A model generated the notes under the pieces. It worked only from the letters and a program-made list of their open reading frames with translations, had not been told where the DNA came from and ran no database searches. The position numbers and the translations under genes were made by a program. A stretch of DNA of 64,000 nucleotides from Urechidicola croceus (GTDB lineage Bacteria; Bacteroidota; Bacteroidia; Flavobacteriales; Flavobacteriaceae): NCBI RefSeq assembly GCF_001761325.1, contig NZ_CP017478.1, forward strand, positions 1,447,501-1,511,500, written 5' to 3'. Positions within the stretch are counted from its first letter, which is position 1; every line of letters starts with the position of its first letter. Shown one piece after another: positions 1 to 64,000 of the stretch.

Positions 1-575
<575 letters not shown>

Positions 576-840
576 ATAAATCTTAAATAATTTATAATGT
601 GAATAGTCTCTAAAAGAATTTATTTTGATTTCTTTCCGAAGAAAAATTTCATGTTTCTTACTCAATTTACGCTGTCAATTTCAATATTTTCAATGAACTT
701 TTTTAGCTAATCTAATTGATGTCTTTTCAATCATTAAATAACACTAAATGTCTTGTAGAAATGTTAGAGTCGAACTAACTAATTTAATTAAATTATTCCA
801 AAATTTCTGAGTGAACTTTCGCTTGTTTCTCTAAGCGGGT
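576..840 (-). other. rRNA operon leader between promoters and 16S 5' end
   Basis: About 265 bases of AT-rich sequence with no convincing gene. On the minus strand it would be the transcribed pre-16S leader starting just after the proximal promoter at 841-874. I see no tRNA in it. Part of it should pair with the 3' flank of 16S, which lies outside the window, to form the processing stalk. Confidence 0.6.
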
Positions 841-874
841 GCAAATATATAAACTCTTTTTAATCTGACAAAAA
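841..874 (-). promoter_or_regulatory. rRNA promoter P1 (proximal)
   Basis: On the minus strand TTG (complement of 869-871) is followed 19 bases later by TATATTTG (complement of 842-849) and then C. This is the Bacteroidota -33/-7 promoter at its canonical spacing. It is the most proximal of three similar units. Confidence 0.8.
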
Positions 875-944
875 CTTTTTTAAGTTTTTTTTTGAATTTA
901 TTTTTTACCATTCCTTTGATGAACTTTTCCCGAAAAATCGGATT

Positions 945-978
945 GCAAATGTACAACTTTAAAACCATACAAAACAAA
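945..978 (-). promoter_or_regulatory. rRNA promoter P2 (middle)
   Basis: The minus strand carries TACATTTGC (complement of 945-953), a match to TAnnTTTG. TTG triplets lie 16 and 21 bases upstream, so the -33 spacing is less ideal than in P1 and P3. The element sits 104 bases upstream of P1. Confidence 0.65.
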
Positions 979-1054
979 CTTTTTTTTAAGAAAATTTATC
1001 AATCTGTTAATGAACTTTACCAATATTCTAACTTGCGTTTTCCCATTAGCGGAT

Positions 1055-1085
1055 GCAAATATACAACCCTTTCTGATATACACAA
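1055..1085 (-). promoter_or_regulatory. rRNA promoter P3 (distal)
   Basis: The minus strand has TTG (complement of 1083-1085), a 19-base spacer, then TATATTTG followed by C (complement of 1055-1063). It lies 110 bases upstream of P2 and only about 85 bases from the stop codon of the preceding nitrate-locus gene. Confidence 0.75.
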
Positions 1086-1168
1086 CCCTTTTTGAAATTT
1101 ATTTTTTAAAACTTCTCGAAACAATACATTAATAGCCTATAAAGCAACTCTTAAACCTCAAAATTATT

Positions 1169-2596
1169 TTATAAAATAATTTTTACAAACACTTCTTTGG
1201 GGGAATCACATACGCTACACTTGTATTCTGAAGGTAAATCTACAAACTTGGTGTTTCCTTTTATTCCTGATTTTTCGTCACCATATTCATCGCTATAAAG
1301 TGTTAAGCAGTCAGAACATTGAAATGCCTCAACTTTTTGAGGTATTTTTTTATTTTCCTCTATATCATCTGAATCAATAATTTCGGTTCCAAACTTATCA
1401 AAATAAAGTTTACTCAACTCCATTAATAATCCTGACAACTCAATTTTATCTACATCTTGTGCGTAGACTTTGTAATTTTGAGTATTTGGATCAAAGTTTT
1501 CACTATATAATACATTATAGGTAGGTCTAACTTGAAAATCTTTTACAATATTAGGAAGCGTATTTTTCTCTATAACTATTGAGGTAAAATAAATATTCGT
1601 TTTACCTCTATTGGTAATACTGAAAGTCAAGCCGTATGTACTTATATCGTTTTGATCAAAATTTAAAACTATAAACTTTTTTAAGGCTAGTGCATCATCA
1701 TCATTTACAGGAAGGTGCCAATTTAACTCCAGTAATGAATGGCGTACATTGATACCTGCTCTTCCAAGTAATTTCTCTAGAACTAACTTACTACTTCTAG
1801 GAATTCCTTTTACAATAAAAGATTTCCACGGTGTGATGCAAATCTTACCTATTCTATTATCTAAACAAAAATCACAAAATGTTCTTAAAAATTCTAAGTC
1901 ATACTTATTATTTCTCCAATATAAGCCAAGCCAATATTGATTGATTCCCATTTTATTCATTCCTTCATAATAAGGAAAGGGCTTAAACTGTACCTTAAGT
2001 TTAGATTCAATTGTTCGACTATTGAATTCTGCTCGTTCATTTATCAGCATGAACAATTCTTCTACATCATCTGCATCTGTATAAACTTCTTCTATAAGTT
2101 TTGTAATATTTGATATATCCCAACTATATATAAGGATAGGATAAAAAATTGGCTTTTCCCAATGTGGTAACTTTAAATGTAAATACCAATAGTCTTCATG
2201 TTCTGAAGCAATAAAATTTAATTGACCACTAAATAATGGTACTAACTGTTGTTTAGGGTCAGTGATATTAACCTTAAGTTTCGGCTTATGCTTAAAACTT
2301 TCTACTATATATAGGTATGTAACTCCACTTAACCACATTGTATTTGGGAAAATATCAGCAGAGACATAAGAACATACTATATTGTGGTATGTCAAATCGG
2401 ATATCATACTTGTACTTAACTCTGGAAATTGATTTTCAACTTCTTTATTAGGTTTGTGATCTGGAAAAATAATATCTTGTCTTGAGCCAAAATGAAGTGA
2501 AGACAACCCTAATGACTCTGCATAATTTATTATTTGCTTTAATTCACTTGGTGACAAAATCCCTCCTTTTACGAAAACTCTTTTTAAATCTACCAT
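1169..2596 (-). CDS. NiR/SiR half-domain-like protein with C-terminal rubredoxin domain
   Basis: 475 residues. The C-terminus is a rubredoxin: CSDC and CSVC knuckles, the YSDEYGD turn and FVDLP before the second knuckle, so it should bind one Fe(Cys)4 and carry single electrons. The first ~400 residues resemble the ferredoxin-like half-domains of nitrite/sulfite reductases (an opening like GGILSPSELKQII and SRQDIIF near the N-terminus, a second half near PWKSFIVKGI). The siroheme/[4Fe-4S] cysteine pattern (CX5C...CX3C, intact in NirB at 16129) is absent, so it should not reduce nitrite itself. It starts 3 bases after the nitrate reductase stop, so the two are surely co-transcribed. Inference: electron carrier or accessory partner of the assimilatory nitrate reductase. 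Similar rubredoxin proteins are known beside nitrate reductases in Bacteroidota, but their role is not established to my knowledge. Confidence 0.8.
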   Translation of the reverse strand: MVDLKRVFVKGGILSPSELKQIINYAESLGLSSLHFGSRQDIIFPDHKPNKEVENQFPELSTSMISDLTYHNIVCSYVSADIFPNTMWLSGVTYLYIVESFKHKPKLKVNITDPKQQLVPLFSGQLNFIASEHEDYWYLHLKLPHWEKPIFYPILIYSWDISNITKLIEEVYTDADDVEELFMLINERAEFNSRTIESKLKVQFKPFPYYEGMNKMGINQYWLGLYWRNNKYDLEFLRTFCDFCLDNRIGKICITPWKSFIVKGIPRSSKLVLEKLLGRAGINVRHSLLELNWHLPVNDDDALALKKFIVLNFDQNDISTYGLTFSITNRGKTNIYFTSIVIEKNTLPNIVKDFQVRPTYNVLYSENFDPNTQNYKVYAQDVDKIELSGLLMELSKLYFDKFGTEIIDSDDIEENKKIPQKVEAFQCSDCLTLYSDEYGDEKSGIKGNTKFVDLPSEYKCSVCDSPKEVFVKIIL

Positions 2597-2599
2597 AAC

Positions 2600-5500
2600 T
2601 TAAACTCTTGCCAAACTCATTTTTAAAATATCCTTTACTTCAGGCTTACAACTACCACAGCCTAATCCTGCTCCTGTATTTTTACACAACTGATCAAAAT
2701 CAGTACATCCCTTCATAATTTCCTCTTCAAGATTACCTTCACCTATTTGACTACATGAGCAAACTAACTTTCCTTTAACTGGTACAGATGATTTACTAGA
2801 CCTTAATATAACCTCCCTTTTATCGGCTAGTTCAATTTCATCTTCAATTAAGGTTTTAAATTCTGCAAATTCATTTTTATCACCCATTAAAACTGCACCA
2901 ACAAGTCTATCATTATGAATTATACATTTCTTATAATAGCGTTTATTCATATCCATAAAAATAATTTCTTCATACGAATTATCATTTTTCGGAATTGTAA
3001 CCATACCTATACTACATAAATCTAAATCTTCAAATTTTAAAATATTCATTAATACCGATCCTGAATAGGAACTTCCTAAATCACCTAAAATATAATTTAC
3101 AGCAATATTTGCTTGTTGTTCGGCTGCTGAAGTTATACCATACAAGAAGTTATTAAATTCTGCTATTTCACCTAATGCAAAAATACTTGGGTCGCTAGTT
3201 TGTAAATGTTGATTTACAATAACACCTCTTCTTGTATTTAATTTAGATTGTCTTGCCAATTCTATATTTGGAATTGTTCCTATGGCATACACTATTGCGT
3301 TTCCTCGTATAATTTTCCCTGTTTTCAATGTTATTTCTAAACCGTTAGAACTTTGGTCTTCGAAAACAGTATTTACTTCATTATCAAAATATATCTGAAT
3401 TCCTCTTTCTTGTACATCTTCTGCTAATAATCTACTTGCAATTAAATCTAATTGTCTTTCCATTAATCGCGATGCACGCTGAATAATTGTAATCTGAATT
3501 TTCTTTTTATTTAAAGTTGCAGCTAATTCCAATCCTAAAAGTCCACCGCCTACAATAACAACATGTTGTTTTTCTTCTGGCAAACCTGTAGATTCAAGAT
3601 GATACCTTAACCTTTCTGCATCTATCCTACTTCGCAGTGTGAATCGCCCAGGCATATCTAATTGTACATTGCTAGGTACAAATGCTCTAGAACCTGTTGC
3701 CATAATTAATAAATCATATTTATGTGACTCACCATTACTATCGAGAATTATTTTATTTTCTCGATCTATATTTTTAATTAAGACTCCTGAAAATAATTGA
3801 ACTTTTAGTTTATCAATTTCTCCTTTTTTTAATTTTTCCAATTGATCCCAAGTTAACTCATCACTAACATACTCTGGCAATAAGACTCTATTATAAAAGG
3901 GATTATTTTCTTTTGAAAAAACTACTATTTCATCATCATAATTTCTTTCACGATAACTTTGTACAAAACGATATGCAGCTGCACCCGCACCAATAATACA
4001 TATCTTTTGCTTTGGCTTTTTAAATTTTATAACCTCAACTGCACTATACTTAAAATCAGGTTCTTTAGAAATGGGGTCTATCAGGTTGTTTGTCAAGTTA
4101 TTTGCTCTTCCAAAATCATTATCTAATATTTTACCCCAATGCATTGGCATAAAAACTACTCCTTTTCGAATATCATATCCAAACTTGACTTTAACTCTTA
4201 CCTCTCCTCTCCCATTTTTTATAATCGCAATGTCACCATCCTTTATATTTCTTTCAAAAGCGTCAACTCCATTTATTTCTAAATATGGTGAAGGAATATG
4301 TGTATCTAATCTATTTACTTTTCCTGTTCTAGTTCTTGTGTGCCATTGATCTCTAATTCTTCCTGTTGTTAATACTAAAGGGAAGTTTTTTGAAACTTTT
4401 TCAGACTGATTTTCTGTGTGTTTCGGCACATTAAAATGGGCTTTCTCATCTGAAGTATAAAACTTTTTGTCTTCAAATAATCTTGGTGTTCCTTTATGAT
4501 CTATTGAAGGAACTGGCCATTGAAAACTCCCTTCATTTTTTAATCTTTCATAAGATAATCCAGAAATATCAATATTTGTATACTTAGTTAACATACAATG
4601 CTCATCGAATATATCACTTGCACTGTCATAATCGAAACCTTCAAAATTCATTTTTTGTGCAAATCGTGCAATAATCTCAGCATCAGGTAATGCTTCTCCC
4701 GGTGGCTCAACACCTTTATATAAATAACTAATTCTACGTTCAGAATTAGTCATAGTTCCTTCTTTTTCTAACCAACCAGCAGCAGGCAAAAGTAAATCGG
4801 CATATTTGGTTGTTTCCGAATTGTGAGAAATATCTTGAACAATCACAAAATTTGCCTTTTTAAGTGCCTTTTCTACTTCTAATGAATTTGGCAAACTAAC
4901 AACAGGGTTAGTACAAACAATCCAAATAGCTTTTAATTTTCCAGAATTCAGAGAATCAAACATTTCTGTTGCGGTTAGACCTGGTTTTTCCGATATCTTT
5001 TTACCTCCCCAAAAATCTGAGACTTGTGTTCTATGCTCAGGATTTCCTAAATCTTTATGCGCCGCTAAGAGGTTTGCCATACCACCTACTTCTCTACCTC
5101 CCATTGCATTTGGCTGACCTGTTAAAGAAAATGGACCCGAACCTGGCTTTCCAATTTGACCAGTTAAAAGCGAAATATTAAGTAATGAAACATTTTTATC
5201 AACACCAATAACACTTTGATTCAGCCCCATGGTCCACATACTGATAAACCTCATTGAATGACCTATATATAGTGCTGCCTTTTTTATTTCATTTACTGTT
5301 ATTCCACAAATTTTTGCTGCTGACGAAAGCGAAGTTTCATAAACCTTCTCTTTTAATGATTCAAAATCTTTAGTATGATTTTTTATGAATTTCTTATCTA
5401 TTTTATTCTTTTCAATTAGTCTTCTTGCAATTGCATTATACAATACAACATCTGTACCTGGAATAATTTGAAGGTGCAAATCTGCAATTGCACAAGTTTG

Positions 5501-6124
5501 TGTCTTTCTAGGGTCAACAACTACAATTTTTACATTAGGATTCGCCTCCTTGTGATTTTCTAATCTTCTAAATAAAATTGGGTGACACCAAGCAGGGTTT
5601 GCACCTGCAATTAAAAAACAATCTGCTAATTCAATATCTTCATATGAAATTGGCACAGAATCTTCTCCAACAGTTTTTTTATACCCAACAACAGCAGAAC
5701 TCATACACAATCGTGAATTTGTATCAATATTGTTGGTACCTATAAATCCTTTGGTCAATTTATTTATAATATAATACTCTTCGGTAGTACATTGTCCTGA
5801 AACATAAAAACCAACACTATCTGGCCCATGTTTTTTAATAATAGATTTGAAAACTGCTGATGCTCTATCTAAAGCACTATCCCAAGATACTTGCTCCATA
5901 GGATGATTTCTACTCCAACGCATTTCTGGATGCAAAATTCTATCTGAAGTATTTTGAACTACGTAGTTAAGATTCATCCCTTTTGAACAAAGCATTCCTT
6001 TATTCACTGGATAATCCGGATCACCTTTTACACTCAAATTTCCTTTAGAATCTTTATTTACAATGATTCCACAACCAACACCACAATACGAACAGGTTGA
6101 TTTATATGATTTATTTCCGGACAT
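2600..6124 (-). CDS. Assimilatory nitrate reductase fused to NAD(P)H-flavin reductase and [2Fe-2S] modules
   Basis: 1174 residues from the ATG at 6124. Domain order: N-terminal [4Fe-4S] site (C11-X2-C14-X3-C18, fourth Cys in GMLCSKG); Mo-bis-MGD catalytic subunit of the NasA/NapA/FdhF superfamily to about residue 700, including its C-terminal molydopterin-dinucleotide-binding barrel; a NirB/NasB-like pyridine-nucleotide-disulfide FAD domain (IIGAGAAAYRF, then VIVGGGLLGLELA); and a C-terminal BFD-like [2Fe-2S] domain (CSCSQI...CGSCKPEV). It should reduce nitrate to nitrite in the cytoplasm; there is no Tat signal. In many bacteria the catalytic and NADH-oxidising parts are separate proteins. 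An in-frame GTG at 6160 is rejected because the -7 element (6150-6157) lies downstream of it. First gene of a two-gene operon with the rubredoxin protein. Confidence 0.93.
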   Translation of the reverse strand: MSGNKSYKSTCSYCGVGCGIIVNKDSKGNLSVKGDPDYPVNKGMLCSKGMNLNYVVQNTSDRILHPEMRWSRNHPMEQVSWDSALDRASAVFKSIIKKHGPDSVGFYVSGQCTTEEYYIINKLTKGFIGTNNIDTNSRLCMSSAVVGYKKTVGEDSVPISYEDIELADCFLIAGANPAWCHPILFRRLENHKEANPNVKIVVVDPRKTQTCAIADLHLQIIPGTDVVLYNAIARRLIEKNKIDKKFIKNHTKDFESLKEKVYETSLSSAAKICGITVNEIKKAALYIGHSMRFISMWTMGLNQSVIGVDKNVSLLNISLLTGQIGKPGSGPFSLTGQPNAMGGREVGGMANLLAAHKDLGNPEHRTQVSDFWGGKKISEKPGLTATEMFDSLNSGKLKAIWIVCTNPVVSLPNSLEVEKALKKANFVIVQDISHNSETTKYADLLLPAAGWLEKEGTMTNSERRISYLYKGVEPPGEALPDAEIIARFAQKMNFEGFDYDSASDIFDEHCMLTKYTNIDISGLSYERLKNEGSFQWPVPSIDHKGTPRLFEDKKFYTSDEKAHFNVPKHTENQSEKVSKNFPLVLTTGRIRDQWHTRTRTGKVNRLDTHIPSPYLEINGVDAFERNIKDGDIAIIKNGRGEVRVKVKFGYDIRKGVVFMPMHWGKILDNDFGRANNLTNNLIDPISKEPDFKYSAVEVIKFKKPKQKICIIGAGAAAYRFVQSYRERNYDDEIVVFSKENNPFYNRVLLPEYVSDELTWDQLEKLKKGEIDKLKVQLFSGVLIKNIDRENKIILDSNGESHKYDLLIMATGSRAFVPSNVQLDMPGRFTLRSRIDAERLRYHLESTGLPEEKQHVVIVGGGLLGLELAATLNKKKIQITIIQRASRLMERQLDLIASRLLAEDVQERGIQIYFDNEVNTVFEDQSSNGLEITLKTGKIIRGNAIVYAIGTIPNIELARQSKLNTRRGVIVNQHLQTSDPSIFALGEIAEFNNFLYGITSAAEQQANIAVNYILGDLGSSYSGSVLMNILKFEDLDLCSIGMVTIPKNDNSYEEIIFMDMNKRYYKKCIIHNDRLVGAVLMGDKNEFAEFKTLIEDEIELADKREVILRSSKSSVPVKGKLVCSCSQIGEGNLEEEIMKGCTDFDQLCKNTGAGLGCGSCKPEVKDILKMSLARV

Positions 6125-6149
6125 AAATTGTTTTTCAATTTTATATTTA

Positions 6150-6179
6150 CAAATATACACAATTACGTATTAATACGTA
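6150..6179 (-). promoter_or_regulatory. Nitrate reductase promoter with perfect 16-bp palindrome
   Basis: The palindrome TACGTATTAATACGTA occupies 6164-6179 and is its own reverse complement. Six bases further downstream on the minus strand is TATATTTG (complement of 6150-6157), the -7 element. No TTG sits at the expected -33 position because the palindrome is there, which suggests an activator-dependent promoter. The two 7-base halves separated by 2 bases copy the 7-2-7 layout of NarL sites. Confidence 0.75.
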
Positions 6180-6262
6180 GATTATATTTATTAAAAATTG
6201 AAGTTCAATTTTATTGTATTAGGATTAAAATTGCTCTAAATTATTGATAAAGCAATAAAAAT

Positions 6263-6931
6263 CTAATTCAAACCATATTCAACTGCTTTTGATGATAGCT
6301 CCATTAAATTCTTGACATTCATCTTTTTCATCATATTAAATCGATGAGTTTCAATAGTTCTCTTACTATTGCTTAAAATTTCAGAGATTTCCGAATTTGT
6401 TTTTCCAGAAAGTATTAGAGAAAGTATTTGTTTTTCTTTTTTAGTCAATCCAAATGGATCAGTCTCATAAATTAGGCTTTCACTTTTTTTAGTACTTGTA
6501 GTTTTTTGCAAATAATTATCTACTATAACATTTGAAATATCTCCACTAAAATATTTACCTCCGTCATTTACAGTTCGAATTGCTTTGATAAATTCTTTTT
6601 TGTCAGTATCTTTTAATAAATAACCACTCGCCCCTGCCTTTATTGATTTTAAAATATACTCTTCAGAATCATGCATTGACAAAACTATCGCTTTCGTATT
6701 AGAAGACAGGCCTTGTAATTTCCCAACAGCCTCAATACCACTCATTTCAGGCATTCTAACATCTATAATAAGTAAATCTGGATGTAAATTATTTACAATA
6801 TCAATTGCTTCATAACCGTTTGAACCTTCAGCAATTACTTGTATATCCTGTTCTTCTTCTAACAACGATTTAATACCGTTTCTTACCAATAAATGGTCGT
6901 CGACCAATGCTATTCTGATTTGATTTTCCAA
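6263..6931 (-). CDS. NarL/FixJ-type response regulator
   Basis: 222 residues. N-terminal receiver domain with the acidic pair D11/D12, phospho-acceptor D57 (IIDVRMPEMSG) and the conserved Lys in LLKDTD. C-terminal LuxR/GerE-type helix-turn-helix (LTKKEKQILSLI...GKTNSEISE...RTIETHR). This is the NarL class, whose usual partners are HisKA_3 kinases such as the one at 19664-21463. It lies between the nitrate reductase and importer operons and has its own promoter carrying a TACGTA inverted repeat, which suggests autoregulation. Inference: nitrate/nitrite-responsive regulator of this locus. The cognate kinase is assigned from context only. Confidence 0.9.
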   Translation of the reverse strand: MENQIRIALVDDHLLVRNGIKSLLEEEQDIQVIAEGSNGYEAIDIVNNLHPDLLIIDVRMPEMSGIEAVGKLQGLSSNTKAIVLSMHDSEEYILKSIKAGASGYLLKDTDKKEFIKAIRTVNDGGKYFSGDISNVIVDNYLQKTTSTKKSESLIYETDPFGLTKKEKQILSLILSGKTNSEISEILSNSKRTIETHRFNMMKKMNVKNLMELSSKAVEYGLN

Positions 6932-6956
6932 AAATAAAGTTCATTAAATTAATTAA

Positions 6957-6990
6957 CAAATATACATATTTTTTACGTAGTTTATACGTA
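6957..6990 (-). promoter_or_regulatory. Promoter and TACGTA repeat of the response regulator
   Basis: The minus strand carries TATATTTG (complement of 6957-6964), placing transcription start about 20 bases before the ATG. TACGTA occurs at 6974-6979 and 6985-6990, separated by 5 bases rather than 4, so this is a one-base-longer version of the palindrome at 6164-6179. Confidence 0.65.
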
Positions 6991-7025
6991 TTCTAAACAA
7001 CCTTATTTTAACTTAAATTAGCGGA

Positions 7026-7053
7026 AACAAAAACCTCATTCAAAAGAACGAGG
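7026..7053 (-). terminator. Rho-independent terminator of the importer-porin operon
   Basis: Stem CCTCGTTC/GAATGAGG on the minus strand (7034-7041 with 7046-7053, one G-U pair) with a 4-base loop, followed by a T-rich run (complement of 7026-7033). It closes the operon that begins near 12622. Confidence 0.8.
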
Positions 7054-7095
7054 CTCTTAATTTCCACAATTGATTATTATTAACCAATCAATATT

Positions 7096-8358
7096 TTATA
7101 AAAATTTTGGTTTAATTACTAACATTGCCCAAGCCCAATTTTGACCATTTGCAGCAGCATCTTCGGTAATTCCCTTCAACTCATACATTCCATCAGTCGC
7201 AAACATTTGTGAATACCCAATTTTTAAGGCTGCACCTTTTAACTTAGTTGAAAAAACTAAATCTAATTCTGTTCCTAAAGATTTTTCCCCACTATCTAGT
7301 TCTTGCTCTCCTGAAAAGTTTAAAACCTTCACTAGTAAACCTGATTTATCTCCTAATTTGAAATTTGCACTTGCATGAACATCAAACAAACCCACTGAGT
7401 TTGCGTGATTACCTACGTAGAAATAATCCATAAATCCATTAAATTTATGATTTGTTCCATATAAAGGAAAGAATGCGCTTGTTTCTCCTGCATCAGCATC
7501 ATTACCACTAATAATTTCTGCTCCTAAACCTAGAGTAACTTTATCGGAAGTTTTATAAGTCATATCTAAACTTGCCAAGTATGCTCCTTTTACATCAACT
7601 TCTCCTTGCCTTTTCCCTGCTTGCAAAAAGACATTTCCTGCTAATCCTAATTTGCCTTTTTTATAATTTAAGTGAGAACCGATAGTTTGTAAGTTACTTG
7701 TTCCATCTGCCACATCACCATCAAATTTCTGAAAACCGTTATTCAACAACAATAAACTTCCTGTGAATGACTCCCAACTTTTCTTCATATACAAGTACTG
7801 CATTGTTTTATAAGAAAAAAATCCAGTAGTATTATAAGCTGTACCTTGCGAAATAAATCCTGTTGGATTACTATAATCTTGATTAAATGCTAAACCTACA
7901 TCCAATTTAAATTTATCCTTACTATACTTAATTAAAGCAGCATCGTGATTTCTTCCTTGCTGCGCCCAATCTAAACCACCAAAAATTCGTTGATCATCAT
8001 AAGCAATTACTTGACGACCTAATTTAGTTGACCAATTTTCCCCCAATTTAACATCAGCCCATGCCTGAAATACAGCAAATGAATTATTTTGATCAAAAGG
8101 TAAAATTTGTCTGTTTTCTCCCCAAACCATCACATCTTGAAGGCTTACAAAAAGATTATATCCTTCTGTTTTATAACCAAATTTTAATCTTGCACGAGTT
8201 GAAATCCCAAAACCAGCATCAGTATCATCTGGAATTAAATTTCCAAAGCCATGTCTGTATTCTGTTCTTGGTCTTAATTCTCCTTCTAATGAGAACTGGG
8301 CAAAACTGCTAATTGAAGCAAATGCTAATACTGCGAATATTGTAATTTTTAATTTCAT
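7096..8358 (-). CDS. Outer-membrane beta-barrel, alginate-export/porin-like
   Basis: 420 residues with a clear Sec signal peptide (MKLKITIFAVLAFASISSFA, cleavage before QFSLEG). The rest alternates polar and hydrophobic residues in the way of outer-membrane strands and ends in a hydrophobic residue after an aromatic-rich tail (KPKFL). The opening (EGELRPRTEYRHGFG) and the block around LGRQVIAYDDQRIFGGLDW are typical of the alginate-export family barrels. It is the last gene of the nitrate importer operon, 38 bases after the second ATPase gene and before a terminator. That context makes nitrate or nitrite, not alginate, the likely solute (inference). Confidence 0.82.
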   Translation of the reverse strand: MKLKITIFAVLAFASISSFAQFSLEGELRPRTEYRHGFGNLIPDDTDAGFGISTRARLKFGYKTEGYNLFVSLQDVMVWGENRQILPFDQNNSFAVFQAWADVKLGENWSTKLGRQVIAYDDQRIFGGLDWAQQGRNHDAALIKYSKDKFKLDVGLAFNQDYSNPTGFISQGTAYNTTGFFSYKTMQYLYMKKSWESFTGSLLLLNNGFQKFDGDVADGTSNLQTIGSHLNYKKGKLGLAGNVFLQAGKRQGEVDVKGAYLASLDMTYKTSDKVTLGLGAEIISGNDADAGETSAFFPLYGTNHKFNGFMDYFYVGNHANSVGLFDVHASANFKLGDKSGLLVKVLNFSGEQELDSGEKSLGTELDLVFSTKLKGAALKIGYSQMFATDGMYELKGITEDAAANGQNWAWAMLVIKPKFL

Positions 8359-8396
8359 ACTATTTGTTTTAAAGTTGCTGTTTTATTTTTTTTGGT

Positions 8397-9206
8397 TTAA
8401 TGTTCTAAAAAGTCTATTAAATGTTTTCTGTATTTGTAATAATCATCATGACCTATAACAGACTTACGTGTTCTTGGTCTTTCAAAATCAATGCTTAAAA
8501 TATCTCCGATTTTTGCTCTTGGTCCACTTGTCATCATAATAACTCTATCAGCCAAGAAAATTGCCTCATCAACATCATGGGTAATCATAACAGCGGTAAT
8601 TTTTTCTTTGTTCCATATTTCAATAAGAACGTCTTGTAATTCACCTCTTGTTAAGGAGTCTAACATCCCAAATGGTTCATCGAGTAATAACACTTTTGGC
8701 TTAATAGCAAATGCTCTTGCAATCCCAACTCTTTGCTGCATTCCTTGAGATAATTCACTTGCTCTTTTGTTAAATGAACCTTCCAACCCAACTTTACTCA
8801 AGTAATATTTACAGATATCTTCTTTCTGCTTTTTTGTTGCATGTGGAAATACTCTTTTCACACCAAGCATTACATTTTCTAAAGTAGTCAACCAAGGCAT
8901 TAAACTTGGCGATTGAAATATCACTCCTCTATCTGGTCCTGGGCCTTTTATTGAAGATCCTAATACTGAAATTCCACCATCTGAAATTAGATTTAAACCT
9001 GCAATCATCGACAACATTGTTGTTTTACCACAACCTGAATGCCCAATAATGGTAACAAATTCCTCTTTTTTTACTTGAAGATCTAAATGCTCCAACACAA
9101 CATAATCGCCTTTTGGTGTTGGATATACTTTTTTTAAATCATGTAAATCAAGCATTACATCTGCAGGGGCAAATTTTTCTTGTTTTAATATTGTTTGTGT
9201 ACTCAT
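8397..9206 (-). CDS. nrtD: Nitrate-type ABC transporter ATPase (NrtD-like)
   Basis: 269 residues from the ATG at 9206. A TTG three codons upstream (9215) is open but less likely. Walker [10 protein letters not shown], Walker [10 protein letters not shown] and the H-loop in MITHDVDEA are intact; the signature is LSQGMQQR, slightly off the LSGGQ norm. The sequence fits the NrtCD/SsuB/TauB subgroup of importers. It pairs with the ATPase at 9218-10066 to energise uptake through the permease at 10078-11196, probably as a heterodimer. Substrate is assigned from the locus. Confidence 0.88.
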
Positions 9207-9217
9207 TTTCTTCAATT

Positions 9218-10066
9218 TTATTTAAAATCCCAACGCAAATCCTTTGGCTCAAGATCTGGCAATTCATAAACGACATCCGAATTTGCCGTTCTTTCAGATC
9301 CTATATCCATTAAATATTCAATGATATTATTTCTTGTTTTTTTGAATTCAATATTATCATTTAAAGCAGTTTTATCTCTCGGCCTATCAATATTGATTTT
9401 GAATTCTGGCCCTAAAGTAGCATTTGGCCCAGGTCGCAATGGTATAATTCTATCCGCCATGTAAATCCCTTCATCAACATCATTGGTAATTAACAATGCA
9501 GTGCGCTTATTTTTATTCCAAATATTCAGAATTTCATCTTGTAAGTTTCCACGGGTTAGAGCATCTAAAGCACCTAGAGGCTCATCCATAATAATCATTT
9601 CAGGATCCATCGCTAGCGATCTTGCAACCGCGACACGCTGTTTCATTCCACCAGATAATTCTTTTGGTCTTTTATTTAATGCTGGTGTTAAACTTACCAT
9701 ATCAACATATTCCTTTACTCTTTCATCTATAAACTTTTTAGATTCCTTTGGAAATGCTTCCTTTACTGCAATCGCAACATTTTGATAAACTGTTAACCAA
9801 GGTAATAATGAATAGTTCTGAAAAATTACTCCGCGTTCATGGCTTGTACCTTCTACTTTTTTTCCTTTGTATAATACCTCTCCACTTGTAGGTTTTAATA
9901 ATCCATTGATCAAATTAACTAAGGTTGTTTTTCCACTTCCTGAGAATCCCACAATTGCCACAAACTCTCCTTCTTCTATATGAAGGTTTATATCCGATAA
10001 TACTTCGGTAGCGCTTGCTCCTTTTCCGTACGTTTTATTTATATTATTTAATTCTAAATATGCCAT
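9218..10066 (-). CDS. nrtC: Nitrate-type ABC transporter ATPase (NrtC/CmpC-like)
   Basis: 282 residues. Walker [10 protein letters not shown], signature LSGGMKQR, Walker [10 protein letters not shown] and the [10 protein letters not shown] switch region are visible. Unlike cyanobacterial NrtC it has no C-terminal solute-binding-like domain; it ends shortly after a ~50-residue tail rich in charged residues. It sits 11 bases after the permease gene and immediately before nrtD, so the importer has two distinct ATPases. Confidence 0.88.
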
Positions 10067-10077
10067 ATGGATTGTTT

Positions 10078-11196
10078 TTAAATACCTTCATTTTTATTGA
10101 ATGACACAAATTTTTGAATTGTCAACATAATTCTATCTAATAAAAATCCTATAATTCCAATGACAAACATGGCAACTATAATTTTTGAGTTAGAATCATT
10201 GGCTCCATTTTGAAATTCCTCCCATACAAATGACCCTAAACCTGGACTTTGCGCTAGTAATTCAATAGCAATTAATACCATCCAAGCAACAGAAAGTGTA
10301 ATTCGTAATCCTGTAAATATCAATGGTAATGAAGAAGGTAATATCACTTTGAAAACTTTTTGAAAGGAACCTAATTTTAAAACTTTAGCTACATTTATAA
10401 AATCTTGATCTACAGTTGAAACTCCCATTGCTGTATTTACAAGTGTTGCCCACATTGAGCAAAGCCCAACACTTATAAATGAAATTATAAATGCACTGTC
10501 AGATTCAGAATCTTTAGTTAATGTTTTTACAATCATAAAAACTAACAACAACCAAACTACTGGTGAAACAGGTTTAAAAATCTGGATTAACCAATTAAAA
10601 GAACTTCTTAACGTATCACTTAAACCTATTATTACACCAATAGGAACTGCAATAAAAATAGCCAATAAAAATCCTGCAAAAACAGTTTTTATACTTGTCC
10701 ATATTTGATCGACAAATGAAGGGCGTCCAGTATAAACTATTGCATCTTTTCCATTAGCTATACGTGTTTTATTTAATTCGGCTGTTTTTTCCTTAAACTC
10801 CTTTTTATCAGCGCTAATAACTTTATGGTCTTCTAATAATTTGAAAAATGATTCTTTTACTTGGCTTGGAGAAGGTAGTGTATTTGGCTGACAACTAATA
10901 TCGCCAGATTCAATACAAGCTTTCATAGTTTCAGCAGCCTCTTGACCTTGCTCATTAAATGCCTTTTCAATTCTATAATCGGCTTCTTTATTAAATAATG
11001 CAGAAGAACCTGTTTGCCAAATTCCAAGGAATAGCAAAACGGATGCAATTGGTGCAATTATCTTCTTTAAAACAAGAATTAAATTTTTTCTTGTTTCCTC
11101 ACCTTTAATTAATCTGATTAATGGTTCTAAAAAACTCAACCCAATAAATCGTACCACTTTTATTAATGTATCACTCATCTTTTTGTTATTACTCAT
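10078..11196 (-). CDS. nrtB: Nitrate-type ABC transporter permease (NrtB-like)
   Basis: 372 residues, some 80-100 longer than a typical NrtB. The extra length is an extracytoplasmic segment after the first membrane helix (about residues 65-155), containing two cysteines ([10 protein letters not shown]) and charged stretches. The binding-protein-dependent permease core follows, with the EAA-type loop ([21 protein letters not shown]) that contacts the ATPase. It lies 40 bases after the binding-protein gene and 11 bases before the first ATPase gene. Confidence 0.9.
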
Positions 11197-11236
11197 TAAA
11201 TTTATAGTTCTTCAAAAACAGTTTTTATTCAAAAAT

Positions 11237-12622
11237 TTAATCCTTATTCCCTATTTTAAAACTATTGATATAACCAATTGGATCTTTTGCATCATATTTA
11301 TTACCATCAATAAAATCTGTTGTTACGGGTTTGTATCCGTCGGTTGTTGGAACTTCATCAGCAGTTAAATACCCCTCTTCCAACAATAAATCTGCTGCTT
11401 TTTTCCAGATATCTGGACGGTATATATCTTTAATTTTTGAATCATACCAATCTGCTGGTTTTGCTTCTGGAATTTGGCCCCATCGTCTCATTTGAGTCAA
11501 AAACCAAACACCATCAGAATAAAAAGGATATGTTGCGTGATATCTAAAAAATACGTTAAAGTCTGGCATTGAGCGTTTATCTCCTTTTTCAAATTCAAAA
11601 GTTCCTGTCATAGAATTGGCAAGTACAACTTCATCTGCACCTACATATTGAGGCTTTGAAAGAATTTTTACTGCTTCTTCTCTATTTCCAGGAGTATCTA
11701 ACCATTTTCCCGCTCTTATTAATGCTTTTGTAATTGCTGTTGCTGTATTTGGATTTTCTTCAATAAATTTCTTTGTCATTACAAATACTTTCTCTGGATT
11801 ATTTTTCCATATATCATAGTTTGTTGTAACTGGCACTCCAATTCCTTTGAATACTGCTTGCTGATTCCAAGGCTCACCAACACAATATCCATAAATTGTT
11901 CCCGCTTCAAGAGTAGCTGGCATTTGAGGTGGAGGGGTAACAGACAATAAAACCTCAGCATCAATTTGACCTTGAATATTATCTGCAGTATACATTCCAG
12001 GATGAATTCCTGCTGCTGCTAACCAATATCTTATTTCATAATTATGTGTTGACACTGGAAATACCATTCCCATTTTAAATGCTTTTCCTGAATTTTTATA
12101 TTCAGTAATTACTGGTTTTAGAGCATCAGCTTTTATAGGGTGAATTGTTTTTCCATCTGAACTAATTGGAACATTAGGTTTCATTTTTGACCAAACATCA
12201 TTTGATACTGTAATTCCATTTCCATTTAAATCCATTGAAAATGTTGTTACCAATTCTGCTTGACGTCCAAATCCTGCTCCTGCTGCGATTGGTTGTCCTG
12301 CCAACATGTGTGAGCCGTCTAATTGACCATCAATTACACGATCTAAAATATTTTTCCAATTTGATTGCGCTTCAACAGACACAAATAATCCTTCATCTTC
12401 AAAAAAGCCTTTCTCTTTAGCAATAGCTAAAGGTGCCATATCTGTTAATTTGATAAAACCAAAAGTTAACTGTGGTTTTTCAATATCCAATTTTTTCGTT
12501 TTATTTACTTCAGATATTGTTTCTGTGACTATTTCAGAAGTTTTTTTCTTTGAATCACTTCCACAAGAAACTAATAAAAGAGTAAATACTAATCCTAGTG
12601 CTTTAAATACTTTTGATTTCAT
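11237..12622 (-). CDS. nrtA: Nitrate-binding lipoprotein (NrtA/CmpA family)
   Basis: 461 residues. Lipoprotein signal peptide with lipobox LVSC near residue 20, then a Ser/Lys/Thr linker. The mature part is the CmpA/NrtA type of periplasmic binding fold ([21 protein letters not shown], then [13 protein letters not shown] and [12 protein letters not shown]). It captures nitrate (or nitrite) for the NrtBCD importer. First gene of a five-gene operon ending at the terminator near 7030. A perfect copy of the locus palindrome lies 28 bases upstream of its ATG. Confidence 0.92.
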
Positions 12623-12649
12623 AAGTGTATGTTATTTTTATTTTACAAT

Positions 12650-12700
12650 TACGTATTAATACGTAGATGAAGCAAATATATAAGTAATCCCTGAAGACAA
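12650..12700 (-). promoter_or_regulatory. Importer operon control region with perfect TACGTA palindrome
   Basis: TACGTATTAATACGTA at 12650-12665 is identical to the copy upstream of the nitrate reductase. A -7-like TATATTTG (complement of 12673-12680) lies upstream of it, with TTG at 12698-12700 and a somewhat short 17-base spacer. In that reading the palindrome would overlap the transcription start. I see no good -7 between the palindrome and the ATG, so the promoter position here is uncertain while the operator itself is clear. Confidence 0.65.
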
Positions 12701-12822
12701 ACATGAATTTAGATAGGTTCAAATAAGTTTTTTATTTGTTTTATAGATGTCATATGGTAATTAATTTTATGACAAAAAGCATAAATAAAAATTAAATAAT
12801 TGAAATTCATATAATTAAATAA

Positions 12823-12862
12823 TAAAAAAAATACTTAGAATGAAAAAATCAAACTAAGTATT
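12823..12862 (-). terminator. Terminator of the narK-crp operon
   Basis: Arms AATACTTAG (12830-12838) and CTAAGTATT (12854-12862) with an A-rich loop. On the minus strand the hairpin is followed by a run of T (complement of 12823-12830). It lies just past the stop of the Crp/Fnr gene. Confidence 0.7.
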
Positions 12863-12884
12863 CTTAAATTAAGTATTTAAAGTA

Positions 12885-13607
12885 CTAACTATTAATAAAA
12901 TAATTATGTTCTGAAATCTCTTTTTTTAGCAAATCAATATTTGAAATCCCTATTCTTTTTCCAGAAGTAAATATTTGATTTTCTTTCTTTAAGGTCGATA
13001 ATATCCTTATAACCTGCTCATCACTAGTTCCTGCAAAATCAGCTATCTCTTTTCGACTTAAAACTAAATTTAAGTATCCTTTCGGATTTTGACCAAATTT
13101 TCTATGTAAATAAATTAAAGTATCAATAACCTTTTCCTTTACAGTCATTTGCGCAAATGCTTTGACTTTATTCTCCGATTTATTAAGTTCCTCAGCATAA
13201 AAAAGCATTAAATTATAAGTCAGAGTTGGGATCTCTTTTAACATTTTTTCTAAAACTTCATTGGAAAAATTACATAAGACAATATCTTCTAGTGCAACTG
13301 CACTAATTCCATATTTTTTCCTCGTTCCAAACCCCCTATGCCCAACAATCTCACCCTCTTTAACAAACCTTAAAATTTGCTCCTTCCCATAAATTCCTGT
13401 TTTTAAAACTTTAGCCCTTCCCTTACATATAAAAAATAAGCCATTTACCGGAGCTCCTTCCATTACAAATTGCTGCCCCTTTTTACATTGAATTATAGTA
13501 ATAGAATCTTGAATCTCAAATAAATAATTTTTAGAAACGTTATTATTTATCAATGAAATCTTATCAAGGTAGTGGAAAATTGTATTTTGAACATTATAAT
13601 TTAACAT
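12885..13607 (-). CDS. Crp/Fnr-family transcription regulator
   Basis: 240 residues. An N-terminal cyclic-nucleotide-binding-like beta-roll (about residues 25-145) is followed by a long dimerisation helix and a winged helix-turn-helix (LVLSRKEIADFAGTSDEQVIRILSTL). There is no N-terminal cluster of four cysteines, so it is not a classical [4Fe-4S] FNR. It starts 9 bases after the narK stop and shares its transcript. It is an alternative candidate for the protein that binds the TACGTA palindromes, although the 7-2-7 layout favours the NarL-type regulator. The effector is unknown. Confidence 0.88.
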   Translation of the reverse strand: MLNYNVQNTIFHYLDKISLINNNVSKNYLFEIQDSITIIQCKKGQQFVMEGAPVNGLFFICKGRAKVLKTGIYGKEQILRFVKEGEIVGHRGFGTRKKYGISAVALEDIVLCNFSNEVLEKMLKEIPTLTYNLMLFYAEELNKSENKVKAFAQMTVKEKVIDTLIYLHRKFGQNPKGYLNLVLSRKEIADFAGTSDEQVIRILSTLKKENQIFTSGKRIGISNIDLLKKEISEHNYFINS

Positions 13608-13616
13608 CTTATAATT

Positions 13617-15032
13617 CTATTTATCAGCCGCTAACAATAATGAATTTTTCATCTCTTCAGCAACACTCTCTTCATCTTGAATAGAAAACTTAATTGACAA
13701 TGCTAAAATAGACACTACCATTATTGAAATTCCAATAAATAAATATCCACTTGAAACTGCCATTGAAGAGGCAGATGCTTGTGCTGCCTCTATCACTTCC
13801 TGTGCCGCTCCTTGATTATCAGCAATTGCTATTTTTTCTGCTACTGCTGATTTAGATTTCAACAACATTGCTGCTAAAAATGCACCAACATTACCTCCAG
13901 CACCAACAATTCCAGAGATAGATCCTATTGCCTTTTTATTGATAAATGGCACTACAGAAAATGTTGCTCCTTCTGCCATCTGGACAGACAAACTAAATAA
14001 TATTAAAAATCCTATTGCAATTGGCAAAACAGTAATACTTGAAAACGTTGTAAGCATGATTCCTTCTAAACCAAGAATCACAACCAAAAATAATACTCGA
14101 CCTCTCAAACCTTTTAATTTTCCAAATTTATCTCCAAAAAATCCCCCAAGTGTACGAGCAAATATATTCATTAATGCAAAAGATAGCACTATATTTCCAG
14201 CAGAGAGACGACTTAATTTAAATGTGTTCTGCAAATAATCATCCATAGTTCCATATACAGTCAATTCAATACCAAAACTTGCTGCATATACAACAAACAA
14301 AATCCAAACTCTATAATCTTTCAAAACTTCAAGAAAACCAACCTCGTCCTTTTTAGTCTGAGGCAACTCCCCTTTTTCTCTTAACTCTTTATAATTCCCA
14401 TTAGGCGTATCTTTCGTAAAAAAGAAATAAACAACTCCCATTATAAAACACATTACACCTGCAATAACCATAGAATATCTCCAAGCATCAGTTTCAGCAA
14501 TACCAAAACTTATAACAGCAGTTGCAATTAATGGCATTCCTAACCTATTAGCTCCACCTCCAAGATTTCCCCATCCAGCTGAAGTAGCATTTGCTGTTCC
14601 TACAATATTTGGAGCAAACATGATTGAAGTATGTACTTGAGTAATCACAAAGGACGCCCCAATAAAACCAATAAACAATCTACAAATTAAAAACTGAATA
14701 GGAGTTTGCACAAAACCAATCAATACAACTGGTATTGCACCTAACATTAACAACCAGGTATAGCATAAACGCGGACCATATTTATCACATAATTTACCTA
14801 TTAGTAACCGAGCAAAAACAGTTCCTGAAACTGCCAATATGATTGAATTCCATTTTTGATCTGGCGTTAACCCAAGATCCCTTACCACATCTGGCATAAA
14901 AGGTACAATTCCAAACCATGCGAAAAAACACAGAAAGAAAGCAAATGAAGTAATCCAAAAAGTACGTGTTGAGATACTTTTAAAGTTTAATAATTCTAAT
15001 TTAGTTGATTTTTGATTTTTTAAACTTGCCAT
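13617..15032 (-). CDS. narK: NarK/NasA-type nitrate/nitrite transporter (MFS)
   Basis: 471 residues with about 12 membrane helices. The nitrate-porter features are present: FFAWFGIVPFMPDVVRDLGLT at the N-terminus, RLLIGKLCDKYGPR after helix 2, and a glycine-rich nitrate signature in GIVGAGGNVGAFLA. It moves nitrate and/or nitrite across the inner membrane. With the ABC importer in the same locus, uptake is probably doubled or split between high and low affinity, or between nitrate and nitrite. A degenerate copy of the palindrome precedes it, and the Crp/Fnr gene follows in the same operon. Confidence 0.92.
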   Translation of the reverse strand: MASLKNQKSTKLELLNFKSISTRTFWITSFAFFLCFFAWFGIVPFMPDVVRDLGLTPDQKWNSIILAVSGTVFARLLIGKLCDKYGPRLCYTWLLMLGAIPVVLIGFVQTPIQFLICRLFIGFIGASFVITQVHTSIMFAPNIVGTANATSAGWGNLGGGANRLGMPLIATAVISFGIAETDAWRYSMVIAGVMCFIMGVVYFFFTKDTPNGNYKELREKGELPQTKKDEVGFLEVLKDYRVWILFVVYAASFGIELTVYGTMDDYLQNTFKLSRLSAGNIVLSFALMNIFARTLGGFFGDKFGKLKGLRGRVLFLVVILGLEGIMLTTFSSITVLPIAIGFLILFSLSVQMAEGATFSVVPFINKKAIGSISGIVGAGGNVGAFLAAMLLKSKSAVAEKIAIADNQGAAQEVIEAAQASASSMAVSSGYLFIGISIMVVSILALSIKFSIQDEESVAEEMKNSLLLAADK

Positions 15033-15055
15033 AATAAAACTTCTTAATTATGGAG

Positions 15056-15085
15056 CTAAATTATAAAACTACGTATTTATACGCA
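15056..15085 (-). promoter_or_regulatory. narK promoter with degenerate TACGTA palindrome
   Basis: TACGTATTTATACGCA at 15070-15085 differs from a perfect inverted repeat at one base. Six bases downstream on the minus strand is TAATTTAG (complement of 15056-15063), one base from TAnnTTTG. The 6-base spacing matches the nitrate reductase promoter exactly. Additional half sites TACGTAT (15104-15110) and TACGTTA (15124-15130) lie upstream. Confidence 0.65.
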
Positions 15086-15215
15086 ATTATACTTAGTTCA
15101 AAATACGTATTTTCAATGATTTTTACGTTAAATGTGATTAAACGGAATGAAATTATGATAAACTTATAAAAACAACTACTTTATTACCATATTACTAAAC
15201 ATACAGTCGAGTTTA

Positions 15216-15992
15216 TTAAATTATCACTTCTAAAACACGTTGTATTTCTTCTTCTAAGAATGAAGGATGCTCACCAACAACATCACCAATAATAATTATT
15301 CCAGGTGATGAATAATCAATAGTATCAATTACATTTTTATAGTTTGACAATGTTTCAATAGTTATTTTCTCATCTGGCAAAGTACCGTTTTGAATAATTG
15401 CAAATGGCGTATATTTATGTCTATATTTTATAACTTCTGACATAATTATTGAAAAATTTCTAAGTCCCATTAAGATTACTAATGTAGCCGAAGATTGCGC
15501 TCCATTTATAATGTCCTTTGAAATTTGACCATCAGATCTTGTTCCTGTTATTACCCAAAAACTCTCGTTTAACCCACGCTTAGTTAAAGGAATACCTTGA
15601 CTAGAAGGAACTGCTAAAGCACTACTTATCCCAGGAATAAATTCAACTTCAACTCCTTGATTTTCAACATATTCAATCTCCTCAGAACCACGACCAAAAA
15701 CAAAAGGATCACCACCTTTTAATCTCACTACTGTACCATATTTAAAAGCATTATCGACTAGCATTTGATTAATTACTTCTTGAGGATATTTGTGCTGATT
15801 AAATCGTTTCCCCACGTATATACATTCAGTTGATTTTTTGGCATTTTTAAGCAACTCTTTGTTAACCAACGCATCATATAATATCACATCAGCACTCTTA
15901 ATAGCATTCAATCCTTTAACAGTAATTAACTCTGCATCTCCAGGTCCTGAACCAACCAATATAACTTTCGGATTTTTAGCCTTATTTTTCAT
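15216..15992 (-). CDS. cobA: Uroporphyrinogen-III C-methyltransferase (siroheme synthesis)
   Basis: 258 residues, the length of a stand-alone SUMT. Motifs: VILVGSGPGDAELITVKG at the N-terminus, YVGKRFNQHKYPQ, and the SAM-binding GGDPFVFGRGSEE. It methylates uroporphyrinogen III to precorrin-2, the first step to siroheme, the cofactor of the nitrite reductase encoded divergently at 16129. No CysG-type dehydrogenase/ferrochelatase domain is fused, so those steps must be encoded elsewhere. Confidence 0.93.
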   Translation of the reverse strand: MKNKAKNPKVILVGSGPGDAELITVKGLNAIKSADVILYDALVNKELLKNAKKSTECIYVGKRFNQHKYPQEVINQMLVDNAFKYGTVVRLKGGDPFVFGRGSEEIEYVENQGVEVEFIPGISSALAVPSSQGIPLTKRGLNESFWVITGTRSDGQISKDIINGAQSSATLVILMGLRNFSIIMSEVIKYRHKYTPFAIIQNGTLPDEKITIETLSNYKNVIDTIDYSSPGIIIIGDVVGEHPSFLEEEIQRVLEVII

Positions 15993-16031
15993 TTATATGA
16001 TTATTTATTTGATGAATAATTTTCTATTTGA

Positions 16032-16044
16032 CAAAAATACGTAA
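16032..16044 (-). promoter_or_regulatory. cobA promoter with TACGTA half site
   Basis: The minus strand carries TATTTTTG (complement of 16032-16039), a match to TAnnTTTG, 40 bases upstream of the cobA ATG. A TACGTAA half site (16038-16044) overlaps its upstream end, so cobA may belong to the same regulon as its divergent neighbour nirB. Confidence 0.5.
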
Positions 16045-16079
16045 TTTTCAATAAACAATTCCAAATAAATTTATTTTTA

Positions 16080-16101
16080 TACGTATTTATACTTACTTTT
16101 G
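16080..16101 (+). promoter_or_regulatory. nirB promoter with degenerate TACGTA palindrome
   Basis: TACGTATTTATACTTA at 16080-16095 is one base from a perfect inverted repeat. TACTTTTG (16094-16101) matches TAnnTTTG and overlaps its end. Another TACGTAT directly abuts the nirB start codon (16122-16128). Confidence 0.6.
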
Positions 16102-16128
16102 TTGTGTCGATACTAAATTATTACGTAT

Positions 16129-18642
16129 ATGAAAACAATTATAGTCGTTGGAAATGGGATGGTTGGTTATAAATTTTGCGAAAAATTTGTAAGTAAATCA
16201 GGAAAAGACAATTTCAAAATTATAGTTTTTGGTGAAGAACCAAGACCTGCATATGACAGAGTTCATTTAAGTGAGTTTTTTGGAAATCAAGATGCAAAAG
16301 CATTGGAATTAGCACCAGTCAACTGGTATAGTGACAATAAGATTGATTTAATTACAGATGAAAGCGTTACAGATATTCATAGAAATACTAAAACAATTAC
16401 TACTGCTAAAGATAGAGAGTTCAAATACGACTATCTAGTTTTAGCTACTGGCTCATCTCCATTTGTTCCCCCTATTAAAGGTGTAGAAAAAAAAGGCGTA
16501 TTCGTTTATAGAACAATCGAAGATCTAGAAGGAATGCTTTCTTACGCTGATCAAATAAAGAAAAGTAAGCCAAACGCCAAAGCAGCAGTTTTAGGTGGAG
16601 GGCTGTTAGGTCTCGAAGCCGGGAAAGCAGTTATGGATATGGGATTAGAACCTCATGTAGTCGAATTCGCTCCTAAATTAATGCCTAGACAATTAGATTC
16701 ACGTAGCAGCCAAGTATTGCAATTAAAACTAGAGTCTCTGGGTATTAATATACATTTAAGCAAAGCTACCAATCAAATTTTAGGTAATGGATCAATAACA
16801 GGAATGGAATTTGGTGAAGACGACAAACTAGATGTTGATATGCTGGTTATTTCTGCAGGAATTAGACCAAGAGATGAACTTGGCAAAACTTGCGGACTAG
16901 AAATGGGTGTTAGAGGCGGAATAATTGTCAATAATAAAATGCAAACTTCAGATGAAAACATTTATGCAATTGGTGAGGTTGCACTCTACAATCACATGAT
17001 ATACGGTTTAGTAGCCCCTGGATATGAAATGGCAGAAGTTGCAGTAGAACAAATCATTGGAAATGATACTTTAATGAGTACCGATATTGACATGTCAACC
17101 AAATTAAAACTAATTGGTGTTGATGTGGCAAGTTTTGGTGAACCATTTATGCCTGCTGAAAAAGGTCATTCTATCTTATTTGAAAATAAAACTAAGAGTT
17201 TATATAAAAGAATAAACGTAAGTCATGATGGTAAAAAATTATTAGGAGGAATTTTGGTTGGTGATGCTTCTGACTACAATATGCTACATCAGATTTACCT
17301 TAATGGAATGGCAATTCCAGAAAACCCTGAAGAACTTATCTTGCCTGCGCGTGAAGGAGGTGCTTCATTTGGAAGTGCGATGGACTTACCAGATACTGCT
17401 CAAATATGCTCTTGTGAAAATGTGACAAAAGGCGAAATATGTGGCTCATTAACTAATGGGTCCTGCGAATCATTGGCTGATGTTGTATCTTGTACCAAAG
17501 CAAGCACTAGTTGTGGTGGATGTAAGCCAATGGTTGTTGACCTTGTAAATGAAACTTTAAAATCATTAGGAAAAGAAGTTAAAAACACCATTTGCGAACA
17601 CTTTGAATATACACGTCAAGAACTATACGGAATAATCAAAATTAAAAAAATCACCACTTTTAATGAAGCAATTGATACCTGTGGAAAAGGAGATGGTTGT
17701 GAAACTTGCAAACCTGTTGTTGCAGCAATTTTTGCTAGTTTATATATGGATACTGCTAATAAAGAAGAAGTAATCCAAGATTCTAATGATCGTTTTCTTG
17801 CAAATATCCAACGAAACGGAACATATTCGGTTGTGCCTAGAATTCCTGGAGGAGAAATAACCCCCGAAAAATTAATTGTAATCGGTGAAGTTGGAAAAAA
17901 ATACAATTTATATACAAAAATTACAGGAGGTCAGCGAATTGATTTATTTGGCGCAGAATTAAATGACTTACCTGCAATATGGAAAGAGTTAATAGATGCA
18001 GGTTTTGAAAGTGGGCATGCATATGGAAAATCATTGCGAACTGTAAAAAGTTGTGTTGGTTCGACATGGTGTCGTTACGGATTAGACGAAAGCGTTAGTT
18101 TCGCCATTGAATTAGAAGATAGATACAAAGGACTTCGCTCACCACACAAATTAAAAGGAGGTGTTTCTGGCTGTATTAGAGAATGTGCCGAAGCTCGAGG
18201 AAAAGATTTTGGTGTAATTGCCGTTGAAGGTGGGTGGAACTTATATGTATGTGGCAATGGAGGAGCAACTCCGAAGCACGCTTTATTACTTGCCGAAAAA
18301 ATAGATAATGAAACATGCTTAAAATATCTAGACAGGTTCTTGATGTACTATATTAGAACCGCTGCACCATTAATGAGAACAGCAGCATGGCTTGATAAAC
18401 TTGAAGGCGGAATAGAACAATTGAAGAAAGTAGTAATTGATGACAGTTTAAATATTGTAGCAGAATTAGAAGAAGAAATGCAGTTCTTGGTCGACGCTTA
18501 CGAATGTGAATGGAAACAAGTTATAGAAAGTGAAGAAGAAAAAAAGAGATTCAAGCACTTTGTAAATTCTGATGAATCGGATGACGACTTAGTATTTGTT
18601 CCAATGAGAGAACAAAAAATGCCAGAACCTTGGAACTATTAA
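16129..18642 (+). CDS. nirB: NAD(P)H-dependent nitrite reductase, large subunit
   Basis: 837 residues, the normal length for NirB. Domain order: FAD/NAD(P)-binding oxidoreductase (VVGNGMVGYKF at the start, then AVLGGGLLGLEAG), two BFD-like [2Fe-2S] cysteine groups (CSCENV...CGGCKPM, then a divergent CEHF...CETCKPV), the NiR/SiR ferredoxin-like half-domain, and the siroheme/[4Fe-4S] domain with C642-X5-C648 and C682-X3-C686. It reduces nitrite to ammonium with six electrons in the cytoplasm. First gene of the operon nirB-nirD-DUF4202-sensor kinase. The second BFD region has lost the first CxC pair. Confidence 0.97.
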   Translation: MKTIIVVGNGMVGYKFCEKFVSKSGKDNFKIIVFGEEPRPAYDRVHLSEFFGNQDAKALELAPVNWYSDNKIDLITDESVTDIHRNTKTITTAKDREFKYDYLVLATGSSPFVPPIKGVEKKGVFVYRTIEDLEGMLSYADQIKKSKPNAKAAVLGGGLLGLEAGKAVMDMGLEPHVVEFAPKLMPRQLDSRSSQVLQLKLESLGINIHLSKATNQILGNGSITGMEFGEDDKLDVDMLVISAGIRPRDELGKTCGLEMGVRGGIIVNNKMQTSDENIYAIGEVALYNHMIYGLVAPGYEMAEVAVEQIIGNDTLMSTDIDMSTKLKLIGVDVASFGEPFMPAEKGHSILFENKTKSLYKRINVSHDGKKLLGGILVGDASDYNMLHQIYLNGMAIPENPEELILPAREGGASFGSAMDLPDTAQICSCENVTKGEICGSLTNGSCESLADVVSCTKASTSCGGCKPMVVDLVNETLKSLGKEVKNTICEHFEYTRQELYGIIKIKKITTFNEAIDTCGKGDGCETCKPVVAAIFASLYMDTANKEEVIQDSNDRFLANIQRNGTYSVVPRIPGGEITPEKLIVIGEVGKKYNLYTKITGGQRIDLFGAELNDLPAIWKELIDAGFESGHAYGKSLRTVKSCVGSTWCRYGLDESVSFAIELEDRYKGLRSPHKLKGGVSGCIRECAEARGKDFGVIAVEGGWNLYVCGNGGATPKHALLLAEKIDNETCLKYLDRFLMYYIRTAAPLMRTAAWLDKLEGGIEQLKKVVIDDSLNIVAELEEEMQFLVDAYECEWKQVIESEEEKKRFKHFVNSDESDDDLVFVPMREQKMPEPWNY

Positions 18643-18655
18643 TAAAAAAGAAACA

Positions 18656-19033
18656 ATGGAAACAATCTTATCACGCTATAAAACAGTAAAAAAAGAAGAA
18701 GTAAAAACTTGGTTTAAAGTAGCACATGTTTATGATTTTCCTGAGAATGGAGGGTTATGTGCGAAATATAAAGATAAACAAATTGCAGTATATAACTTTA
18801 CAAGAAAAAACACTTGGTATGCCTGTCAAAATGTATGTCCTCATAAAATGGAAATGGTGTTATCTAGAGGAATGATTGGTGATGAAAAAGGGATTGCAAA
18901 AGTTGCATGCCCTATGCACAAAAAAACTTTCTCATTAGAAACGGGCAAAAATCTAAATGGAGATTTAGATGCAATTGCTACATATCCTGTAAAAATTGAA
19001 AACAACTTTGTATATATTGGGTTTTCTGAGTAG
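18656..19033 (+). CDS. nirD: Nitrite reductase small subunit (Rieske type)
   Basis: 125 residues. The Rieske [2Fe-2S] ligands are visible as C-P-H (NVCPHKM) and C-P-M-H (VACPMHKKTF). It begins 13 bases after nirB and is the usual partner subunit of the NADH-dependent enzyme. The segment between the two ligand pairs (LSRGMIGDEKGIAKV) is typical of NirD. Confidence 0.95.
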   Translation: METILSRYKTVKKEEVKTWFKVAHVYDFPENGGLCAKYKDKQIAVYNFTRKNTWYACQNVCPHKMEMVLSRGMIGDEKGIAKVACPMHKKTFSLETGKNLNGDLDAIATYPVKIENNFVYIGFSE

Positions 19034-19063
19034 ATTTGACTTATCTAAAAGTTATTATCTATT

Positions 19064-19645
19064 GTGAATACTAAATTTGACACTGCTATACGTTTGTTTG
19101 ATGAAGCAAACCAAAACGATCCAAATAAAGAAACTTGGAACAATAAAGAATACCCAAAAGAATTACTATATGCAATTCGCATGAGTAACAAACTTGACGA
19201 ATTTGAACCTAATGCATCTGAATCTGTTAAACTTGCAGTACGATGCCAACATATTTGCCGATGGGAAATCCCTAGAGATTCTTATGAAATGAATCGTGTA
19301 GGATATTTAACTTGGAGAAGAGACTTATATAAATTCCATGCAAATAGGGCGTCTAAGATTTTAAAAGAAATAGGCTATAGTGATGATATTATTGATAATG
19401 TTCAATTTTTACTTCAGAAAAAACAACTTAAAAAAAACGAAGAAACACAACTATTAGAAGATGTAATTTGTCTTGTATTTTTAGAATTTTATTTTGATAA
19501 TTTTTCAGAAAAATATTCTGAAGAAAAATTAATTGATATACTGCAAAAAACTTGGGCTAAAATGTCCGAAAAAGGTCATAATGCAGCATTAAAAATGAAT
19601 TTTAATGAAAAAACTAAAAAATTAATTACAAAAGCACTATCTTAA
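19064..19645 (+). CDS. DUF4202 family protein
   Basis: 193 residues starting at GTG (19064); no ATG fits the conserved N-terminus. Conserved blocks of DUF4202 are visible: RCQHICRWEIPRDSYEMNR, GYLTWRRDLYKFHA, and LEDVICLVFLEFY. The family is known to occur beside nitrite reductases, but no function is established. The invariant His, Arg, Trp and Asp residues in a helical protein suggest a catalytic or ligand-binding pocket, perhaps HD-like, which is only a guess. It is 30 bases after nirD and 18 bases before the sensor kinase. Confidence 0.82.
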   Translation: MNTKFDTAIRLFDEANQNDPNKETWNNKEYPKELLYAIRMSNKLDEFEPNASESVKLAVRCQHICRWEIPRDSYEMNRVGYLTWRRDLYKFHANRASKILKEIGYSDDIIDNVQFLLQKKQLKKNEETQLLEDVICLVFLEFYFDNFSEKYSEEKLIDILQKTWAKMSEKGHNAALKMNFNEKTKKLITKALS

Positions 19646-19663
19646 AGTTTTATCAACTACTAC

Positions 19664-21463
19664 GTGAATAAAACACTAAAAAATATTGTATTAAATACCA
19701 ACATCTTTGAAAAATTAAGGAAAGTTTACTTACTGGCAATTTTAGCTATAGCTCTTACCATTATTATCTCACAAATTTTAATCCAGCAACACATTAATTC
19801 GCAACTAAATGATTCTCGAATTGTAAATATTGCCGGAAGACAACGAATGCTAAGTCAAAAACTTACAAAAGAAATACTTCTACTAAAAGATAATACTGAC
19901 AGAAAGAATAATATTAATTTAATAGAAAATACATTTAACCTTTGGGTACAATCTCATAATGGGTTACAAAACGGTGATAAAACTCTTGAACTTCCTAAAG
20001 AAAATAATCAAGAGATTTTATCAATGTTCAAAGAAACAAATCTATATTTTCAACCTATTAACGATGCTGTAAAATCACTATTAAACAAATTAGAAATCAA
20101 TCCAAATTTACCAGCAAAATCAATTGAAAATGAAATTAATACAGTTTCAATAAATGAAAATGATTTCTTACAAAACATGAATAATATTGTTTTTAAGTAT
20201 GACGAATTAAGCAAATCTAAAGTAGAAAAATTAAAATTCATAGAAAGACTCTTACTACTTATATCTCTAATAATTTTAGCTTTAGAAATCATCTTCTTTT
20301 TTAGGCCAATTTCATTAAAAATAAGAGATACCGTTTTAGACCTACTATCAACAAAACAAGAAGCACTTGTAAAAGCAAAAGAACTTGAAGAAATGTATAT
20401 CTCTAAAGAAGAATCACTTCAAGAATTACAAGAATTAAATTTTGCAATTGATACAGCGGCTCTTTTTGTAAGTACCAATTCTGAAGGTAATGCGATGTAT
20501 ATGAGTAAGAAATTTCAAAATTTATTAGGAATCCGTTCAAATAACATTCAAGGTCCTGTTGAAGAATTAATTACATCAGATGAAGGTCAGCAAATTTATT
20601 TAAAAGAACTTATCCAAAATAGAAGGAAAATTTGGGATGGTGAAGTTCAAGTTATAACACACAACAAGTCGAATATTTGGCTTGAAATGTCCATTATACC
20701 TTTGACAAGATTTAACCTAAAACAAAAAACTTTAATTTTATGTTCGGATATAACAAAAAGAAAGGTTAATGAGGTTGAATTAGATAAAATTTCAAAACAA
20801 ACCTACAACGAAAAAATTCAGACGCAAAAGATTATTTCTAGTAAAATTATAGAAGCACAAGAAGAAGAAAGGAAAAGAATCGCTAAAGATATTCATGACG
20901 GAATTGGACAAATGCTAACCGCTTTAAAGTTTAACGTAGAATCAGTAAATATTAATAATACAGAAAATACTATTCGAAAAATAGAAGATTTAAAAACACT
21001 TTCTAAAGAATTAATAAAAGGTGTACGAATGGCTACATTTAATTTAACACCGCCTGAATTAACCGATCATGGCATTGGTCCAGCTTTACAAAAATTGACC
21101 TCACAACTTTCAAAATTAACGAGTAAAAATATTTTATTTGAAAACGCAACAAACTTTAATGACAGATTTGACTCTTTAATTGAAACTAACCTTTATAGGA
21201 TAACGCAAGAAGCTGTGAATAATGCTATTAAGTACGCTCAATCAAATTACATTTTAGTAACAATCAACCACAGCGACTCTCTTCTTAGCATAAGTATTCA
21301 AGATGACGGAAATGGTTTTAGTATGGATGAAGTTAAAAAACGTAAAAACAAAGGAATGGGACTGCTATTTATGGAAGAACGAATAAAATATATAAATGGA
21401 AGACTATTTATACATTCAGAAAAAGGAAAAGGTACCAGAATAACAATCAATACACCATTCTAA
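19664..21463 (+). CDS. NarX-like nitrate/nitrite sensor histidine kinase with PAS domain
   Basis: 599 residues, GTG start. One membrane helix (about 22-41) and a second (about 195-213) flank a periplasmic helical domain. Directly after the first helix is [16 protein letters not shown] (residues 52-67), which resembles the P-box of NarX/NarQ and the PilJ-type sensor family. Then come a PAS domain (about 255-370), a HisKA_3 dimerisation domain with the phospho-His at H411 ([10 protein letters not shown]), and a HATPase with N, D-G-N-G and G-M-G-L boxes. The NarL-type regulator at 6263 is the obvious partner although it is 13 kb away. Being in the nirBD operon makes nitrite or nitrate the likely signal. 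Confidence 0.88.
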
Positions 21464-21539
21464 AAATCATCTATGTTTAACTATAATATTACACATTTTA
21501 CAACACATAAATAATTACCTTATTTTTACATAACATATA

Positions 21540-21571
21540 TTGTAAATAACTAATAGATTTCAATATCTTTG
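21540..21571 (+). promoter_or_regulatory. thrS-infC-rpmI-rplT promoter
   Basis: TTG at 21540-21542, a 21-base spacer and TATCTTTG at 21564-21571. It decides the thrS start: an in-frame TTG at 21569 lies inside the promoter, so translation begins at the ATG at 21593. Confidence 0.7.
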
Positions 21572-21592
21572 CAGTCCAAAATTAAAAGTTAC

Positions 21593-23533
21593 ATGATCAA
21601 TATTACATTGCCAGATGGCTCAGTAAAACAATTTGAAAAAGGTTCAACACCATTTGATGTTGCTATGAGTATCAGTTCTGGTTTAGCAAGAAATATTATT
21701 TCTGCTAAATTTAATGATTCAACAGTTGAAACAGTTACTCCACTTACTACTGATGGAAATTTAATATTGTACACTTTTGATAGTCCAGAAGGAAAAAAAG
21801 CATTTTGGCATTCATCAGCTCATTTACTAGCACAAGCAATTACATTTTTTTATCCAGCTGTAAAACTTACTATAGGTCCAGCAATTGATAATGGTTTTTA
21901 TTATGATTTAGATTTAGGTGATGAATCTATATCTGAAAAAGAATTCAAACAAATTGAAGATAAAATGCTAGAATTTGCAAGAGGAAAACACAATTTTTCT
22001 TTACGTGAAGTCTCAAAAAAAGATGCTTTATCATTTTACAAAAAACAAAACAACCAATATAAAGTTGAGTTAATTGAAAACCTAACTGATGGTGATATTA
22101 CTTTTTGTGACCACGCAGACTTCACTGATTTATGTCGTGGAGGACATATTCCAAATACAGGTATTATCAAAGCAGTAAAAATAATGAGTGCCGCAGGTGC
22201 ATATTGGAGAGGAGATGAAAAAAACACTCAATTAACTCGTATTTATGGCATTTCATTTCCAAAACAAAAATTGCTAACTGAATATCTTGAAATGCTTGAA
22301 GAAGCAAAAATGAGAGACCACCGTAAACTCGGAAAAGAACTAGAATTATATGCTTTTTCACCTAAAGTAGGTCAAGGATTACCTCTTTGGCTACCCAAAG
22401 GAGCAGCTCTTAGAGATCGATTACAAGACTTTTTAAAGCGTGCTCAAAAAAAAGCAGGATATGATATGGTCATCACGCCACATATTGGTCAAAAAGAATT
22501 ATATGTTACTTCTGGCCATTATGAGAAATATGGTGAAGATTCTTTTCAACCAATCACAACACCAAAAGATGATGAAGAGTTTTTATTAAAACCTATGAAC
22601 TGCCCTCATCATTGTGAAATATATAATGTAAAACCATATTCCTACAAAGAATTACCTAAACGTTTTGCCGAATTTGGTACCGTATACCGTTATGAACAAA
22701 GTGGTGAATTACATGGATTAACCCGTGTTCGTTGCTTTACACAAGATGATGCGCATATTTTTTGCACTCCAGATCAATTAAATCAAGAATTCAAAGGTGT
22801 AATAGATTTAGTGCTATATGTATTTAAAGCCCTCGGTTTTAAAGACTTTACAGCACAAATATCACTTAGAGATCCTAAAAACAAAGAGAAATATATTGGT
22901 TCTGATGAAAATTGGGAAAAAGCAGAAAACGCAATTATAAATGCCACACAAGAAAAAGGTCTAAAAACAGTAGTTGAGTATGGAGAAGCAGCTTTTTATG
23001 GCCCAAAATTAGACTTTATGGTAAAGGATGTTTTAGGAAGAAGTTGGCAATTAGGAACTATTCAAGTTGATTATAATCTCCCAGAAAGGTTCGATTTGAG
23101 CTATAAAGGAGCAGATAATCAATTACACAGACCGGTAATGATTCATAGAGCACCATTTGGTTCGATGGAGCGATTTATAGCCATTTTACTAGAGAATACG
23201 GGAGGAAACTTCCCATTATGGTTGACTCCAGAACAAGTTATTTTATTACCAATCAGTGAGAAATTTCAAAAATATGCCGAAAAAGTTTCAGAAGTCTTAG
23301 AAAATGCCGAAATTCGCGCCCTCATTGACGATAGAAATGAAAAAACGGGTCGTAAAATTCGTGATGCGGAAATCAGTAAGATTCCATATATGATTATTAT
23401 TGGTGAAAATGAAGAAAATAATCAAACTGTTTCTGTAAGGAAACACGGAGAAGGCGACTTAGGAACATATAATATTAAAGATTTTATATCTTTGATAAAA
23501 AAAGAAATAAGTAGTACATTAGAACAATTTTAA
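21593..23533 (+). CDS. thrS: Threonyl-tRNA synthetase
   Basis: 646 residues from the ATG at 21593. Domain order: TGS ([17 protein letters not shown]), editing/SAD domain ([11 protein letters not shown], with the later C-x3-H in LCRGGHIP), class II catalytic core (motif 2 in [18 protein letters not shown], zinc Cys in [10 protein letters not shown], motif 3 in [17 protein letters not shown]) and the C-terminal anticodon-binding domain. It charges tRNA-Thr. It heads the classic thrS-infC-rpmI-rplT cluster. Confidence 0.97.
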
Positions 23534-23556
23534 AGTTTAATTTAAATTTTTAAGCC

Positions 23557-24117
23557 ATAGCATTAAGAAAAAAAAGAGGCCCAAGAAAGCCTTGGAGAGT
23601 AGTCAAAGAAGATCAACACAGAATTAATGAAAAAATTAAGTTTGTTGATGAAGTACGTTTAGTAGGTGATAACGTTGAAGTTGGAGTTTATCCAATTTTA
23701 AAAGCAAAATCACTCGCTAGAGAAATGGAATTAGATTTGGTTGAAATTTCACCAAAAGCAATACCCCCTGTCTGTAAAATTATTGACTATAAGAAATTCT
23801 TATATGAGCAGAAAAAACGTGAAAAATCTTTAAAATCTAAAGCAACAAAAGTAATTGTTAAAGAAATAAGGTTTGGACCTCAGACTGATGAGCATGATTA
23901 TGAATTTAAAAAGAAACATGCTATTAAGTTTTTAGAAGAAGGTGCAAAGTTAAAAGCTTTTGTGTTTTTTAAAGGGCGTTCAATAATTTATAAAGATCAA
24001 GGGCAAATTTTACTATTAAAATTAGCTCAAGAACTTGAAGAATATGGTAAAGTTGAACAAATGCCAAAATTAGAGGGTAAACGTATGATTATGTTTATCT
24101 CACCAAAGAAAAAATAA
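23557..24117 (+). CDS. infC: Translation initiation factor IF-3 with AUA start codon
   Basis: 186 residues when read from ATA at 23557; an in-frame stop lies directly upstream (TAA at 23551) and no ATG, GTG or TTG exists before residue 57. The N-terminus read this way ([24 protein letters not shown]) and the following IF3-N and IF3-C domains ([39 protein letters not shown]) give a full-length factor. Starting at the first ATG (23725) would delete most of the N-terminal domain. IF-3 discriminates against non-AUG starts, and in E. coli its own gene begins at AUU so that excess IF-3 represses it. The AUA here very likely serves the same feedback. Confidence 0.93.
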
Positions 24118-24175
24118 ATAGATGTTGAAAAAATTTCAGCACTTAAGATATTAAGCAAGATAAAAACGAGGAGAA

Positions 24176-24373
24176 ATGCCTAAAATGAAAACAAAATCTA
24201 GTGCCAAAAAGCGTTTTAAGCTTACAGGTACTGGAAAAATCAAAAGAAAGCATGCTTTTAAGAGTCATATATTGACAAAAAAATCTAAAAAGCGTAAATT
24301 AAAATTAACTCACGACGGTTTGGTACACAAATCTGATGAGGGTAATATTTTACAACAATTAACTTTGAAATAA
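24176..24373 (+). CDS. rpmI: 50S ribosomal protein L35
   Basis: 65 residues, strongly basic, with the L35 pattern [21 protein letters not shown] and KKRKL near the middle. The sequence GAGGAG lies 5-10 bases before the ATG, one of the few recognisable Shine-Dalgarno-like sequences in the window. Second ribosomal gene of the thrS cluster, 58 bases after infC. Confidence 0.96.
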
Positions 24374-24465
24374 AAGTTAGAGGAATTAAGTTTAACCATG
24401 GAGTAAGGCAATAAAGATTCTGAATTAAGTTCAGAGCGCCTACTACAAAAAAAACACATTGAATT

Positions 24466-24810
24466 ATGCCAAGATCAGTAAATTCAGTTGCTTCAAGAGC
24501 TAGAAGAAAAAAAATATTGAAGCAAGCAAAAGGTTACTTCGGACGTAGAAAAAACGTTTACACAGTAGCAAAGAATGCGGTTGAAAAAGGAATGTTATAT
24601 TCTTATAGAGACCGTAAAAACAATAAAAGAAATTTCCGCGGATTGTGGATTCAACGTATTAACGCTGGAGCACGTCAATTTGGGATGTCTTATTCTCAGT
24701 TTATGGGTAAAGTAAAAGCTAACAACATCGAATTGAACCGTAAGGTACTTGCAGATTTAGCTATGAATCACCCTGAAGCTTTTAAGGCAATAGTAGATAA
24801 AGTAAAATAA
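24466..24810 (+). CDS. rplT: 50S ribosomal protein L20
   Basis: 114 residues. Typical opening [20 protein letters not shown], followed by [17 protein letters not shown] and the globular C-terminal half ([20 protein letters not shown]). It binds 23S rRNA early in 50S assembly. In other bacteria L20 also represses its own operon through a leader RNA; the 92-base spacer after rpmI could host such a site, but I see no clear 23S-like mimic. Confidence 0.97.
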
Positions 24811-24834
24811 ATAGTTAATACTTGCTTATAACGA

Positions 24835-24869
24835 AAGTCTCGAACGAAAGTTCGAGACTTTTTGTTTTT
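24835..24869 (+). terminator. Terminator after rplT
   Basis: Perfect 11-bp stem AAGTCTCGAAC/GTTCGAGACTT (24835-24845 and 24850-24860) with a GAAA tetraloop, followed by a T-rich run. It ends the thrS-infC-rpmI-rplT transcript. Confidence 0.9.
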
Positions 24870-24905
24870 CATAGCTTCACTTAAAACTATATTAAATATA
24901 TTTTA

Positions 24906-24913
24906 TAACTTTG
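24906..24913 (+). promoter_or_regulatory. -7 element of the metallo-hydrolase gene
   Basis: TAACTTTG matches TAnnTTTG and lies 43 bases upstream of the ATG at 24956, directly after the rplT terminator. Confidence 0.55.
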
Positions 24914-24955
24914 GTACACTTTGTGTAATAACTTATTGAATTAAAAATAATTACC

Positions 24956-25714
24956 ATGAAATTAAATACCATACTTTTTATATTATTAAGCGTTTTCTTT
25001 TTGAATATACACGCTCAACTTCCACAAGCCGACATAATCAAAACAAGTGAAGGTGATATAACAATTCAACCTATAACCCACGGTACACTTGTACTTACTT
25101 TTAACAAAACAACAATATATGTTGACCCGTATGGTGGAGCAGATAAATTTGAAGGTCTTTCAAAACCTGATTATATTTTAATTACTGATATTCATGGTGA
25201 CCACTTAAATATAGAAACACTTAAAGGAATTGATACAAGAGGCGCAACATTTATTGTTCCTCAAGCTGTTGCAAATGAATTGCCTAGTGAATATAAATCA
25301 CAAGTTGAAATTTTAGAAAATCGACAAGGTATTCATAGAATGGGAATGTACATATCTGCAGTTGCTATGTATAACTTACCTGAAAGTGAAGACTCAAGAC
25401 ACACTAAAGGTAGAGGAAATGGTTACATTATCAATATGGGTAGTAAAAACATTTATATTTCAGGAGATACAGAAGATATTCCAGAAATGAGAGCATTATA
25501 TGATATTGATGTGGCTTTTGTATGTATGAATTTACCTTATACTATGGATATTGATCAAGCCTCAAGTGCTGTACTAGAATTTAAACCAATAATTGTATAC
25601 CCTTATCACTATAGAGGGCAAGACGGTTTAGCTGATGTTAAAAAATTTAAAGAAATTGTAAATTCTGGAGATTCAAATATTGAGGTTAGACTTAAAGATT
25701 GGTACATGAATTAA
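24956..25714 (+). CDS. Secreted metallo-beta-lactamase-fold hydrolase
   Basis: 252 residues with a Sec signal peptide (about 20 residues, ending NIHAQ). The metal-binding motif is HGDH in LITDIHGDHLN, with further ligands in ISGDTEDIPEM and a late His in YPYHYRG. This is the UlaG/L-ascorbate-6-phosphate lactonase-like branch of the fold, but the signal peptide places it in the periplasm or outside, so a sugar-phosphate substrate is unlikely. It is a single-gene unit between two terminators. The substrate is unknown. Confidence 0.85.
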   Translation: MKLNTILFILLSVFFLNIHAQLPQADIIKTSEGDITIQPITHGTLVLTFNKTTIYVDPYGGADKFEGLSKPDYILITDIHGDHLNIETLKGIDTRGATFIVPQAVANELPSEYKSQVEILENRQGIHRMGMYISAVAMYNLPESEDSRHTKGRGNGYIINMGSKNIYISGDTEDIPEMRALYDIDVAFVCMNLPYTMDIDQASSAVLEFKPIIVYPYHYRGQDGLADVKKFKEIVNSGDSNIEVRLKDWYMN

Positions 25715-25730
25715 TATAAAAAAAGCATCA

Positions 25731-25772
25731 TTAAAAATGGGTTCAAGTAATAATTACTTGAACCCATTTTTA
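25731..25772. terminator. Bidirectional terminator between the hydrolase gene and prfA
   Basis: Almost perfect inverted repeat of about 20 bases per arm (TTAAAAATGGGTTCAAGTAA and its complement) with A-rich and T-rich ends, placed between two convergent genes. Confidence 0.9.
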
Positions 25773-25791
25773 ATATGAACCAGTTAAAGGT

Positions 25792-26868
25792 TTATAATAC
25801 CTCTCCTAATTCTTTTAATTTCTCCGTATTTTCAGCTAATTTCAATTCATCAATAATTTTATGAATATCTCCATTAATCACATTTTGAAGATCATAAATT
25901 GTCAATCCAATTCTATGTTCCGTAACTCTACCTTGAGGATAGTTATATGTTCTAATTTTAGCAGATCGATCACCACTTGCGACTAATGAATTTCTCTTTA
26001 AAGAATCTGCTGCTAGTTTCTTTTCTAATTCTTGCTCATATAAACGAGAACGTAAAACCTTCATCGCTTTATCTTTGTTTTTATGCTGTGATTTTTGATC
26101 TTGACACTGCGCTACCAAACCAGTAGGAACGTGAGTTAATCGTACAGCTGAATACGTTGTGTTTACCGACTGCCCTCCTGGCCCAGAAGAACAAAAGTAA
26201 TCAACTCTTATATCACTTTGCTTTAATTCTACATCAAACTCTTCTGCTTCTGGTAATACCATAACTGTTGCTGCACTTGTATGAACACGCCCTTGAGTTT
26301 CAGTTTGGGGTACACGTTGTACTCGATGAACACCAGACTCAAACTTCATATCACCATAAACATCAGCACCAGTAACACTAAAAATGATTTCTTTAAAACC
26401 ACCCGAAGTACCTTCACTTATATCTTCAACTTCTGTTTGCCAACCTTTATCAGAACAATACTTTGTATACATTCTATATAAATCTCCAGCAAAAATACTT
26501 GCTTCATCTCCTCCAGTCCCTGCTCTAATCTCTACAATTACATTCTTTGCATCTTCAGGATCCTTAGGAATTAACATGAACTTAATTTCTTCTTCTAACT
26601 TTGGAATCCCTTCATTAGCTTCATCCAACTCCATTTTAGCCATTTCAGTCATTTCTGGATCTGATCCATCAGAAATAATTTCTTTGGCTTCTTCAATATT
26701 ATTTAGTAAAACTTCGTATTGATTTATTTTTTCAACCATAGCGCTTAAGTCCTTATACTCCTTATTGAGTTTGACATAACGCTTTTGATCGGTGATAATA
26801 TCAGGTTGAATAATCAAATCTGACACTTCATCAAATCGTTGTTTTACTATATGCAGCTTATCTAACAT
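25792..26868 (-). CDS. prfA: Peptide chain release factor 1
   Basis: 358 residues. The catalytic GGQ is in [11 protein letters not shown]. The stop-codon-reading tripeptide sits in [19 protein letters not shown], where most RF1 proteins have PAT or PVT and this one has PQT. It releases peptides at UAA and UAG. A -7 element TAAATTTG (complement of 26887-26894) lies just upstream of the ATG. Confidence 0.96.
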
Positions 26869-26906
26869 CTTTTATTATTTGGATTGCAAATTTACGATAA
26901 ATTGTT

Positions 26907-28085
26907 CTAATACTGAAAAGTTCCAAACTCACTTTTAATAGTCAACCTTTTAACTTCAGATTTTTCTACTCTACCTATAATTTTAGCATCAACATTGAAG
27001 GATTTAGAAATTGAAATTATATCTTCAGCATATTCTGAAGGAACATACAACTCCATTCTATGCCCACAATTAAACACTTGATACATTTCTTTCCAATCTG
27101 TTTTAGATTGTTCTTGAATTAATTTGAATAATGGTGGAACTGGAAATAAATTATCTTTTATTACATGAAGATTATTTACAAAATGCAAAATTTTGGTTTG
27201 TGCACCACCACTACAATGCACCATTCCATGAATTTCATTTGACGAATATTTATCTAAAATTTTCTTAATAATAGGTGCATAAGTTCTTGTTGGTGACAAA
27301 ACAAGTTTACCAGCATCGATTGGGCTATTTACAACCGAATCTGTCAGTTTTACTTTTCCAGAATAAACTAATTCATCTGGAACCGCAGCATCATAACTTT
27401 CAGGGAATTTATCAGCAAGGTATTTATCAAAAACATCATGTCTTGCAGATGTTAATCCATTACTACCCATTCCTCCATTGTACTCAGTTTCGTATGTTGC
27501 TTGACCAAAAGATTCTAGCCCTACAATTACATCACCTTCTTTAATATTAGCATTATCAATAATATCAGATCGCTTCATTCGTGCAGTAACAGTTGAGTCT
27601 ACAATAATTGTACGAACCAAATCACCAACATCGGCTGTCTCTCCACCTGTAGAATGAATCTTAACTCCAAAGGTTTTTAAATCGGCTATTAATTCTTCTG
27701 TTCCATTAATTATAGCAGAAATAATTTCACCAGGTATCAAGTTTTTATTTCGCCCAATAGTTGAAGAAAGTAGAATATTGTCTGTTGCTCCAACACATAA
27801 TAAATCATCAATATTCATTATTAAAGCATCTTGCGCAATTCCTTTCCATACTGAAATATCACCAGTTTCTTTCCAATACATATAAGCAAGTGAACTTTTT
27901 GTTCCGGCACCATCAGCATGCATTATCAAACAATAATCACTGTCATTTGTTAAATAGTCTGGAACAATTTTACAAAATGCTTGTGGAAACAATCCTTTAT
28001 CAACATTTTTAATGGCATTGTGCACATCTTCTTTTGAGGCCGAAACACCTCTTAAACTATATCTTTTGCTTATTTCTGAACTCAT
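26907..28085 (-). CDS. purM: Phosphoribosylformylglycinamidine cyclo-ligase (AIR synthase)
   Basis: 392 residues, the longer PurM variant common in Bacteroidota. Motifs include HADGAGTKSSLAYMYW, DALIMNIDDLLCVGA, STGGETADVGD and GLESFGQATYETEYNGGMG. It closes the imidazole ring in purine synthesis using ATP. It has its own promoter: TACTTTTG (complement of 28109-28116), 23 bases before the ATG. A 33-bp palindrome sits about 55 bases upstream of the presumed start. Confidence 0.93.
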   Translation of the reverse strand: MSSEISKRYSLRGVSASKEDVHNAIKNVDKGLFPQAFCKIVPDYLTNDSDYCLIMHADGAGTKSSLAYMYWKETGDISVWKGIAQDALIMNIDDLLCVGATDNILLSSTIGRNKNLIPGEIISAIINGTEELIADLKTFGVKIHSTGGETADVGDLVRTIIVDSTVTARMKRSDIIDNANIKEGDVIVGLESFGQATYETEYNGGMGSNGLTSARHDVFDKYLADKFPESYDAAVPDELVYSGKVKLTDSVVNSPIDAGKLVLSPTRTYAPIIKKILDKYSSNEIHGMVHCSGGAQTKILHFVNNLHVIKDNLFPVPPLFKLIQEQSKTDWKEMYQVFNCGHRMELYVPSEYAEDIISISKSFNVDAKIIGRVEKSEVKRLTIKSEFGTFQY

Positions 28086-28142
28086 TTATTTCTATAACTA
28101 AAGAATTACAAAAGTAATTTTTCAAATTTTAATATTGTAAAT

Positions 28143-28175
28143 TATTTACTATTTGTTACTAACAAATAGTAAATA
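28143..28175. repeat. 33-bp near-perfect palindrome upstream of purM
   Basis: Arms TATTTACTATTTGTTA and TAACAAATAGTAAATA (16 bases each) flank a single C at 28159. There is no loop large enough to favour an RNA hairpin over a DNA-binding site, though ending of the upstream transcript is also possible. Confidence 0.7.
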
Positions 28176-28209
28176 AAAAAATGTCGAGTTAATTAACTCG
28201 ACATTTTTT
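28175..28209. terminator. Palindromic bidirectional terminator
   Basis: ATGTCGAGTTAATTAACTCGACAT at its core, read as AATGTCGAGTTAA and its exact complement, flanked by A-run and T-run on the two sides. It follows the small secreted-peptide gene and separates it from purM. A further hairpin (CTTAAATTT/AAATTTAAG, about 28231-28252) lies between it and that gene. Confidence 0.75.
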
Positions 28210-28265
28210 CTTTTTTTAGGAAAAGATAAATCTTAAATTTCTAAAAATTTAAGCGCACTAACTTT

Positions 28266-28439
28266 TTATTGAAATTTAGCACTTTTTAATTCATTTTCAT
28301 GTGTGTCTGCTTGAGCCACATTTACAAAGTCATTTACTTCGTTTTGGTTTGTTGTTTCCACTTTTTTTGAATTCCCTTGCACTACCAGCAAAGTTGTAGT
28401 CAGCATAAAAAATACTAAACTAAGAATTTGATTTTTCAT
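28266..28439 (-). CDS. Small secreted peptide of unknown function
   Basis: 57 residues: a hydrophobic signal-like N-terminus (MKNQILSLVFFMLTTTLLVV) and a hydrophilic remainder (NSKKVETTNQNEVNDFVNVA and onward) rich in Asn, Glu and Gln. Not recognised. Support for it being real: a signal peptide of normal build, ATG start, a promoter-like TACATTTG upstream (complement of 28639-28646), and a terminator downstream. Its leader would be about 190 bases and contains the G/C-run segment described separately. Confidence 0.55.
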   Translation of the reverse strand: MKNQILSLVFFMLTTTLLVVQGNSKKVETTNQNEVNDFVNVAQADTHENELKSAKFQ

Positions 28440-28724
28440 AGGTTTTAATTTTTTTTTAACACCTTTAAAATGTTAAAAATTACACAAATAATTTTTCAAT
28501 AAAAAATACTCAAATGTGGAGACGAAAGTATTCTTCAAGAACTAACTCGGGGTTATAAATTAATGTGTGGGGGGGACTTTGGGACTATAAAAGTTTGAGG
28601 GGGATTCGGTATAATATTCTTACCTAACTTTTACACAACAAATGTACGAATATTTCATCTTAATATTAAAGAATAATTCCATTTTTTTAACAAAAAGACT
28701 GATTTAATAAATAATTTGCATTAT
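28440..28724. other. Intergenic region with runs of G (plus) / C (minus)
   Basis: In a ~30% GC region this stretch (about 28548-28610) has runs of four, seven, three and five G on the plus strand. It falls in the presumed 5' leader of the small secreted peptide. I see no gene in it. Confidence 0.5.
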
Positions 28725-30908
28725 TTACCTAATAAATAGCATTTCTCTATACTTAATTAACGGCCATAATTCATCATCTATTTGCATTTCTAATTTATCG
28801 CAATGATACCTAATTTCGTCAAAATAAGGCTTTACCTTATTGCAATACATCATTGATTTCTTATTAGAATCTAGTGTTTTATTGGCCTTTTTCCTCTCTT
28901 CAATCATAAAATCAACTTTTGAATTTATCTCTTCAATATGTTTTGAAATATCTTTAATTAATTTTATTTGCTCCTTGGCTTGAATAGTAAATTCTTTACC
29001 AAAAATTTCTTTTAAGCCTTTAACATTTTCAATAAGTGTATTTTGATATTTTATTGCAGTCGGAACAATATGGTTTCTTGCAATATCACCTAAAACTCTA
29101 CTTTCAATTTGAATTCTCAATGTATATTCATCATTTTCAATTTCATATCTAGCTTTTGACTCAATTTCATTCATCACTCCCATTTCTTCAAAAAGCGCTA
29201 TTGTTTTTTCAGATATTTTGGCTTTTAGTGCTTCTGGAGTAGAATTGTTATTACTTAGTTTTCTTTTCTTAGCTTCTTTTTGCCATTCTTCACTATAACT
29301 ATTTCCTTCAAATAAAATATTTTTTGATGATTTTATATATTCTCGGATTACGTTAAAGATTGCATCATCTTTTTTCATATCCTTTTTAATAAGTTTATCT
29401 ACCTCAATTTTAAAATCCTTTAATTGTTTTGCAACTATAGTATTAATTACAGTCATAGGATTAGCACAATTGGCCATTGAACCTACTGCCCTGAATTCAA
29501 ACTTATTTCCTGTAAAAGCAAACGGCGAAGTTCTATTTCTGTCTGTATTATCAAGTAAAATTTCTGGAATTTTCCCTACAACATTCAATTTTAAATCTGT
29601 TTTTTCTTTAGGAGATAATTTTCCCTTTGTTACCGATTCTAATTCTTTTAATACACTTGTTAATTGCTCACCTATAAAGACTGAAATTATAGCAGGAGGG
29701 GCTTCTCCCGCTCCTAATCTATGATCATTTCCTGCGCTAGCTATAGCAGCACGAACCAATTCTTCATTGTCATTTACTGCCTTTATAGTATTTATAAAAA
29801 ATGTTAAAAACTGTAAATTACTCATTGGGGTTTTTCCTGGACTTAACAAGTTCACCCCAGTATCAGTAGAAAGTGACCAATTGTTATGCTTTCCTGATCC
29901 ACTTATTCCTGCAAATGGCTTTTCATGTAATAATACTTTAAAATTATGACGTTTTGCAGTTTTACCCATTATATCCATCAATAGAGAATTATGATCAACC
30001 GCTAAATTGGTTTCTTCAAAAATTGGAGCCAATTCAAATTGATTTGGTGCGACTTCATTATGCCTTGTTTTTAACGGAATTCCAAGAAGCATACATTCTG
30101 TTTCAAGATCACGCATAAATGCCATTGCTCTACTAGGAATCGTTCCAAAATAATGATCATCTAATTGCTGCCCTTTGGCAGATGAGTGCCCTAATAAAGT
30201 TCTTCCTGTTAAAATAATATCAGGTCTAGATGATGCTAAAGCATTGTCAACTAAAAAATATTCTTGCTCCCATCCTAATGATGAATTTACTTTTTTTACA
30301 TTTTTATCAAAAAACTTACAAATTGCAGTTGCAGAATCATCTATTGCGTTTAACGCTCTTAACAGTGGAGTTTTATAATCTAATGCATCACCTTTATATG
30401 AAACAAATATTGTTGGAATACATAAAGTCGTTCCATAAATAAAAGCAGGTGATGTTGGATCCCATGCAGTATACCCCCTCGCTTCAAAAGTATTGCGAAT
30501 ACCTCCATGAGGGAAACTAGAAGCGTCGGGCTCTTGTTGAACCAATTCACTACCAACAAAACGTTCTATTGCATCACCATTTTCTATTATTTCAAAAAAG
30601 GCATCATGTTTTTCTGCTGTAGCACCAGTTAATGGCTGAAACCAATGTGTATAATGTGTTGCTCCTTTGGATAATGCCCATTCTTTCATACCAGCAGCAA
30701 CTTGACTTGCCTCTTTTCTATCAATTTTCGAATTATTATCAATAGCATCTAAAACACTTTTAAATGCCTCTACAGAAAGGTATTGTTGCATTTTAGATTT
30801 GTTAAAAACATTTTCACCAAAAATTTCAGAACGTTTATTTTCATCAATAATCTTAATTGGTTTTCTATTTAAACTTTTTCTTAAAGCAGCAAATCTTAAT
30901 GTTGACAT
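28725..30908 (-). CDS. glnN: Glutamine synthetase type III
   Basis: 727 residues, the size of GSIII and far longer than GSI or GSII. Family-typical blocks: GATHYTHWFQPLTGATAEKHDAF, SFPHGGIRNTFEARGYTAWDPTSP, NQFELAPIFEETN, LLHEKPFAGISGSGKHNNWS and RNRTSPFAFTGNKFEFRAVG. It makes glutamine from glutamate, ammonium and ATP, the step after NirBD. It is divergent from a second, type II enzyme, with two inverted repeats between them. Confidence 0.96.
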   Translation of the reverse strand: MSTLRFAALRKSLNRKPIKIIDENKRSEIFGENVFNKSKMQQYLSVEAFKSVLDAIDNNSKIDRKEASQVAAGMKEWALSKGATHYTHWFQPLTGATAEKHDAFFEIIENGDAIERFVGSELVQQEPDASSFPHGGIRNTFEARGYTAWDPTSPAFIYGTTLCIPTIFVSYKGDALDYKTPLLRALNAIDDSATAICKFFDKNVKKVNSSLGWEQEYFLVDNALASSRPDIILTGRTLLGHSSAKGQQLDDHYFGTIPSRAMAFMRDLETECMLLGIPLKTRHNEVAPNQFELAPIFEETNLAVDHNSLLMDIMGKTAKRHNFKVLLHEKPFAGISGSGKHNNWSLSTDTGVNLLSPGKTPMSNLQFLTFFINTIKAVNDNEELVRAAIASAGNDHRLGAGEAPPAIISVFIGEQLTSVLKELESVTKGKLSPKEKTDLKLNVVGKIPEILLDNTDRNRTSPFAFTGNKFEFRAVGSMANCANPMTVINTIVAKQLKDFKIEVDKLIKKDMKKDDAIFNVIREYIKSSKNILFEGNSYSEEWQKEAKKRKLSNNNSTPEALKAKISEKTIALFEEMGVMNEIESKARYEIENDEYTLRIQIESRVLGDIARNHIVPTAIKYQNTLIENVKGLKEIFGKEFTIQAKEQIKLIKDISKHIEEINSKVDFMIEERKKANKTLDSNKKSMMYCNKVKPYFDEIRYHCDKLEMQIDDELWPLIKYREMLFIR

Positions 30909-30927
30909 GTCGGCACTATTTTTATTG

Positions 30928-30935
30928 CGAAGATA
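30928..30935 (-). promoter_or_regulatory. Possible -7 element of glnN
   Basis: The minus strand reads TATCTTCG (complement of 30928-30935), one base off TAnnTTTG, 20 bases before the glnN ATG. The inverted repeat at 30975-30992 would then lie about 60 bases upstream of the transcription start. Confidence 0.4.
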
Positions 30936-30974
30936 ATTTTTTTTACATTAAAAAATAATATTTTTAAAATTTAA

Positions 30975-30992
30975 CCCCTAAAAAAATAGGGG
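30975..30992. repeat. Inverted repeat CCCCTA-N6-TAGGGG
   Basis: CCCCTA, six A, TAGGGG: a perfect inverted repeat in the glutamine synthetase intergenic region, about 52 bases (five helical turns) from a second similar element. Confidence 0.65.
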
Positions 30993-31026
30993 ATTCATAA
31001 AAATAAATCAGTTTATAATAAATTTA

Positions 31027-31043
31027 CCCCTATTTTTTAGAGG
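31027..31043. repeat. Inverted repeat CCCCTA-N5-TAGAGG
   Basis: CCCCTA, five T, TAGAGG: one mismatch from a perfect repeat. Its centre lies about 40 bases upstream of the start predicted for the type II synthetase gene, the usual place for a class II activator. Confidence 0.6.
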
Positions 31044-31059
31044 TATATTAATTTTGATT

Positions 31060-31067
31060 TATATTTG
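31060..31067 (+). promoter_or_regulatory. -7 element of the type II glutamine synthetase gene
   Basis: TATATTTG followed by C. No TTG is found at the -33 distance, consistent with dependence on an activator at the inverted repeat at 31027-31043. It also rules out translation from the TTG at 31065. Confidence 0.65.
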
Positions 31068-31103
31068 CTTAAATTTCTTAATCATTATTACAAATATTAT
31101 ATT

Positions 31104-32126
31104 ATGGCAAAAATTAAATTAGAATACCTCTGGTTAGATGGTTATAAACCAACGCAAAACCTTAGAAGCAAAACTAAAGTTGAAGAACATGATAATTTCC
31201 AAGGTACATTAGAAGAAATAGGAAATTGGTCTTTTGATGGTTCATCAACAAGACAAGCATCAGGAGGTGCTTCAGATTGTTTACTAAAGCCAGTGGCAAT
31301 CTATCCTGACCCTGCTAGAAGAAATGGATATTTAGTAATGACAGAAGTTTTAAATGCTGATGGTACTCCACACATTTCTAATGGAAGAGCAACTATTGAA
31401 GATGATGATAATGATTTCTGGTTCGGTTTTGAGCAAGAATATTTTATAATGGACACAAAAACCCAATTACCTTTAGGTTTTCCTGTTGGTGGTTATCCTG
31501 CTCCTCAAGGAATGTATTACTGCTCTGTAGGTGGTAAAAATACTCATGGTAGACTTTTAGTTGAAGAGCATGCTAATTTGTGTATTGATGCTGGATTAAA
31601 TTTTGAAGGAATAAATCAAGAAGTTGCTTCTGGTCAGTGGGAATTTCAATTATTTGCAAAAGGAGCTAAAAAAGCAGGAGATGAGATTTGGGTTGCTCGT
31701 TATTTACTAGATAGATTAACTGAAAAATACGGATATTACATTGAATACCACCCAAAACCATTAGGTAAAGATATGGATTGGAATGGCTCTGGTATGCACG
31801 CTAACTTCTCTAACACAACTTTAAGAACTTGTGGTTCTAAAGAAACTTATGAGAAAATATGTGAGGCATTCCGCCCAGTAGTTAAAGAACATATTGCTGT
31901 TTACGGAGAGTTTAACGACCAACGTTTAACTGGTTTACACGAAACTGCAGCTATTACTGATTTCTCTTATGGTGTATCTGACCGTGGAGCATCAATAAGA
32001 ATTCCAATCATTACTGTCGAAAAAGGCTGGAAAGGTTGGTTAGAAGACAGAAGACCTGCTTCTAATGGAGATCCATACAAAATTGCCGGTAGAATTATAA
32101 AAACAGTAAAATCTGCAAAAATATAA
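31104..32126 (+). CDS. Glutamine synthetase type II (eukaryote-like)
   Basis: 340 residues from the ATG at 31104; longer readings start inside the promoter. GSII hallmarks: KLEYLWLDGYKPTQNLRSKT, WSFDGSSTRQA, FGFEQEYFIMD, GGKNTHGR, WNGSGMHANFS and GVSDRGASIRIP. It lacks the adenylylation loop typical of GSI. Its role overlaps with GlnN next to it. A terminator follows 24 bases later. Confidence 0.95.
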   Translation: MAKIKLEYLWLDGYKPTQNLRSKTKVEEHDNFQGTLEEIGNWSFDGSSTRQASGGASDCLLKPVAIYPDPARRNGYLVMTEVLNADGTPHISNGRATIEDDDNDFWFGFEQEYFIMDTKTQLPLGFPVGGYPAPQGMYYCSVGGKNTHGRLLVEEHANLCIDAGLNFEGINQEVASGQWEFQLFAKGAKKAGDEIWVARYLLDRLTEKYGYYIEYHPKPLGKDMDWNGSGMHANFSNTTLRTCGSKETYEKICEAFRPVVKEHIAVYGEFNDQRLTGLHETAAITDFSYGVSDRGASIRIPIITVEKGWKGWLEDRRPASNGDPYKIAGRIIKTVKSAKI

Positions 32127-32149
32127 ATCTATCTGATTTGTTTATAATT

Positions 32150-32182
32150 AAAAAGGAGACTTCGAATGAAGTCTCCTTTTTT
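32150..32182 (+). terminator. Terminator after type II glutamine synthetase
   Basis: Stem AAAAAGGAGACTTC / GAAGTCTCCTTTTT around a GAAT loop, ending in T-run; also usable from the other side by the convergent antiporter gene. Confidence 0.88.
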
Positions 32183-32205
32183 ATTCATCATTATTTTATA
32201 GTAGT

Positions 32206-33141
32206 CTATCCAATCATTTTATAAATAAAAATCACATAGCACGTTAAAAGTATCAATCCATCTCTCCAACCCAATCTCATTTTTGAAGGAATAAATACCA
32301 AAGGAAAAACTAATATTGCAAAACCTAACATCCAATAAATATCACTTGTCAATAATCCTTGGTCAACAACTTTAATTGGTGTAACCATTGAAGTAATACC
32401 TAAAACTGCTAAAATATTAAACACATTTGACCCTAATAAATTACCTAAAGAAATGGCTTTCTCTTTTTTAAGAACTGCAATGATTGATGCCGCTAGTTCA
32501 GGGATACTTGTTCCTACAGATATAATTGTAATACCAATAATTCGCTCACTTACTCCAAATTTTTCAGCCAAGTTTACAGCACCTTCAATTAACAATTCTG
32601 ATCCGCCCCATAATGCAACACCTCCTAAAACAAGAAATAATAAATTCTTATATAAAGGCAATTCTTCATCATCTTCAGGCCTTTCATCAATCACAGCTGG
32701 CTTTTGGAATTTTAATAAATAAATTAAAAATATAATTAAAAAAGTAAATAGTACGATTCCTTCATACTGAACAATTTGCCCATCAATTGTAACGAAAAAA
32801 TATAGCAGTATTGATGATATCATCATAACCGGCCAATCGGTTTTATAAAAACTTTTCTCAATAGTAATTGTAGATAAAATTATTGTAATTCCTAGAACTA
32901 ATCCAAGATTTGCAATATTAGAACCTATTACATTTCCTAAAGCAAGATCGGCATGACCTTCTAAAGCTGATTTTAAACTTACAATTAATTCAGGCGCAGA
33001 TGTTGCAAATGAAACAACGGTCATTCCAATTACAATTTTTGGAATTTTTAATCTTAATGAAAAACCAACCGCTGCTTTTAACAACCAATTACCTCCTAAT
33101 ATTAATAAAACAAGACCTATAATTATATAAACAAAATTCAT
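32206..33141 (-). CDS. Calcium/sodium antiporter, CaCA family (YrbG-like)
   Basis: 311 residues with about 10 membrane helices and the two inverted alpha repeats of the family: GNVIGSNIANLGLVLG in the first half and GNLLGSNVFNILAVLG in the second. An acidic cytoplasmic loop (DERPEDDEELP) separates the halves. It should exchange Ca2+ for Na+ (or K+) across the inner membrane. It is transcribed alone. Confidence 0.93.
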   Translation of the reverse strand: MNFVYIIIGLVLLILGGNWLLKAAVGFSLRLKIPKIVIGMTVVSFATSAPELIVSLKSALEGHADLALGNVIGSNIANLGLVLGITIILSTITIEKSFYKTDWPVMMISSILLYFFVTIDGQIVQYEGIVLFTFLIIFLIYLLKFQKPAVIDERPEDDEELPLYKNLLFLVLGGVALWGGSELLIEGAVNLAEKFGVSERIIGITIISVGTSIPELAASIIAVLKKEKAISLGNLLGSNVFNILAVLGITSMVTPIKVVDQGLLTSDIYWMLGFAILVFPLVFIPSKMRLGWRDGLILLTCYVIFIYKMIG

Positions 33142-33223
33142 TACTTAAAGTTTTGCACAAATATAACTGAATTATATTCTCACCCATTATTTACTTAATT
33201 TTTTGTTAAAACTATTTTTTTAG

Positions 33224-33254
33224 TTGTATAACTACAGAAATAGTTATAGATTTG
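33224..33254 (+). promoter_or_regulatory. blaI promoter with BlaI-type operator filling the spacer
   Basis: TTG (33224-33226), a 20-base spacer, then TAGATTTG (33247-33254). The spacer and the first two bases of the -7 element are occupied by the inverted repeat TATAACTA-N6-TAGTTATA (33227-33248). This placement would let BlaI block RNA polymerase directly. Confidence 0.8.
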
Positions 33255-33276
33255 AAACTGAAAAAAATCATTTAAA

Positions 33277-33633
33277 ATGAAAAAATTAACAACTAAAGAA
33301 GAAGAAATAATGCAAGTTTTATGGAAACTTGAAAATGCCTTTGTAAAAGAAATCATTGAACATTTACCAGAAAAATCACATTACAATACTATATCTACTA
33401 CTATTAGAAAAATGGAAGATAAAGGCTTTGTAAAATACATTGCTTACGGTAAAACACATCAGTACTACCCTGCTATTTCAAAAGAAGAATATCGAAAAAA
33501 ATTTATTGGAAACACTATTAAAAATTATTTTGAAAACTCATATTCTAATGTAGTTTCATTTCTAGCTAAAGAAGAAAAAATAAGTGCTGATGAATTAAGA
33601 GAGATTATAAAATTGATTGAAAATAAAAAATAG
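33277..33633 (+). CDS. BlaI/MecI/CopY-family repressor
   Basis: 118 residues, all of it the winged-helix plus dimerisation fold (KLTTKEEEIMQVLWKLENAFVKEII, SHYNTISTTIRKMEDKGFV). It pairs with the membrane metallopeptidase gene that starts 6 bases later. An inverted repeat embedded in its own promoter points to autorepression, relieved when the BlaR1-type partner is triggered. Confidence 0.93.
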   Translation: MKKLTTKEEEIMQVLWKLENAFVKEIIEHLPEKSHYNTISTTIRKMEDKGFVKYIAYGKTHQYYPAISKEEYRKKFIGNTIKNYFENSYSNVVSFLAKEEKISADELREIIKLIENKK

Positions 33634-33638
33634 CGACT

Positions 33639-35267
33639 ATGGAATATTTATTAAAATCATCTGCAATCATTTTACTCTTTTATGGATTCTATAAAATAGT
33701 ACTTGAACGTGAAACATTTTTTCAAGCCAATAGATTCTTCTTAATAATAGGTATTTTAACTTCTATTTTAACTCCATTAATTGTGATTCCAATTTATACA
33801 GAAACTAGTATAGATCCTATAGAATTTATTAATTCAACTACCGTAAATCAAACAACAATTGAAGAAAATTCTATAAATTGGTTAACGATTCTAAAATATA
33901 TCTATTTATCGGGAATAATCTTTTTTTCAATTAAATTTTGCTTAAACATTCTATCTCTTATAAAATTATTTTTGAATCATAAAATTTCAAAAATTGATAA
34001 CTATTTTCAAATTGAGACAACCTCTAACATCTCTCCGTTTTCATTTTTTAACATCATTTTTTACAACCCGAATCAATTTAGTAAAAAAGAGTTAACCCAG
34101 ATAATCATACATGAAAAAGTTCATGTATTTCAACTCCACTCGATTGATATTTTACTTAGTCAATTAGCAAGTATTTTACTTTGGTTCAACCCCACCATAT
34201 GGCTTTATAAACGTGAAATCGTACAAAATTTAGAATTTATAGCAGATGATAAAACACAACAAAAAACGGTATGTAAGCGAACTTATCAGCATCTTCTATT
34301 AAAAACAAGTTTACCAAATAATAAATTAATATTAACTAACAATTTTTACAATTCATTAATCAAAAAAAGAATTATTATGTTACACAAAACAAAATCTAAC
34401 AGTAAAAATCAATGGAAACTCCCTTTAATAATCCCTTTTATTATTGCATTTATTATGATTTTTAATACTAAAATAATTGCACAATCCACTCCAAAAGTTG
34501 TAACTCTAGAAAAAGATATTGAAGCCTATTTGATTACAAAAAATTCAAAAGATGAAGATTTAGATCTAATAAAAAAGGAATCGAATAAAAAAGGAATAAC
34601 AATTAGTATTAAGGGAGTTAAAAGAAATAACAATAATGAGATTACATCAATAAAAATAAATGTAAAATCAAAAAATTCTTCAGCAAATTATAATACAAGT
34701 TCAAATGAAACAATCAAACCAATCAAAATTTCTTATGAAGACAATGGAAATAATATTTCAATTGGAAATTCTGATATTCAATTTGATGACAATTCCGATA
34801 TTACTATTCATAAAGATGGATCAAAAAAAATTGTGTTTATATCAAAAAATGGTGAAAAAGAACATATAGATATTGATAGTGACAATTTAGATAATTATAT
34901 ATTTATTTCAGATGATGGAACGAAAAAACTTCACAAAAAAGTTGAAATAATTAAAAAAGATAATAATGTACAAATTATTAACGATAATGATAATGACGAG
35001 AATGAATTAATAGAAGTAATCGTTTTAGATGAAGAAGAATCATTAAATAACAGCACAACTAAAAAGAAGAATGTTAAAATAATTCAAACTGATAAAGGAA
35101 AAGAGCCTTTATATATAATTGATGGAAAAGAATCTACAAGAGAAGAAATGGAAAGTTTAGGAACTGATAAAATTGAATCAGTAAATATATTAAAAGACAA
35201 AAGTGCCATTGAGAAATATGGTTTAAGAGCAAAAGATGGAGTTGTAGAAATAAAAATCAAAAAATAA
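33639..35267 (+). CDS. BlaR1/M56 membrane metallopeptidase with TonB-plug-like tail
   Basis: 542 residues. N-terminal membrane helices (about 5-25, 35-55, 85-110) surround the M56 zinc protease site HEKVH with a later Glu in NLEFIADD. Another membrane helix follows near residue 260 (LPLIIPFIIAFIMIF). The extracytoplasmic part is an acidic, Asn/Asp-rich stretch and then a C-terminal block (PLYIIDGKESTREEMESLGTDKIE...GLRAKDGVVEIKIK) resembling a TonB-receptor plug. There is no penicillin-binding sensor domain, so beta-lactams are probably not the signal. It likely cleaves or controls the cleavage of the BlaI repressor upstream. Confidence 0.88.
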   Translation: MEYLLKSSAIILLFYGFYKIVLERETFFQANRFFLIIGILTSILTPLIVIPIYTETSIDPIEFINSTTVNQTTIEENSINWLTILKYIYLSGIIFFSIKFCLNILSLIKLFLNHKISKIDNYFQIETTSNISPFSFFNIIFYNPNQFSKKELTQIIIHEKVHVFQLHSIDILLSQLASILLWFNPTIWLYKREIVQNLEFIADDKTQQKTVCKRTYQHLLLKTSLPNNKLILTNNFYNSLIKKRIIMLHKTKSNSKNQWKLPLIIPFIIAFIMIFNTKIIAQSTPKVVTLEKDIEAYLITKNSKDEDLDLIKKESNKKGITISIKGVKRNNNNEITSIKINVKSKNSSANYNTSSNETIKPIKISYEDNGNNISIGNSDIQFDDNSDITIHKDGSKKIVFISKNGEKEHIDIDSDNLDNYIFISDDGTKKLHKKVEIIKKDNNVQIINDNDNDENELIEVIVLDEEESLNNSTTKKKNVKIIQTDKGKEPLYIIDGKESTREEMESLGTDKIESVNILKDKSAIEKYGLRAKDGVVEIKIKK

Positions 35268-35299
35268 CTACCCATTACTTTTAATTATTTGGATTTAAA

Positions 35300-35340
35300 C
35301 AATCAAGAATAATATTATTCTTGATTGTTTTTTTATTTTT
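35300..35340 (+). terminator. Terminator of the blaI-blaR1 operon (overlaps next promoter)
   Basis: Perfect inverted repeat CAATCAAGAATAAT and its complement (35300-35327), followed by a 13-base T-rich run. The right arm contains TTG (35321-35323), which also serves as the -33 element of the next gene. Confidence 0.88.
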
Positions 35341-35350
35341 TCTACATTTG
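35321..35350 (+). promoter_or_regulatory. Promoter of the 49-residue protein, embedded in a terminator
   Basis: TTG at 35321-35323, a 19-base spacer and TACATTTG at 35343-35350. The ATG begins only 5 bases after the -7 element, so the transcript should be leaderless or nearly so. Confidence 0.65.
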
Positions 35351-35354
35351 AGAA

Positions 35355-35504
35355 ATGAAAACAACACTCTTTAAATACCTTGCTATTGCTAATAAAAAAC
35401 TCCTCCCCTCTTTCTCAAAAAAACAATTAGATATGAGTAAAGCAAAAAAATGGCAAATGATTATTATTGGCTGGAGATATTTTGTTACTAAAAATAGTTT
35501 GTAA
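35355..35504 (+). CDS. Small basic conserved-looking protein, 49 residues
   Basis: Sequence starts MKTTLFKYLAIANKKLLPSF and ends GWRYFVTKNSL, with about 11 Lys/Arg. I recall similar 45-60-residue proteins of flavobacteria, sometimes mislabelled SsrA-binding protein, but cannot verify this. Support for being real: an excellent promoter, a sensible composition and the tight fit between a terminator and the tRNA promoter, which overlaps its stop codon region. Function unknown. Confidence 0.68.
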   Translation: MKTTLFKYLAIANKKLLPSFSKKQLDMSKAKKWQMIIIGWRYFVTKNSL

Positions 35505-35527
35505 TTTTATAAAAGTTACTATATTTG
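35499..35527 (+). promoter_or_regulatory. tRNA-Arg promoter
   Basis: TTG (35499-35501), an 18-base spacer and TATATTTG (35520-35527) followed by C. The -33 element overlaps the last codons of the 49-residue protein. Confidence 0.75.
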
Positions 35528-35539
35528 CACCCTCAAAAT

Positions 35540-35613
35540 GGCCTCGTGGCGCAACTGAATAGCGCATCTGATTACGGCTCAGAAGGTTATAGGTTTGAAT
35601 CCTATCGAGGTCA
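35540..35613 (+). tRNA. tRNA-Arg (anticodon ACG)
   Basis: Complete cloverleaf: 7-bp acceptor stem (GGCCTCG with CGAGGTC, one G-U), D stem GCGC/GCGC, anticodon stem TCTGA/TCAGA with loop TTACGGC giving anticodon ACG, T stem ATAGG/CCTAT with loop TTTGAAT, discriminator A. CCA is not encoded. Reads CGN codons after A34-to-inosine editing. Confidence 0.96.
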
Positions 35614-35620
35614 CAATAAA

Positions 35621-35650
35621 AAAAACCCTACATATAGTAGGGTTTTTATT
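35621..35650 (+). terminator. Terminator after tRNA-Arg
   Basis: Stem AAACCCTAC/GTAGGGTTT with a short AT loop, A-run before and T-run after, so it works for the tRNA and possibly for transcripts arriving from the minus strand. Confidence 0.85.
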
Positions 35651-35716
35651 TCTATATATTTTTTTATCTACTTTACACTAATAGATGAAATACTCTTTTA
35701 CCTAATTTTTAATATT

Positions 35717-37135
35717 TTAAGCAACTATTTTAGAAATCATTCCTTTAAAAACAAACCAATGAAAAGGAGTTACAGTATACCAATACAGCCTACCTGCAAG
35801 CCCTTTTGGCCTAAAAGTTGCTGTTTGAAATAATATACCGTTTTCAATTTTAAACTCTAGCCAAGCCTCTCCAGGCAATTTCATTTCGGCATATAGCAAT
35901 AACTTTTTCTTGTCTTTATCAGCATAAATAACACGCCAAAAATCTAATGAATCTCCAACATTTAAGTTCGTTATATGTGTTCTTCCTCTTCGTAAACCAA
36001 TTCCACCCATCGCTTTATCCATAAATCCACGAATCTTCCACAAAAAATCTCCATAATACCAGCCATTTTTTCCACCAATTGAAAATATTTTATCAAGCGT
36101 TTTATTTAAATCAGTTACAGGGCGTTGTTTCTTATCAGTAAAACATCCATAAGTTGGAACATTTACATATTTGTGTGCTTTATTTCTTAATCTTCCACTA
36201 ACAAAAGAATCTTTCCAACTAGAAATGATACTATTTTGCTCAATTTTTTCAAATGCTAATGATACAGCCTTAGAATAAGAAATAGGGTGAACATTTAATA
36301 ATTGATTTATTTGACTTGGCTTACCAATAATTTCTATCCCCATACTATTGACTAGTGACGAAGCCAATTTATAAGAAGTAGAAGTCACAAAATATAACCA
36401 ATAAGAAGACAGTTTTGGCGTCATTATAGGTACAGTTATAATCGTCCGTTTTAACTGTCTGATTTTTGAAAACTCTAACAACATTTCTTTATAAGTCAAT
36501 ATTTCTGGACCAAAAATATCATACGAAGTGTTGAATAACTTATTATTTCCTGCTGCCTTTGATAAAAATGATAAAACATCTCTAATAGCAATAGGTTGTG
36601 TTTTGGTATGCAACCATTTAGGAGCAATCATTATGGGTAGTTTTTCTACCAAATCTCTAATTATTTCAAAAGAAGAACTTCCTGAACCTACAATAATTCC
36701 TGCTTTAAATACTGTTAAAGCATACTTGTCCGATTTTAAAGCATCTTCTACATTTTTGCGCGATAGTAAATGTTTAGACAATTTGGTGTCATTGGTAATT
36801 CCACTAAGATAAATAACTTGTTCTGCATCTGTTTGTTCAATACATTTCCTGAAATTTTCTGCACATAATTTTTCTAATTCATGAAATTTAGTTGCAGAAT
36901 TTGACATAGAATGGATTAAATAATAAGCAACATCTATTCTTTTTGGAATATTAGAGAGTGTTTCTTCTTTTAAAAAATCGGTTTCAACAATCGTTATGTT
37001 TTCCTCTTCTTTATAACTACTAAAAATTCTAGATGCATCCCTAACTGCACATACCACTTCATGTCCTTCATTTAGTAGTATAGGAATTAAACGTTTACCT
37101 ATATATCCTGTTGCACCAGTTATTAATATTCTCAT
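35717..37135 (-). CDS. NAD(P)-dependent SDR/epimerase with C-terminal DUF2867 domain
   Basis: 472 residues. N-terminal Rossmann fold (ILITGATGYIGKRLIPIL) of the atypical SDR type, with YLSGIT and FKAGIIVGSGS marking the nucleotide and substrate region. From about residue 330 comes a DUF2867-like domain (YGDFLWKIRGFMDKAMGGIG, RGRTHITNLNVGD, GLAGRLYWYTVTPFHWFVF). Last gene of a minus-strand operon with flavin reductase and UbiB-like kinase, linked by ATGA overlaps. The substrate is unknown. Confidence 0.87.
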   Translation of the reverse strand: MRILITGATGYIGKRLIPILLNEGHEVVCAVRDASRIFSSYKEEENITIVETDFLKEETLSNIPKRIDVAYYLIHSMSNSATKFHELEKLCAENFRKCIEQTDAEQVIYLSGITNDTKLSKHLLSRKNVEDALKSDKYALTVFKAGIIVGSGSSSFEIIRDLVEKLPIMIAPKWLHTKTQPIAIRDVLSFLSKAAGNNKLFNTSYDIFGPEILTYKEMLLEFSKIRQLKRTIITVPIMTPKLSSYWLYFVTSTSYKLASSLVNSMGIEIIGKPSQINQLLNVHPISYSKAVSLAFEKIEQNSIISSWKDSFVSGRLRNKAHKYVNVPTYGCFTDKKQRPVTDLNKTLDKIFSIGGKNGWYYGDFLWKIRGFMDKAMGGIGLRRGRTHITNLNVGDSLDFWRVIYADKDKKKLLLYAEMKLPGEAWLEFKIENGILFQTATFRPKGLAGRLYWYTVTPFHWFVFKGMISKIVA

Positions 37136-37767
37136 GCTCTAGTTATAATTTCTCTAGGCCGCTGATACGGAAAGCGTTCTTTTAATTTTGGAATTGTATA
37201 ACCATCTAATCCATTAATCGCAGCAACTTTTCCTTCAGATAAATTTACAAAACCATCATTTTTAATTATTTCAGAATTAATATACAATCCTTGAATTTCT
37301 CCAACAATAAGAATAGTTCCATTAACTTTAATATGGTATTCTTCTACATATTTCATGGCCATTTGTACAGGACTATTTTTTACAAAAGGTGCATGAAAAT
37401 CATTTTTATATTCTTTTTCAAGTGCAGTCATATCAAATTCGGAAGTTTCTTTAGCATACTTTGCCGAAGTATGATGTGCGTCAATTATTATATCTTCAAA
37501 AATATGATTAATAGTGTAAAATCCAGTTTCTTTAATATTGTCAAATGTGTTTCTAGCCGCTGTTGTTGGTCGCATTACAAACCCAAAAACGGGAGGATTG
37601 GAACCTAAATGTATTACTGAACTGAACACCGCAACATTGGTTTGTCCTTTTTTTGATTTAGTACCAATTAAGTTTGCCGATTTATAACCTGAACAACTGT
37701 TAATTAGATTAATCTTATATAAATGTTCAAGTTCATTAATTTCTTTATTGCTGAAAAATGTCATCAT
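37132..37767 (-). CDS. Flavin reductase-like FMN-binding protein
   Basis: 211 residues with the split-barrel flavin reductase pattern (SANLIGTKSKKGQTNVAVFSSV, NPPVFGFVMRPTTAARNTFDNI, FYTINHI). It overlaps both neighbours by 4 bases, so translation is coupled. Likely supplies reduced flavin or uses bound FMN in a redox reaction; partner enzyme unknown. Confidence 0.85.
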   Translation of the reverse strand: MMTFFSNKEINELEHLYKINLINSCSGYKSANLIGTKSKKGQTNVAVFSSVIHLGSNPPVFGFVMRPTTAARNTFDNIKETGFYTINHIFEDIIIDAHHTSAKYAKETSEFDMTALEKEYKNDFHAPFVKNSPVQMAMKYVEEYHIKVNGTILIVGEIQGLYINSEIIKNDGFVNLSEGKVAAINGLDGYTIPKLKERFPYQRPREIITRA

Positions 37768-39074
37768 AAATTATTGAAATTTTGAATTTTTATATGCTTC
37801 GCTTTTAAATCAAACATTAAATTATAGAGTCCAAAAAACGTTCTGTTTATATAAATAAAATGCTTAGAACCTCTATTTCCATTCATTTTTCTCAATTCTG
37901 TATTTTTGGAATAACGCTCGCCCAATGCTGCAATTTCACCAAAGAATTTAGGATCTGAAAAATCAAATTCTTCTTGCTGAAAAGGTTGTGTAAACAAACT
38001 CAATAGTTCGTGAAACATCTCCGTAAAAAACTGGATTTCTTCTAAGGAATCATCTTCTCTGAGGATTTCTAACTCGAATAATTTCTCTTTAAAATAAACA
38101 GGATTATTGATGTTTTTTCTTACTGCCAATTCAAAATATGGAATATAAAAATCATTTGGAATTGTTTTCATACAACCAAAATCTAACGCAATCAATTTTC
38201 CTTCTTTTGATACTAAAAAATTTCCTGGATGCGGATCGGCATGTACTTTTTTAAGATTGTGAATTTGAAACATGTAAAAATCCCATAATGCTTGCCCTAG
38301 TTTATTCGCCGTTTCTTCATTGGTGTTGTGTGCTGTGAATTCAGATAAGTGCTCTCCTTGCATCCAATCCATCGTAATTATTCTTTCTGAAGAAAATTCT
38401 TCATAATAATTAGGGAACTCCAAGTTTGGAATATGCTTACAAGCGTGAACAATTTCTTTACTTTGTTTGATTTCTAATAAATAATTAGTCTCTTCAATCA
38501 ATTTATCTTCAACTTCTTTAAAGTACTTGTCAGAATCTTTCCCTTTAATGTTAAACATACTAATAGCAATAGGTTTTACCATTGCTAAATCGGATGCAAT
38601 ACTTCCTGCTACTCCAGGATATTGAATTTTAACGGCCAGTTTTTTATCATTTTTTTCGGCTTTATGCACTTGACCAATACTTGCTGCGTTTACAGAATTT
38701 AAATCGAATGTGTCAAAAATTTCATTCGGACTTTTTCCAAAATACTTTTTAAATGTTTTGGCTACCAAAGGCGCAGACAAAGGAGGTACAGAAAACTGTG
38801 CTAGTGAAAATTTCTCAACATAAGCCTGAGGTAAAATACTCTTTTCCATGCTCAACATTTGAGCAACTTTAAGTGCACTTCCTTTTAATTTTTTTAAACC
38901 ATCATAAATATCTTCAGCATTATTTTGATTCAATCGTTCTTTTGCTTCCGTTTCTGAATTCATTAATTTATCTCCATAGTATTTGAGATAATTTACACCA
39001 ACTTTAGCACCTGTTTGCACTAATTTTGATGCTCGTTGTATTTTAGAAACTGGAATTTTATCTATGGTTTTCAT
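37764..39074 (-). CDS. UbiB/ABC1/AarF-family atypical kinase
   Basis: 436 residues. Family motifs: the KxGQ region reads LKGSALKVAQMLS, so the Gly of KxGQ is Ala here; the A-rich loop is VNAASIGQVHKAEK; the ATP lysine is in AVKIQYPGV; catalytic loop HADPHPGNF; metal-binding DFG in LDFGCMK. ABC1 proteins bind and act in lipid/quinone homeostasis and in stress responses of photosynthetic organisms. First gene of the three-gene arm after tetR. Confidence 0.88.
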   Translation of the reverse strand: MKTIDKIPVSKIQRASKLVQTGAKVGVNYLKYYGDKLMNSETEAKERLNQNNAEDIYDGLKKLKGSALKVAQMLSMEKSILPQAYVEKFSLAQFSVPPLSAPLVAKTFKKYFGKSPNEIFDTFDLNSVNAASIGQVHKAEKNDKKLAVKIQYPGVAGSIASDLAMVKPIAISMFNIKGKDSDKYFKEVEDKLIEETNYLLEIKQSKEIVHACKHIPNLEFPNYYEEFSSERIITMDWMQGEHLSEFTAHNTNEETANKLGQALWDFYMFQIHNLKKVHADPHPGNFLVSKEGKLIALDFGCMKTIPNDFYIPYFELAVRKNINNPVYFKEKLFELEILREDDSLEEIQFFTEMFHELLSLFTQPFQQEEFDFSDPKFFGEIAALGERYSKNTELRKMNGNRGSKHFIYINRTFFGLYNLMFDLKAKHIKIQNFNNL

Positions 39075-39085
39075 ATTGACAATAA

Positions 39086-39739
39086 TTATATGTTCACTTT
39101 TTCTTTCAGCAAGAATTTACCAAAATCTATGATGCTTTTAAAAGGTTTGATATCTAATAAATCAAAACTGGTATTGACAGACTTTTCAATAAAAATATCT
39201 GTCTTTTCAAACATTGAAGAAGTGTCTTCCATCCAAAATTTTAAAGTCATTAAAAACTGTATCCAAGCAGATTCTCTAAGGCTTTTTTCTTGTAATTTAA
39301 CTACTTTTTCTTGAGGTATATCAATGGTTTCAATCTGTAAACTATCTATATAATCTCCAAAACCTTTTTTCAATTCTGATAGGATGGTCAGATTTTTTAA
39401 CTCATTTTTACTCTTACTCAAAGTATACATTACATAACTTCGGTTGGCTGTTAAGTTTTCAAAAAATGTGTAATAAAAACTTAATAGTTTATTTCTAGGA
39501 CTAAAACTGTCATAATCTTTACTTTTAGACAGTGCTTTATGTGTGTTTTCAAAAAACACTTTAAAAATATGTTTTTCTAAAGCTTCAAAACCCGAGAAGT
39601 ACTCATAAAACAATATTTCATCAAAATTATTTTCACTCGCAAATTTGTAAACAGAAGTTGGTTGTTTATTGTGCTCTAGCACATATTCCATATAGTAATT
39701 AATAATACTATTTTTTGTTGTTTGTTTCTTTTTAGCCAT
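39086..39739 (-). CDS. TetR-like transcription regulator
   Basis: 217 residues. The N-terminal helices fit a TetR-type DNA-binding domain (SIINYYMEYVLEHNKQPTSV, KFASENNFDEILFYEYFSGF), followed by an all-helical C-terminal ligand/dimer domain. It is 11 bases upstream of the UbiB-like kinase gene and divergent from the pterin genes. The intergenic region contains repeated TGTTTAA/TTAAACA elements that are candidate operators. Confidence 0.75.
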   Translation of the reverse strand: MAKKKQTTKNSIINYYMEYVLEHNKQPTSVYKFASENNFDEILFYEYFSGFEALEKHIFKVFFENTHKALSKSKDYDSFSPRNKLLSFYYTFFENLTANRSYVMYTLSKSKNELKNLTILSELKKGFGDYIDSLQIETIDIPQEKVVKLQEKSLRESAWIQFLMTLKFWMEDTSSMFEKTDIFIEKSVNTSFDLLDIKPFKSIIDFGKFLLKEKVNI

Positions 39740-39766
39740 TGTATTGATTTTTAGATGAGTAAAATT

Positions 39767-39810
39767 ACAAAATGTTTAACTAATTTTACAATAAATTAAA
39801 CAAAATGTTT
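39767..39810. repeat. TGTTTAA/TTAAACA inverted and ACAAAATGTTT direct repeats
   Basis: TGTTTAA at 39773-39779 and TTAAACA at 39796-39802 form an inverted pair. ACAAAATGTTT is repeated exactly at 39767-39777 and 39800-39810. They lie just upstream of the TetR-like gene. Confidence 0.6.
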
Positions 39811-39892
39811 TTGAATATCAATAAATATTAAATATATAAATCTTATTATTAGATAGTAAAAAGTGATTTAGAATATGAATTCACTAATTATT

Positions 39893-39929
39893 TTTTGTTT
39901 AATTTTGAAGGTGAAATAATTAAACAAAA
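39893..39929 (+). promoter_or_regulatory. 12-bp-arm inverted repeat over the -7 element of the pterin operon
   Basis: TTTTGTTTAATT (39893-39904) and its exact complement AATTAAACAAAA (39918-39929) are separated by 13 bases. TAATTTTG (39900-39907), the -7 element, overlaps the left arm, and the ATG follows at 39932. A protein bound here would block transcription start. Confidence 0.7.
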
Positions 39930-39931
39930 TA

Positions 39932-40348
39932 ATGTCAAACTATAAAACTGCAGTCATACGAAGAGAACATTTTAATGCGGCACACCGTCTACACAATACT
40001 TTTTGGTCGGACAAAAAAAACAAAGAGATATTTGGAAAATGCAATAATCCCAATTTTCATGGACATAATTATGAGTTGGAAGTAAAAGTAATAGGGTATA
40101 CAGACCCAGAAACAGGATATGTGATTGATACTAAAATTGTTTCAGATATTATAAAAAAGGAAGTTCTCGAAAAATTTGATCATAAAAACTTGAATTTAGA
40201 TGTTGAGGAATTTAAATCCTTAAATCCAACGGTTGAAAATATTGCGATGGTAATATTCAATATCATCAGAAAAGAATTAGACGAAAAATTTGAATTAAAA
40301 ATAAAACTTTATGAAACACAAAGAAACTTTGTTGAATACCCTTATTAA
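39932..40348 (+). CDS. 6-pyruvoyl-tetrahydropterin synthase/QueD-family protein
   Basis: 138 residues. The zinc histidines are in HFNAAHRLH and HGHNYELEV, with the catalytic Cys in FGKCNNPNFHGH and a late DHKNLN. The enzyme acts on dihydroneopterin triphosphate, the product of FolE, whose gene overlaps its end. It is probably a pterin enzyme (PTPS type) here rather than part of queuosine synthesis, given no other queuosine genes nearby (inference). Confidence 0.87.
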   Translation: MSNYKTAVIRREHFNAAHRLHNTFWSDKKNKEIFGKCNNPNFHGHNYELEVKVIGYTDPETGYVIDTKIVSDIIKKEVLEKFDHKNLNLDVEEFKSLNPTVENIAMVIFNIIRKELDEKFELKIKLYETQRNFVEYPY

Positions 40349-41012
40349 TGGTAAGAAGTTGAATGGTTTTAATCATCAAGAAATAGGAGATGACCATTTA
40401 TATACTGGTATTGAAACTCCTATGATTGAAAATGCATTTGACATTTCAGATGCTGAGAAGAAAGAAAAAATCGCCGTTTTATTTAAACAAATAATGGAAG
40501 TTATGGGTTTAGATTTAACAGATGATTCACTAAAAGGAACTCCTGATAGAGTTGCCAAAATGTATATTGATGAAATTTTTTCAGGATTGAATCCTGAAAA
40601 TAAACCAAAAATTGCTTTGTTTGATAATAAATACCAATATAACCAAATGTTGGTTGAAAAAAATATTACATTTTACTCTAATTGTGAGCATCATTTTGTG
40701 CCAATTATTGGAAAAGCTCATGTTGCCTATATTTCATCTGGAAAAGTAATTGGTTTATCTAAATTGAACAGAATTGTACAGTATTATGCAAAAAGACCAC
40801 AGGTTCAAGAACGATTGACAAACCAAATTGCCGAAGACTTAAAACAAATTTTAGGTACCGAGGATGTGGCTGTAATTATTGATGCAAAGCACTTATGTGT
40901 ATCTTCAAGAGGTATTAAAGATGAATCGTCAACAACAGTAACAAGTTATTATGGCGGTAAATTTAATACTTCAAATAAAATAACTGAATTACAAAATTAT
41001 ATCAATTCATAA
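40311..41012 (+). CDS. folE: GTP cyclohydrolase I
   Basis: 233 residues. Zinc and catalytic residues are in YSNCEHHFVPIIGKAHVAYI and AKHLCVSSRGIKDESSTTVTS; KLNRIVQYYAKRPQVQERLT is also typical. It converts GTP to dihydroneopterin triphosphate. The ATG at 40311 overlaps the preceding gene by 38 bases; no better in-frame ATG exists before the core fold, so the overlap looks real. Confidence 0.95.
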   Translation: MKHKETLLNTLINGKKLNGFNHQEIGDDHLYTGIETPMIENAFDISDAEKKEKIAVLFKQIMEVMGLDLTDDSLKGTPDRVAKMYIDEIFSGLNPENKPKIALFDNKYQYNQMLVEKNITFYSNCEHHFVPIIGKAHVAYISSGKVIGLSKLNRIVQYYAKRPQVQERLTNQIAEDLKQILGTEDVAVIIDAKHLCVSSRGIKDESSTTVTSYYGGKFNTSNKITELQNYINS

Positions 41013-41013
41013 T

Positions 41014-41697
41014 ATGAGAACAGCACTGATTATAGGTGGAAGTCGCGGAATTGGAAACGCTATTTTACAATCAATTGTTGATGACTATAATGTTGTAAAT
41101 ATTAGCAGAAATAGACCAGAAACTTTACATGCAAATTTAACACATTATTCGTTAGATATATTGTCTGATGATTTACCAGAACTAAAAGAAGTTGACGTCT
41201 TAATTTATTGTCCGGGAAGTATTAATTTAAAACCATTTTCGAGATTAAAAGTAGATGATTTCTTAGAAGATTATAATATCAATGTTTTGGGTGCAGTTAA
41301 AGTAATTCAAAAATATGAAGCGGTATTAAAAAAAGGAAATAATCCAAGTATTGTACTTTTTAGTACGGTTGCGACAAAACTAGGAATGCCTTTTCATGCA
41401 AGTATTGCTTCGGCAAAATCGGCAGTTGAAGGCTTGGTAAAATCTTTAGGAGCAGAATTTGCACCAACGATTAGAGTTAATGCCATTGCACCAACTGTTA
41501 CAGATACAGATTTGGCTTCAAAACTGTTACGAAATGACAAAATGAAGGAAATGATTACCGATAGGCATCCGTTAAAAAAATATTTGGACCGATCAGAAGT
41601 GGCAGCTATGGCTACGTTTTTAATTTCGGATAATGCTACTTCTATTTCAGGGCAAATTTTTGAATTAGATTGCGGAATTGTGAGTTTTAAAATTTAA
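41014..41697 (+). CDS. Short-chain dehydrogenase/reductase
   Basis: 227 residues. Nucleotide-binding GGSRGIGNAI at the N-terminus. The catalytic region reads STVATKLGMPFHASIASAKSAVEGL: the usual YxxxK appears as HASIASAK, so the tyrosine is replaced and activity may be altered. It starts 1 base after folE. In pterin operons an SDR could act as a dihydropteridine- or sepiapterin-reductase-like enzyme; this is inference. Confidence 0.87.
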   Translation: MRTALIIGGSRGIGNAILQSIVDDYNVVNISRNRPETLHANLTHYSLDILSDDLPELKEVDVLIYCPGSINLKPFSRLKVDDFLEDYNINVLGAVKVIQKYEAVLKKGNNPSIVLFSTVATKLGMPFHASIASAKSAVEGLVKSLGAEFAPTIRVNAIAPTVTDTDLASKLLRNDKMKEMITDRHPLKKYLDRSEVAAMATFLISDNATSISGQIFELDCGIVSFKI

Positions 41698-41701
41698 TTA
41701 T

Positions 41702-42259
41702 ATGAAAAAAATTACGTATTTTATAGTACCCATTCTTAGTTTATTTATATTGACAAGTGCCATTAAAAACAATACAAAAATGACAGAAACAACATCAATT
41801 TACGATATAGAAATTAATAGTTTATCAGGAGATGCTATTGATTTAAATGATTATAAAGGCAAGAAAATACTGTTTGTAAATACTGCCTCAAAATGTGGTT
41901 TTACACCACAATATGCACAACTACAAGAATTGTCAGAAACTTACAAAGACAATTTGGTAGTTATAGGCTTGCCCTGTAATCAGTTTGGTGGGCAAGAACC
42001 AGGAACTGCAGAAAACATTGAATCTTTTTGCCAAGTGAATTATGGTGTTACTTTTTTAATGACCGAAAAAATTGATGTAAAAGGCGACAATCAGCATCCG
42101 TTGTACAAATGGTTGACAAAAAAGAATTATAACGGTGTTAAAAATTCATCAGTAAAATGGAATTTTCAAAAATATTTGATTGATCAAGAAGGAGGATTAA
42201 TAGATGTTTGGTATTCATTAACAAAACCTATGAGTAAAAAAATCACTAAATATCTGTAA
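41702..42259 (+). CDS. Glutathione peroxidase-type thiol peroxidase
   Basis: 185 residues with an N-terminal hydrophobic segment (IVPILSLFILTSAI) that looks like a signal peptide or anchor. Catalytic Cys in VNTASKCGFTPQY, Gln/Trp of the tetrad in LPCNQFGGQEPG and KWNFQKYLID. It reduces peroxides outside the cytoplasm, using thioredoxin-like donors in most bacteria. Coupled to tspO by a TAATG overlap. Confidence 0.93.
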   Translation: MKKITYFIVPILSLFILTSAIKNNTKMTETTSIYDIEINSLSGDAIDLNDYKGKKILFVNTASKCGFTPQYAQLQELSETYKDNLVVIGLPCNQFGGQEPGTAENIESFCQVNYGVTFLMTEKIDVKGDNQHPLYKWLTKKNYNGVKNSSVKWNFQKYLIDQEGGLIDVWYSLTKPMSKKITKYL

Positions 42260-42720
42260 TGAAAAAGTACCAACTCATACTGTTATTTTTATTTATAAAT
42301 TTTGCAGCATTAGCCATCGGAAGTTGGTTGATGAATAACGGACCAAGAACAGAGTGGTATCAAAACTTAAACCAAGCACCATGGACACCTCCAGGATGGT
42401 TCTTTGGAGTTGCATGGACAACTATTATGATTTGTTTTTCGATTTATATGGCTAGCCTTGTAAAATTAGATTCCTCAAAATGGGTTTGGTTACTGTTTGC
42501 GATTCAATTTATTTTAAATGTATCTTGGAATTATATTTTCTTTAATCAGCATTTAGTAGGTTTTGGATTGGTAAGTATATTAGTGCTAACCTTTATTGTT
42601 GGTGTGTTTATAGTTAAATACAAACCTATTTTGAAAGCAAAAACTTGGTTAATTGCTCCCTATTTTATTTGGTTGATTATTGCAAGTACGCTTAACGCTT
42701 ACATTTATTTTAATAACTAA
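42259..42720 (+). CDS. tspO: TspO/MBR family membrane protein
   Basis: 153 residues, five membrane helices. Trp-rich signature WYQNLNQAPWTPPGWFFGVAW and WNYIFF are typical. TspO proteins bind tetrapyrroles such as protoporphyrin IX and are linked to light and oxidative-stress responses in bacteria. Confidence 0.95.
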   Translation: MKKYQLILLFLFINFAALAIGSWLMNNGPRTEWYQNLNQAPWTPPGWFFGVAWTTIMICFSIYMASLVKLDSSKWVWLLFAIQFILNVSWNYIFFNQHLVGFGLVSILVLTFIVGVFIVKYKPILKAKTWLIAPYFIWLIIASTLNAYIYFNN

Positions 42721-42729
42721 ATATTTATA

Positions 42730-43221
42730 ATGAAATTTTCAACGAAAGGAACTGTATATCGATTGTCTTCAAAACAGAATTTACCAATTACTGTCGATGA
42801 GGCTTGGTCATTTTTATCGAGTCCAAAGAATTTAAAAACAATCACACCTGATTATATGAGTTTTGATATCATTTCAGGAGGTGAAAAACCGATGTTTGCA
42901 GGTCAAATAATTCAGTATATTGTAACGCCCATTTTAGGAATTAAAACGAATTGGGTGACTGAAATAACCCATGTAGTAGATAAAAAATATTTTGTTGATG
43001 AGCAACGCTTCGGACCTTATTCATTATGGCATCACAAGCATTTTATCAAGAAAATTGAAGGCGGCGTTGAAATGGAAGATATTATAGACTATAAAATTCC
43101 GATGGGATTTTTAGGACGTCTAATGCACCCTATTTTAATAAAACCAAAGTTGACCGAAATTTTTAACTATCGTACCGAAAAATTAAAGGAATTATATGGC
43201 AGTTTTGATGAACACATATAA
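42730..43221 (+). CDS. SRPBCC/START-fold ligand-binding protein
   Basis: 163 residues of the polyketide-cyclase-like helix-grip fold (LPITVDEAWSFLSSPKNLKTITP at the N-terminus, DEQRFGPYSLWHHKHFIKKI). It probably binds a small hydrophobic ligand. Member of the folE-tspO operon; its end overlaps the next gene by 26 bases. Confidence 0.85.
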   Translation: MKFSTKGTVYRLSSKQNLPITVDEAWSFLSSPKNLKTITPDYMSFDIISGGEKPMFAGQIIQYIVTPILGIKTNWVTEITHVVDKKYFVDEQRFGPYSLWHHKHFIKKIEGGVEMEDIIDYKIPMGFLGRLMHPILIKPKLTEIFNYRTEKLKELYGSFDEHI

Positions 43222-43738
43222 AATTTTATTTTTTCTATTATTAACACAAACCACTATGACCATTATTAAATTTTCATCCGAAACCAATATTAAAAATTGG
43301 CACGTCATCAATGACGGTGTAATGGGTGGACTCTCTCAATCCAAATTTTATTTAAATGAAGATGGAAAAGGAGTTTTTAAAGGAGAAGTTTCTTTAGAAA
43401 ATAATGGTGGATTCTCAACAGTAAAATATAAATTAAAACCCTTAAATGTGATAGATTACTCTAGGGTTCGAATAAAATTAAAAGGTGACGGCAAGCGTTA
43501 TCAATTTAGAATCAAAGAAAAAGAAACCGATCGTCATTCGTATGTTTCATATTTTGAAACTTCAGGAGAATGGGAAGTTATTGAATTTGAATTGGATAAA
43601 TTGTATCCAACTTTAAGAGGAAGAAAATTAGTAATCCCAAATTTTGAATCAGAAGTTATTGGTGAAATTGGTTTTTTAATTGGAAATAAAAAGAATGAAA
43701 AATTTGAACTTAAAATTGATACTATTGATTTAATATAA
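43196..43738 (+). CDS. CIA30-domain protein
   Basis: 180 residues. After a hydrophobic N-terminus comes the CIA30/NADH:ubiquinone complex I intermediate-associated-like jelly roll (WHVINDGVMGGLSQSKF, NNGGFSTVKYKL, LKGDGKRYQFRI). Start at ATG 43196 or, 12 bases later, at 43208. Last gene of the operon; a strong terminator follows. Confidence 0.85.
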   Translation: MAVLMNTYKILFFLLLTQTTMTIIKFSSETNIKNWHVINDGVMGGLSQSKFYLNEDGKGVFKGEVSLENNGGFSTVKYKLKPLNVIDYSRVRIKLKGDGKRYQFRIKEKETDRHSYVSYFETSGEWEVIEFELDKLYPTLRGRKLVIPNFESEVIGEIGFLIGNKKNEKFELKIDTIDLI

Positions 43739-43764
43739 CAACTAATTATAATTAAATTTAATTC

Positions 43765-43806
43765 AAAAAGAGGCTATCTTTCTAAGATAGCCTCTCTCCT
43801 TTTTTA
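43765..43806 (+). terminator. Terminator after the pterin/TspO operon
   Basis: Stem AGAGGCTATCTT/AAGATAGCCTCT (43769-43780 and 43784-43795) with a 3-base loop, followed by a T-rich run. The rest of 43807-43854 holds no gene I can support. Confidence 0.9.
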
Positions 43807-43854
43807 GTAAAGTATATGTGTTATGGAGTTTTACTAAAAAATTGGGGTAAAATT

Positions 43855-43983
43855 TTACATCCCAAAAATAGTTTTTAATCCGATAACAAGTGTTACTGCC
43901 ATAGCAGCAGAAATAACCCCAATCGTTAACCAAACAAATATAAACATAGTTCTATCAGCCATTTTATTTACTGTTTTCATCAT
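43855..43983 (-). CDS. Small single-pass membrane protein, 42 residues
   Basis: Reads MMKTVNKMADRTMFIFVWLT and continues with a Gly/Ala-rich hydrophobic segment to GLKTIFGM: a basic N-terminus and one membrane helix. It may start at the second Met (43980). Not recognised. The intergenic region of 400 bases is otherwise empty apart from terminators. Support is limited to the clean membrane-protein build. Confidence 0.45.
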   Translation of the reverse strand: MMKTVNKMADRTMFIFVWLTIGVISAAMAVTLVIGLKTIFGM

Positions 43984-44112
43984 TTCAAATTTTAGATTAA
44001 TAAAAGTCGTCTTTCTTCAATATTGTCTCTATTTAGTTGTATTATGAAAACGATTCTTACATTTCAAAATTGCACAATCATTATGTTTTATGAGATTTTT
44101 AACAAAAACTGT

Positions 44113-44140
44113 TAAAAAAAGCCCGAAATTAACTTCGGGC
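44113..44140 (-). terminator. Terminator of the M28 peptidase gene
   Basis: Stem GCCCGAA/TTCGGGC (44121-44127 and 44134-44140) with the minus-strand T-run at 44114-44120. Confidence 0.88.
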
Positions 44141-44146
44141 TTCATA

Positions 44147-45697
44147 TTATTTTATTTCTTCTAACTTTTTATCAATAAGTAATCTTTGATCTCTGTTGGC
44201 TATTTCCCATGCAGTATAAAATATCAATTGAGTTCTTTTTTTCATTAATTCAAATTCAATCTTATCAACTGTATCAGATGGCCTGTGGTAATCAGGATGA
44301 GAACCTGTTGTGTAAAATATTACTGGAATACCATTTTTTGCAAAATTCCAATGATCAGAACGATAAAAAATTCTTTCAGGATGGTTGGTATCGTTATAAG
44401 TATAATCTAAGAATAAATTAGTGTAAGTACTATTCATTTTTTCACTTAAATTATGTAATTGTGTTGATAACTTATCAGAACCAACCAAACTAACATAATC
44501 AGTACTTTCAAGATCCCTATCATCAATACGACCAATCATATCAATATTTAAATTAGCAACTGTATTTTCTAATGGAAATACGGGATTATCAGCATAATAT
44601 TCAGAGCCAAGTAATCCTTTTTCCTCCGCAGTAACAGCCATAAATAAAATACTTCTTCTTGGTCCATTTCCATCATTTTTCGCTTTAACAAATGCTTCTG
44701 CAATATCCATCACAGCAACTGTACCTGACCCATCATCATCTGCACCATTATATATTTGACCATTTTTTATTCCTTCATGGTCGTAATGAGCTGTAATAAC
44801 CAACACTTCGTCCTTTAAGTCGGTTCCTTCTAAATATCCTAAAACATTTTCAGACGCTACTTTCTCTACCTCAAAGTCTAGATTATAAGTAACCTCTTTG
44901 GCACTAATTTTTTTAATCGCTCTTGATTTACCATTCTCAAAATCTACAATTGCATTTTTTAAGTTGTCAAAAGTGGTGTTAAAAATTTCAGCTGCAATAC
45001 TTGGACTCACAAAAAATGAATTAACAGTTTCTTTTTCTTTATTAGAATTGTCAATTTTTAAACTACCTCTGTTAAAATATGACTTAAATGTATTTTTATA
45101 TTTAGAAAAACCCTCATCGGTTTCTCTATAAACAACAAACATGAATTTGGCTCCTTTTTCTTTTGCTAGAGTTAATGCTGCTTGCCTTTCACCTCTATTT
45201 GAATTTATAATCAAAACTGATTTATCTTTAACATCAAGTTTTTCAAATTCTTCAACACTTCCTTTTCCTGCAAAAACTACTTCGGATGTTATTAAGGAAG
45301 ATGTTGTCTCTTGACCATAATACAAAACATCGTCCTCTATATGCTTATATTTCTCACCATCAATATCTAAAAATATATTTCTTGGAGTGGCTATTTTTAA
45401 TGGCACATCTTGATAATAACTTCTTGAGTTACCATTAACTACAGGTCCCTGTAATCCTAATTCTTCAAAATGAGCTCTAATAAATGCTGCAGCCATTTTT
45501 TGACCTCTTTTTCCAGTCTCTCTTCCTTCTAAAGCATCTGATGCAAGAATTGTTAAATCTTCCTTTAAATCTTCAATAGTTATTGTTTCCGCATAGTCTA
45601 CTACGGTAAGTGGAGATTTTAAATCCTGATTGTTAGGCGCTTGTGCAAATATAAGTCCAACATAGAATAATGCTGAAAAACTAAATATTATCTTCAT
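44147..45697 (-). CDS. Secreted M28-family zinc peptidase with PA domain
   Basis: 516 residues from the ATG at 45697, which opens a good signal peptide (MKIIFSFSALFYVGLIFAQ). A longer reading to 45742 starts inside the promoter (TAATTTTG, complement of 45740-45747). A protease-associated (PA) insert covers about residues 125-250. Zinc ligands are in ITAHYDHEG, GADDDGSGT, AVTAEEKGLLGS, NIDMIGR and SDHWNFA. It is probably an aminopeptidase acting in the periplasm or outside. Confidence 0.93.
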   Translation of the reverse strand: MKIIFSFSALFYVGLIFAQAPNNQDLKSPLTVVDYAETITIEDLKEDLTILASDALEGRETGKRGQKMAAAFIRAHFEELGLQGPVVNGNSRSYYQDVPLKIATPRNIFLDIDGEKYKHIEDDVLYYGQETTSSLITSEVVFAGKGSVEEFEKLDVKDKSVLIINSNRGERQAALTLAKEKGAKFMFVVYRETDEGFSKYKNTFKSYFNRGSLKIDNSNKEKETVNSFFVSPSIAAEIFNTTFDNLKNAIVDFENGKSRAIKKISAKEVTYNLDFEVEKVASENVLGYLEGTDLKDEVLVITAHYDHEGIKNGQIYNGADDDGSGTVAVMDIAEAFVKAKNDGNGPRRSILFMAVTAEEKGLLGSEYYADNPVFPLENTVANLNIDMIGRIDDRDLESTDYVSLVGSDKLSTQLHNLSEKMNSTYTNLFLDYTYNDTNHPERIFYRSDHWNFAKNGIPVIFYTTGSHPDYHRPSDTVDKIEFELMKKRTQLIFYTAWEIANRDQRLLIDKKLEEIK

Positions 45698-45794
45698 ATT
45701 ACTTAATATTAATTTTATTCCCAAAATTGGGGGTTTCGACAAAATTAATATTAAACTTTTTTAAAAAGTTAATTTAAGTGTTAAAAAATAAAAC

Positions 45795-46070
45795 TTAAAC
45801 TATTTCTGCTGAAAGACCTAATGAAAGTAATTTAGTACAGCGTGGCTTTAAATAATCAAACTCGCCAGTTTTAACAGAACATTTACCCTTATAATGTACT
45901 AAAATTGTACACTGTTCTGCTTGTTCAGGGGTATGTTCGCACACATCTATCAATGAATTGATTACGAAATCAAATGTGTTTACATCATCATTATGCAAAA
46001 CAATTTCATACTTTCTAGACTCTTGTTCTAGAACATCAACATCTTCTTGTATTTTCTTTTTTGTACTCAT
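45795..46070 (-). CDS. clpS: ClpS adaptor for Clp protease
   Basis: 91 residues from the ATG at 46070 (MSTKKKIQEDVDV), preferred over an ATG at 46085 that would overlap prmA by 11 bases. Core NEIVLHNDDVNTF-like block (here KYEIVLHNDDVNTFDFVI) and HYKGKCSVKTGEFDYLKP. It delivers N-degron substrates to ClpAP/ClpCP. Immediately downstream of prmA. Confidence 0.93.
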   Translation of the reverse strand: MSTKKKIQEDVDVLEQESRKYEIVLHNDDVNTFDFVINSLIDVCEHTPEQAEQCTILVHYKGKCSVKTGEFDYLKPRCTKLLSLGLSAEIV

Positions 46071-46074
46071 AATC

Positions 46075-46911
46075 TTATTTCTCATACTTTAAAGCTACCC
46101 AATTATTTCTTTCTATAAATGTTTCCATTTTAAGTCCGTATTTAGAAACCTCAGTATCTATTATTGGAATATCTTCTTGATAAAATCCACTTAATAGTAA
46201 AATTCCATTCTCATTTAAACAATTCGTATAAATAGACATGTCGTTCAATAAAATATTTCGATTAATATTAGCAATAATAACATCATATTTTTTATTGATA
46301 AGCAGTGATGCGTCGCCCTCATAAACGCTAATCGACTTACAATTATTGCGCTCTGCATTTTCAACGGAATTTAAGAAACACCAATTATCAATATCAATCG
46401 CATCTATTGATTTTGCACCTCTCATTTCAGCAAAAATTGCTAAAATTCCAGTTCCACATCCCATGTCCAATATTTTTTTATCTTTTAAATTTAAATTTAA
46501 AAGATGTTGAACCATCATATGAGTTGTTTCATGATGCCCAGTTCCAAAACTCATTTTTGGCTCAATAATTATATCATATTTAAGATTAGGATTGTCATGA
46601 AAAGGAGCTCTAATACTAACCATGTCATCTACCTGAATTGGGCTAAAATTCTTTTCCCACTCACTATTCCAATTGGTCTGTTCAATTTCTTCAACATCAT
46701 AAGAAATATTGAATTCATCATTGGACAAGACAAATATAGCATCTAAAATATGTTGATTCCACTCATCTTTTTGAACATAGGCAATCACACCTTTATCTGT
46801 TTCTACAAAACTTTCAAAACCCGCATAGCCTAATTCAGCAATTAAAATTTCTGTTGCCGGTTCTTTTGGGCTAATTGTAAAGTTGTATGATAAGTAAATA
46901 GAATCTGACAT
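46075..46911 (-). CDS. prmA: Ribosomal protein L11 methyltransferase
   Basis: 278 residues from the ATG at 46911. An upstream ATG at 46932 lies within the -7 element TAAATTTG (complement of 46930-46937). SAM-binding motif ILDMGCGTGILAIFA, then IDAIDIDNWC and NPxY-like IIANINRNIL. It trimethylates ribosomal protein L11. Confidence 0.93.
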   Translation of the reverse strand: MSDSIYLSYNFTISPKEPATEILIAELGYAGFESFVETDKGVIAYVQKDEWNQHILDAIFVLSNDEFNISYDVEEIEQTNWNSEWEKNFSPIQVDDMVSIRAPFHDNPNLKYDIIIEPKMSFGTGHHETTHMMVQHLLNLNLKDKKILDMGCGTGILAIFAEMRGAKSIDAIDIDNWCFLNSVENAERNNCKSISVYEGDASLLINKKYDVIIANINRNILLNDMSIYTNCLNENGILLLSGFYQEDIPIIDTEVSKYGLKMETFIERNNWVALKYEK

Positions 46912-46984
46912 CAATATAGTTTTTTGATGCAAATTTAAGAATTAATTACAACTGTAATTAGATATTACAAAATTAACATTGTAA

Positions 46985-47025
46985 ATAAAAAAAACCTCAA
47001 ATATTGAAATAAATGAGGTTTTTGA
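46985..47025. terminator. Terminator after tpiA
   Basis: AAAAACCTCA and TGAGGTTTTT arms around a 14-base AT-rich loop; T-run on the minus strand after the tpiA stop. Confidence 0.75.
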
Positions 47026-47048
47026 AAATATTTTAACTGTTTGTAAAA

Positions 47049-47807
47049 TTAAATCGCGTTTACTATTGCAACAAAATCATCAACATTTAATGCTGCTCCA
47101 CCAATCAATCCACCGTCAACATCTGGTTTAGAGAAAATCTCAACTGCGTTTGCTGGTTTTACACTTCCTCCGTAAAGAATTGAAATTCCATCAGCTAAAT
47201 TTTGAGTATATTTATCAGCAATAATTTTACGAATAAATGCGTGCATTTCTTGTGCTTGTTCAGGTGATGCAGTTTCGCCTGTGCCTATTGCCCAAACTGG
47301 CTCATAAGCCAATATAATATTTCTCCAATCTTCAGCCTCTAGATGAAATAATGCATTTTTTAATTGACTTTCAACAACTTTAAAGTGGTTTCCAGATTTC
47401 CTATCTTCTAATTCTTCTCCAAAACAAAAAATTACTTCTAAATTATATTTATAAGACAAGTCTACTTTTTTAGCTAATAATTCATCTGTTTCACCAAAAT
47501 ATGCTCTACGCTCAGAGTGGCCAAGAATTACCAATTCAACCCCTATATCTTCTAACATTGCTCCAGAAATTTCACCTGTATACGCTCCACTTTCTTCTTG
47601 ATGCATATTTTGTGCAGCTACTTCAACAACTGAATCTTCAGTTGAGTCAAGTACACCTGTTAGGTTTACATAAGTTGGAGCAACAATGACTCTTGTATCT
47701 TCAAGTTTATCACCATTTACCTTGTCAGAAATTGCTTCAACAAGTGCTTTTGACTCTGCTAAAGTTTTGTTCATTTTCCAGTTTCCTGCTACGATTTTTG
47801 TTCTCAT
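47049..47807 (-). CDS. tpiA: Triosephosphate isomerase
   Basis: 252 residues. Substrate Lys in GNWKMNK, catalytic His in LGHSERRAYFGE, catalytic Glu in AYEPVWAIGTG, phosphate loop ILYGGSVKP. Central glycolytic enzyme. It starts 20 bases after the permease gene and may be co-transcribed with it. Confidence 0.97.
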   Translation of the reverse strand: MRTKIVAGNWKMNKTLAESKALVEAISDKVNGDKLEDTRVIVAPTYVNLTGVLDSTEDSVVEVAAQNMHQEESGAYTGEISGAMLEDIGVELVILGHSERRAYFGETDELLAKKVDLSYKYNLEVIFCFGEELEDRKSGNHFKVVESQLKNALFHLEAEDWRNIILAYEPVWAIGTGETASPEQAQEMHAFIRKIIADKYTQNLADGISILYGGSVKPANAVEIFSKPDVDGGLIGGAALNVDDFVAIVNAI

Positions 47808-47827
47808 TAAATTTATTTTTAGTTGTA

Positions 47828-48904
47828 TTATTTTATTCTAATTCTTGGGTCTAATAAACCATAAATTATATCAACAAAGATATTGATAATAATAAACATT
47901 GTTGCTATAATCAATACACTTCCCATAATAATTGGTAAATCTAAGGTATTTAAAGCATTTACTATTTCTTTTCCTAAACCATTCCAATTAAAAATGTATT
48001 CAACAAATACCGCTCCTGCCAACAAAGAGGCAAACCAACCTGAAACTGCTGTAACTACTGGATTTAAAGCATTTTTTAAAGCATGTTTTTTTATTATACT
48101 ATGCATTGATAAACCCTTGGCTTTAGCAGTTCTAATATAATCTTGCCCCATAACTTCAAGCAAAGAATTCCGCATAAGTTGAATAATAACTGCTAATGGG
48201 CGAATTCCTAATACAATTGCTGGTAAAATTAAATTTTTTAACCTTAATGTAGTTCCTTCTCCAAAATCATCTACTTCATACAAACTTCCTGTCATATTTA
48301 AATTGGTATATTCATGTAGGATAAAACCAAAAAACCAAGCAAATAGTATTGCCGAAAAAAACGATGGCACACTCATACCAAGTGTACTGATGATTGATAT
48401 AATTCGATCAAAAAAAGTGTCTTTATAAACTGCTGATAATATTCCGAAAAAAATTCCAATAATGATGGCTATCGAAATAGCAGAAACTGCCAATACAAAC
48501 GTATTTGGTAGAGTTTCAGCAATGACTGCAGACACCTTTTTCCCTTTTTTCTGAAATGACTCTCTTAAATATGGGAATTTTATCACCATAGATTTATTAC
48601 CGATTGAAAATAATTTTATAAAACTATATTTATCAGTATCTAAAAATGTATAACTATCATTTGTTTTACTATGAATTGAAATGGGTGAAACATCATTTAA
48701 ATAATATAAATATTGTGTAGAAATTGGCTTATCAAAACCATATTTTTTACGAATAATTTCTAATTGAGCTGAATCTTCTCGTTGGTCTAACATCATTCTT
48801 GCGGGATCACCAGGAAGTACATTAAATAAAAAGAAAATTACAGTAACTACACCAAAAAGCGTAAGTAATCCATAAAAAAATTTATTTAAAATGTAGTTTA
48901 ACAA
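47828..48904 (-). CDS. OppB/DppB-type ABC transporter permease
   Basis: 358 residues, with the family opening (LLTLFGVVTVIFFLFNVLPGDPA), an extracytoplasmic loop, and the EAA loop in MGQDYIRTAKAKGLSMHSIIKKHALKNAL. The peptide-importer family normally comes with OppC, OppD/F and OppA genes, none of which are adjacent. Promoter TATATTTG (complement of 48923-48930). Confidence 0.88.
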   Translation of the reverse strand: MLNYILNKFFYGLLTLFGVVTVIFFLFNVLPGDPARMMLDQREDSAQLEIIRKKYGFDKPISTQYLYYLNDVSPISIHSKTNDSYTFLDTDKYSFIKLFSIGNKSMVIKFPYLRESFQKKGKKVSAVIAETLPNTFVLAVSAISIAIIIGIFFGILSAVYKDTFFDRIISIISTLGMSVPSFFSAILFAWFFGFILHEYTNLNMTGSLYEVDDFGEGTTLRLKNLILPAIVLGIRPLAVIIQLMRNSLLEVMGQDYIRTAKAKGLSMHSIIKKHALKNALNPVVTAVSGWFASLLAGAVFVEYIFNWNGLGKEIVNALNTLDLPIIMGSVLIIATMFIIINIFVDIIYGLLDPRIRIK

Positions 48905-48950
48905 AATGATGATTTATAGTAACAAATATAAGTTAAACTATTAAAATTAG

Positions 48951-48958
48951 TACATTTG
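48951..48958 (+). promoter_or_regulatory. -7 element of pyrF
   Basis: TACATTTG, 22 bases before the pyrF ATG, and only 20 bases from the -7 element of the divergent permease gene. Confidence 0.6.
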
Positions 48959-48980
48959 TCAAACGCATTTATTTTCAACA

Positions 48981-49796
48981 ATGACCAAACAAGAACTTAT
49001 CAATCAAATCAAACTTAAAAAATCTTTTTTATGTATTGGTTTAGATGTAGATTTAGAAAAGATTCCAAAATATTTATTAGAATTTGAAGATCCAATTTTT
49101 GAATTTAACAAACAAATTATTGATGCAACTCACCATCTTACAGTTGCCTACAAACCAAACACTGCTTTTTACGAAGCCTATGGCCTGAAAGGTTGGAAGT
49201 CACTTGAAAAAACAATCAATTATCTTAATGAAAATTACCCTGAAGTTTTTACAATTGCTGATGCGAAACGTGGAGATATTGGTAATACTTCAACAATGTA
49301 CGCCAAAGCATTTTTTGAGGATTTAAATTTTGATTCTGTTACTGTAGCTCCTTATATGGGAAGTGATTCTGTAGAGCCTTTTTTAACATTTAAAGACAAG
49401 TTTACAATTATGCTTGCACTAACTTCTAATAAAGGTGGATTAGATTTTCAAGGCCTAACAGTAAATGGTAAAAAATTATATCAAGAAGTCTTATCTACAT
49501 CTTTAACTTGGAAAAATAGTAATAATTTAATGTATGTTGTCGGAGCAACAAAAGCTGAATATTTTGAAGATATACGCAAATATGTTCCAAATCATTTTTT
49601 GTTAGTTCCTGGAGTTGGTGCACAAGGGGGAAATTTAAAAGATGTTTGTAAATACGGTTTAACAGATGAAATTGGGCTTTTAGTCAATTCTTCAAGAGGA
49701 ATTATTTACGCTGGAAACGACTCTGATTTTGCCATTAAAGCACAAGAGAAAGCATTTGAATTACAACAAGAAATGAAAGGTATTATGCTAAAGTAG
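48981..49796 (+). CDS. pyrF: Orotidine 5'-phosphate decarboxylase (type 2)
   Basis: 271 residues, the length of the longer group. [12 protein letters not shown] near the start, the catalytic [10 protein letters not shown], and [11 protein letters not shown] near the end. It makes UMP in pyrimidine synthesis. Confidence 0.95.
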
Positions 49797-49820
49797 TTTA
49801 CTTCTAAAAATATTAATAAT

Positions 49821-49850
49821 AAAGAAGCCGAGAAAATTCTCGGCTTCTTT
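49821..49850. terminator. Bidirectional terminator between pyrF and the DUF4197 gene
   Basis: Perfect arms AAAGAAGCCGAGAA and TTCTCGGCTTCTTT with a 2-base centre, placed between convergent genes. Confidence 0.9.
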
Positions 49851-49854
49851 TATC

Positions 49855-50559
49855 TTATTTATTGTCTTGTAGTGCAAAAACTCGCCTCAATAAATCAGAG
49901 GTTCTTTTACTTACTTTCTCTCTAATTTCCATTTCTTCGACTTCAACCATAGTATAAACTCCTTTTAATGCTTCACCAGTCACATAATCTGTTAAATCTG
50001 GATTCACTTCATTTGTAAAAGGAATATTATTATATTTTGTAATTAGGTTTTCCCATATTTTATCTGCTCCTACTTTTTGAAATGAATTGTTAATAATCGG
50101 ATTGAATTTTTGATATAATACATCATTTGTTCTATCTTTTAAATAGGTGGTAGCCGCATTTGAATTCCCCATTAAAATACCTTTCGCATCAGCAAAAGTC
50201 ATCCCTTTAACTGCATCCACAAAAATTGGAATTGCTTCTCCAACAGCATCTTCTGCCGCTCTATTCAATACTTTTAAACCTTCATCTGCTAAACTAGACA
50301 AACCAATTTTTCTTAATGTTTCATCAACCTTTTTTAACTCATCAGGCAAAAGTATTTTTACCATTTCATTTTTAAAAAATCCATCTTCTAGTGCTAATGA
50401 ATTCACTTGATTTGTTATTCCGTTATTCAAGGCTTCTTTTAAACCTCCTCCAATTTGTTCAGTTGTGATTCCTCCATTTGGTAATTGATTAACTACTTCT
50501 TGTAATTCTGCACAACTTACTAACGAAAACATCAGTATTAAAATCAAATATTTCTTCAT
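49855..50559 (-). CDS. DUF4197 lipoprotein
   Basis: 234 residues. Lipoprotein signal with lipobox LVSC near residue 16. The rest is helical and matches the DUF4197 pattern (GLKEALNNGITNQV, IKILLP-like VKILLPDELKKVDETLRKIGL, FADAKGILMGNSNAATTYLK). Function unknown; expected to be anchored in the periplasm or outer membrane. Confidence 0.87.
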   Translation of the reverse strand: MKKYLILILMFSLVSCAELQEVVNQLPNGGITTEQIGGGLKEALNNGITNQVNSLALEDGFFKNEMVKILLPDELKKVDETLRKIGLSSLADEGLKVLNRAAEDAVGEAIPIFVDAVKGMTFADAKGILMGNSNAATTYLKDRTNDVLYQKFNPIINNSFQKVGADKIWENLITKYNNIPFTNEVNPDLTDYVTGEALKGVYTMVEVEEMEIREKVSKRTSDLLRRVFALQDNK

Positions 50560-50572
50560 AATTTATTTATTG

Positions 50573-50743
50573 TTATTTGATAAAACTATCAGTCTTTTTA
50601 TCATATCCAAAAGGGCAATGTTTACATCCGCTTTTACAGCAATACCCTCGCTTTAAATGATATTTCTCTGTAAAAACCCTATAACCCTGTTCATTAACAT
50701 AAAAATCATCTGCTGCTAATTTTGGTAAACTATTATCCATCAT
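50573..50743 (-). CDS. DUF5522-like small cysteine-rich protein
   Basis: 56 residues. The core reads FTEKYHLKRGYCCKSGCKHC followed by PFGYDK, a His/Cys-rich pattern (C-C-x3-C-x2-C) typical of this small family, probably binding zinc or another metal. Start at 50743 or, one codon on, at 50740. It lies 13 bases upstream of the DUF4197 lipoprotein gene in the same direction. Confidence 0.78.
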   Translation of the reverse strand: MMDNSLPKLAADDFYVNEQGYRVFTEKYHLKRGYCCKSGCKHCPFGYDKKTDSFIK

Positions 50744-50966
50744 AAGTTTGCTAAATTAATTCATTTATTTAACTCTTTCAATCTAGAAAAGCATTTAAAA
50801 TAAAATAATAAAAATCTATCATTAAATAAGAACAATCAATTTTGATTATGTTTTTATATTTCATAATTTTGAAAGTAATAATAGTATCAATCTAAAAAAA
50901 GGTATTATTAAACAACTTACAGACAGTCAACTGTAAATTAATTAGTAAATAACTTAATTAACATAT

Positions 50967-51545
50967 TTGGAACCTATTCAACTAAAAGGTGTGTTTATAT
51001 CAAGTAAGGGATATAAAAAACAGCTCATTTTAAAAAATAATGAGGTGCCTATTATGCTATCTTTTCTAAAAAATATAATTAAAGATGAAGTATTGATTAT
51101 AAACACTAATCTTGGGTTAGAAATCTATTACAATTCTTCGATCGACTATGGTAATATAATAACAAAATCATTTTTACTTTTAATTTCTAAAAAAGATAAA
51201 ATGGCAAATGATTATAGAATAGCAGTTTGCTCTTCATTAATTGAAGTTACTAAAACTATTAAATTGTCATTTGTCCGACTATCTACTATGCCATTATTAT
51301 TTTCAAGTTATACTAAAAGTCTTTTGTTTCAACTTAACTCAAATTTTCTTCACAACACTGGTATCATGAAAGAATTATATGCAGTTTTGCATGAAACTTT
51401 AGTGATTTTAAATCATAATGAATTCTACTCAAAAAAAACATATGACTTTCAAACTAGTGTTCAAGAATTATTTAAACAAATAAAATATTATCCTTTACTC
51501 AATCAACTCATTAAAGAGTCTACAAGTATATTAAGAGTAAATTAA
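50967..51545 (+). CDS. Hypothetical protein, unrecognised
   Basis: 192 residues from a TTG at 50967; an in-frame stop lies 12 bases upstream, and the first ATG would drop 28 residues. No signal peptide, membrane helix or familiar motif is seen. It is a mixed alpha/beta protein rich in Leu, Ile, Ser and Lys. A -7-like CATATTTG (50962-50969) overlaps the TTG, which argues for a later start such as ATG 51051 or GTG 50988. Codon use is like that of its neighbours. Confidence 0.55.
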   Translation: MEPIQLKGVFISSKGYKKQLILKNNEVPIMLSFLKNIIKDEVLIINTNLGLEIYYNSSIDYGNIITKSFLLLISKKDKMANDYRIAVCSSLIEVTKTIKLSFVRLSTMPLLFSSYTKSLLFQLNSNFLHNTGIMKELYAVLHETLVILNHNEFYSKKTYDFQTSVQELFKQIKYYPLLNQLIKESTSILRVN

Positions 51546-51609
51546 TTTATTAACAAAAAAAGCGTAACTAATTAAAGTCACACCTTTTATTTTTTTTATT
51601 ATAGTAATC

Positions 51610-52131
51610 TTATTTTTCGAACGGTGGGTATTTAGCCATAATCTCACCAACAAATTCTTTAATTCTCGCTTCTTTTTTCTCAACATTATTCATTGTTAAG
51701 GCTCCTCTTCCAATACCTTGCCACACTAATTCTTTCTTTTGATTATCAATTAAGTCAATAAATAAGGTTCCTTCATTATATTGCGAAATATGTGTACCGA
51801 AATTTGGTCCATAATACCAAGGTCTCCAGAAATAATTATAATCATTATATATATTTATTTTCTTACTAGATTTAGCAAAAATATTTACAATCACATCAGG
51901 ATTTTCTGATTTAGTCATTCCTTGTGCTAACAATTCTGATTCAATAGCACGTAGAATTCTACGTTTATCAAGATCAGAAATATCAACTTTATCTACTCCT
52001 TTCTTGTAAAATGCAAAAGTTTTATATTGACTAAAATCAGCCTTTGTGTCATAGTCAGTTGCCACTTTTACACTTGAACAAGATGCTACCATAAATAATA
52101 ATGCTAATGGTAAAAATTTTATAAGTTTCAT
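51610..52131 (-). CDS. DUF4136 lipoprotein
   Basis: 173 residues, lipobox VASC near residue 18. The DUF4136 pattern is clear (VATDYDTKADFSQYKTFAFY, NPDVIVNIFAKSSKK, GTLFIDLIDNQKKELVWQGIG). Function unknown. Confidence 0.9.
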   Translation of the reverse strand: MKLIKFLPLALLFMVASCSSVKVATDYDTKADFSQYKTFAFYKKGVDKVDISDLDKRRILRAIESELLAQGMTKSENPDVIVNIFAKSSKKINIYNDYNYFWRPWYYGPNFGTHISQYNEGTLFIDLIDNQKKELVWQGIGRGALTMNNVEKKEARIKEFVGEIMAKYPPFEK

Positions 52132-52296
52132 ACGTTTGTTTATTTATTTAATCATCAATCATTATAGGTGTCTCATTTTCAAACAATACCTATTCATTCT
52201 AATTCATCAATAATCGTACCAAAAATAGTGAAAAATTATCTAAAATTACGGTATAATCATTGTAATAAAAAACTGTATATTTACTATAGAAATGCT

Positions 52297-52620
52297 ATGA
52301 TAATAATCTCTAAACATATAATTCCCGATAAATTTGTGGGCTTAACAATATTCCCTTTTATCTTTTTAAAAAACAAAGATTTAAAAGGCAATAGAACTTT
52401 AGTCAATCATGAAAAAATTCATTTAAAACAACAGTTAGAATTATTATGGGTTCCTTTTTTCTTATGGTATAGTGTTGAATTTTTAATTAAACTAATTATC
52501 TACAAAAATTGGCATGAAGCATATAGAAATATCTCTTTCGAAAAAGAAGCCTATCAAAATGAAAGTAATTTTAATTATCTGAATCAAAGAAAATTATTTG
52601 CATTTTTAAAATTACTCTAA
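52297..52620 (+). CDS. Small membrane-associated HExxH protein
   Basis: 107 residues from the ATG at 52297; a 43-residue extension to 52168 has atypical composition and runs through a -7-like TATATTTA (52276-52283). It contains NHEKIHLKQQLELL, a HExxH motif as in zinc peptidases, followed by a hydrophobic helix (VPFFLWYSVEFLIKL) and YRNISFEKEAYQNES, where the Glu could be the third ligand. I recall similar unnamed proteins in flavobacteria. Proteolytic activity is not shown. Confidence 0.7.
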   Translation: MIIISKHIIPDKFVGLTIFPFIFLKNKDLKGNRTLVNHEKIHLKQQLELLWVPFFLWYSVEFLIKLIIYKNWHEAYRNISFEKEAYQNESNFNYLNQRKLFAFLKLL

Positions 52621-52660
52621 ACTTTAACTTTTAAAAAGTTTAAAAAAAAATGAAATTATT

Positions 52661-52690
52661 GCGTCTTTTTAAACTTTATTTCGTCTAATA
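52661..52690 (+). promoter_or_regulatory. Possible ECF-type promoter of the cysteine-rich peptide
   Basis: GCGTC (52661-52665) and TCGTC followed by TAATATAT (52681-52692) lie exactly 20 bases apart. CGTC is the usual -10 core of ECF sigma promoters, and no good TAnnTTTG is present. Weak evidence, but it fits a peptide gene placed directly before an ECF sigma gene. Confidence 0.4.
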
Positions 52691-52715
52691 TATAAACAAC
52701 ATAAATTTAAATATT

Positions 52716-52817
52716 ATGAAAAATACAGAATGTACATGTAATTGTGGTCCTTGTAAAGAAGGAAATTGTAAAAATTGCACTTGTGAATCTTGCACATGTT
52801 CAAATTGTAATTGTTAG
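52716..52817 (+). CDS. Metallothionein-like 11-cysteine peptide
   Basis: 33 residues, 11 of them Cys (positions 6, 8, 10, 13, 18, 21, 23, 26, 28, 31, 33) in repeated CxC and CxxC pairs: MKNTECTCNCGPCKEGNCKN then CTCESCTCSNCNC. No hydrophobic core is possible; it should fold around soft metals such as Cu(I), Zn or Cd. I cannot assign it to a named metallothionein family. It directly precedes the SigZ-type sigma factor gene, whose product also ends in a Cys-rich tail. Confidence 0.75.
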   Translation: MKNTECTCNCGPCKEGNCKNCTCESCTCSNCNC

Positions 52818-52824
52818 TTATTAC

Positions 52825-52861
52825 AACGTCAGTTCGACTAAAATAAAATCGAACTGACGTT
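52825..52861 (+). repeat. 13-bp-arm inverted repeat between the Cys-rich peptide and the sigma gene
   Basis: AACGTCAGTTCGA (52825-52837) and its exact complement (52849-52861) around an 11-base A-rich loop. It ends 14 bases before the sigma factor ATG. There is no T-run directly after it, so it may act as a partial terminator or as a hairpin controlling translation. Confidence 0.75.
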
Positions 52862-52875
52862 AACAAAATTTTAAT

Positions 52876-53418
52876 ATGCAAACAAGTCAAATTTGGAATG
52901 AGTTTTCCGATTCATTAAAAAGATATATCAATAGTAGGGTTCACAATCAAACTGTTACTGATGATATATTGCAAGAAACTTTTGTCAAAATTCATCTTAA
53001 TATTAATAAAATAAAACAACAAGAAAGTCTTAAATCTTGGATTTATACTATTGCACACAATACAATGATAGACTATTTCAAAAAGCAATCTAAAATTGTA
53101 AATAAAACTATTAATCTTCAAGAAAACTTTGATGAAAACTTTGAGCACAGTCATAAAGACTGTTTATTACCATTAATAAATAACTTACCTCAAATATATC
53201 GCGAAGCAATAATTCTAAGCGAAATAAACGGTTTAAAACAAGCAGAGGTTGCCAAAATATTAGACATTTCACTTTCAGGAACAAAATCTAGAATTCAACG
53301 TGGACGAACATTATTAAAGCAAGGATTTATGGACTGTTGTGATTTTAAACTTAATGAGTCTGGTCATTTAACCGGAACAACAAATACAAAAGAAGATTGT
53401 AAAGTTTGTAATAACTAA
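52876..53418 (+). CDS. ECF RNA polymerase sigma factor, SigZ type
   Basis: 180 residues. Region 2 (DDILQETFVKIHLNINKI, SLKSWIYTIAHNTMIDYFKK) and region 4 (LPQIYREAIILSEINGLKQAEVAKILDISLSGTKSRIQRGR) are clear. The C-terminal tail (DCCDFKLNESGHL...EDCKVCNN) carries four cysteines, as in the SigZ group, and may sense metal or redox state. No anti-sigma gene follows; the next gene is convergent. Confidence 0.92.
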   Translation: MQTSQIWNEFSDSLKRYINSRVHNQTVTDDILQETFVKIHLNINKIKQQESLKSWIYTIAHNTMIDYFKKQSKIVNKTINLQENFDENFEHSHKDCLLPLINNLPQIYREAIILSEINGLKQAEVAKILDISLSGTKSRIQRGRTLLKQGFMDCCDFKLNESGHLTGTTNTKEDCKVCNN

Positions 53419-54635
53419 TTACTCTCTTCTTTTACTATTGTTTTTCGCAACCAAATTGACAACACTACTGCTAAAATTCCAAATATCCCCAAAACAAGAA
53501 ATGTAATTGGGTAGCCTAAGATTCCAACAACTATTAACATATAAGGGCTAAAAATATGGGCAATTGAAAAAGACATACTATATAATCCCATATATCTTCC
53601 TTCGTTACCAATTTTAGCTCTTTTCATTGCAAATGCATTGGTATATGGGAAACCAACCATTTCTCCAACTGTAATGAATAACATACTAACAATTAATATT
53701 CCTGACCAAGTATCAATAAGCAGTAGAAATATACTTGTTGCCATTAAAATTGACGCGTAAACAATTAGTTTTGTTGGTGGTATTTTCTTTTTCTCTATCC
53801 AATGAACCATTGGCATTTCTAACAAAAAAATCAAAAAACCATTTAATAAAAATAACAAACCTGTATAGACTGCTGTCAAACCGTAATGTTCAAAATGATA
53901 AATTGGCATCGTGTGAAATAAAGGGAAAAATATTATACCCATAGAAAAACTTATCCCTAAAAAAATCCAATATGGCTTATCTCGAAATACTGTAGCAGAA
54001 GCATCTAACAAATCTACCTCTTCTTTTTTCTCTTTTGGCTTGCTTTTCTTTTCTTTAACTAAATAGGTAAATAATAAAATTGAAAGAATACATGTTATAC
54101 CATCTATCCAAAATAACAGGTCATATCCATGACTAACTATTATAATACCTGCAATAAATGGACCTACTGTAAAACCTAAATTAATTGCCAATCGTATTAA
54201 AGTCAATGAACGAGTTCGATTTTCAGGCTTACTATATGTATTTAAAGAAACAAACATTGCTGGTCTAAACATATCAGCAATACTCATAATAAATAAAATA
54301 CTAAAGCACAATCCCCAAAAAGTTTTCACATATTGCAATCCAAAAAACAAAAATCCAGTAAGCAACATACTATAGATCATCACCTTATAAAAACCTATCT
54401 TGTCTGTCATTTTTCCACCTATCCAAGAGCCAATTGTAGACCCCACACCAAAAAAAGACATAATAACTGCAACCTGTACATAAGTAAATTCTAAATCTTC
54501 TTTTAAGTATTTTGACATAAATGGTAAAATCATAGTTCCAGCCCTATTGATAAATGTTACCAATGCTAGCCACCATATTTCTTTAGACAACCCTTTAAAT
54601 GAATCGGCATATAAATTTGCTGTACGTTTTAACAT
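53415..54635 (-). CDS. MFS transporter
   Basis: 406 residues, 12 membrane helices. The A-loop motif GGKMTDKIGFYKV follows helix 2, and a lysine-rich central loop (EKKSKPKEKKEEVDLL) splits the halves. Resembles the drug/unknown-solute exporters of the DHA type; substrate unknown. Its stop overlaps the sigma factor stop by 4 bases in convergent orientation. Confidence 0.87.
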   Translation of the reverse strand: MLKRTANLYADSFKGLSKEIWWLALVTFINRAGTMILPFMSKYLKEDLEFTYVQVAVIMSFFGVGSTIGSWIGGKMTDKIGFYKVMIYSMLLTGFLFFGLQYVKTFWGLCFSILFIMSIADMFRPAMFVSLNTYSKPENRTRSLTLIRLAINLGFTVGPFIAGIIIVSHGYDLLFWIDGITCILSILLFTYLVKEKKSKPKEKKEEVDLLDASATVFRDKPYWIFLGISFSMGIIFFPLFHTMPIYHFEHYGLTAVYTGLLFLLNGFLIFLLEMPMVHWIEKKKIPPTKLIVYASILMATSIFLLLIDTWSGILIVSMLFITVGEMVGFPYTNAFAMKRAKIGNEGRYMGLYSMSFSIAHIFSPYMLIVVGILGYPITFLVLGIFGILAVVLSIWLRKTIVKEESN

Positions 54636-54647
54636 AATTTAAAAATA

Positions 54648-54674
54648 AAAAATCCGGCATAGTGCCGGATTTTA
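54648..54674 (-). terminator. Terminator without an obvious upstream gene
   Basis: Stem AAAATCCGGCA/TGCCGGATTTT with a 3-base loop. It lies between divergent genes, upstream of the MFS start, so it must end a transcript made within 54675-54810 or insulate the MFS gene. Confidence 0.8.
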
Positions 54675-54813
54675 TTCATATTGGTATATTTTTATTTGAT
54701 ATAATCACAACACATGTAAAATCCGATAAAACTTCATTGAAGTTTGCTTTGAGATTCTTAGATATGTATTCCAATTAATCATTCTTTGTTTTTATTTTGA
54801 CAAATCAAAACTA
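54675..54813 (-). ncRNA. Candidate small RNA between divergent genes
   Basis: TAGTTTTG (complement of 54806-54813), a -7 match on the minus strand, would start a transcript of about 150 bases ending at the hairpin-T terminator at 54648-54674. The only open frame is 25 codons (starting near 54778) and looks unlike a protein. Speculative, based on promoter and terminator alone. Confidence 0.3.
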
Positions 54814-54826
54814 CAAAATAAATTAA

Positions 54827-54834
54827 TACATTTG
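54827..54834 (+). promoter_or_regulatory. -7 element of the DUF1684 gene
   Basis: TACATTTG, 17 bases before the ATG at 54852. Confidence 0.55.
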
Positions 54835-54851
54835 ACCTAAATTTTAAATAG

Positions 54852-55469
54852 ATGAAAAATCTAATAACACTTTTTTTATTATCATTATTTATTAGCAGCT
54901 GTGCACAAGAAAAAAAATTTACACATATTGAAGAAATTGAACACTTTCAATATAAATTAAATGTTGAATATTCTGATAAAAAAACAACTCCATTAAAAGA
55001 TAAAGATTTTAAAAAATTTAAGAATTTAGAGTTTTTTCCTATTAACTCATCTTACAAAATAGTGGCCGATTTCATTAGTACTCCCAATGAGCCAATTTTT
55101 GAAATGCCAACTACAACAGATAGGAAACCGCTTTATACTCAATATGGAATTGCAACCTTTCTATTAGATAATAAAGAATTCACATTAAGAATATATCAAA
55201 ATCAAAAATTAATGATTGACCCTGAATATGAAGATTATCTTTTTATCCCATTTACAGATTTAACTAATGGTAATGAAACCTATGATGCTGGACGTTATAT
55301 AGATATTAGATTTGAAGATATAAAAAATGGTAAAATCACGTTCGATTTTAATAAAGCATATAATCCATATTGTGCATACAATGACAAATACTCATGCCCA
55401 ATTCCGCCAAAAGAAAATGATTTAGCTGTTGAAATAAAAGCAGGTGTTTTGGCTTTTCACAAAAATTAA
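54852..55469 (+). CDS. DUF1684 lipoprotein
   Basis: 205 residues. Lipobox ISSC near residue 17. The DUF1684 signature is visible: FFPINSSYKIVADF, TTTDRKPLYTQYGIATFLLD, EDYLFIPFTDLTNGNETYDAGRYID, DFNKAYNPYCAYNDKYSCPIPP. Function unknown. Its stop overlaps that of crcB by 4 bases (convergent). Confidence 0.9.
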   Translation: MKNLITLFLLSLFISSCAQEKKFTHIEEIEHFQYKLNVEYSDKKTTPLKDKDFKKFKNLEFFPINSSYKIVADFISTPNEPIFEMPTTTDRKPLYTQYGIATFLLDNKEFTLRIYQNQKLMIDPEYEDYLFIPFTDLTNGNETYDAGRYIDIRFEDIKNGKITFDFNKAYNPYCAYNDKYSCPIPPKENDLAVEIKAGVLAFHKN

Positions 55470-55840
55470 AATACTGTTTTAGTCAAATACAAACCACTAA
55501 AAACAGCACCTAAACCTATTACAAAAGTTACAATTGTATAGATAAAAAAGTTTAAAAAATCACCTGATTTTAATAACCCTACATTTTCATAAGCAAAGGT
55601 TGAAAAAGTAGTAAAACCGCCACAAAAACCAGTGGCTAATAATAAAGTTTGATTTTGAGAAAATGTATTGTTTTTAATTGCCAAACCAAGTATAATACCA
55701 ATAAATAAACTCCCTAATACATTTGCTACTAATGTTCCATAAGGAATTCCACTTGTCGAGTTATTCAATATTTTTCCAATAAAATATCTAGCAACACTTC
55801 CAAAACCACCTCCAATAAAAACTAATATTGCTTGTTTCAT
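55466..55840 (-). CDS. crcB: Fluoride ion channel CrcB/Fluc
   Basis: 124 residues, four membrane helices. Motifs: GGGFGSVARYFIGK, GTLVANVLGSLFIGII, GFCGGFTTFSTFAYE. It exports fluoride as a dual-topology dimer. No fluoride riboswitch was recognised in the 44 bases upstream. Confidence 0.95.
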   Translation of the reverse strand: MKQAILVFIGGGFGSVARYFIGKILNNSTSGIPYGTLVANVLGSLFIGIILGLAIKNNTFSQNQTLLLATGFCGGFTTFSTFAYENVGLLKSGDFLNFFIYTIVTFVIGLGAVFSGLYLTKTVF

Positions 55841-55884
55841 ATTATATTTTTCGCCAATCTCATCTTATTTCAGCATGACGCTAA

Positions 55885-56850
55885 TTATGGTTTGAAATTA
55901 TTAGTATCAATCCAATTCCACTTACCTGTTACAGTTCCTTTATTTAATGTAATAATTCCAGGATTTGCACGAATAATAGTTTTCAAAACTGTACCATCTA
56001 CAAAAAGCCATTCAAAATCAAAATTATTGTCTTTATTCAACACCAATAAATCATCTATATATGAAGATGACAAACCATAAACAGTATATCCATTTGCTTT
56101 AGCCAAAGCAGTTGTTTTTTGAATATTTACAAAACCTTCTTTATCAGAAATATCAATATCATAAGCAACGACAAACATTACTTTATCTTTATTTAGTAGT
56201 TCATCTGTCAAATCTTCACCATCGTTTGTTTCTAAAAAGAAATCATGAACTTTGGGCAATCCATCAATTGCAATTTCTTTCATTCCTTCTTGAATATTTT
56301 TCCCTACAGCATATGGTCTGAAATCAATTAATGGTAAGTGAATTAAAACGTGGTAGGTTATGTATAAAAAAACAATTAATGATCCGAAGGAAATCCACTT
56401 TAAAAGAGGTTTACTTACTAATGGTGTTATATTTTTAACTGTAAATATTAAAAATGCAATTAAAAAGATTAATAGTACATTTTTATTAAATGTTTGCCAT
56501 GGTGTAAGTTTAATAGCATCACCAAAACAGCCACAATCTGTTACTTTATCATAATAAGCCGAATACCAAGTTAAAAATAAAAATATCAAGGTTAAAAAGA
56601 ATAAACTCCAAACTGTGAATTTTGGTTTAAAACCTATTAACAACATCACTCCTAGCATTATTTCTGCTAAAATCAAAAGAATAGAAAAAGGTAATGCGTA
56701 TGGAATTAAATATTCCATATTCAACACATCAGCACTAAAATATTCTTGAAATTTATAGGCAGAGCCTAATGGATCAACCAATTTTACAAATCCTGAAAAA
56801 ATGAATGTTGCCGCTACAAATATTCTTGCTAAAAGTGTTAAAATCTTCAT
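55885..56850 (-). CDS. DoxX/MauE-like membrane protein (BT_3928-type)
   Basis: 321 residues. N-terminal four-helix DoxX-like unit (IFVAATFIFSGFVKLVDPLGSAYKFQEYF), the DCGCFGDAIKLTPWQTFNKN motif shared with MauE-type proteins, and a C-terminal periplasmic domain (from about 200) with thioredoxin-like secondary structure but no CxxC. Together with DUF1599 downstream-in-context this is a common flavobacterial gene order as I recall. Probably acts in membrane redox chemistry. Confidence 0.82.
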   Translation of the reverse strand: MKILTLLARIFVAATFIFSGFVKLVDPLGSAYKFQEYFSADVLNMEYLIPYALPFSILLILAEIMLGVMLLIGFKPKFTVWSLFFLTLIFLFLTWYSAYYDKVTDCGCFGDAIKLTPWQTFNKNVLLIFLIAFLIFTVKNITPLVSKPLLKWISFGSLIVFLYITYHVLIHLPLIDFRPYAVGKNIQEGMKEIAIDGLPKVHDFFLETNDGEDLTDELLNKDKVMFVVAYDIDISDKEGFVNIQKTTALAKANGYTVYGLSSSYIDDLLVLNKDNNFDFEWLFVDGTVLKTIIRANPGIITLNKGTVTGKWNWIDTNNFKP

Positions 56851-56860
56851 TTATATATGG

Positions 56861-57400
56861 TTATTTTTTGTTTAAGTGAATCAATGCGAAAACTGCATAA
56901 TTAATCATATCTTGATAATTAGCATCTATACCTTCAGAAACTAAAGTTTTTCCTTTATTATCTTCAATTTGTTTTACTCTTAATAATTTTTGCAAAATTA
57001 AATCTGTTAAAGAACTAACACGCATATCTCTCCAAGCCTCACCGTAATCGTGATTTTTATTCTCCATTAAAGATTTTGTAACTCCAATATGCTTATCATA
57101 CAATTCTGTTGCTTCTTCAGTCTTTAAATCTGGATTATCCACTACTCCTTTTTCCAATTGAATCAAAGCCATGATAGAATAGTTAATAATTCCTATAAAT
57201 TCTGAAACTTCTCCTTCATCAACTTTGCGTGTAGTATTTTCTTGCAATTGACGAATTCGTTGGGCTTTTATAAAAATTTGGTCTGTTAAAGATGGTAATC
57301 TCAATATCCTCCAAGCACTTCCATAATCTTTCATTTTATTGATAAACAGTGATCGACAAATGTTAATTATGTCATCATATTGTTTTGAGGTATTGTTCAT
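56861..57400 (-). CDS. DUF1599 protein with internal duplication
   Basis: 179 residues built from two similar halves: MKDYGSAWRILRLPSLTDQI...RIRQLQ and NHDYGEAWRDMRVSSLTDLI...RVKQIEDN, each followed by a helix with IINYSIMALIQL or MINYAVFALIHL. DUF1599 proteins are thought to be nucleotide-related, but no reaction is known to me. 11 bases upstream of the DoxX-like gene, same transcript. Confidence 0.87.
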   Translation of the reverse strand: MNNTSKQYDDIINICRSLFINKMKDYGSAWRILRLPSLTDQIFIKAQRIRQLQENTTRKVDEGEVSEFIGIINYSIMALIQLEKGVVDNPDLKTEEATELYDKHIGVTKSLMENKNHDYGEAWRDMRVSSLTDLILQKLLRVKQIEDNKGKTLVSEGIDANYQDMINYAVFALIHLNKK

Positions 57401-57466
57401 ATATCTTAATTTATTTTGTGTAAATTTCGGATAAATTTAAGGAAATAAAAAATATAGTTTATCCCA

Positions 57467-58048
57467 ATGAAAAAAATAGCAGTTTTTTGCGGAGCAAGTA
57501 TTGGATTCAATCCTATTTATAAAAAAGAAGCACAAAATGTTGGTGCTTACTTTGGGAAGAATAATATCGGTCTTGTTTATGGAGGTGGTAAAATTGGGAT
57601 GATGGGAGCACTTGCTGATGAATTATTACGACATAATGGTGAAGTCATTGGAATAATACCACATTTATTAAAACATGAAGAAGTTGTTCATTCAGATATT
57701 ACTCAAGTAATTGTTACTAAAAAAATGAGTACTCGTAAGGTTAAAATGAGTAAACTCGTAGATGGATATATAACTTTGGCTGGTGGATTTGGGACTTTAG
57801 ATGAAGTTTTTGAAGTACTTACTCTAGGACAACTTGGTATTGAAAAAAAACCTATTGGATTTTTAAACACTAATGGTTATTTCAATCATATAATTGCTCA
57901 ACTAGATTTTATGGTAAATGAAGGTTTCCTTAAACAAGCAAATCGAGATATGGTTTTAATAAGTGATTCAATAGAAGAATTAATTGAAAAAATGTATACT
58001 TATAAACCAGTTGAAATGACCAAAATTGTAAACACTACAGTAAAATAG
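57467..58048 (+). CDS. LOG-family nucleoside 5'-monophosphate phosphoribohydrolase
   Basis: 193 residues. The family motif PGGxGTxxE appears as AGGFGTLDEVFE, with Ala for Pro; GLVYGGGKIGMMGALAD is the phosphate-binding block. It cleaves the base from nucleoside monophosphates (cytokinin-type activation in plants; lysine decarboxylase is an old misnomer). Confidence 0.9.
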   Translation: MKKIAVFCGASIGFNPIYKKEAQNVGAYFGKNNIGLVYGGGKIGMMGALADELLRHNGEVIGIIPHLLKHEEVVHSDITQVIVTKKMSTRKVKMSKLVDGYITLAGGFGTLDEVFEVLTLGQLGIEKKPIGFLNTNGYFNHIIAQLDFMVNEGFLKQANRDMVLISDSIEELIEKMYTYKPVEMTKIVNTTVK

Positions 58049-58078
58049 ACAAAAATAGCACACATTTAAACATATTTA

Positions 58079-58903
58079 ATGACAATTAATTGTAACGGAA
58101 AACTAATTGATTTATCAACTCCCAAAGTAATGGGAATACTCAATATTACTCCAGACTCATTTTACGACGGAGGAAAATATAGTTCAGATATTGATATTCT
58201 ATCCCAAACAGAGAGAATGCTTAATGATGGAGCCACTTTTATTGATATTGGCGCCTATTCTTCTCGTCCTAATGCTGAACATATATCTGAAGATGAAGAA
58301 CTAAAAAGATTGAATCCTACACTAGAACTTATCATAAAAAAATTTCCAAACTGTTTAATTTCAATAGATACATTTAGAAGTAATGTTGCTAAAAAAAGTA
58401 TTGAAATTGGTGCTTGTATGATTAACGATATTTCTGGTGGAACAATGGATGAAAAGATGTATGCAACAATTGGGGAATTAAAAGTTCCATATGTTTTAAT
58501 GCATATTAAAGGAACTCCACAAACAATGCAAAGCAAAAATCAATATGAGAATATTATCCAGGACTTAATGTATTACTTTTCAGAAAAAATTAATATTTTA
58601 AGAAATCACAAAGTGAACGATATTATTATTGATCTAGGTTTTGGTTTTGGAAAAAGTTTGGATCAAAATTACAAACTACTTAATGAATTGTCTCATTTTA
58701 AAAGATTTGACTTACCTATTTTAACTGGAATTTCTCGAAAATCTATGTTATACAAACTTCTAAATATTTCGTCGGATGATGCATTAAACGCAACATCAAT
58801 TGCAAATACAATTGCGCTTCAAAATGGTACGAAAATCTTAAGAGTACATGATGTTAAAGAGGCTTTAGAATCTATCAAAATTGTTGAACAATTATCTCTA
58901 TAA
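58079..58903 (+). CDS. folP: Dihydropteroate synthase
   Basis: 274 residues. VMGILNITPDSFYDGGKY, IDIGAYSSRPNAE, ISIDTFRSNVA, MINDISGG, DLGFGFGKSLDQN and ISRKSMLY mark the pterin and pABA sites. Folate pathway; target of sulfonamides. Followed 40 bases later by cdaA, a gene order common in Bacteroidota. Confidence 0.96.
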   Translation: MTINCNGKLIDLSTPKVMGILNITPDSFYDGGKYSSDIDILSQTERMLNDGATFIDIGAYSSRPNAEHISEDEELKRLNPTLELIIKKFPNCLISIDTFRSNVAKKSIEIGACMINDISGGTMDEKMYATIGELKVPYVLMHIKGTPQTMQSKNQYENIIQDLMYYFSEKINILRNHKVNDIIIDLGFGFGKSLDQNYKLLNELSHFKRFDLPILTGISRKSMLYKLLNISSDDALNATSIANTIALQNGTKILRVHDVKEALESIKIVEQLSL

Positions 58904-58943
58904 TATTTAATTATAATTTTATTACATTTACAAAAATCAATTT

Positions 58944-59717
58944 ATGCTCGACTTTTTAGACTATTCTTTTTTAGACGTTCTTGACGTTGTGCTCGTAGCA
59001 ATACTTCTCTATTATATCTACAAATTACTTCGTGGAAGTGTTGCAATTAATATTTTTATTGGTATTACTATCATTTTCTTAATGTGGAAAATTACGCAAG
59101 TATTGGAAATGGAAATGTTAAGTGGTATTTTGGGTACGTTAATCAGTGGTGGTGTTATTGCTCTTATCGTAGTATTCCAACAAGAAATCAGGAAGTTTTT
59201 ATTGATGCTCGGAACAACAAACTTTGCTTCAAAACGAAATTTTTTAAAACAATTGAAATTTCTTAAAGGCGATGTTTATATTGAAACTGATGTCGAAACA
59301 ATAGTGAATTCTTGTGAATCGATGGGTAAAGCGAAAACTGGAGCATTAATAGTTTTTGAGAGAAGTCAAAGTTTAGATTTTGTAAAATCCTTAGGTGACA
59401 GAATGAATGCAGAAGTAAATGCGCCAATTCTTGAAAGTATTTTTTATAAAAATAGTCCGCTGCACGATGGTGCAATAATTATAAAAGACAATACAATAGT
59501 AGCAACTAGAGTTGTACTACCACTATCAAATAAAGACCTACCTACTCGTTTTGGGTTGCGTCATAGAGCCGCTATAGGAATTACTGAAAAAACGGATGCT
59601 GTATGTATTGTAGTATCTGAAGAAACTGGTAAAACTTCTTATATTAAAGATGGAGAATTTGTATTATTTGACAATCAATTTATTTTAATTGAAACTTTAA
59701 AAAATGATTTAACTTAA
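58944..59717 (+). CDS. cdaA: Diadenylate cyclase (c-di-AMP synthesis), CdaA type
   Basis: 257 residues. Three N-terminal membrane helices, then the DisA-N domain with the catalytic DGA in SPLHDGAIII and RHR in FGLRHRAAIG. It makes c-di-AMP from two ATP at the membrane, controlling osmolyte and cell-wall balance. Confidence 0.95.
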   Translation: MLDFLDYSFLDVLDVVLVAILLYYIYKLLRGSVAINIFIGITIIFLMWKITQVLEMEMLSGILGTLISGGVIALIVVFQQEIRKFLLMLGTTNFASKRNFLKQLKFLKGDVYIETDVETIVNSCESMGKAKTGALIVFERSQSLDFVKSLGDRMNAEVNAPILESIFYKNSPLHDGAIIIKDNTIVATRVVLPLSNKDLPTRFGLRHRAAIGITEKTDAVCIVVSEETGKTSYIKDGEFVLFDNQFILIETLKNDLT

Positions 59718-59733
59718 AATTATTAAAACACTA

Positions 59734-61494
59734 TTAACTTGCCTCTTTTTTAAATTGCATGTCATATAAATTACTGTAATAACCATCCTTTTCAAGTAAT
59801 TCTTTGTGAGTACCTTGCTCAACTATAAGCCCCTTATCCATTACAATAATTTTATCAGCCTTTTGAATTGTAGTTAATCGATGTGCAATTATAATTGATG
59901 TTTGATTTTGAGTAATTTTATCTGTTGCATCTTGGATTAATTGTTCAGAATATGAATCAATTGACGAAGTAGCTTCGTCTAAAATTAAAATACTTGGATT
60001 ACTAACATATGCTCTTAAAAAGGCTATTAACTGTCGTTGACCTGAAGACAGCATTACTCCTCTTTCTTTAACATTGTAGTCATAGCCATTAGGCAAGCTC
60101 GTAATAAATTCGTGAATTCCTATTTCTTTTGCTGCTACTTTTACATCATCTAATGAGATCTTCTTATCTAAAACAATATTTTTATAGATGGTATCAGAAA
60201 ATAAAAAAACATCTTGTAATACAACTGCTACATTTTTACGTAAAGTTGGTATTGTATACTCTTTAATATTTTTATTATCTATTTTAATTTCACCCGAGTT
60301 TATATCATAAAATCTATTAATTAGGTTAATAATTGTAGATTTTCCTGCTCCAGTTGCACCTACTATTGCTACTGTTTCTCCTTTATTCACTTTAAAAGAA
60401 ATTCCTTTTAACACTTCCTCATTATTGACATAACTAAACCGAACATTTTCAAACAAAATTGTTCCTTTAAAATGATTAGCTTCAATAATACCATTTGCGT
60501 CAATATGGCTTTCAGTATCAATTATTTCAAATACTCTTTCTCCAGCCACAATACCCATTTGAAGTGTATTAAATTTATCGGCTATTTGTCTTAATGGCCT
60601 AAACAACATTTGTGAAATCATGATAAAAAACATTATTTCACCTATTGTCGTTTGTGTCTCTTCCGCTATAATTTGAAAACCTCCATACCAAACAATTAAA
60701 CCCAAAGCAATTGACGTTAAAACTTCTGCTATTGGAAAAAAAATGGAGTAATATAAAACTGTTTTTACCCAAGCTTTTTTGTGCTTATTATTAATATCAT
60801 AAAACTTTTTATATTCAATTTTCTCACGATTGAATAGTTGAACAATATTCATTCCAGTAACCCGCTCTTGAATAAAACCATTAAGATTTGCTGCTTGTAA
60901 CCTTACTTCTTTGAAAGAAACTTTTACAGCCTTTTGAAATAATTGTGTAGCATATACTAATATTGGTAAAATAACTAGATTAATGATTGCCAATCTCCAA
61001 TTAACAACGGTCATTACAATTATTGCTACTAACATTGTTAATAGATCTACAATTATCATAAAAAATCCTTGCCCAAAAAAACTAGCAATACGCTCAATAT
61101 CAGTAATAACTCTTGTTACTAATTGCCCTACTGAAGATTTATCAAAATAAGACATCCTAAAATTAAGCATGTGCTTATATAGTTGCATTCTAATATCTTT
61201 GATGATATTAAACCCTAATTGATTCGCAATAAAAATAAATGAAAAACGTGTAAATGATTCTACTAATAAGAGCATAAACATTAGTGTAATAAAATAAACT
61301 AGTTTTGGTTTATCTTTAACTTCAATTGCAAAATCTATTGCATATAATAATAAGTATGGCCTAGCAACTGCTAACCCAGATAATAAAACTGCAGAAACCA
61401 AAGCAATAATAAATTGTAATCTATACTTTTTTGAGTATTTCATCAATCTCTTAAAAACTTTTAAGTCTAATGCTTTTACCTTTTTATTACTCAT
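59734..61494 (-). CDS. ABC exporter, fused membrane and ATPase domains
   Basis: 586 residues: six-helix exporter membrane domain (to about 330) and ATPase with Walker A GATGAGKST, signature LSSGQRQ (Ser in place of the second residue Gly), Walker B SILILDEATSS and H-loop IIAHRLTT. Resembles the MsbA/MdlB-like half-transporters working as dimers. Its start overlaps the truA end by 8 bases. Confidence 0.92.
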   Translation of the reverse strand: MSNKKVKALDLKVFKRLMKYSKKYRLQFIIALVSAVLLSGLAVARPYLLLYAIDFAIEVKDKPKLVYFITLMFMLLLVESFTRFSFIFIANQLGFNIIKDIRMQLYKHMLNFRMSYFDKSSVGQLVTRVITDIERIASFFGQGFFMIIVDLLTMLVAIIVMTVVNWRLAIINLVILPILVYATQLFQKAVKVSFKEVRLQAANLNGFIQERVTGMNIVQLFNREKIEYKKFYDINNKHKKAWVKTVLYYSIFFPIAEVLTSIALGLIVWYGGFQIIAEETQTTIGEIMFFIMISQMLFRPLRQIADKFNTLQMGIVAGERVFEIIDTESHIDANGIIEANHFKGTILFENVRFSYVNNEEVLKGISFKVNKGETVAIVGATGAGKSTIINLINRFYDINSGEIKIDNKNIKEYTIPTLRKNVAVVLQDVFLFSDTIYKNIVLDKKISLDDVKVAAKEIGIHEFITSLPNGYDYNVKERGVMLSSGQRQLIAFLRAYVSNPSILILDEATSSIDSYSEQLIQDATDKITQNQTSIIIAHRLTTIQKADKIIVMDKGLIVEQGTHKELLEKDGYYSNLYDMQFKKEAS

Positions 61495-62239
61495 TTTTTA
61501 ATTTTGACTTAGGGTATTGAATGTTTGTCAAAAATAAGCCTTTTGCAGGAACTGAGAAACCCGCTTCACTTCTATCTCGACTTTCAATTATATCTACTAT
61601 TTCTTCTATTGAATTTTTACCTAATCCAATATTAATAAGTGTACCTACAATTGCTCGCACCATATTTCGCAAGAATCTGTCGGCAGTAATATGAAAAACT
61701 AACATATTATCTGTCTTTACCCAATAAGCTTCTTTAATATCGCAGTTGTATGTATTCACATCTGTATTAGACTTTGAAAAACATTTAAAATCAGTATAAT
61801 TTAATAATATAGAAGCTGCTTTATTCATTTTTTCAACATCCAATTGATACCTATATAATTGCCATGTAGTATCTAGTAAAAATGGATTTCTCCCAAGATA
61901 AATTCGATATTCATAACTTCTACTTGTTGCATGAAATCGTGTGTGTGCTTTTTCATGAACTTTAAAAATATTATAAATAACTATATCTTCAGGCAAAAAA
62001 TTATTTAATCGATCCAAAATTAATTGGGTATCAAATTCATTTTCAATATCAAAATGGGCAAACATTTGTGATGCATGAACTCCAGCATCTGTTCTTCCGG
62101 CACCCATAATATTAATGGGTGTTCTTAATAATTTTGACAAACCATCATTAATTTTTTCTTGAACCGAAATGACATTAGGTTGTATTTGCCAACCATGATA
62201 ATTTGTACCTTTATAAGAAAGTTCTAAAAAATATCTCAA
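61487..62239 (-). CDS. truA: tRNA pseudouridine(38-40) synthase
   Basis: 250 residues. Catalytic Asp in GAGRTDAGVHA; YKGTNYHGWQIQP at the N-terminus and DRFLRNMVRAIVG near the C-terminus are typical. Promoter TATATTTG (complement of 62265-62272). Confidence 0.96.
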   Translation of the reverse strand: MRYFLELSYKGTNYHGWQIQPNVISVQEKINDGLSKLLRTPINIMGAGRTDAGVHASQMFAHFDIENEFDTQLILDRLNNFLPEDIVIYNIFKVHEKAHTRFHATSRSYEYRIYLGRNPFLLDTTWQLYRYQLDVEKMNKAASILLNYTDFKCFSKSNTDVNTYNCDIKEAYWVKTDNMLVFHITADRFLRNMVRAIVGTLINIGLGKNSIEEIVDIIESRDRSEAGFSVPAKGLFLTNIQYPKSKLKNE

Positions 62240-62302
62240 CCTAAAAACCTATTTTTGTTGGTTACAAATATACGTTAGTATTTTAGATTGATTTTTTATC
62301 AG

Positions 62303-62800
62303 ATGAAGAAAATTTTATTACTTTCAGACACTCATAGCTACATAGACGACCAAATTTTAAAGTTTGTTAAACAAGCCGATGAAGTGTGGCATGCTGGTGA
62401 TATAGGAGATCTAAATGTTACTGATACTATAAAAAATATTAAACCATTACGTGCGGTATATGGAAATATTGACAATAATGAAGCGAGAATGGAATTTCCA
62501 TTAGATAATAGATTTATTGTTGAAAACGTAGATGTTTGGATTACTCATATTGGCGGATACCCAAATAAATATAATTTTAGAATTCGAGAAGAGATAAAAG
62601 CGAATCCTCCAAAAATTTTTATCAGTGGTCATTCACATACACTCAAAGTTCAATTTGATAAAAAATTAAACTTGTTACATCTAAATCCTGGAGCTGCTGG
62701 AAAACAAGGGTTTCATCAAATAAGAACTATGTTACGTTTTATTATAGACAAAAATGATATAAAGGATATGGAAGTAATTGAATTAGGAAAACGAGGTTAA
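62303..62800 (+). CDS. YfcE/MJ0936-family metallophosphoesterase
   Basis: 165 residues from the ATG at 62303; a TTG at 62288 is less likely. Metal sites: LLSDTHSYID, HAGDIGD, YGNIDNNEARM, and GHSHTLKV. Hydrolyses phosphodiesters or monoesters; natural substrate unknown. Confidence 0.92.
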   Translation: MKKILLLSDTHSYIDDQILKFVKQADEVWHAGDIGDLNVTDTIKNIKPLRAVYGNIDNNEARMEFPLDNRFIVENVDVWITHIGGYPNKYNFRIREEIKANPPKIFISGHSHTLKVQFDKKLNLLHLNPGAAGKQGFHQIRTMLRFIIDKNDIKDMEVIELGKRG

Positions 62801-62801
62801 C

Positions 62802-64000
62802 TTAATCAGGAATAGGAATATTGATATAAATTCTAGTACCAGTTTTATTAGATGATTTTATATCAAAAATACCTTTCATCATTTTTATTCTAGCATCAAT
62901 TTGACTTAACCCCAAACCATCTTTTTGAGTTATTTCATTAATATCAAAACCTTCACCATCATCAAAAATAATAATTTGTAGTTTACCATTAGATTGCTCT
63001 AATTTAATAGTTGCATTATTAGCATTACTATGCTTTAAAATATTATTAATTAATTCTTCTATAATATTGTGTACTTTAATTTCAAAACTTTGTTGATATC
63101 TACCTATGTTTTTTGATTCACTAGAAAAATTTAATTCAGAATTTGAATATTTTTCGCACAAGTCTTCAACAGCAGAGTTAACCCCAAATCTTAACAAGAC
63201 TGAAGAAATTAACTTGTGCGATAAATCTCTTATTTTATCAGTTGCTTCATTTATTATTACCTGAGATTTTGAAATCTCTTTTGGTGCTTTTTCTTTTAAT
63301 TCTGTTTGTGCAGCCTGCAGGTGCATACTAGCAGATGACAATAAGGTGCTAACACTATCATGTAAAATTTCAGCTATATGCTTTCTTTCTGATTCTTTTG
63401 CATCTATTGTAGCGTTTAAAATTTTAATCTGAGATTCATTTTGCAATTGCTCTATTTTACGCTGTTGTAGTAATTTTTGTTGTTGATATTCTAACTTTAA
63501 ATTCTTTTTTTTCAACCTATGATCCCTATACATCAACCATAAAAAACCTAATAATATACATGACACAATACCAGATACATATAACCACATCTCGGCTTTT
63601 TCTCTTTTTACAGCTTCAGTTTCTGCAAGTTTATCTTTTTCTAAACTATTGTATTTAGCCTCAATAGTATTAACTTTACTTTCTAGGTTTTCAGTAATTA
63701 ATTCCTTTTCTATAGTTGTACTTTCAAACAAATAGTCATAAGCTTCTTGGTGTTTGCCTTGCATATAAAACACTTGCGAAATATTATCTAAAGTTATTGC
63801 TTTAATTTCTTTTGCTTTTAATTCTTTTTTATCTTTTAAAAGATCATAAGCTTCAAAGTAATATTTATTAGCTTTAATTAAATTATTACTATACATATTA
63901 ATTGAACCTAAATTAGACAAAACTCCAGCTATTTTAAGAACATCATTCTTGTTTTTAAGAAGTTCTAAAGCTTTCAAACCATAACTTTCTGCTTTTTCAA
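62802..64000 (-). CDS. TPR-containing NarX-type histidine kinase, cut by window end
   Basis: At least 399 residues; the frame is still open at 64000 (EKAESYGLKALELL), so the N-terminus is missing and the TTG at 63977 is not a real start. TPR-like repeats (about the first 120 residues shown), one membrane helix (WLYVSGIVSCILLGFLWLMY), a coiled coil, HisKA_3 with phospho-His in AEILHDSVSTLL, and HATPase with DDGEGF and GLGLSQI. A common Bacteroidota kinase type with a LuxR- or LytTR-type partner, which would lie beyond the window. Confidence 0.9.
   Translation of the reverse strand, partial: EKAESYGLKALELLKNKNDVLKIAGVLSNLGSINMYSNNLIKANKYYFEAYDLLKDKKELKAKEIKAITLDNISQVFYMQGKHQEAYDYLFESTTIEKELITENLESKVNTIEAKYNSLEKDKLAETEAVKREKAEMWLYVSGIVSCILLGFLWLMYRDHRLKKKNLKLEYQQQKLLQQRKIEQLQNESQIKILNATIDAKESERKHIAEILHDSVSTLLSSASMHLQAAQTELKEKAPKEISKSQVIINEATDKIRDLSHKLISSVLLRFGVNSAVEDLCEKYSNSELNFSSESKNIGRYQQSFEIKVHNIIEELINNILKHSNANNATIKLEQSNGKLQIIIFDDGEGFDINEITQKDGLGLSQIDARIKMMKGIFDIKSSNKTGTRIYINIPIPD

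Follow-up and report, generated by a model that had tools for sequence, protein, structure and literature searches.

A metallothionein-like peptide and a cysteine-tailed SigZ sigma factor form a conserved unit in Flavobacteriaceae

Results

Organization of the locus

The locus occupies positions 52660–53418 of the window, the 64,000-nucleotide stretch of DNA that was analyzed. All of its parts lie on the forward strand, in the order promoter, 33-residue peptide with 11 cysteines, hairpin with a 13-bp stem, and ECF sigma factor of the SigZ family. The putative promoter combines a -35 element, TGCGTCTTTTT (52660–52670; TGCATCTTTTT in relatives), with a -10 element, CGTCTAATA (52682–52690; CGTCTATTA in relatives). 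The metallothionein-like peptide, MT1 (52716–52817), has the cysteine pattern C.C.C..C....C..C.C..C.C..C.C. Folding places a terminator- or attenuator-like hairpin at 52825–52861, with a perfect 13-bp stem and an 11-base loop. The sigZ gene (52876–53418) encodes 180 residues with the Sigma70_r2 and Sigma70_r4_2 domains; the Cys96 codon (53161–53163) falls between sigma2 and sigma4, and the tail cysteines C154, C155, C175, and C178 are encoded within 53335–53409. The unit is preceded by a 107-residue ORF with no Pfam match, and sigZ is followed by an MFS gene on the opposite strand. Pfam and NCBIfam searches of the window neighbors recognized no anti-sigma gene next to sigZ; a partner might be unlinked. 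The elements claimed in the preliminary description (peptide, hairpin, sigma factor with four terminal cysteines, CGTC sequences, and no adjoining anti-sigma gene) are all present. The peptide, the promoter, the position of the hairpin, and the sigma factor recur together in tens of genomes, and therefore their arrangement is not due to chance.

The cysteine-rich peptide

Cysteine makes up 11 of the 33 residues of MT1, and Phe, Trp, Tyr, and His are absent. Cysteines spaced as C.C and C..C, within a short peptide free of aromatic residues, are typical of metal clusters. Bacterial metallothioneins, SmtA being one, are short and cysteine-dense like MT1, but MT1 matched no family in Pfam or NCBIfam at E 1 and no PDB sequence at E 10. 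All 11 cysteines are invariant across 23 aligned MT1 peptides, the window's included. Among 9020 pairwise comparisons of the cysteine codons (TGT or TGC) of 41 loci, 3530 show a difference, always a synonymous one. The regular expression that collected these loci demands the cysteines and so partly imposes their invariance. The reading of the peptide as a spurious ORF was rejected because the peptide is conserved while its codons change synonymously.

The MT1 profile matches 48 of 299 genomes of Flavobacteriaceae and 5 of 395 genomes sampled across the phylum, all 5 of which belong to the same family. An adjoining SigZ accompanies the peptide in 36 of the 48 family genomes, counting one decayed pair in genome G188. 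The other 12 have no SigZ match at E 1e-18, and three of these SigZ-less peptides hold only 8, 9, or 10 cysteines. Orphan MT1-type peptides in two genomes of the same genus without a SigZ match (L146 and L156) lie upstream of genes that, judged by eye, encode a 212-residue carbonic-anhydrase-like protein and a 604-residue SulP-like transporter.

In the accessible text of PMC10141476, the name SigZ does not occur and metallothionein appears only as MymT, which is controlled by the repressor RicR. The MT1 gene is instead linked to a sigma factor.

The peptide and the sigma factor are conserved as a pair

The window sigma factor scores 178.1 bits against TIGR02959 (SigZ), above the cut-off of 168.65, which assigns it to that family. 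Its score against NF007215 is 194.8, below the cut-off of 212 and thus outside that family, although the match spans residues 1–178 of 180 and includes the tail. The protein ends in CC-X19-C-X2-C (C154, C155, C175, and C178), and its fifth cysteine is C96. The preliminary description had pointed to this cysteine tail, and comparison across relatives backs its conservation: among 52 aligned sigma factors of the MT1/MT2 clade described below, there is no variation at C96, C154, C155, or C175, and at least 90% keep C178. Four tail cysteines are found in 40 of 41 MT1 rows, and in the remaining row, L098, a contig end truncates the sigma factor.

SigZ homologues were found in 75 of the 299 family genomes (E 1e-18). 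A search of the 299 genomes gave 29 next-best SigZ loci after the window (L018–L046, E to 5.2e-50), and all 29 have a cysteine-rich ORF of this type immediately ahead of sigZ. ORFs were accepted if they began with ATG and had 20 residues or more, at least 4 cysteines, and more than 12% cysteine; the cysteine pattern was not imposed. The reading of the locus as one unit, for which the preliminary description had named linkage to sigZ in relatives as one of its tests, is borne out by this conserved pair. The pair in G188 (L159) consists of a frameshifted peptide and a sigZ with stops in the same genome, and shows the joint decay of both genes.

No common downstream operon partner was seen at the loci. 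Metal-transport genes were not recognized at MT1 and MT2 loci among neighbors that were read by eye and in part searched. An AsnC/Lrp-like gene, identified by eye, recurs near MT1 loci and also near orphan peptides (L002, L004, L019, L023–L026, L028, L034, L036, L039, L040, L042, L043, L046, L148, and L155). This recurring neighbor suggests a single ancestral site at which sigZ is present or absent.

A single promoter precedes the unit

The preliminary description drew attention to CGTC boxes ahead of the peptide, and both are there (52662–52665 and 52682–52685). They are parts of one promoter: the first CGTC sits in TGCGTC, a variant of the TGCATC -35 conserved in relatives, and the second is the -10. 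Two independent CGTC operators were rejected because the alignment gives a single promoter with a TGCRTC -35 element. The bipartite motif TGCATCTTTTT-N11-CGTCTATTA, or a close variant, lies upstream of the unit in 34 distinct regions including the window's. GCATCTT is present in 32 of them, the exceptions being the window itself (TGCGTC) and L021 (TGAATC). TGCRTC and CGTC are separated by 16 bases in 39 aligned MT1 promoters, a spacing set by the regular expression, which also demands the G..TC and GTCT letters, so that their invariance is partly imposed. The run of five T lies outside the letters that the expression demands and is conserved in 37 to 39 of these 39 promoters, and two T positions following GTCT are kept in 38.

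In the window genome, a single contig of 3.43 Mb, the motif is matched exactly at the unit and nowhere else. Allowing up to two mismatches gives 61 matches in all compared to 42 in the control. A wider regulon in this genome was rejected on the single exact match and on a two-mismatch total little above chance. The exact motif occurs in 29 of the 299 genomes, once in each: 26 copies are at the unit (the window and the decayed G188 included) and 3 are elsewhere, compared to 2 in the control. The scan at up to one mismatch covered 32 of the 36 family genomes that carry the unit (all but G057, G066, G079, and G188) and found 42 sites, 30 at the unit and 12 others, compared to 13 in the control. 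At this threshold a unit site was not found in G045 and G121. Where the peptide occurs in a genome lacking a SigZ match, the promoter is absent (0 of 12). Scanning for CGTC followed by a loose tail yielded no information.

Within the limits of these scans, the detectable regulon consists of little more than the unit. G113, a genome of the same genus, offers a credible extension: another copy of the promoter, differing by one mismatch, precedes a DUF3703 gene (E 3.3e-32; L215:3371–3750) immediately ahead of the unit. This is the one site read among the 12 non-unit sites. The preliminary description had proposed a self-activating circuit. A dedicated promoter, near-unique to the unit, is consistent with activation by SigZ, and autoactivation itself is a prediction from this arrangement.

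A hairpin separates the peptide from sigZ

The hairpin arms at 52825–52837 and 52849–52861 form 13 of 13 pairs with a predicted energy of -18.4 kcal/mol (z -5.7), and 0 of 200 shuffles were as stable. Spacers of at least 25 bases are present at 56 of the 58 peptide-bearing loci, some of them near-copies. A stem of at least 8 bp is found in 53 of these 56 spacers, and 54 fold better than shuffles with z < -2. The stem sequences vary widely, and an apical TTTAGTAA...TACTAAA is common to one subset. The median distance from the end of the stem to the sigma start is 15 bases, and at least 5 U fall within the next 8 bases after the stem in 27 of 56 spacers. The recurrence of the hairpin, its distance from the sigma start, and the U-runs favor a terminator or attenuator. 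The window hairpin is stable, but its U-run is not immediate, and therefore this role is putative there. The preliminary description suggested that the hairpin could limit translation of the sigma factor. The hairpin does lie between the two genes, but a terminator or attenuator that would set a high peptide-to-sigma ratio is likelier than translational control.

The motif TAnnTTTG, which we take to be the Bacteroidetes housekeeping -7 motif, occurs in the final 30 bases before sigZ in 8 of 56 spacers. The mean of mononucleotide shuffles is 2.0, and 1 in 1000 shuffles reaches this count; a separate housekeeping promoter may therefore serve some sigZ genes. The motif is absent from the last 30 bases of 48 of 56 spacers, the window's included, and the data weakly support a housekeeping promoter for sigZ.

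Peptide types and gene neighbors in the SigZ family

The 93 SigZ rows comprise 41 with MT1, 15 with MT2, 2 with a third, CC-rich type, and 35 without a peptide. The last group includes the distant L007–L009 and the decayed G188 row (L159). L001 and L005, which duplicate L019 and L041, were left out. MT2 is a second peptide type of 37 to 41 residues with 14 cysteines; its 15 rows are 14 labeled as such plus L174, which was first labeled MT3 and is MT2-like on reading, and the L164 peptide has 14 cysteines. The third type, of 58–59 residues with CC pairs, is found at L205 and L209, before a cysteine-tailed SigZ and behind TGCATCATTTTT...CGTCT. The sigma tree contains 90 rows (L009, L098, and L159 are not in it). 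MT1 appears on it as one change with support 99/92, and the MT1 and MT2 branches join at 98/86. Only L172 lacks a peptide among the 56 rows of the joined clade.

MT2 promoters read TGTATC-N17-GTCT, where MT1 promoters have TGCATC. Promoter letters and sigma clade thus vary together, and this covariation supports recognition of the promoter by SigZ. At up to one mismatch, the MT2 promoter is found at the unit in 15 of 15 MT2 genomes and at 8 other sites, compared to 3 in the control. Four of these 8, all of which were read, overlap an opposite-strand ORF (L233, L237, L244, and L225), one is within an ORF (L242), and one is at an ORF start (L241). The remaining sites (L226 and L240, position 1501, same genus) are promoter-like and precede a small lipoprotein-like gene by about 180 bases; this gene is a possible second SigZ target. 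The L225 site (position 1501, one mismatch) is 55 bases before an ECF-like sigma gene that is followed by an anti-sigma-like gene, both judged by eye.

Other SigZ genes adjoin metal(loid)-related genes. An arsenite methyltransferase beside SigZ exceeds the NF008823 cut-off in 3 of 3 cases tested (L169, L170, and L182), and an ArsP_1 permease was confirmed in 2 of 2 full-length proteins tested (L189 and L197). Pfam searches were run on 70-residue fragments and repeated with full-length proteins for some neighbors; the ArsP_1 match at L007, on a Cloacimonadota contig, is by such a fragment. L197 and L204 share an identical gene order of SigZ, a 324-residue permease (tested for ArsP_1 in L197 only), a 120-residue cysteine-containing membrane-like protein, and a small lipoprotein-like gene.

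SigZ lies directly upstream of a PhzF-like gene in 10 rows (L184, L185, L190–L194, L196, L198, and L207), and its tail has one cysteine in 9 of them and none in the other. Thus, not every SigZ is a cysteine-tail sensor, and the tail sensor of the PhzF-linked clade seems to have been lost or changed. A TGCGTC...CGTC promoter-like site stands directly before sigZ in L170, L182, and L183, as does TGCATC...CGTC in L208; where counted, the elements of these sites are 15 bases apart instead of 16. Sites of this kind directly before sigZ favor autoregulation in the SigZ family.

Discussion

The peptide and sigZ are a real conserved unit. Very probably its own sigma factor directs its transcription, and the unit probably responds to thiophilic metal or metalloid ions. 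Published accounts describe CorE and CorE2 of Myxococcus xanthus, in which a linker CXC and a C-terminal cysteine domain are both needed, and OrbS of Burkholderia cenocepacia, in which four tail cysteines sense Fe(II) (PMC8999054, PMC3107203, PMC9023288). As far as these descriptions go, CorE, CorE2, and the window SigZ are all ECF factors without an anti-sigma, with a cysteine-rich C-terminal extension and linker cysteine(s), and the CorE2 tail starts with CC as the SigZ tail does. Compared by description, the tail spacing differs (CC-X19-C-X2-C in SigZ, CC-X3-C-X2-C-X-C in CorE2), and the published accounts also set the linkers apart, with one cysteine (Cys96) in SigZ and CXC in CorE and CorE2. 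The window SigZ therefore has the cysteine-rich C-terminal domain and no adjoining anti-sigma gene, but it lacks the linker CXC and so is not filed as a CorE member. CorE is described as having several targets, copA probably among them, and as only partially autoregulated, whereas the detectable regulon of the window SigZ comprises little besides the unit, with its metallothionein-like peptide. OrbS resembles the window SigZ in carrying four C-terminal cysteines as an on-board metal sensor, a function that is predicted for SigZ; it differs, in the text available, in being inhibited by Fe(II), in driving siderophore genes, and in its C-X2-C-X3-C-X5-C spacing.

PMC9239204 states that ECF238, the group that received the CorE-like factors (former ECF44), is "also called SigZ", and according to PMC8999054 only the former ECF44 members of ECF238 retain the CXC motif. 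A CorE2-like window sigma factor without CXC fits these two statements. The equation of ECF238 with SigZ lends more support to the sensor reading and leaves less novelty in the sensor part. The preliminary description regarded a self-activating circuit with a metal-sensing tail and a buffering peptide as new. On-board cysteine metal sensors are already described in CorE, CorE2, and OrbS, and SigZ has been placed in the ECF group of CorE2. The novelty therefore lies in the partner peptide, which resembles a metallothionein, in a regulon of nearly a single operon, and in how widely the unit occurs in the family. In the open-access literature searched, some of it accessible in part and most subscription papers being outside its scope, we found no role of SigZ in a metal response, no other link between SigZ and metal, and no sigma-linked metallothionein in the phylum.

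The best explanation, which we hold with moderate confidence, is a stress operon that works without an anti-sigma factor and in which a self-transcribed metal(loid) sensor drives a metallothionein-like buffer. SigZ would have little or no activity until Cys96 and the tail CC...C..C bind a thiophilic metal or metalloid ion. By analogy with CorE and CorE2, the metal-bound factor would then join RNA polymerase and read the single promoter TGCRTCTTTTT-N11-CGTC ahead of the peptide. Most transcripts would end at the hairpin and yield abundant peptide mRNA, and a minority would read through into sigZ, which would create a damped positive loop. The 11-cysteine peptide would bind metal and buffer the cytoplasm, and by taking metal off SigZ it could also turn the sigma factor off. 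In this scheme we infer the binding of metal, its sensing and the direction of the response, the autoactivation, the read-through, and the feedback.

Cysteines by themselves fail to separate metal from redox sensing, and the tail might sense thiol or redox stress (disulfide, electrophile, or low-molecular-weight thiol state) with the peptide as a sacrificial thiol buffer. PIG-L deacetylase, aminotransferase, and PhzF-like genes adjoin some SigZ relatives, as such a role would allow. We nevertheless judge it unlikely: the spacing of the MT1 cysteines is that of metal clusters, arsenite methyltransferase and ArsP genes lie beside members of the same SigZ family, and the known cysteine-tailed ECF sigma factors respond to metal. 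A different arrangement would dispense with self-activation, the hairpin being a full terminator, sigZ being constitutive from its own housekeeping promoter, and only the peptide depending on SigZ. The widespread hairpins, the U-runs, and the excess of TAnnTTTG near the sigma start over shuffles speak for it. It is rather unlikely in view of the spacers that lack the motif, the window's among them, the short median distance from hairpin to start codon, and the promoters of the SigZ kind that stand directly before sigZ in L170, L182, L183, and L208.

The peptide could also be mainly a regulator, a metal-stripping negative-feedback partner in place of an anti-sigma factor with little role in resistance. 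The strict pairing, the near single-operon regulon, and the lack of a recognized anti-sigma gene agree with this, as do the three cysteine-rich peptide types that each accompany a cysteine-tailed SigZ. The relatives of the peptide kept in the 12 genomes without a SigZ match would need an independent role, for example metal buffering, and they make a mainly regulatory peptide quite improbable, although three of these 12 have incomplete cysteine sets. That the small ORF is untranslated and that a structured leader RNA alone matters is scarcely credible, since the eleven cysteines are kept across loci despite synonymous codon variation. The self-transcribed sensor that drives a buffer remains our preferred explanation. 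A broader proposal, possible but tentative, is that SigZ factors in Flavobacteriaceae are modular metal(loid) sensors of the one-component type that need no anti-sigma factor, and that each has a promoter dialect of its own and a dedicated detoxification cassette (three metallothionein-like types, an arsenite methyltransferase, and an ArsP-type permease). The window branch would then have a regulon that is roughly its own operon, and its metallothionein would be both a buffer and an off-switch that replaces an anti-sigma factor by stripping metal from the tail.

If the explanation is correct, new types of metallothionein-like peptides would be added to those known, and the minimal design of one promoter, one peptide, and one sigma factor would make a compact metal biosensor and a very small self-contained metal response. 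SigZ would gain a clear and testable job, in which one sigma factor is the sensor, the switch, and the near-sole regulator of its own operon.
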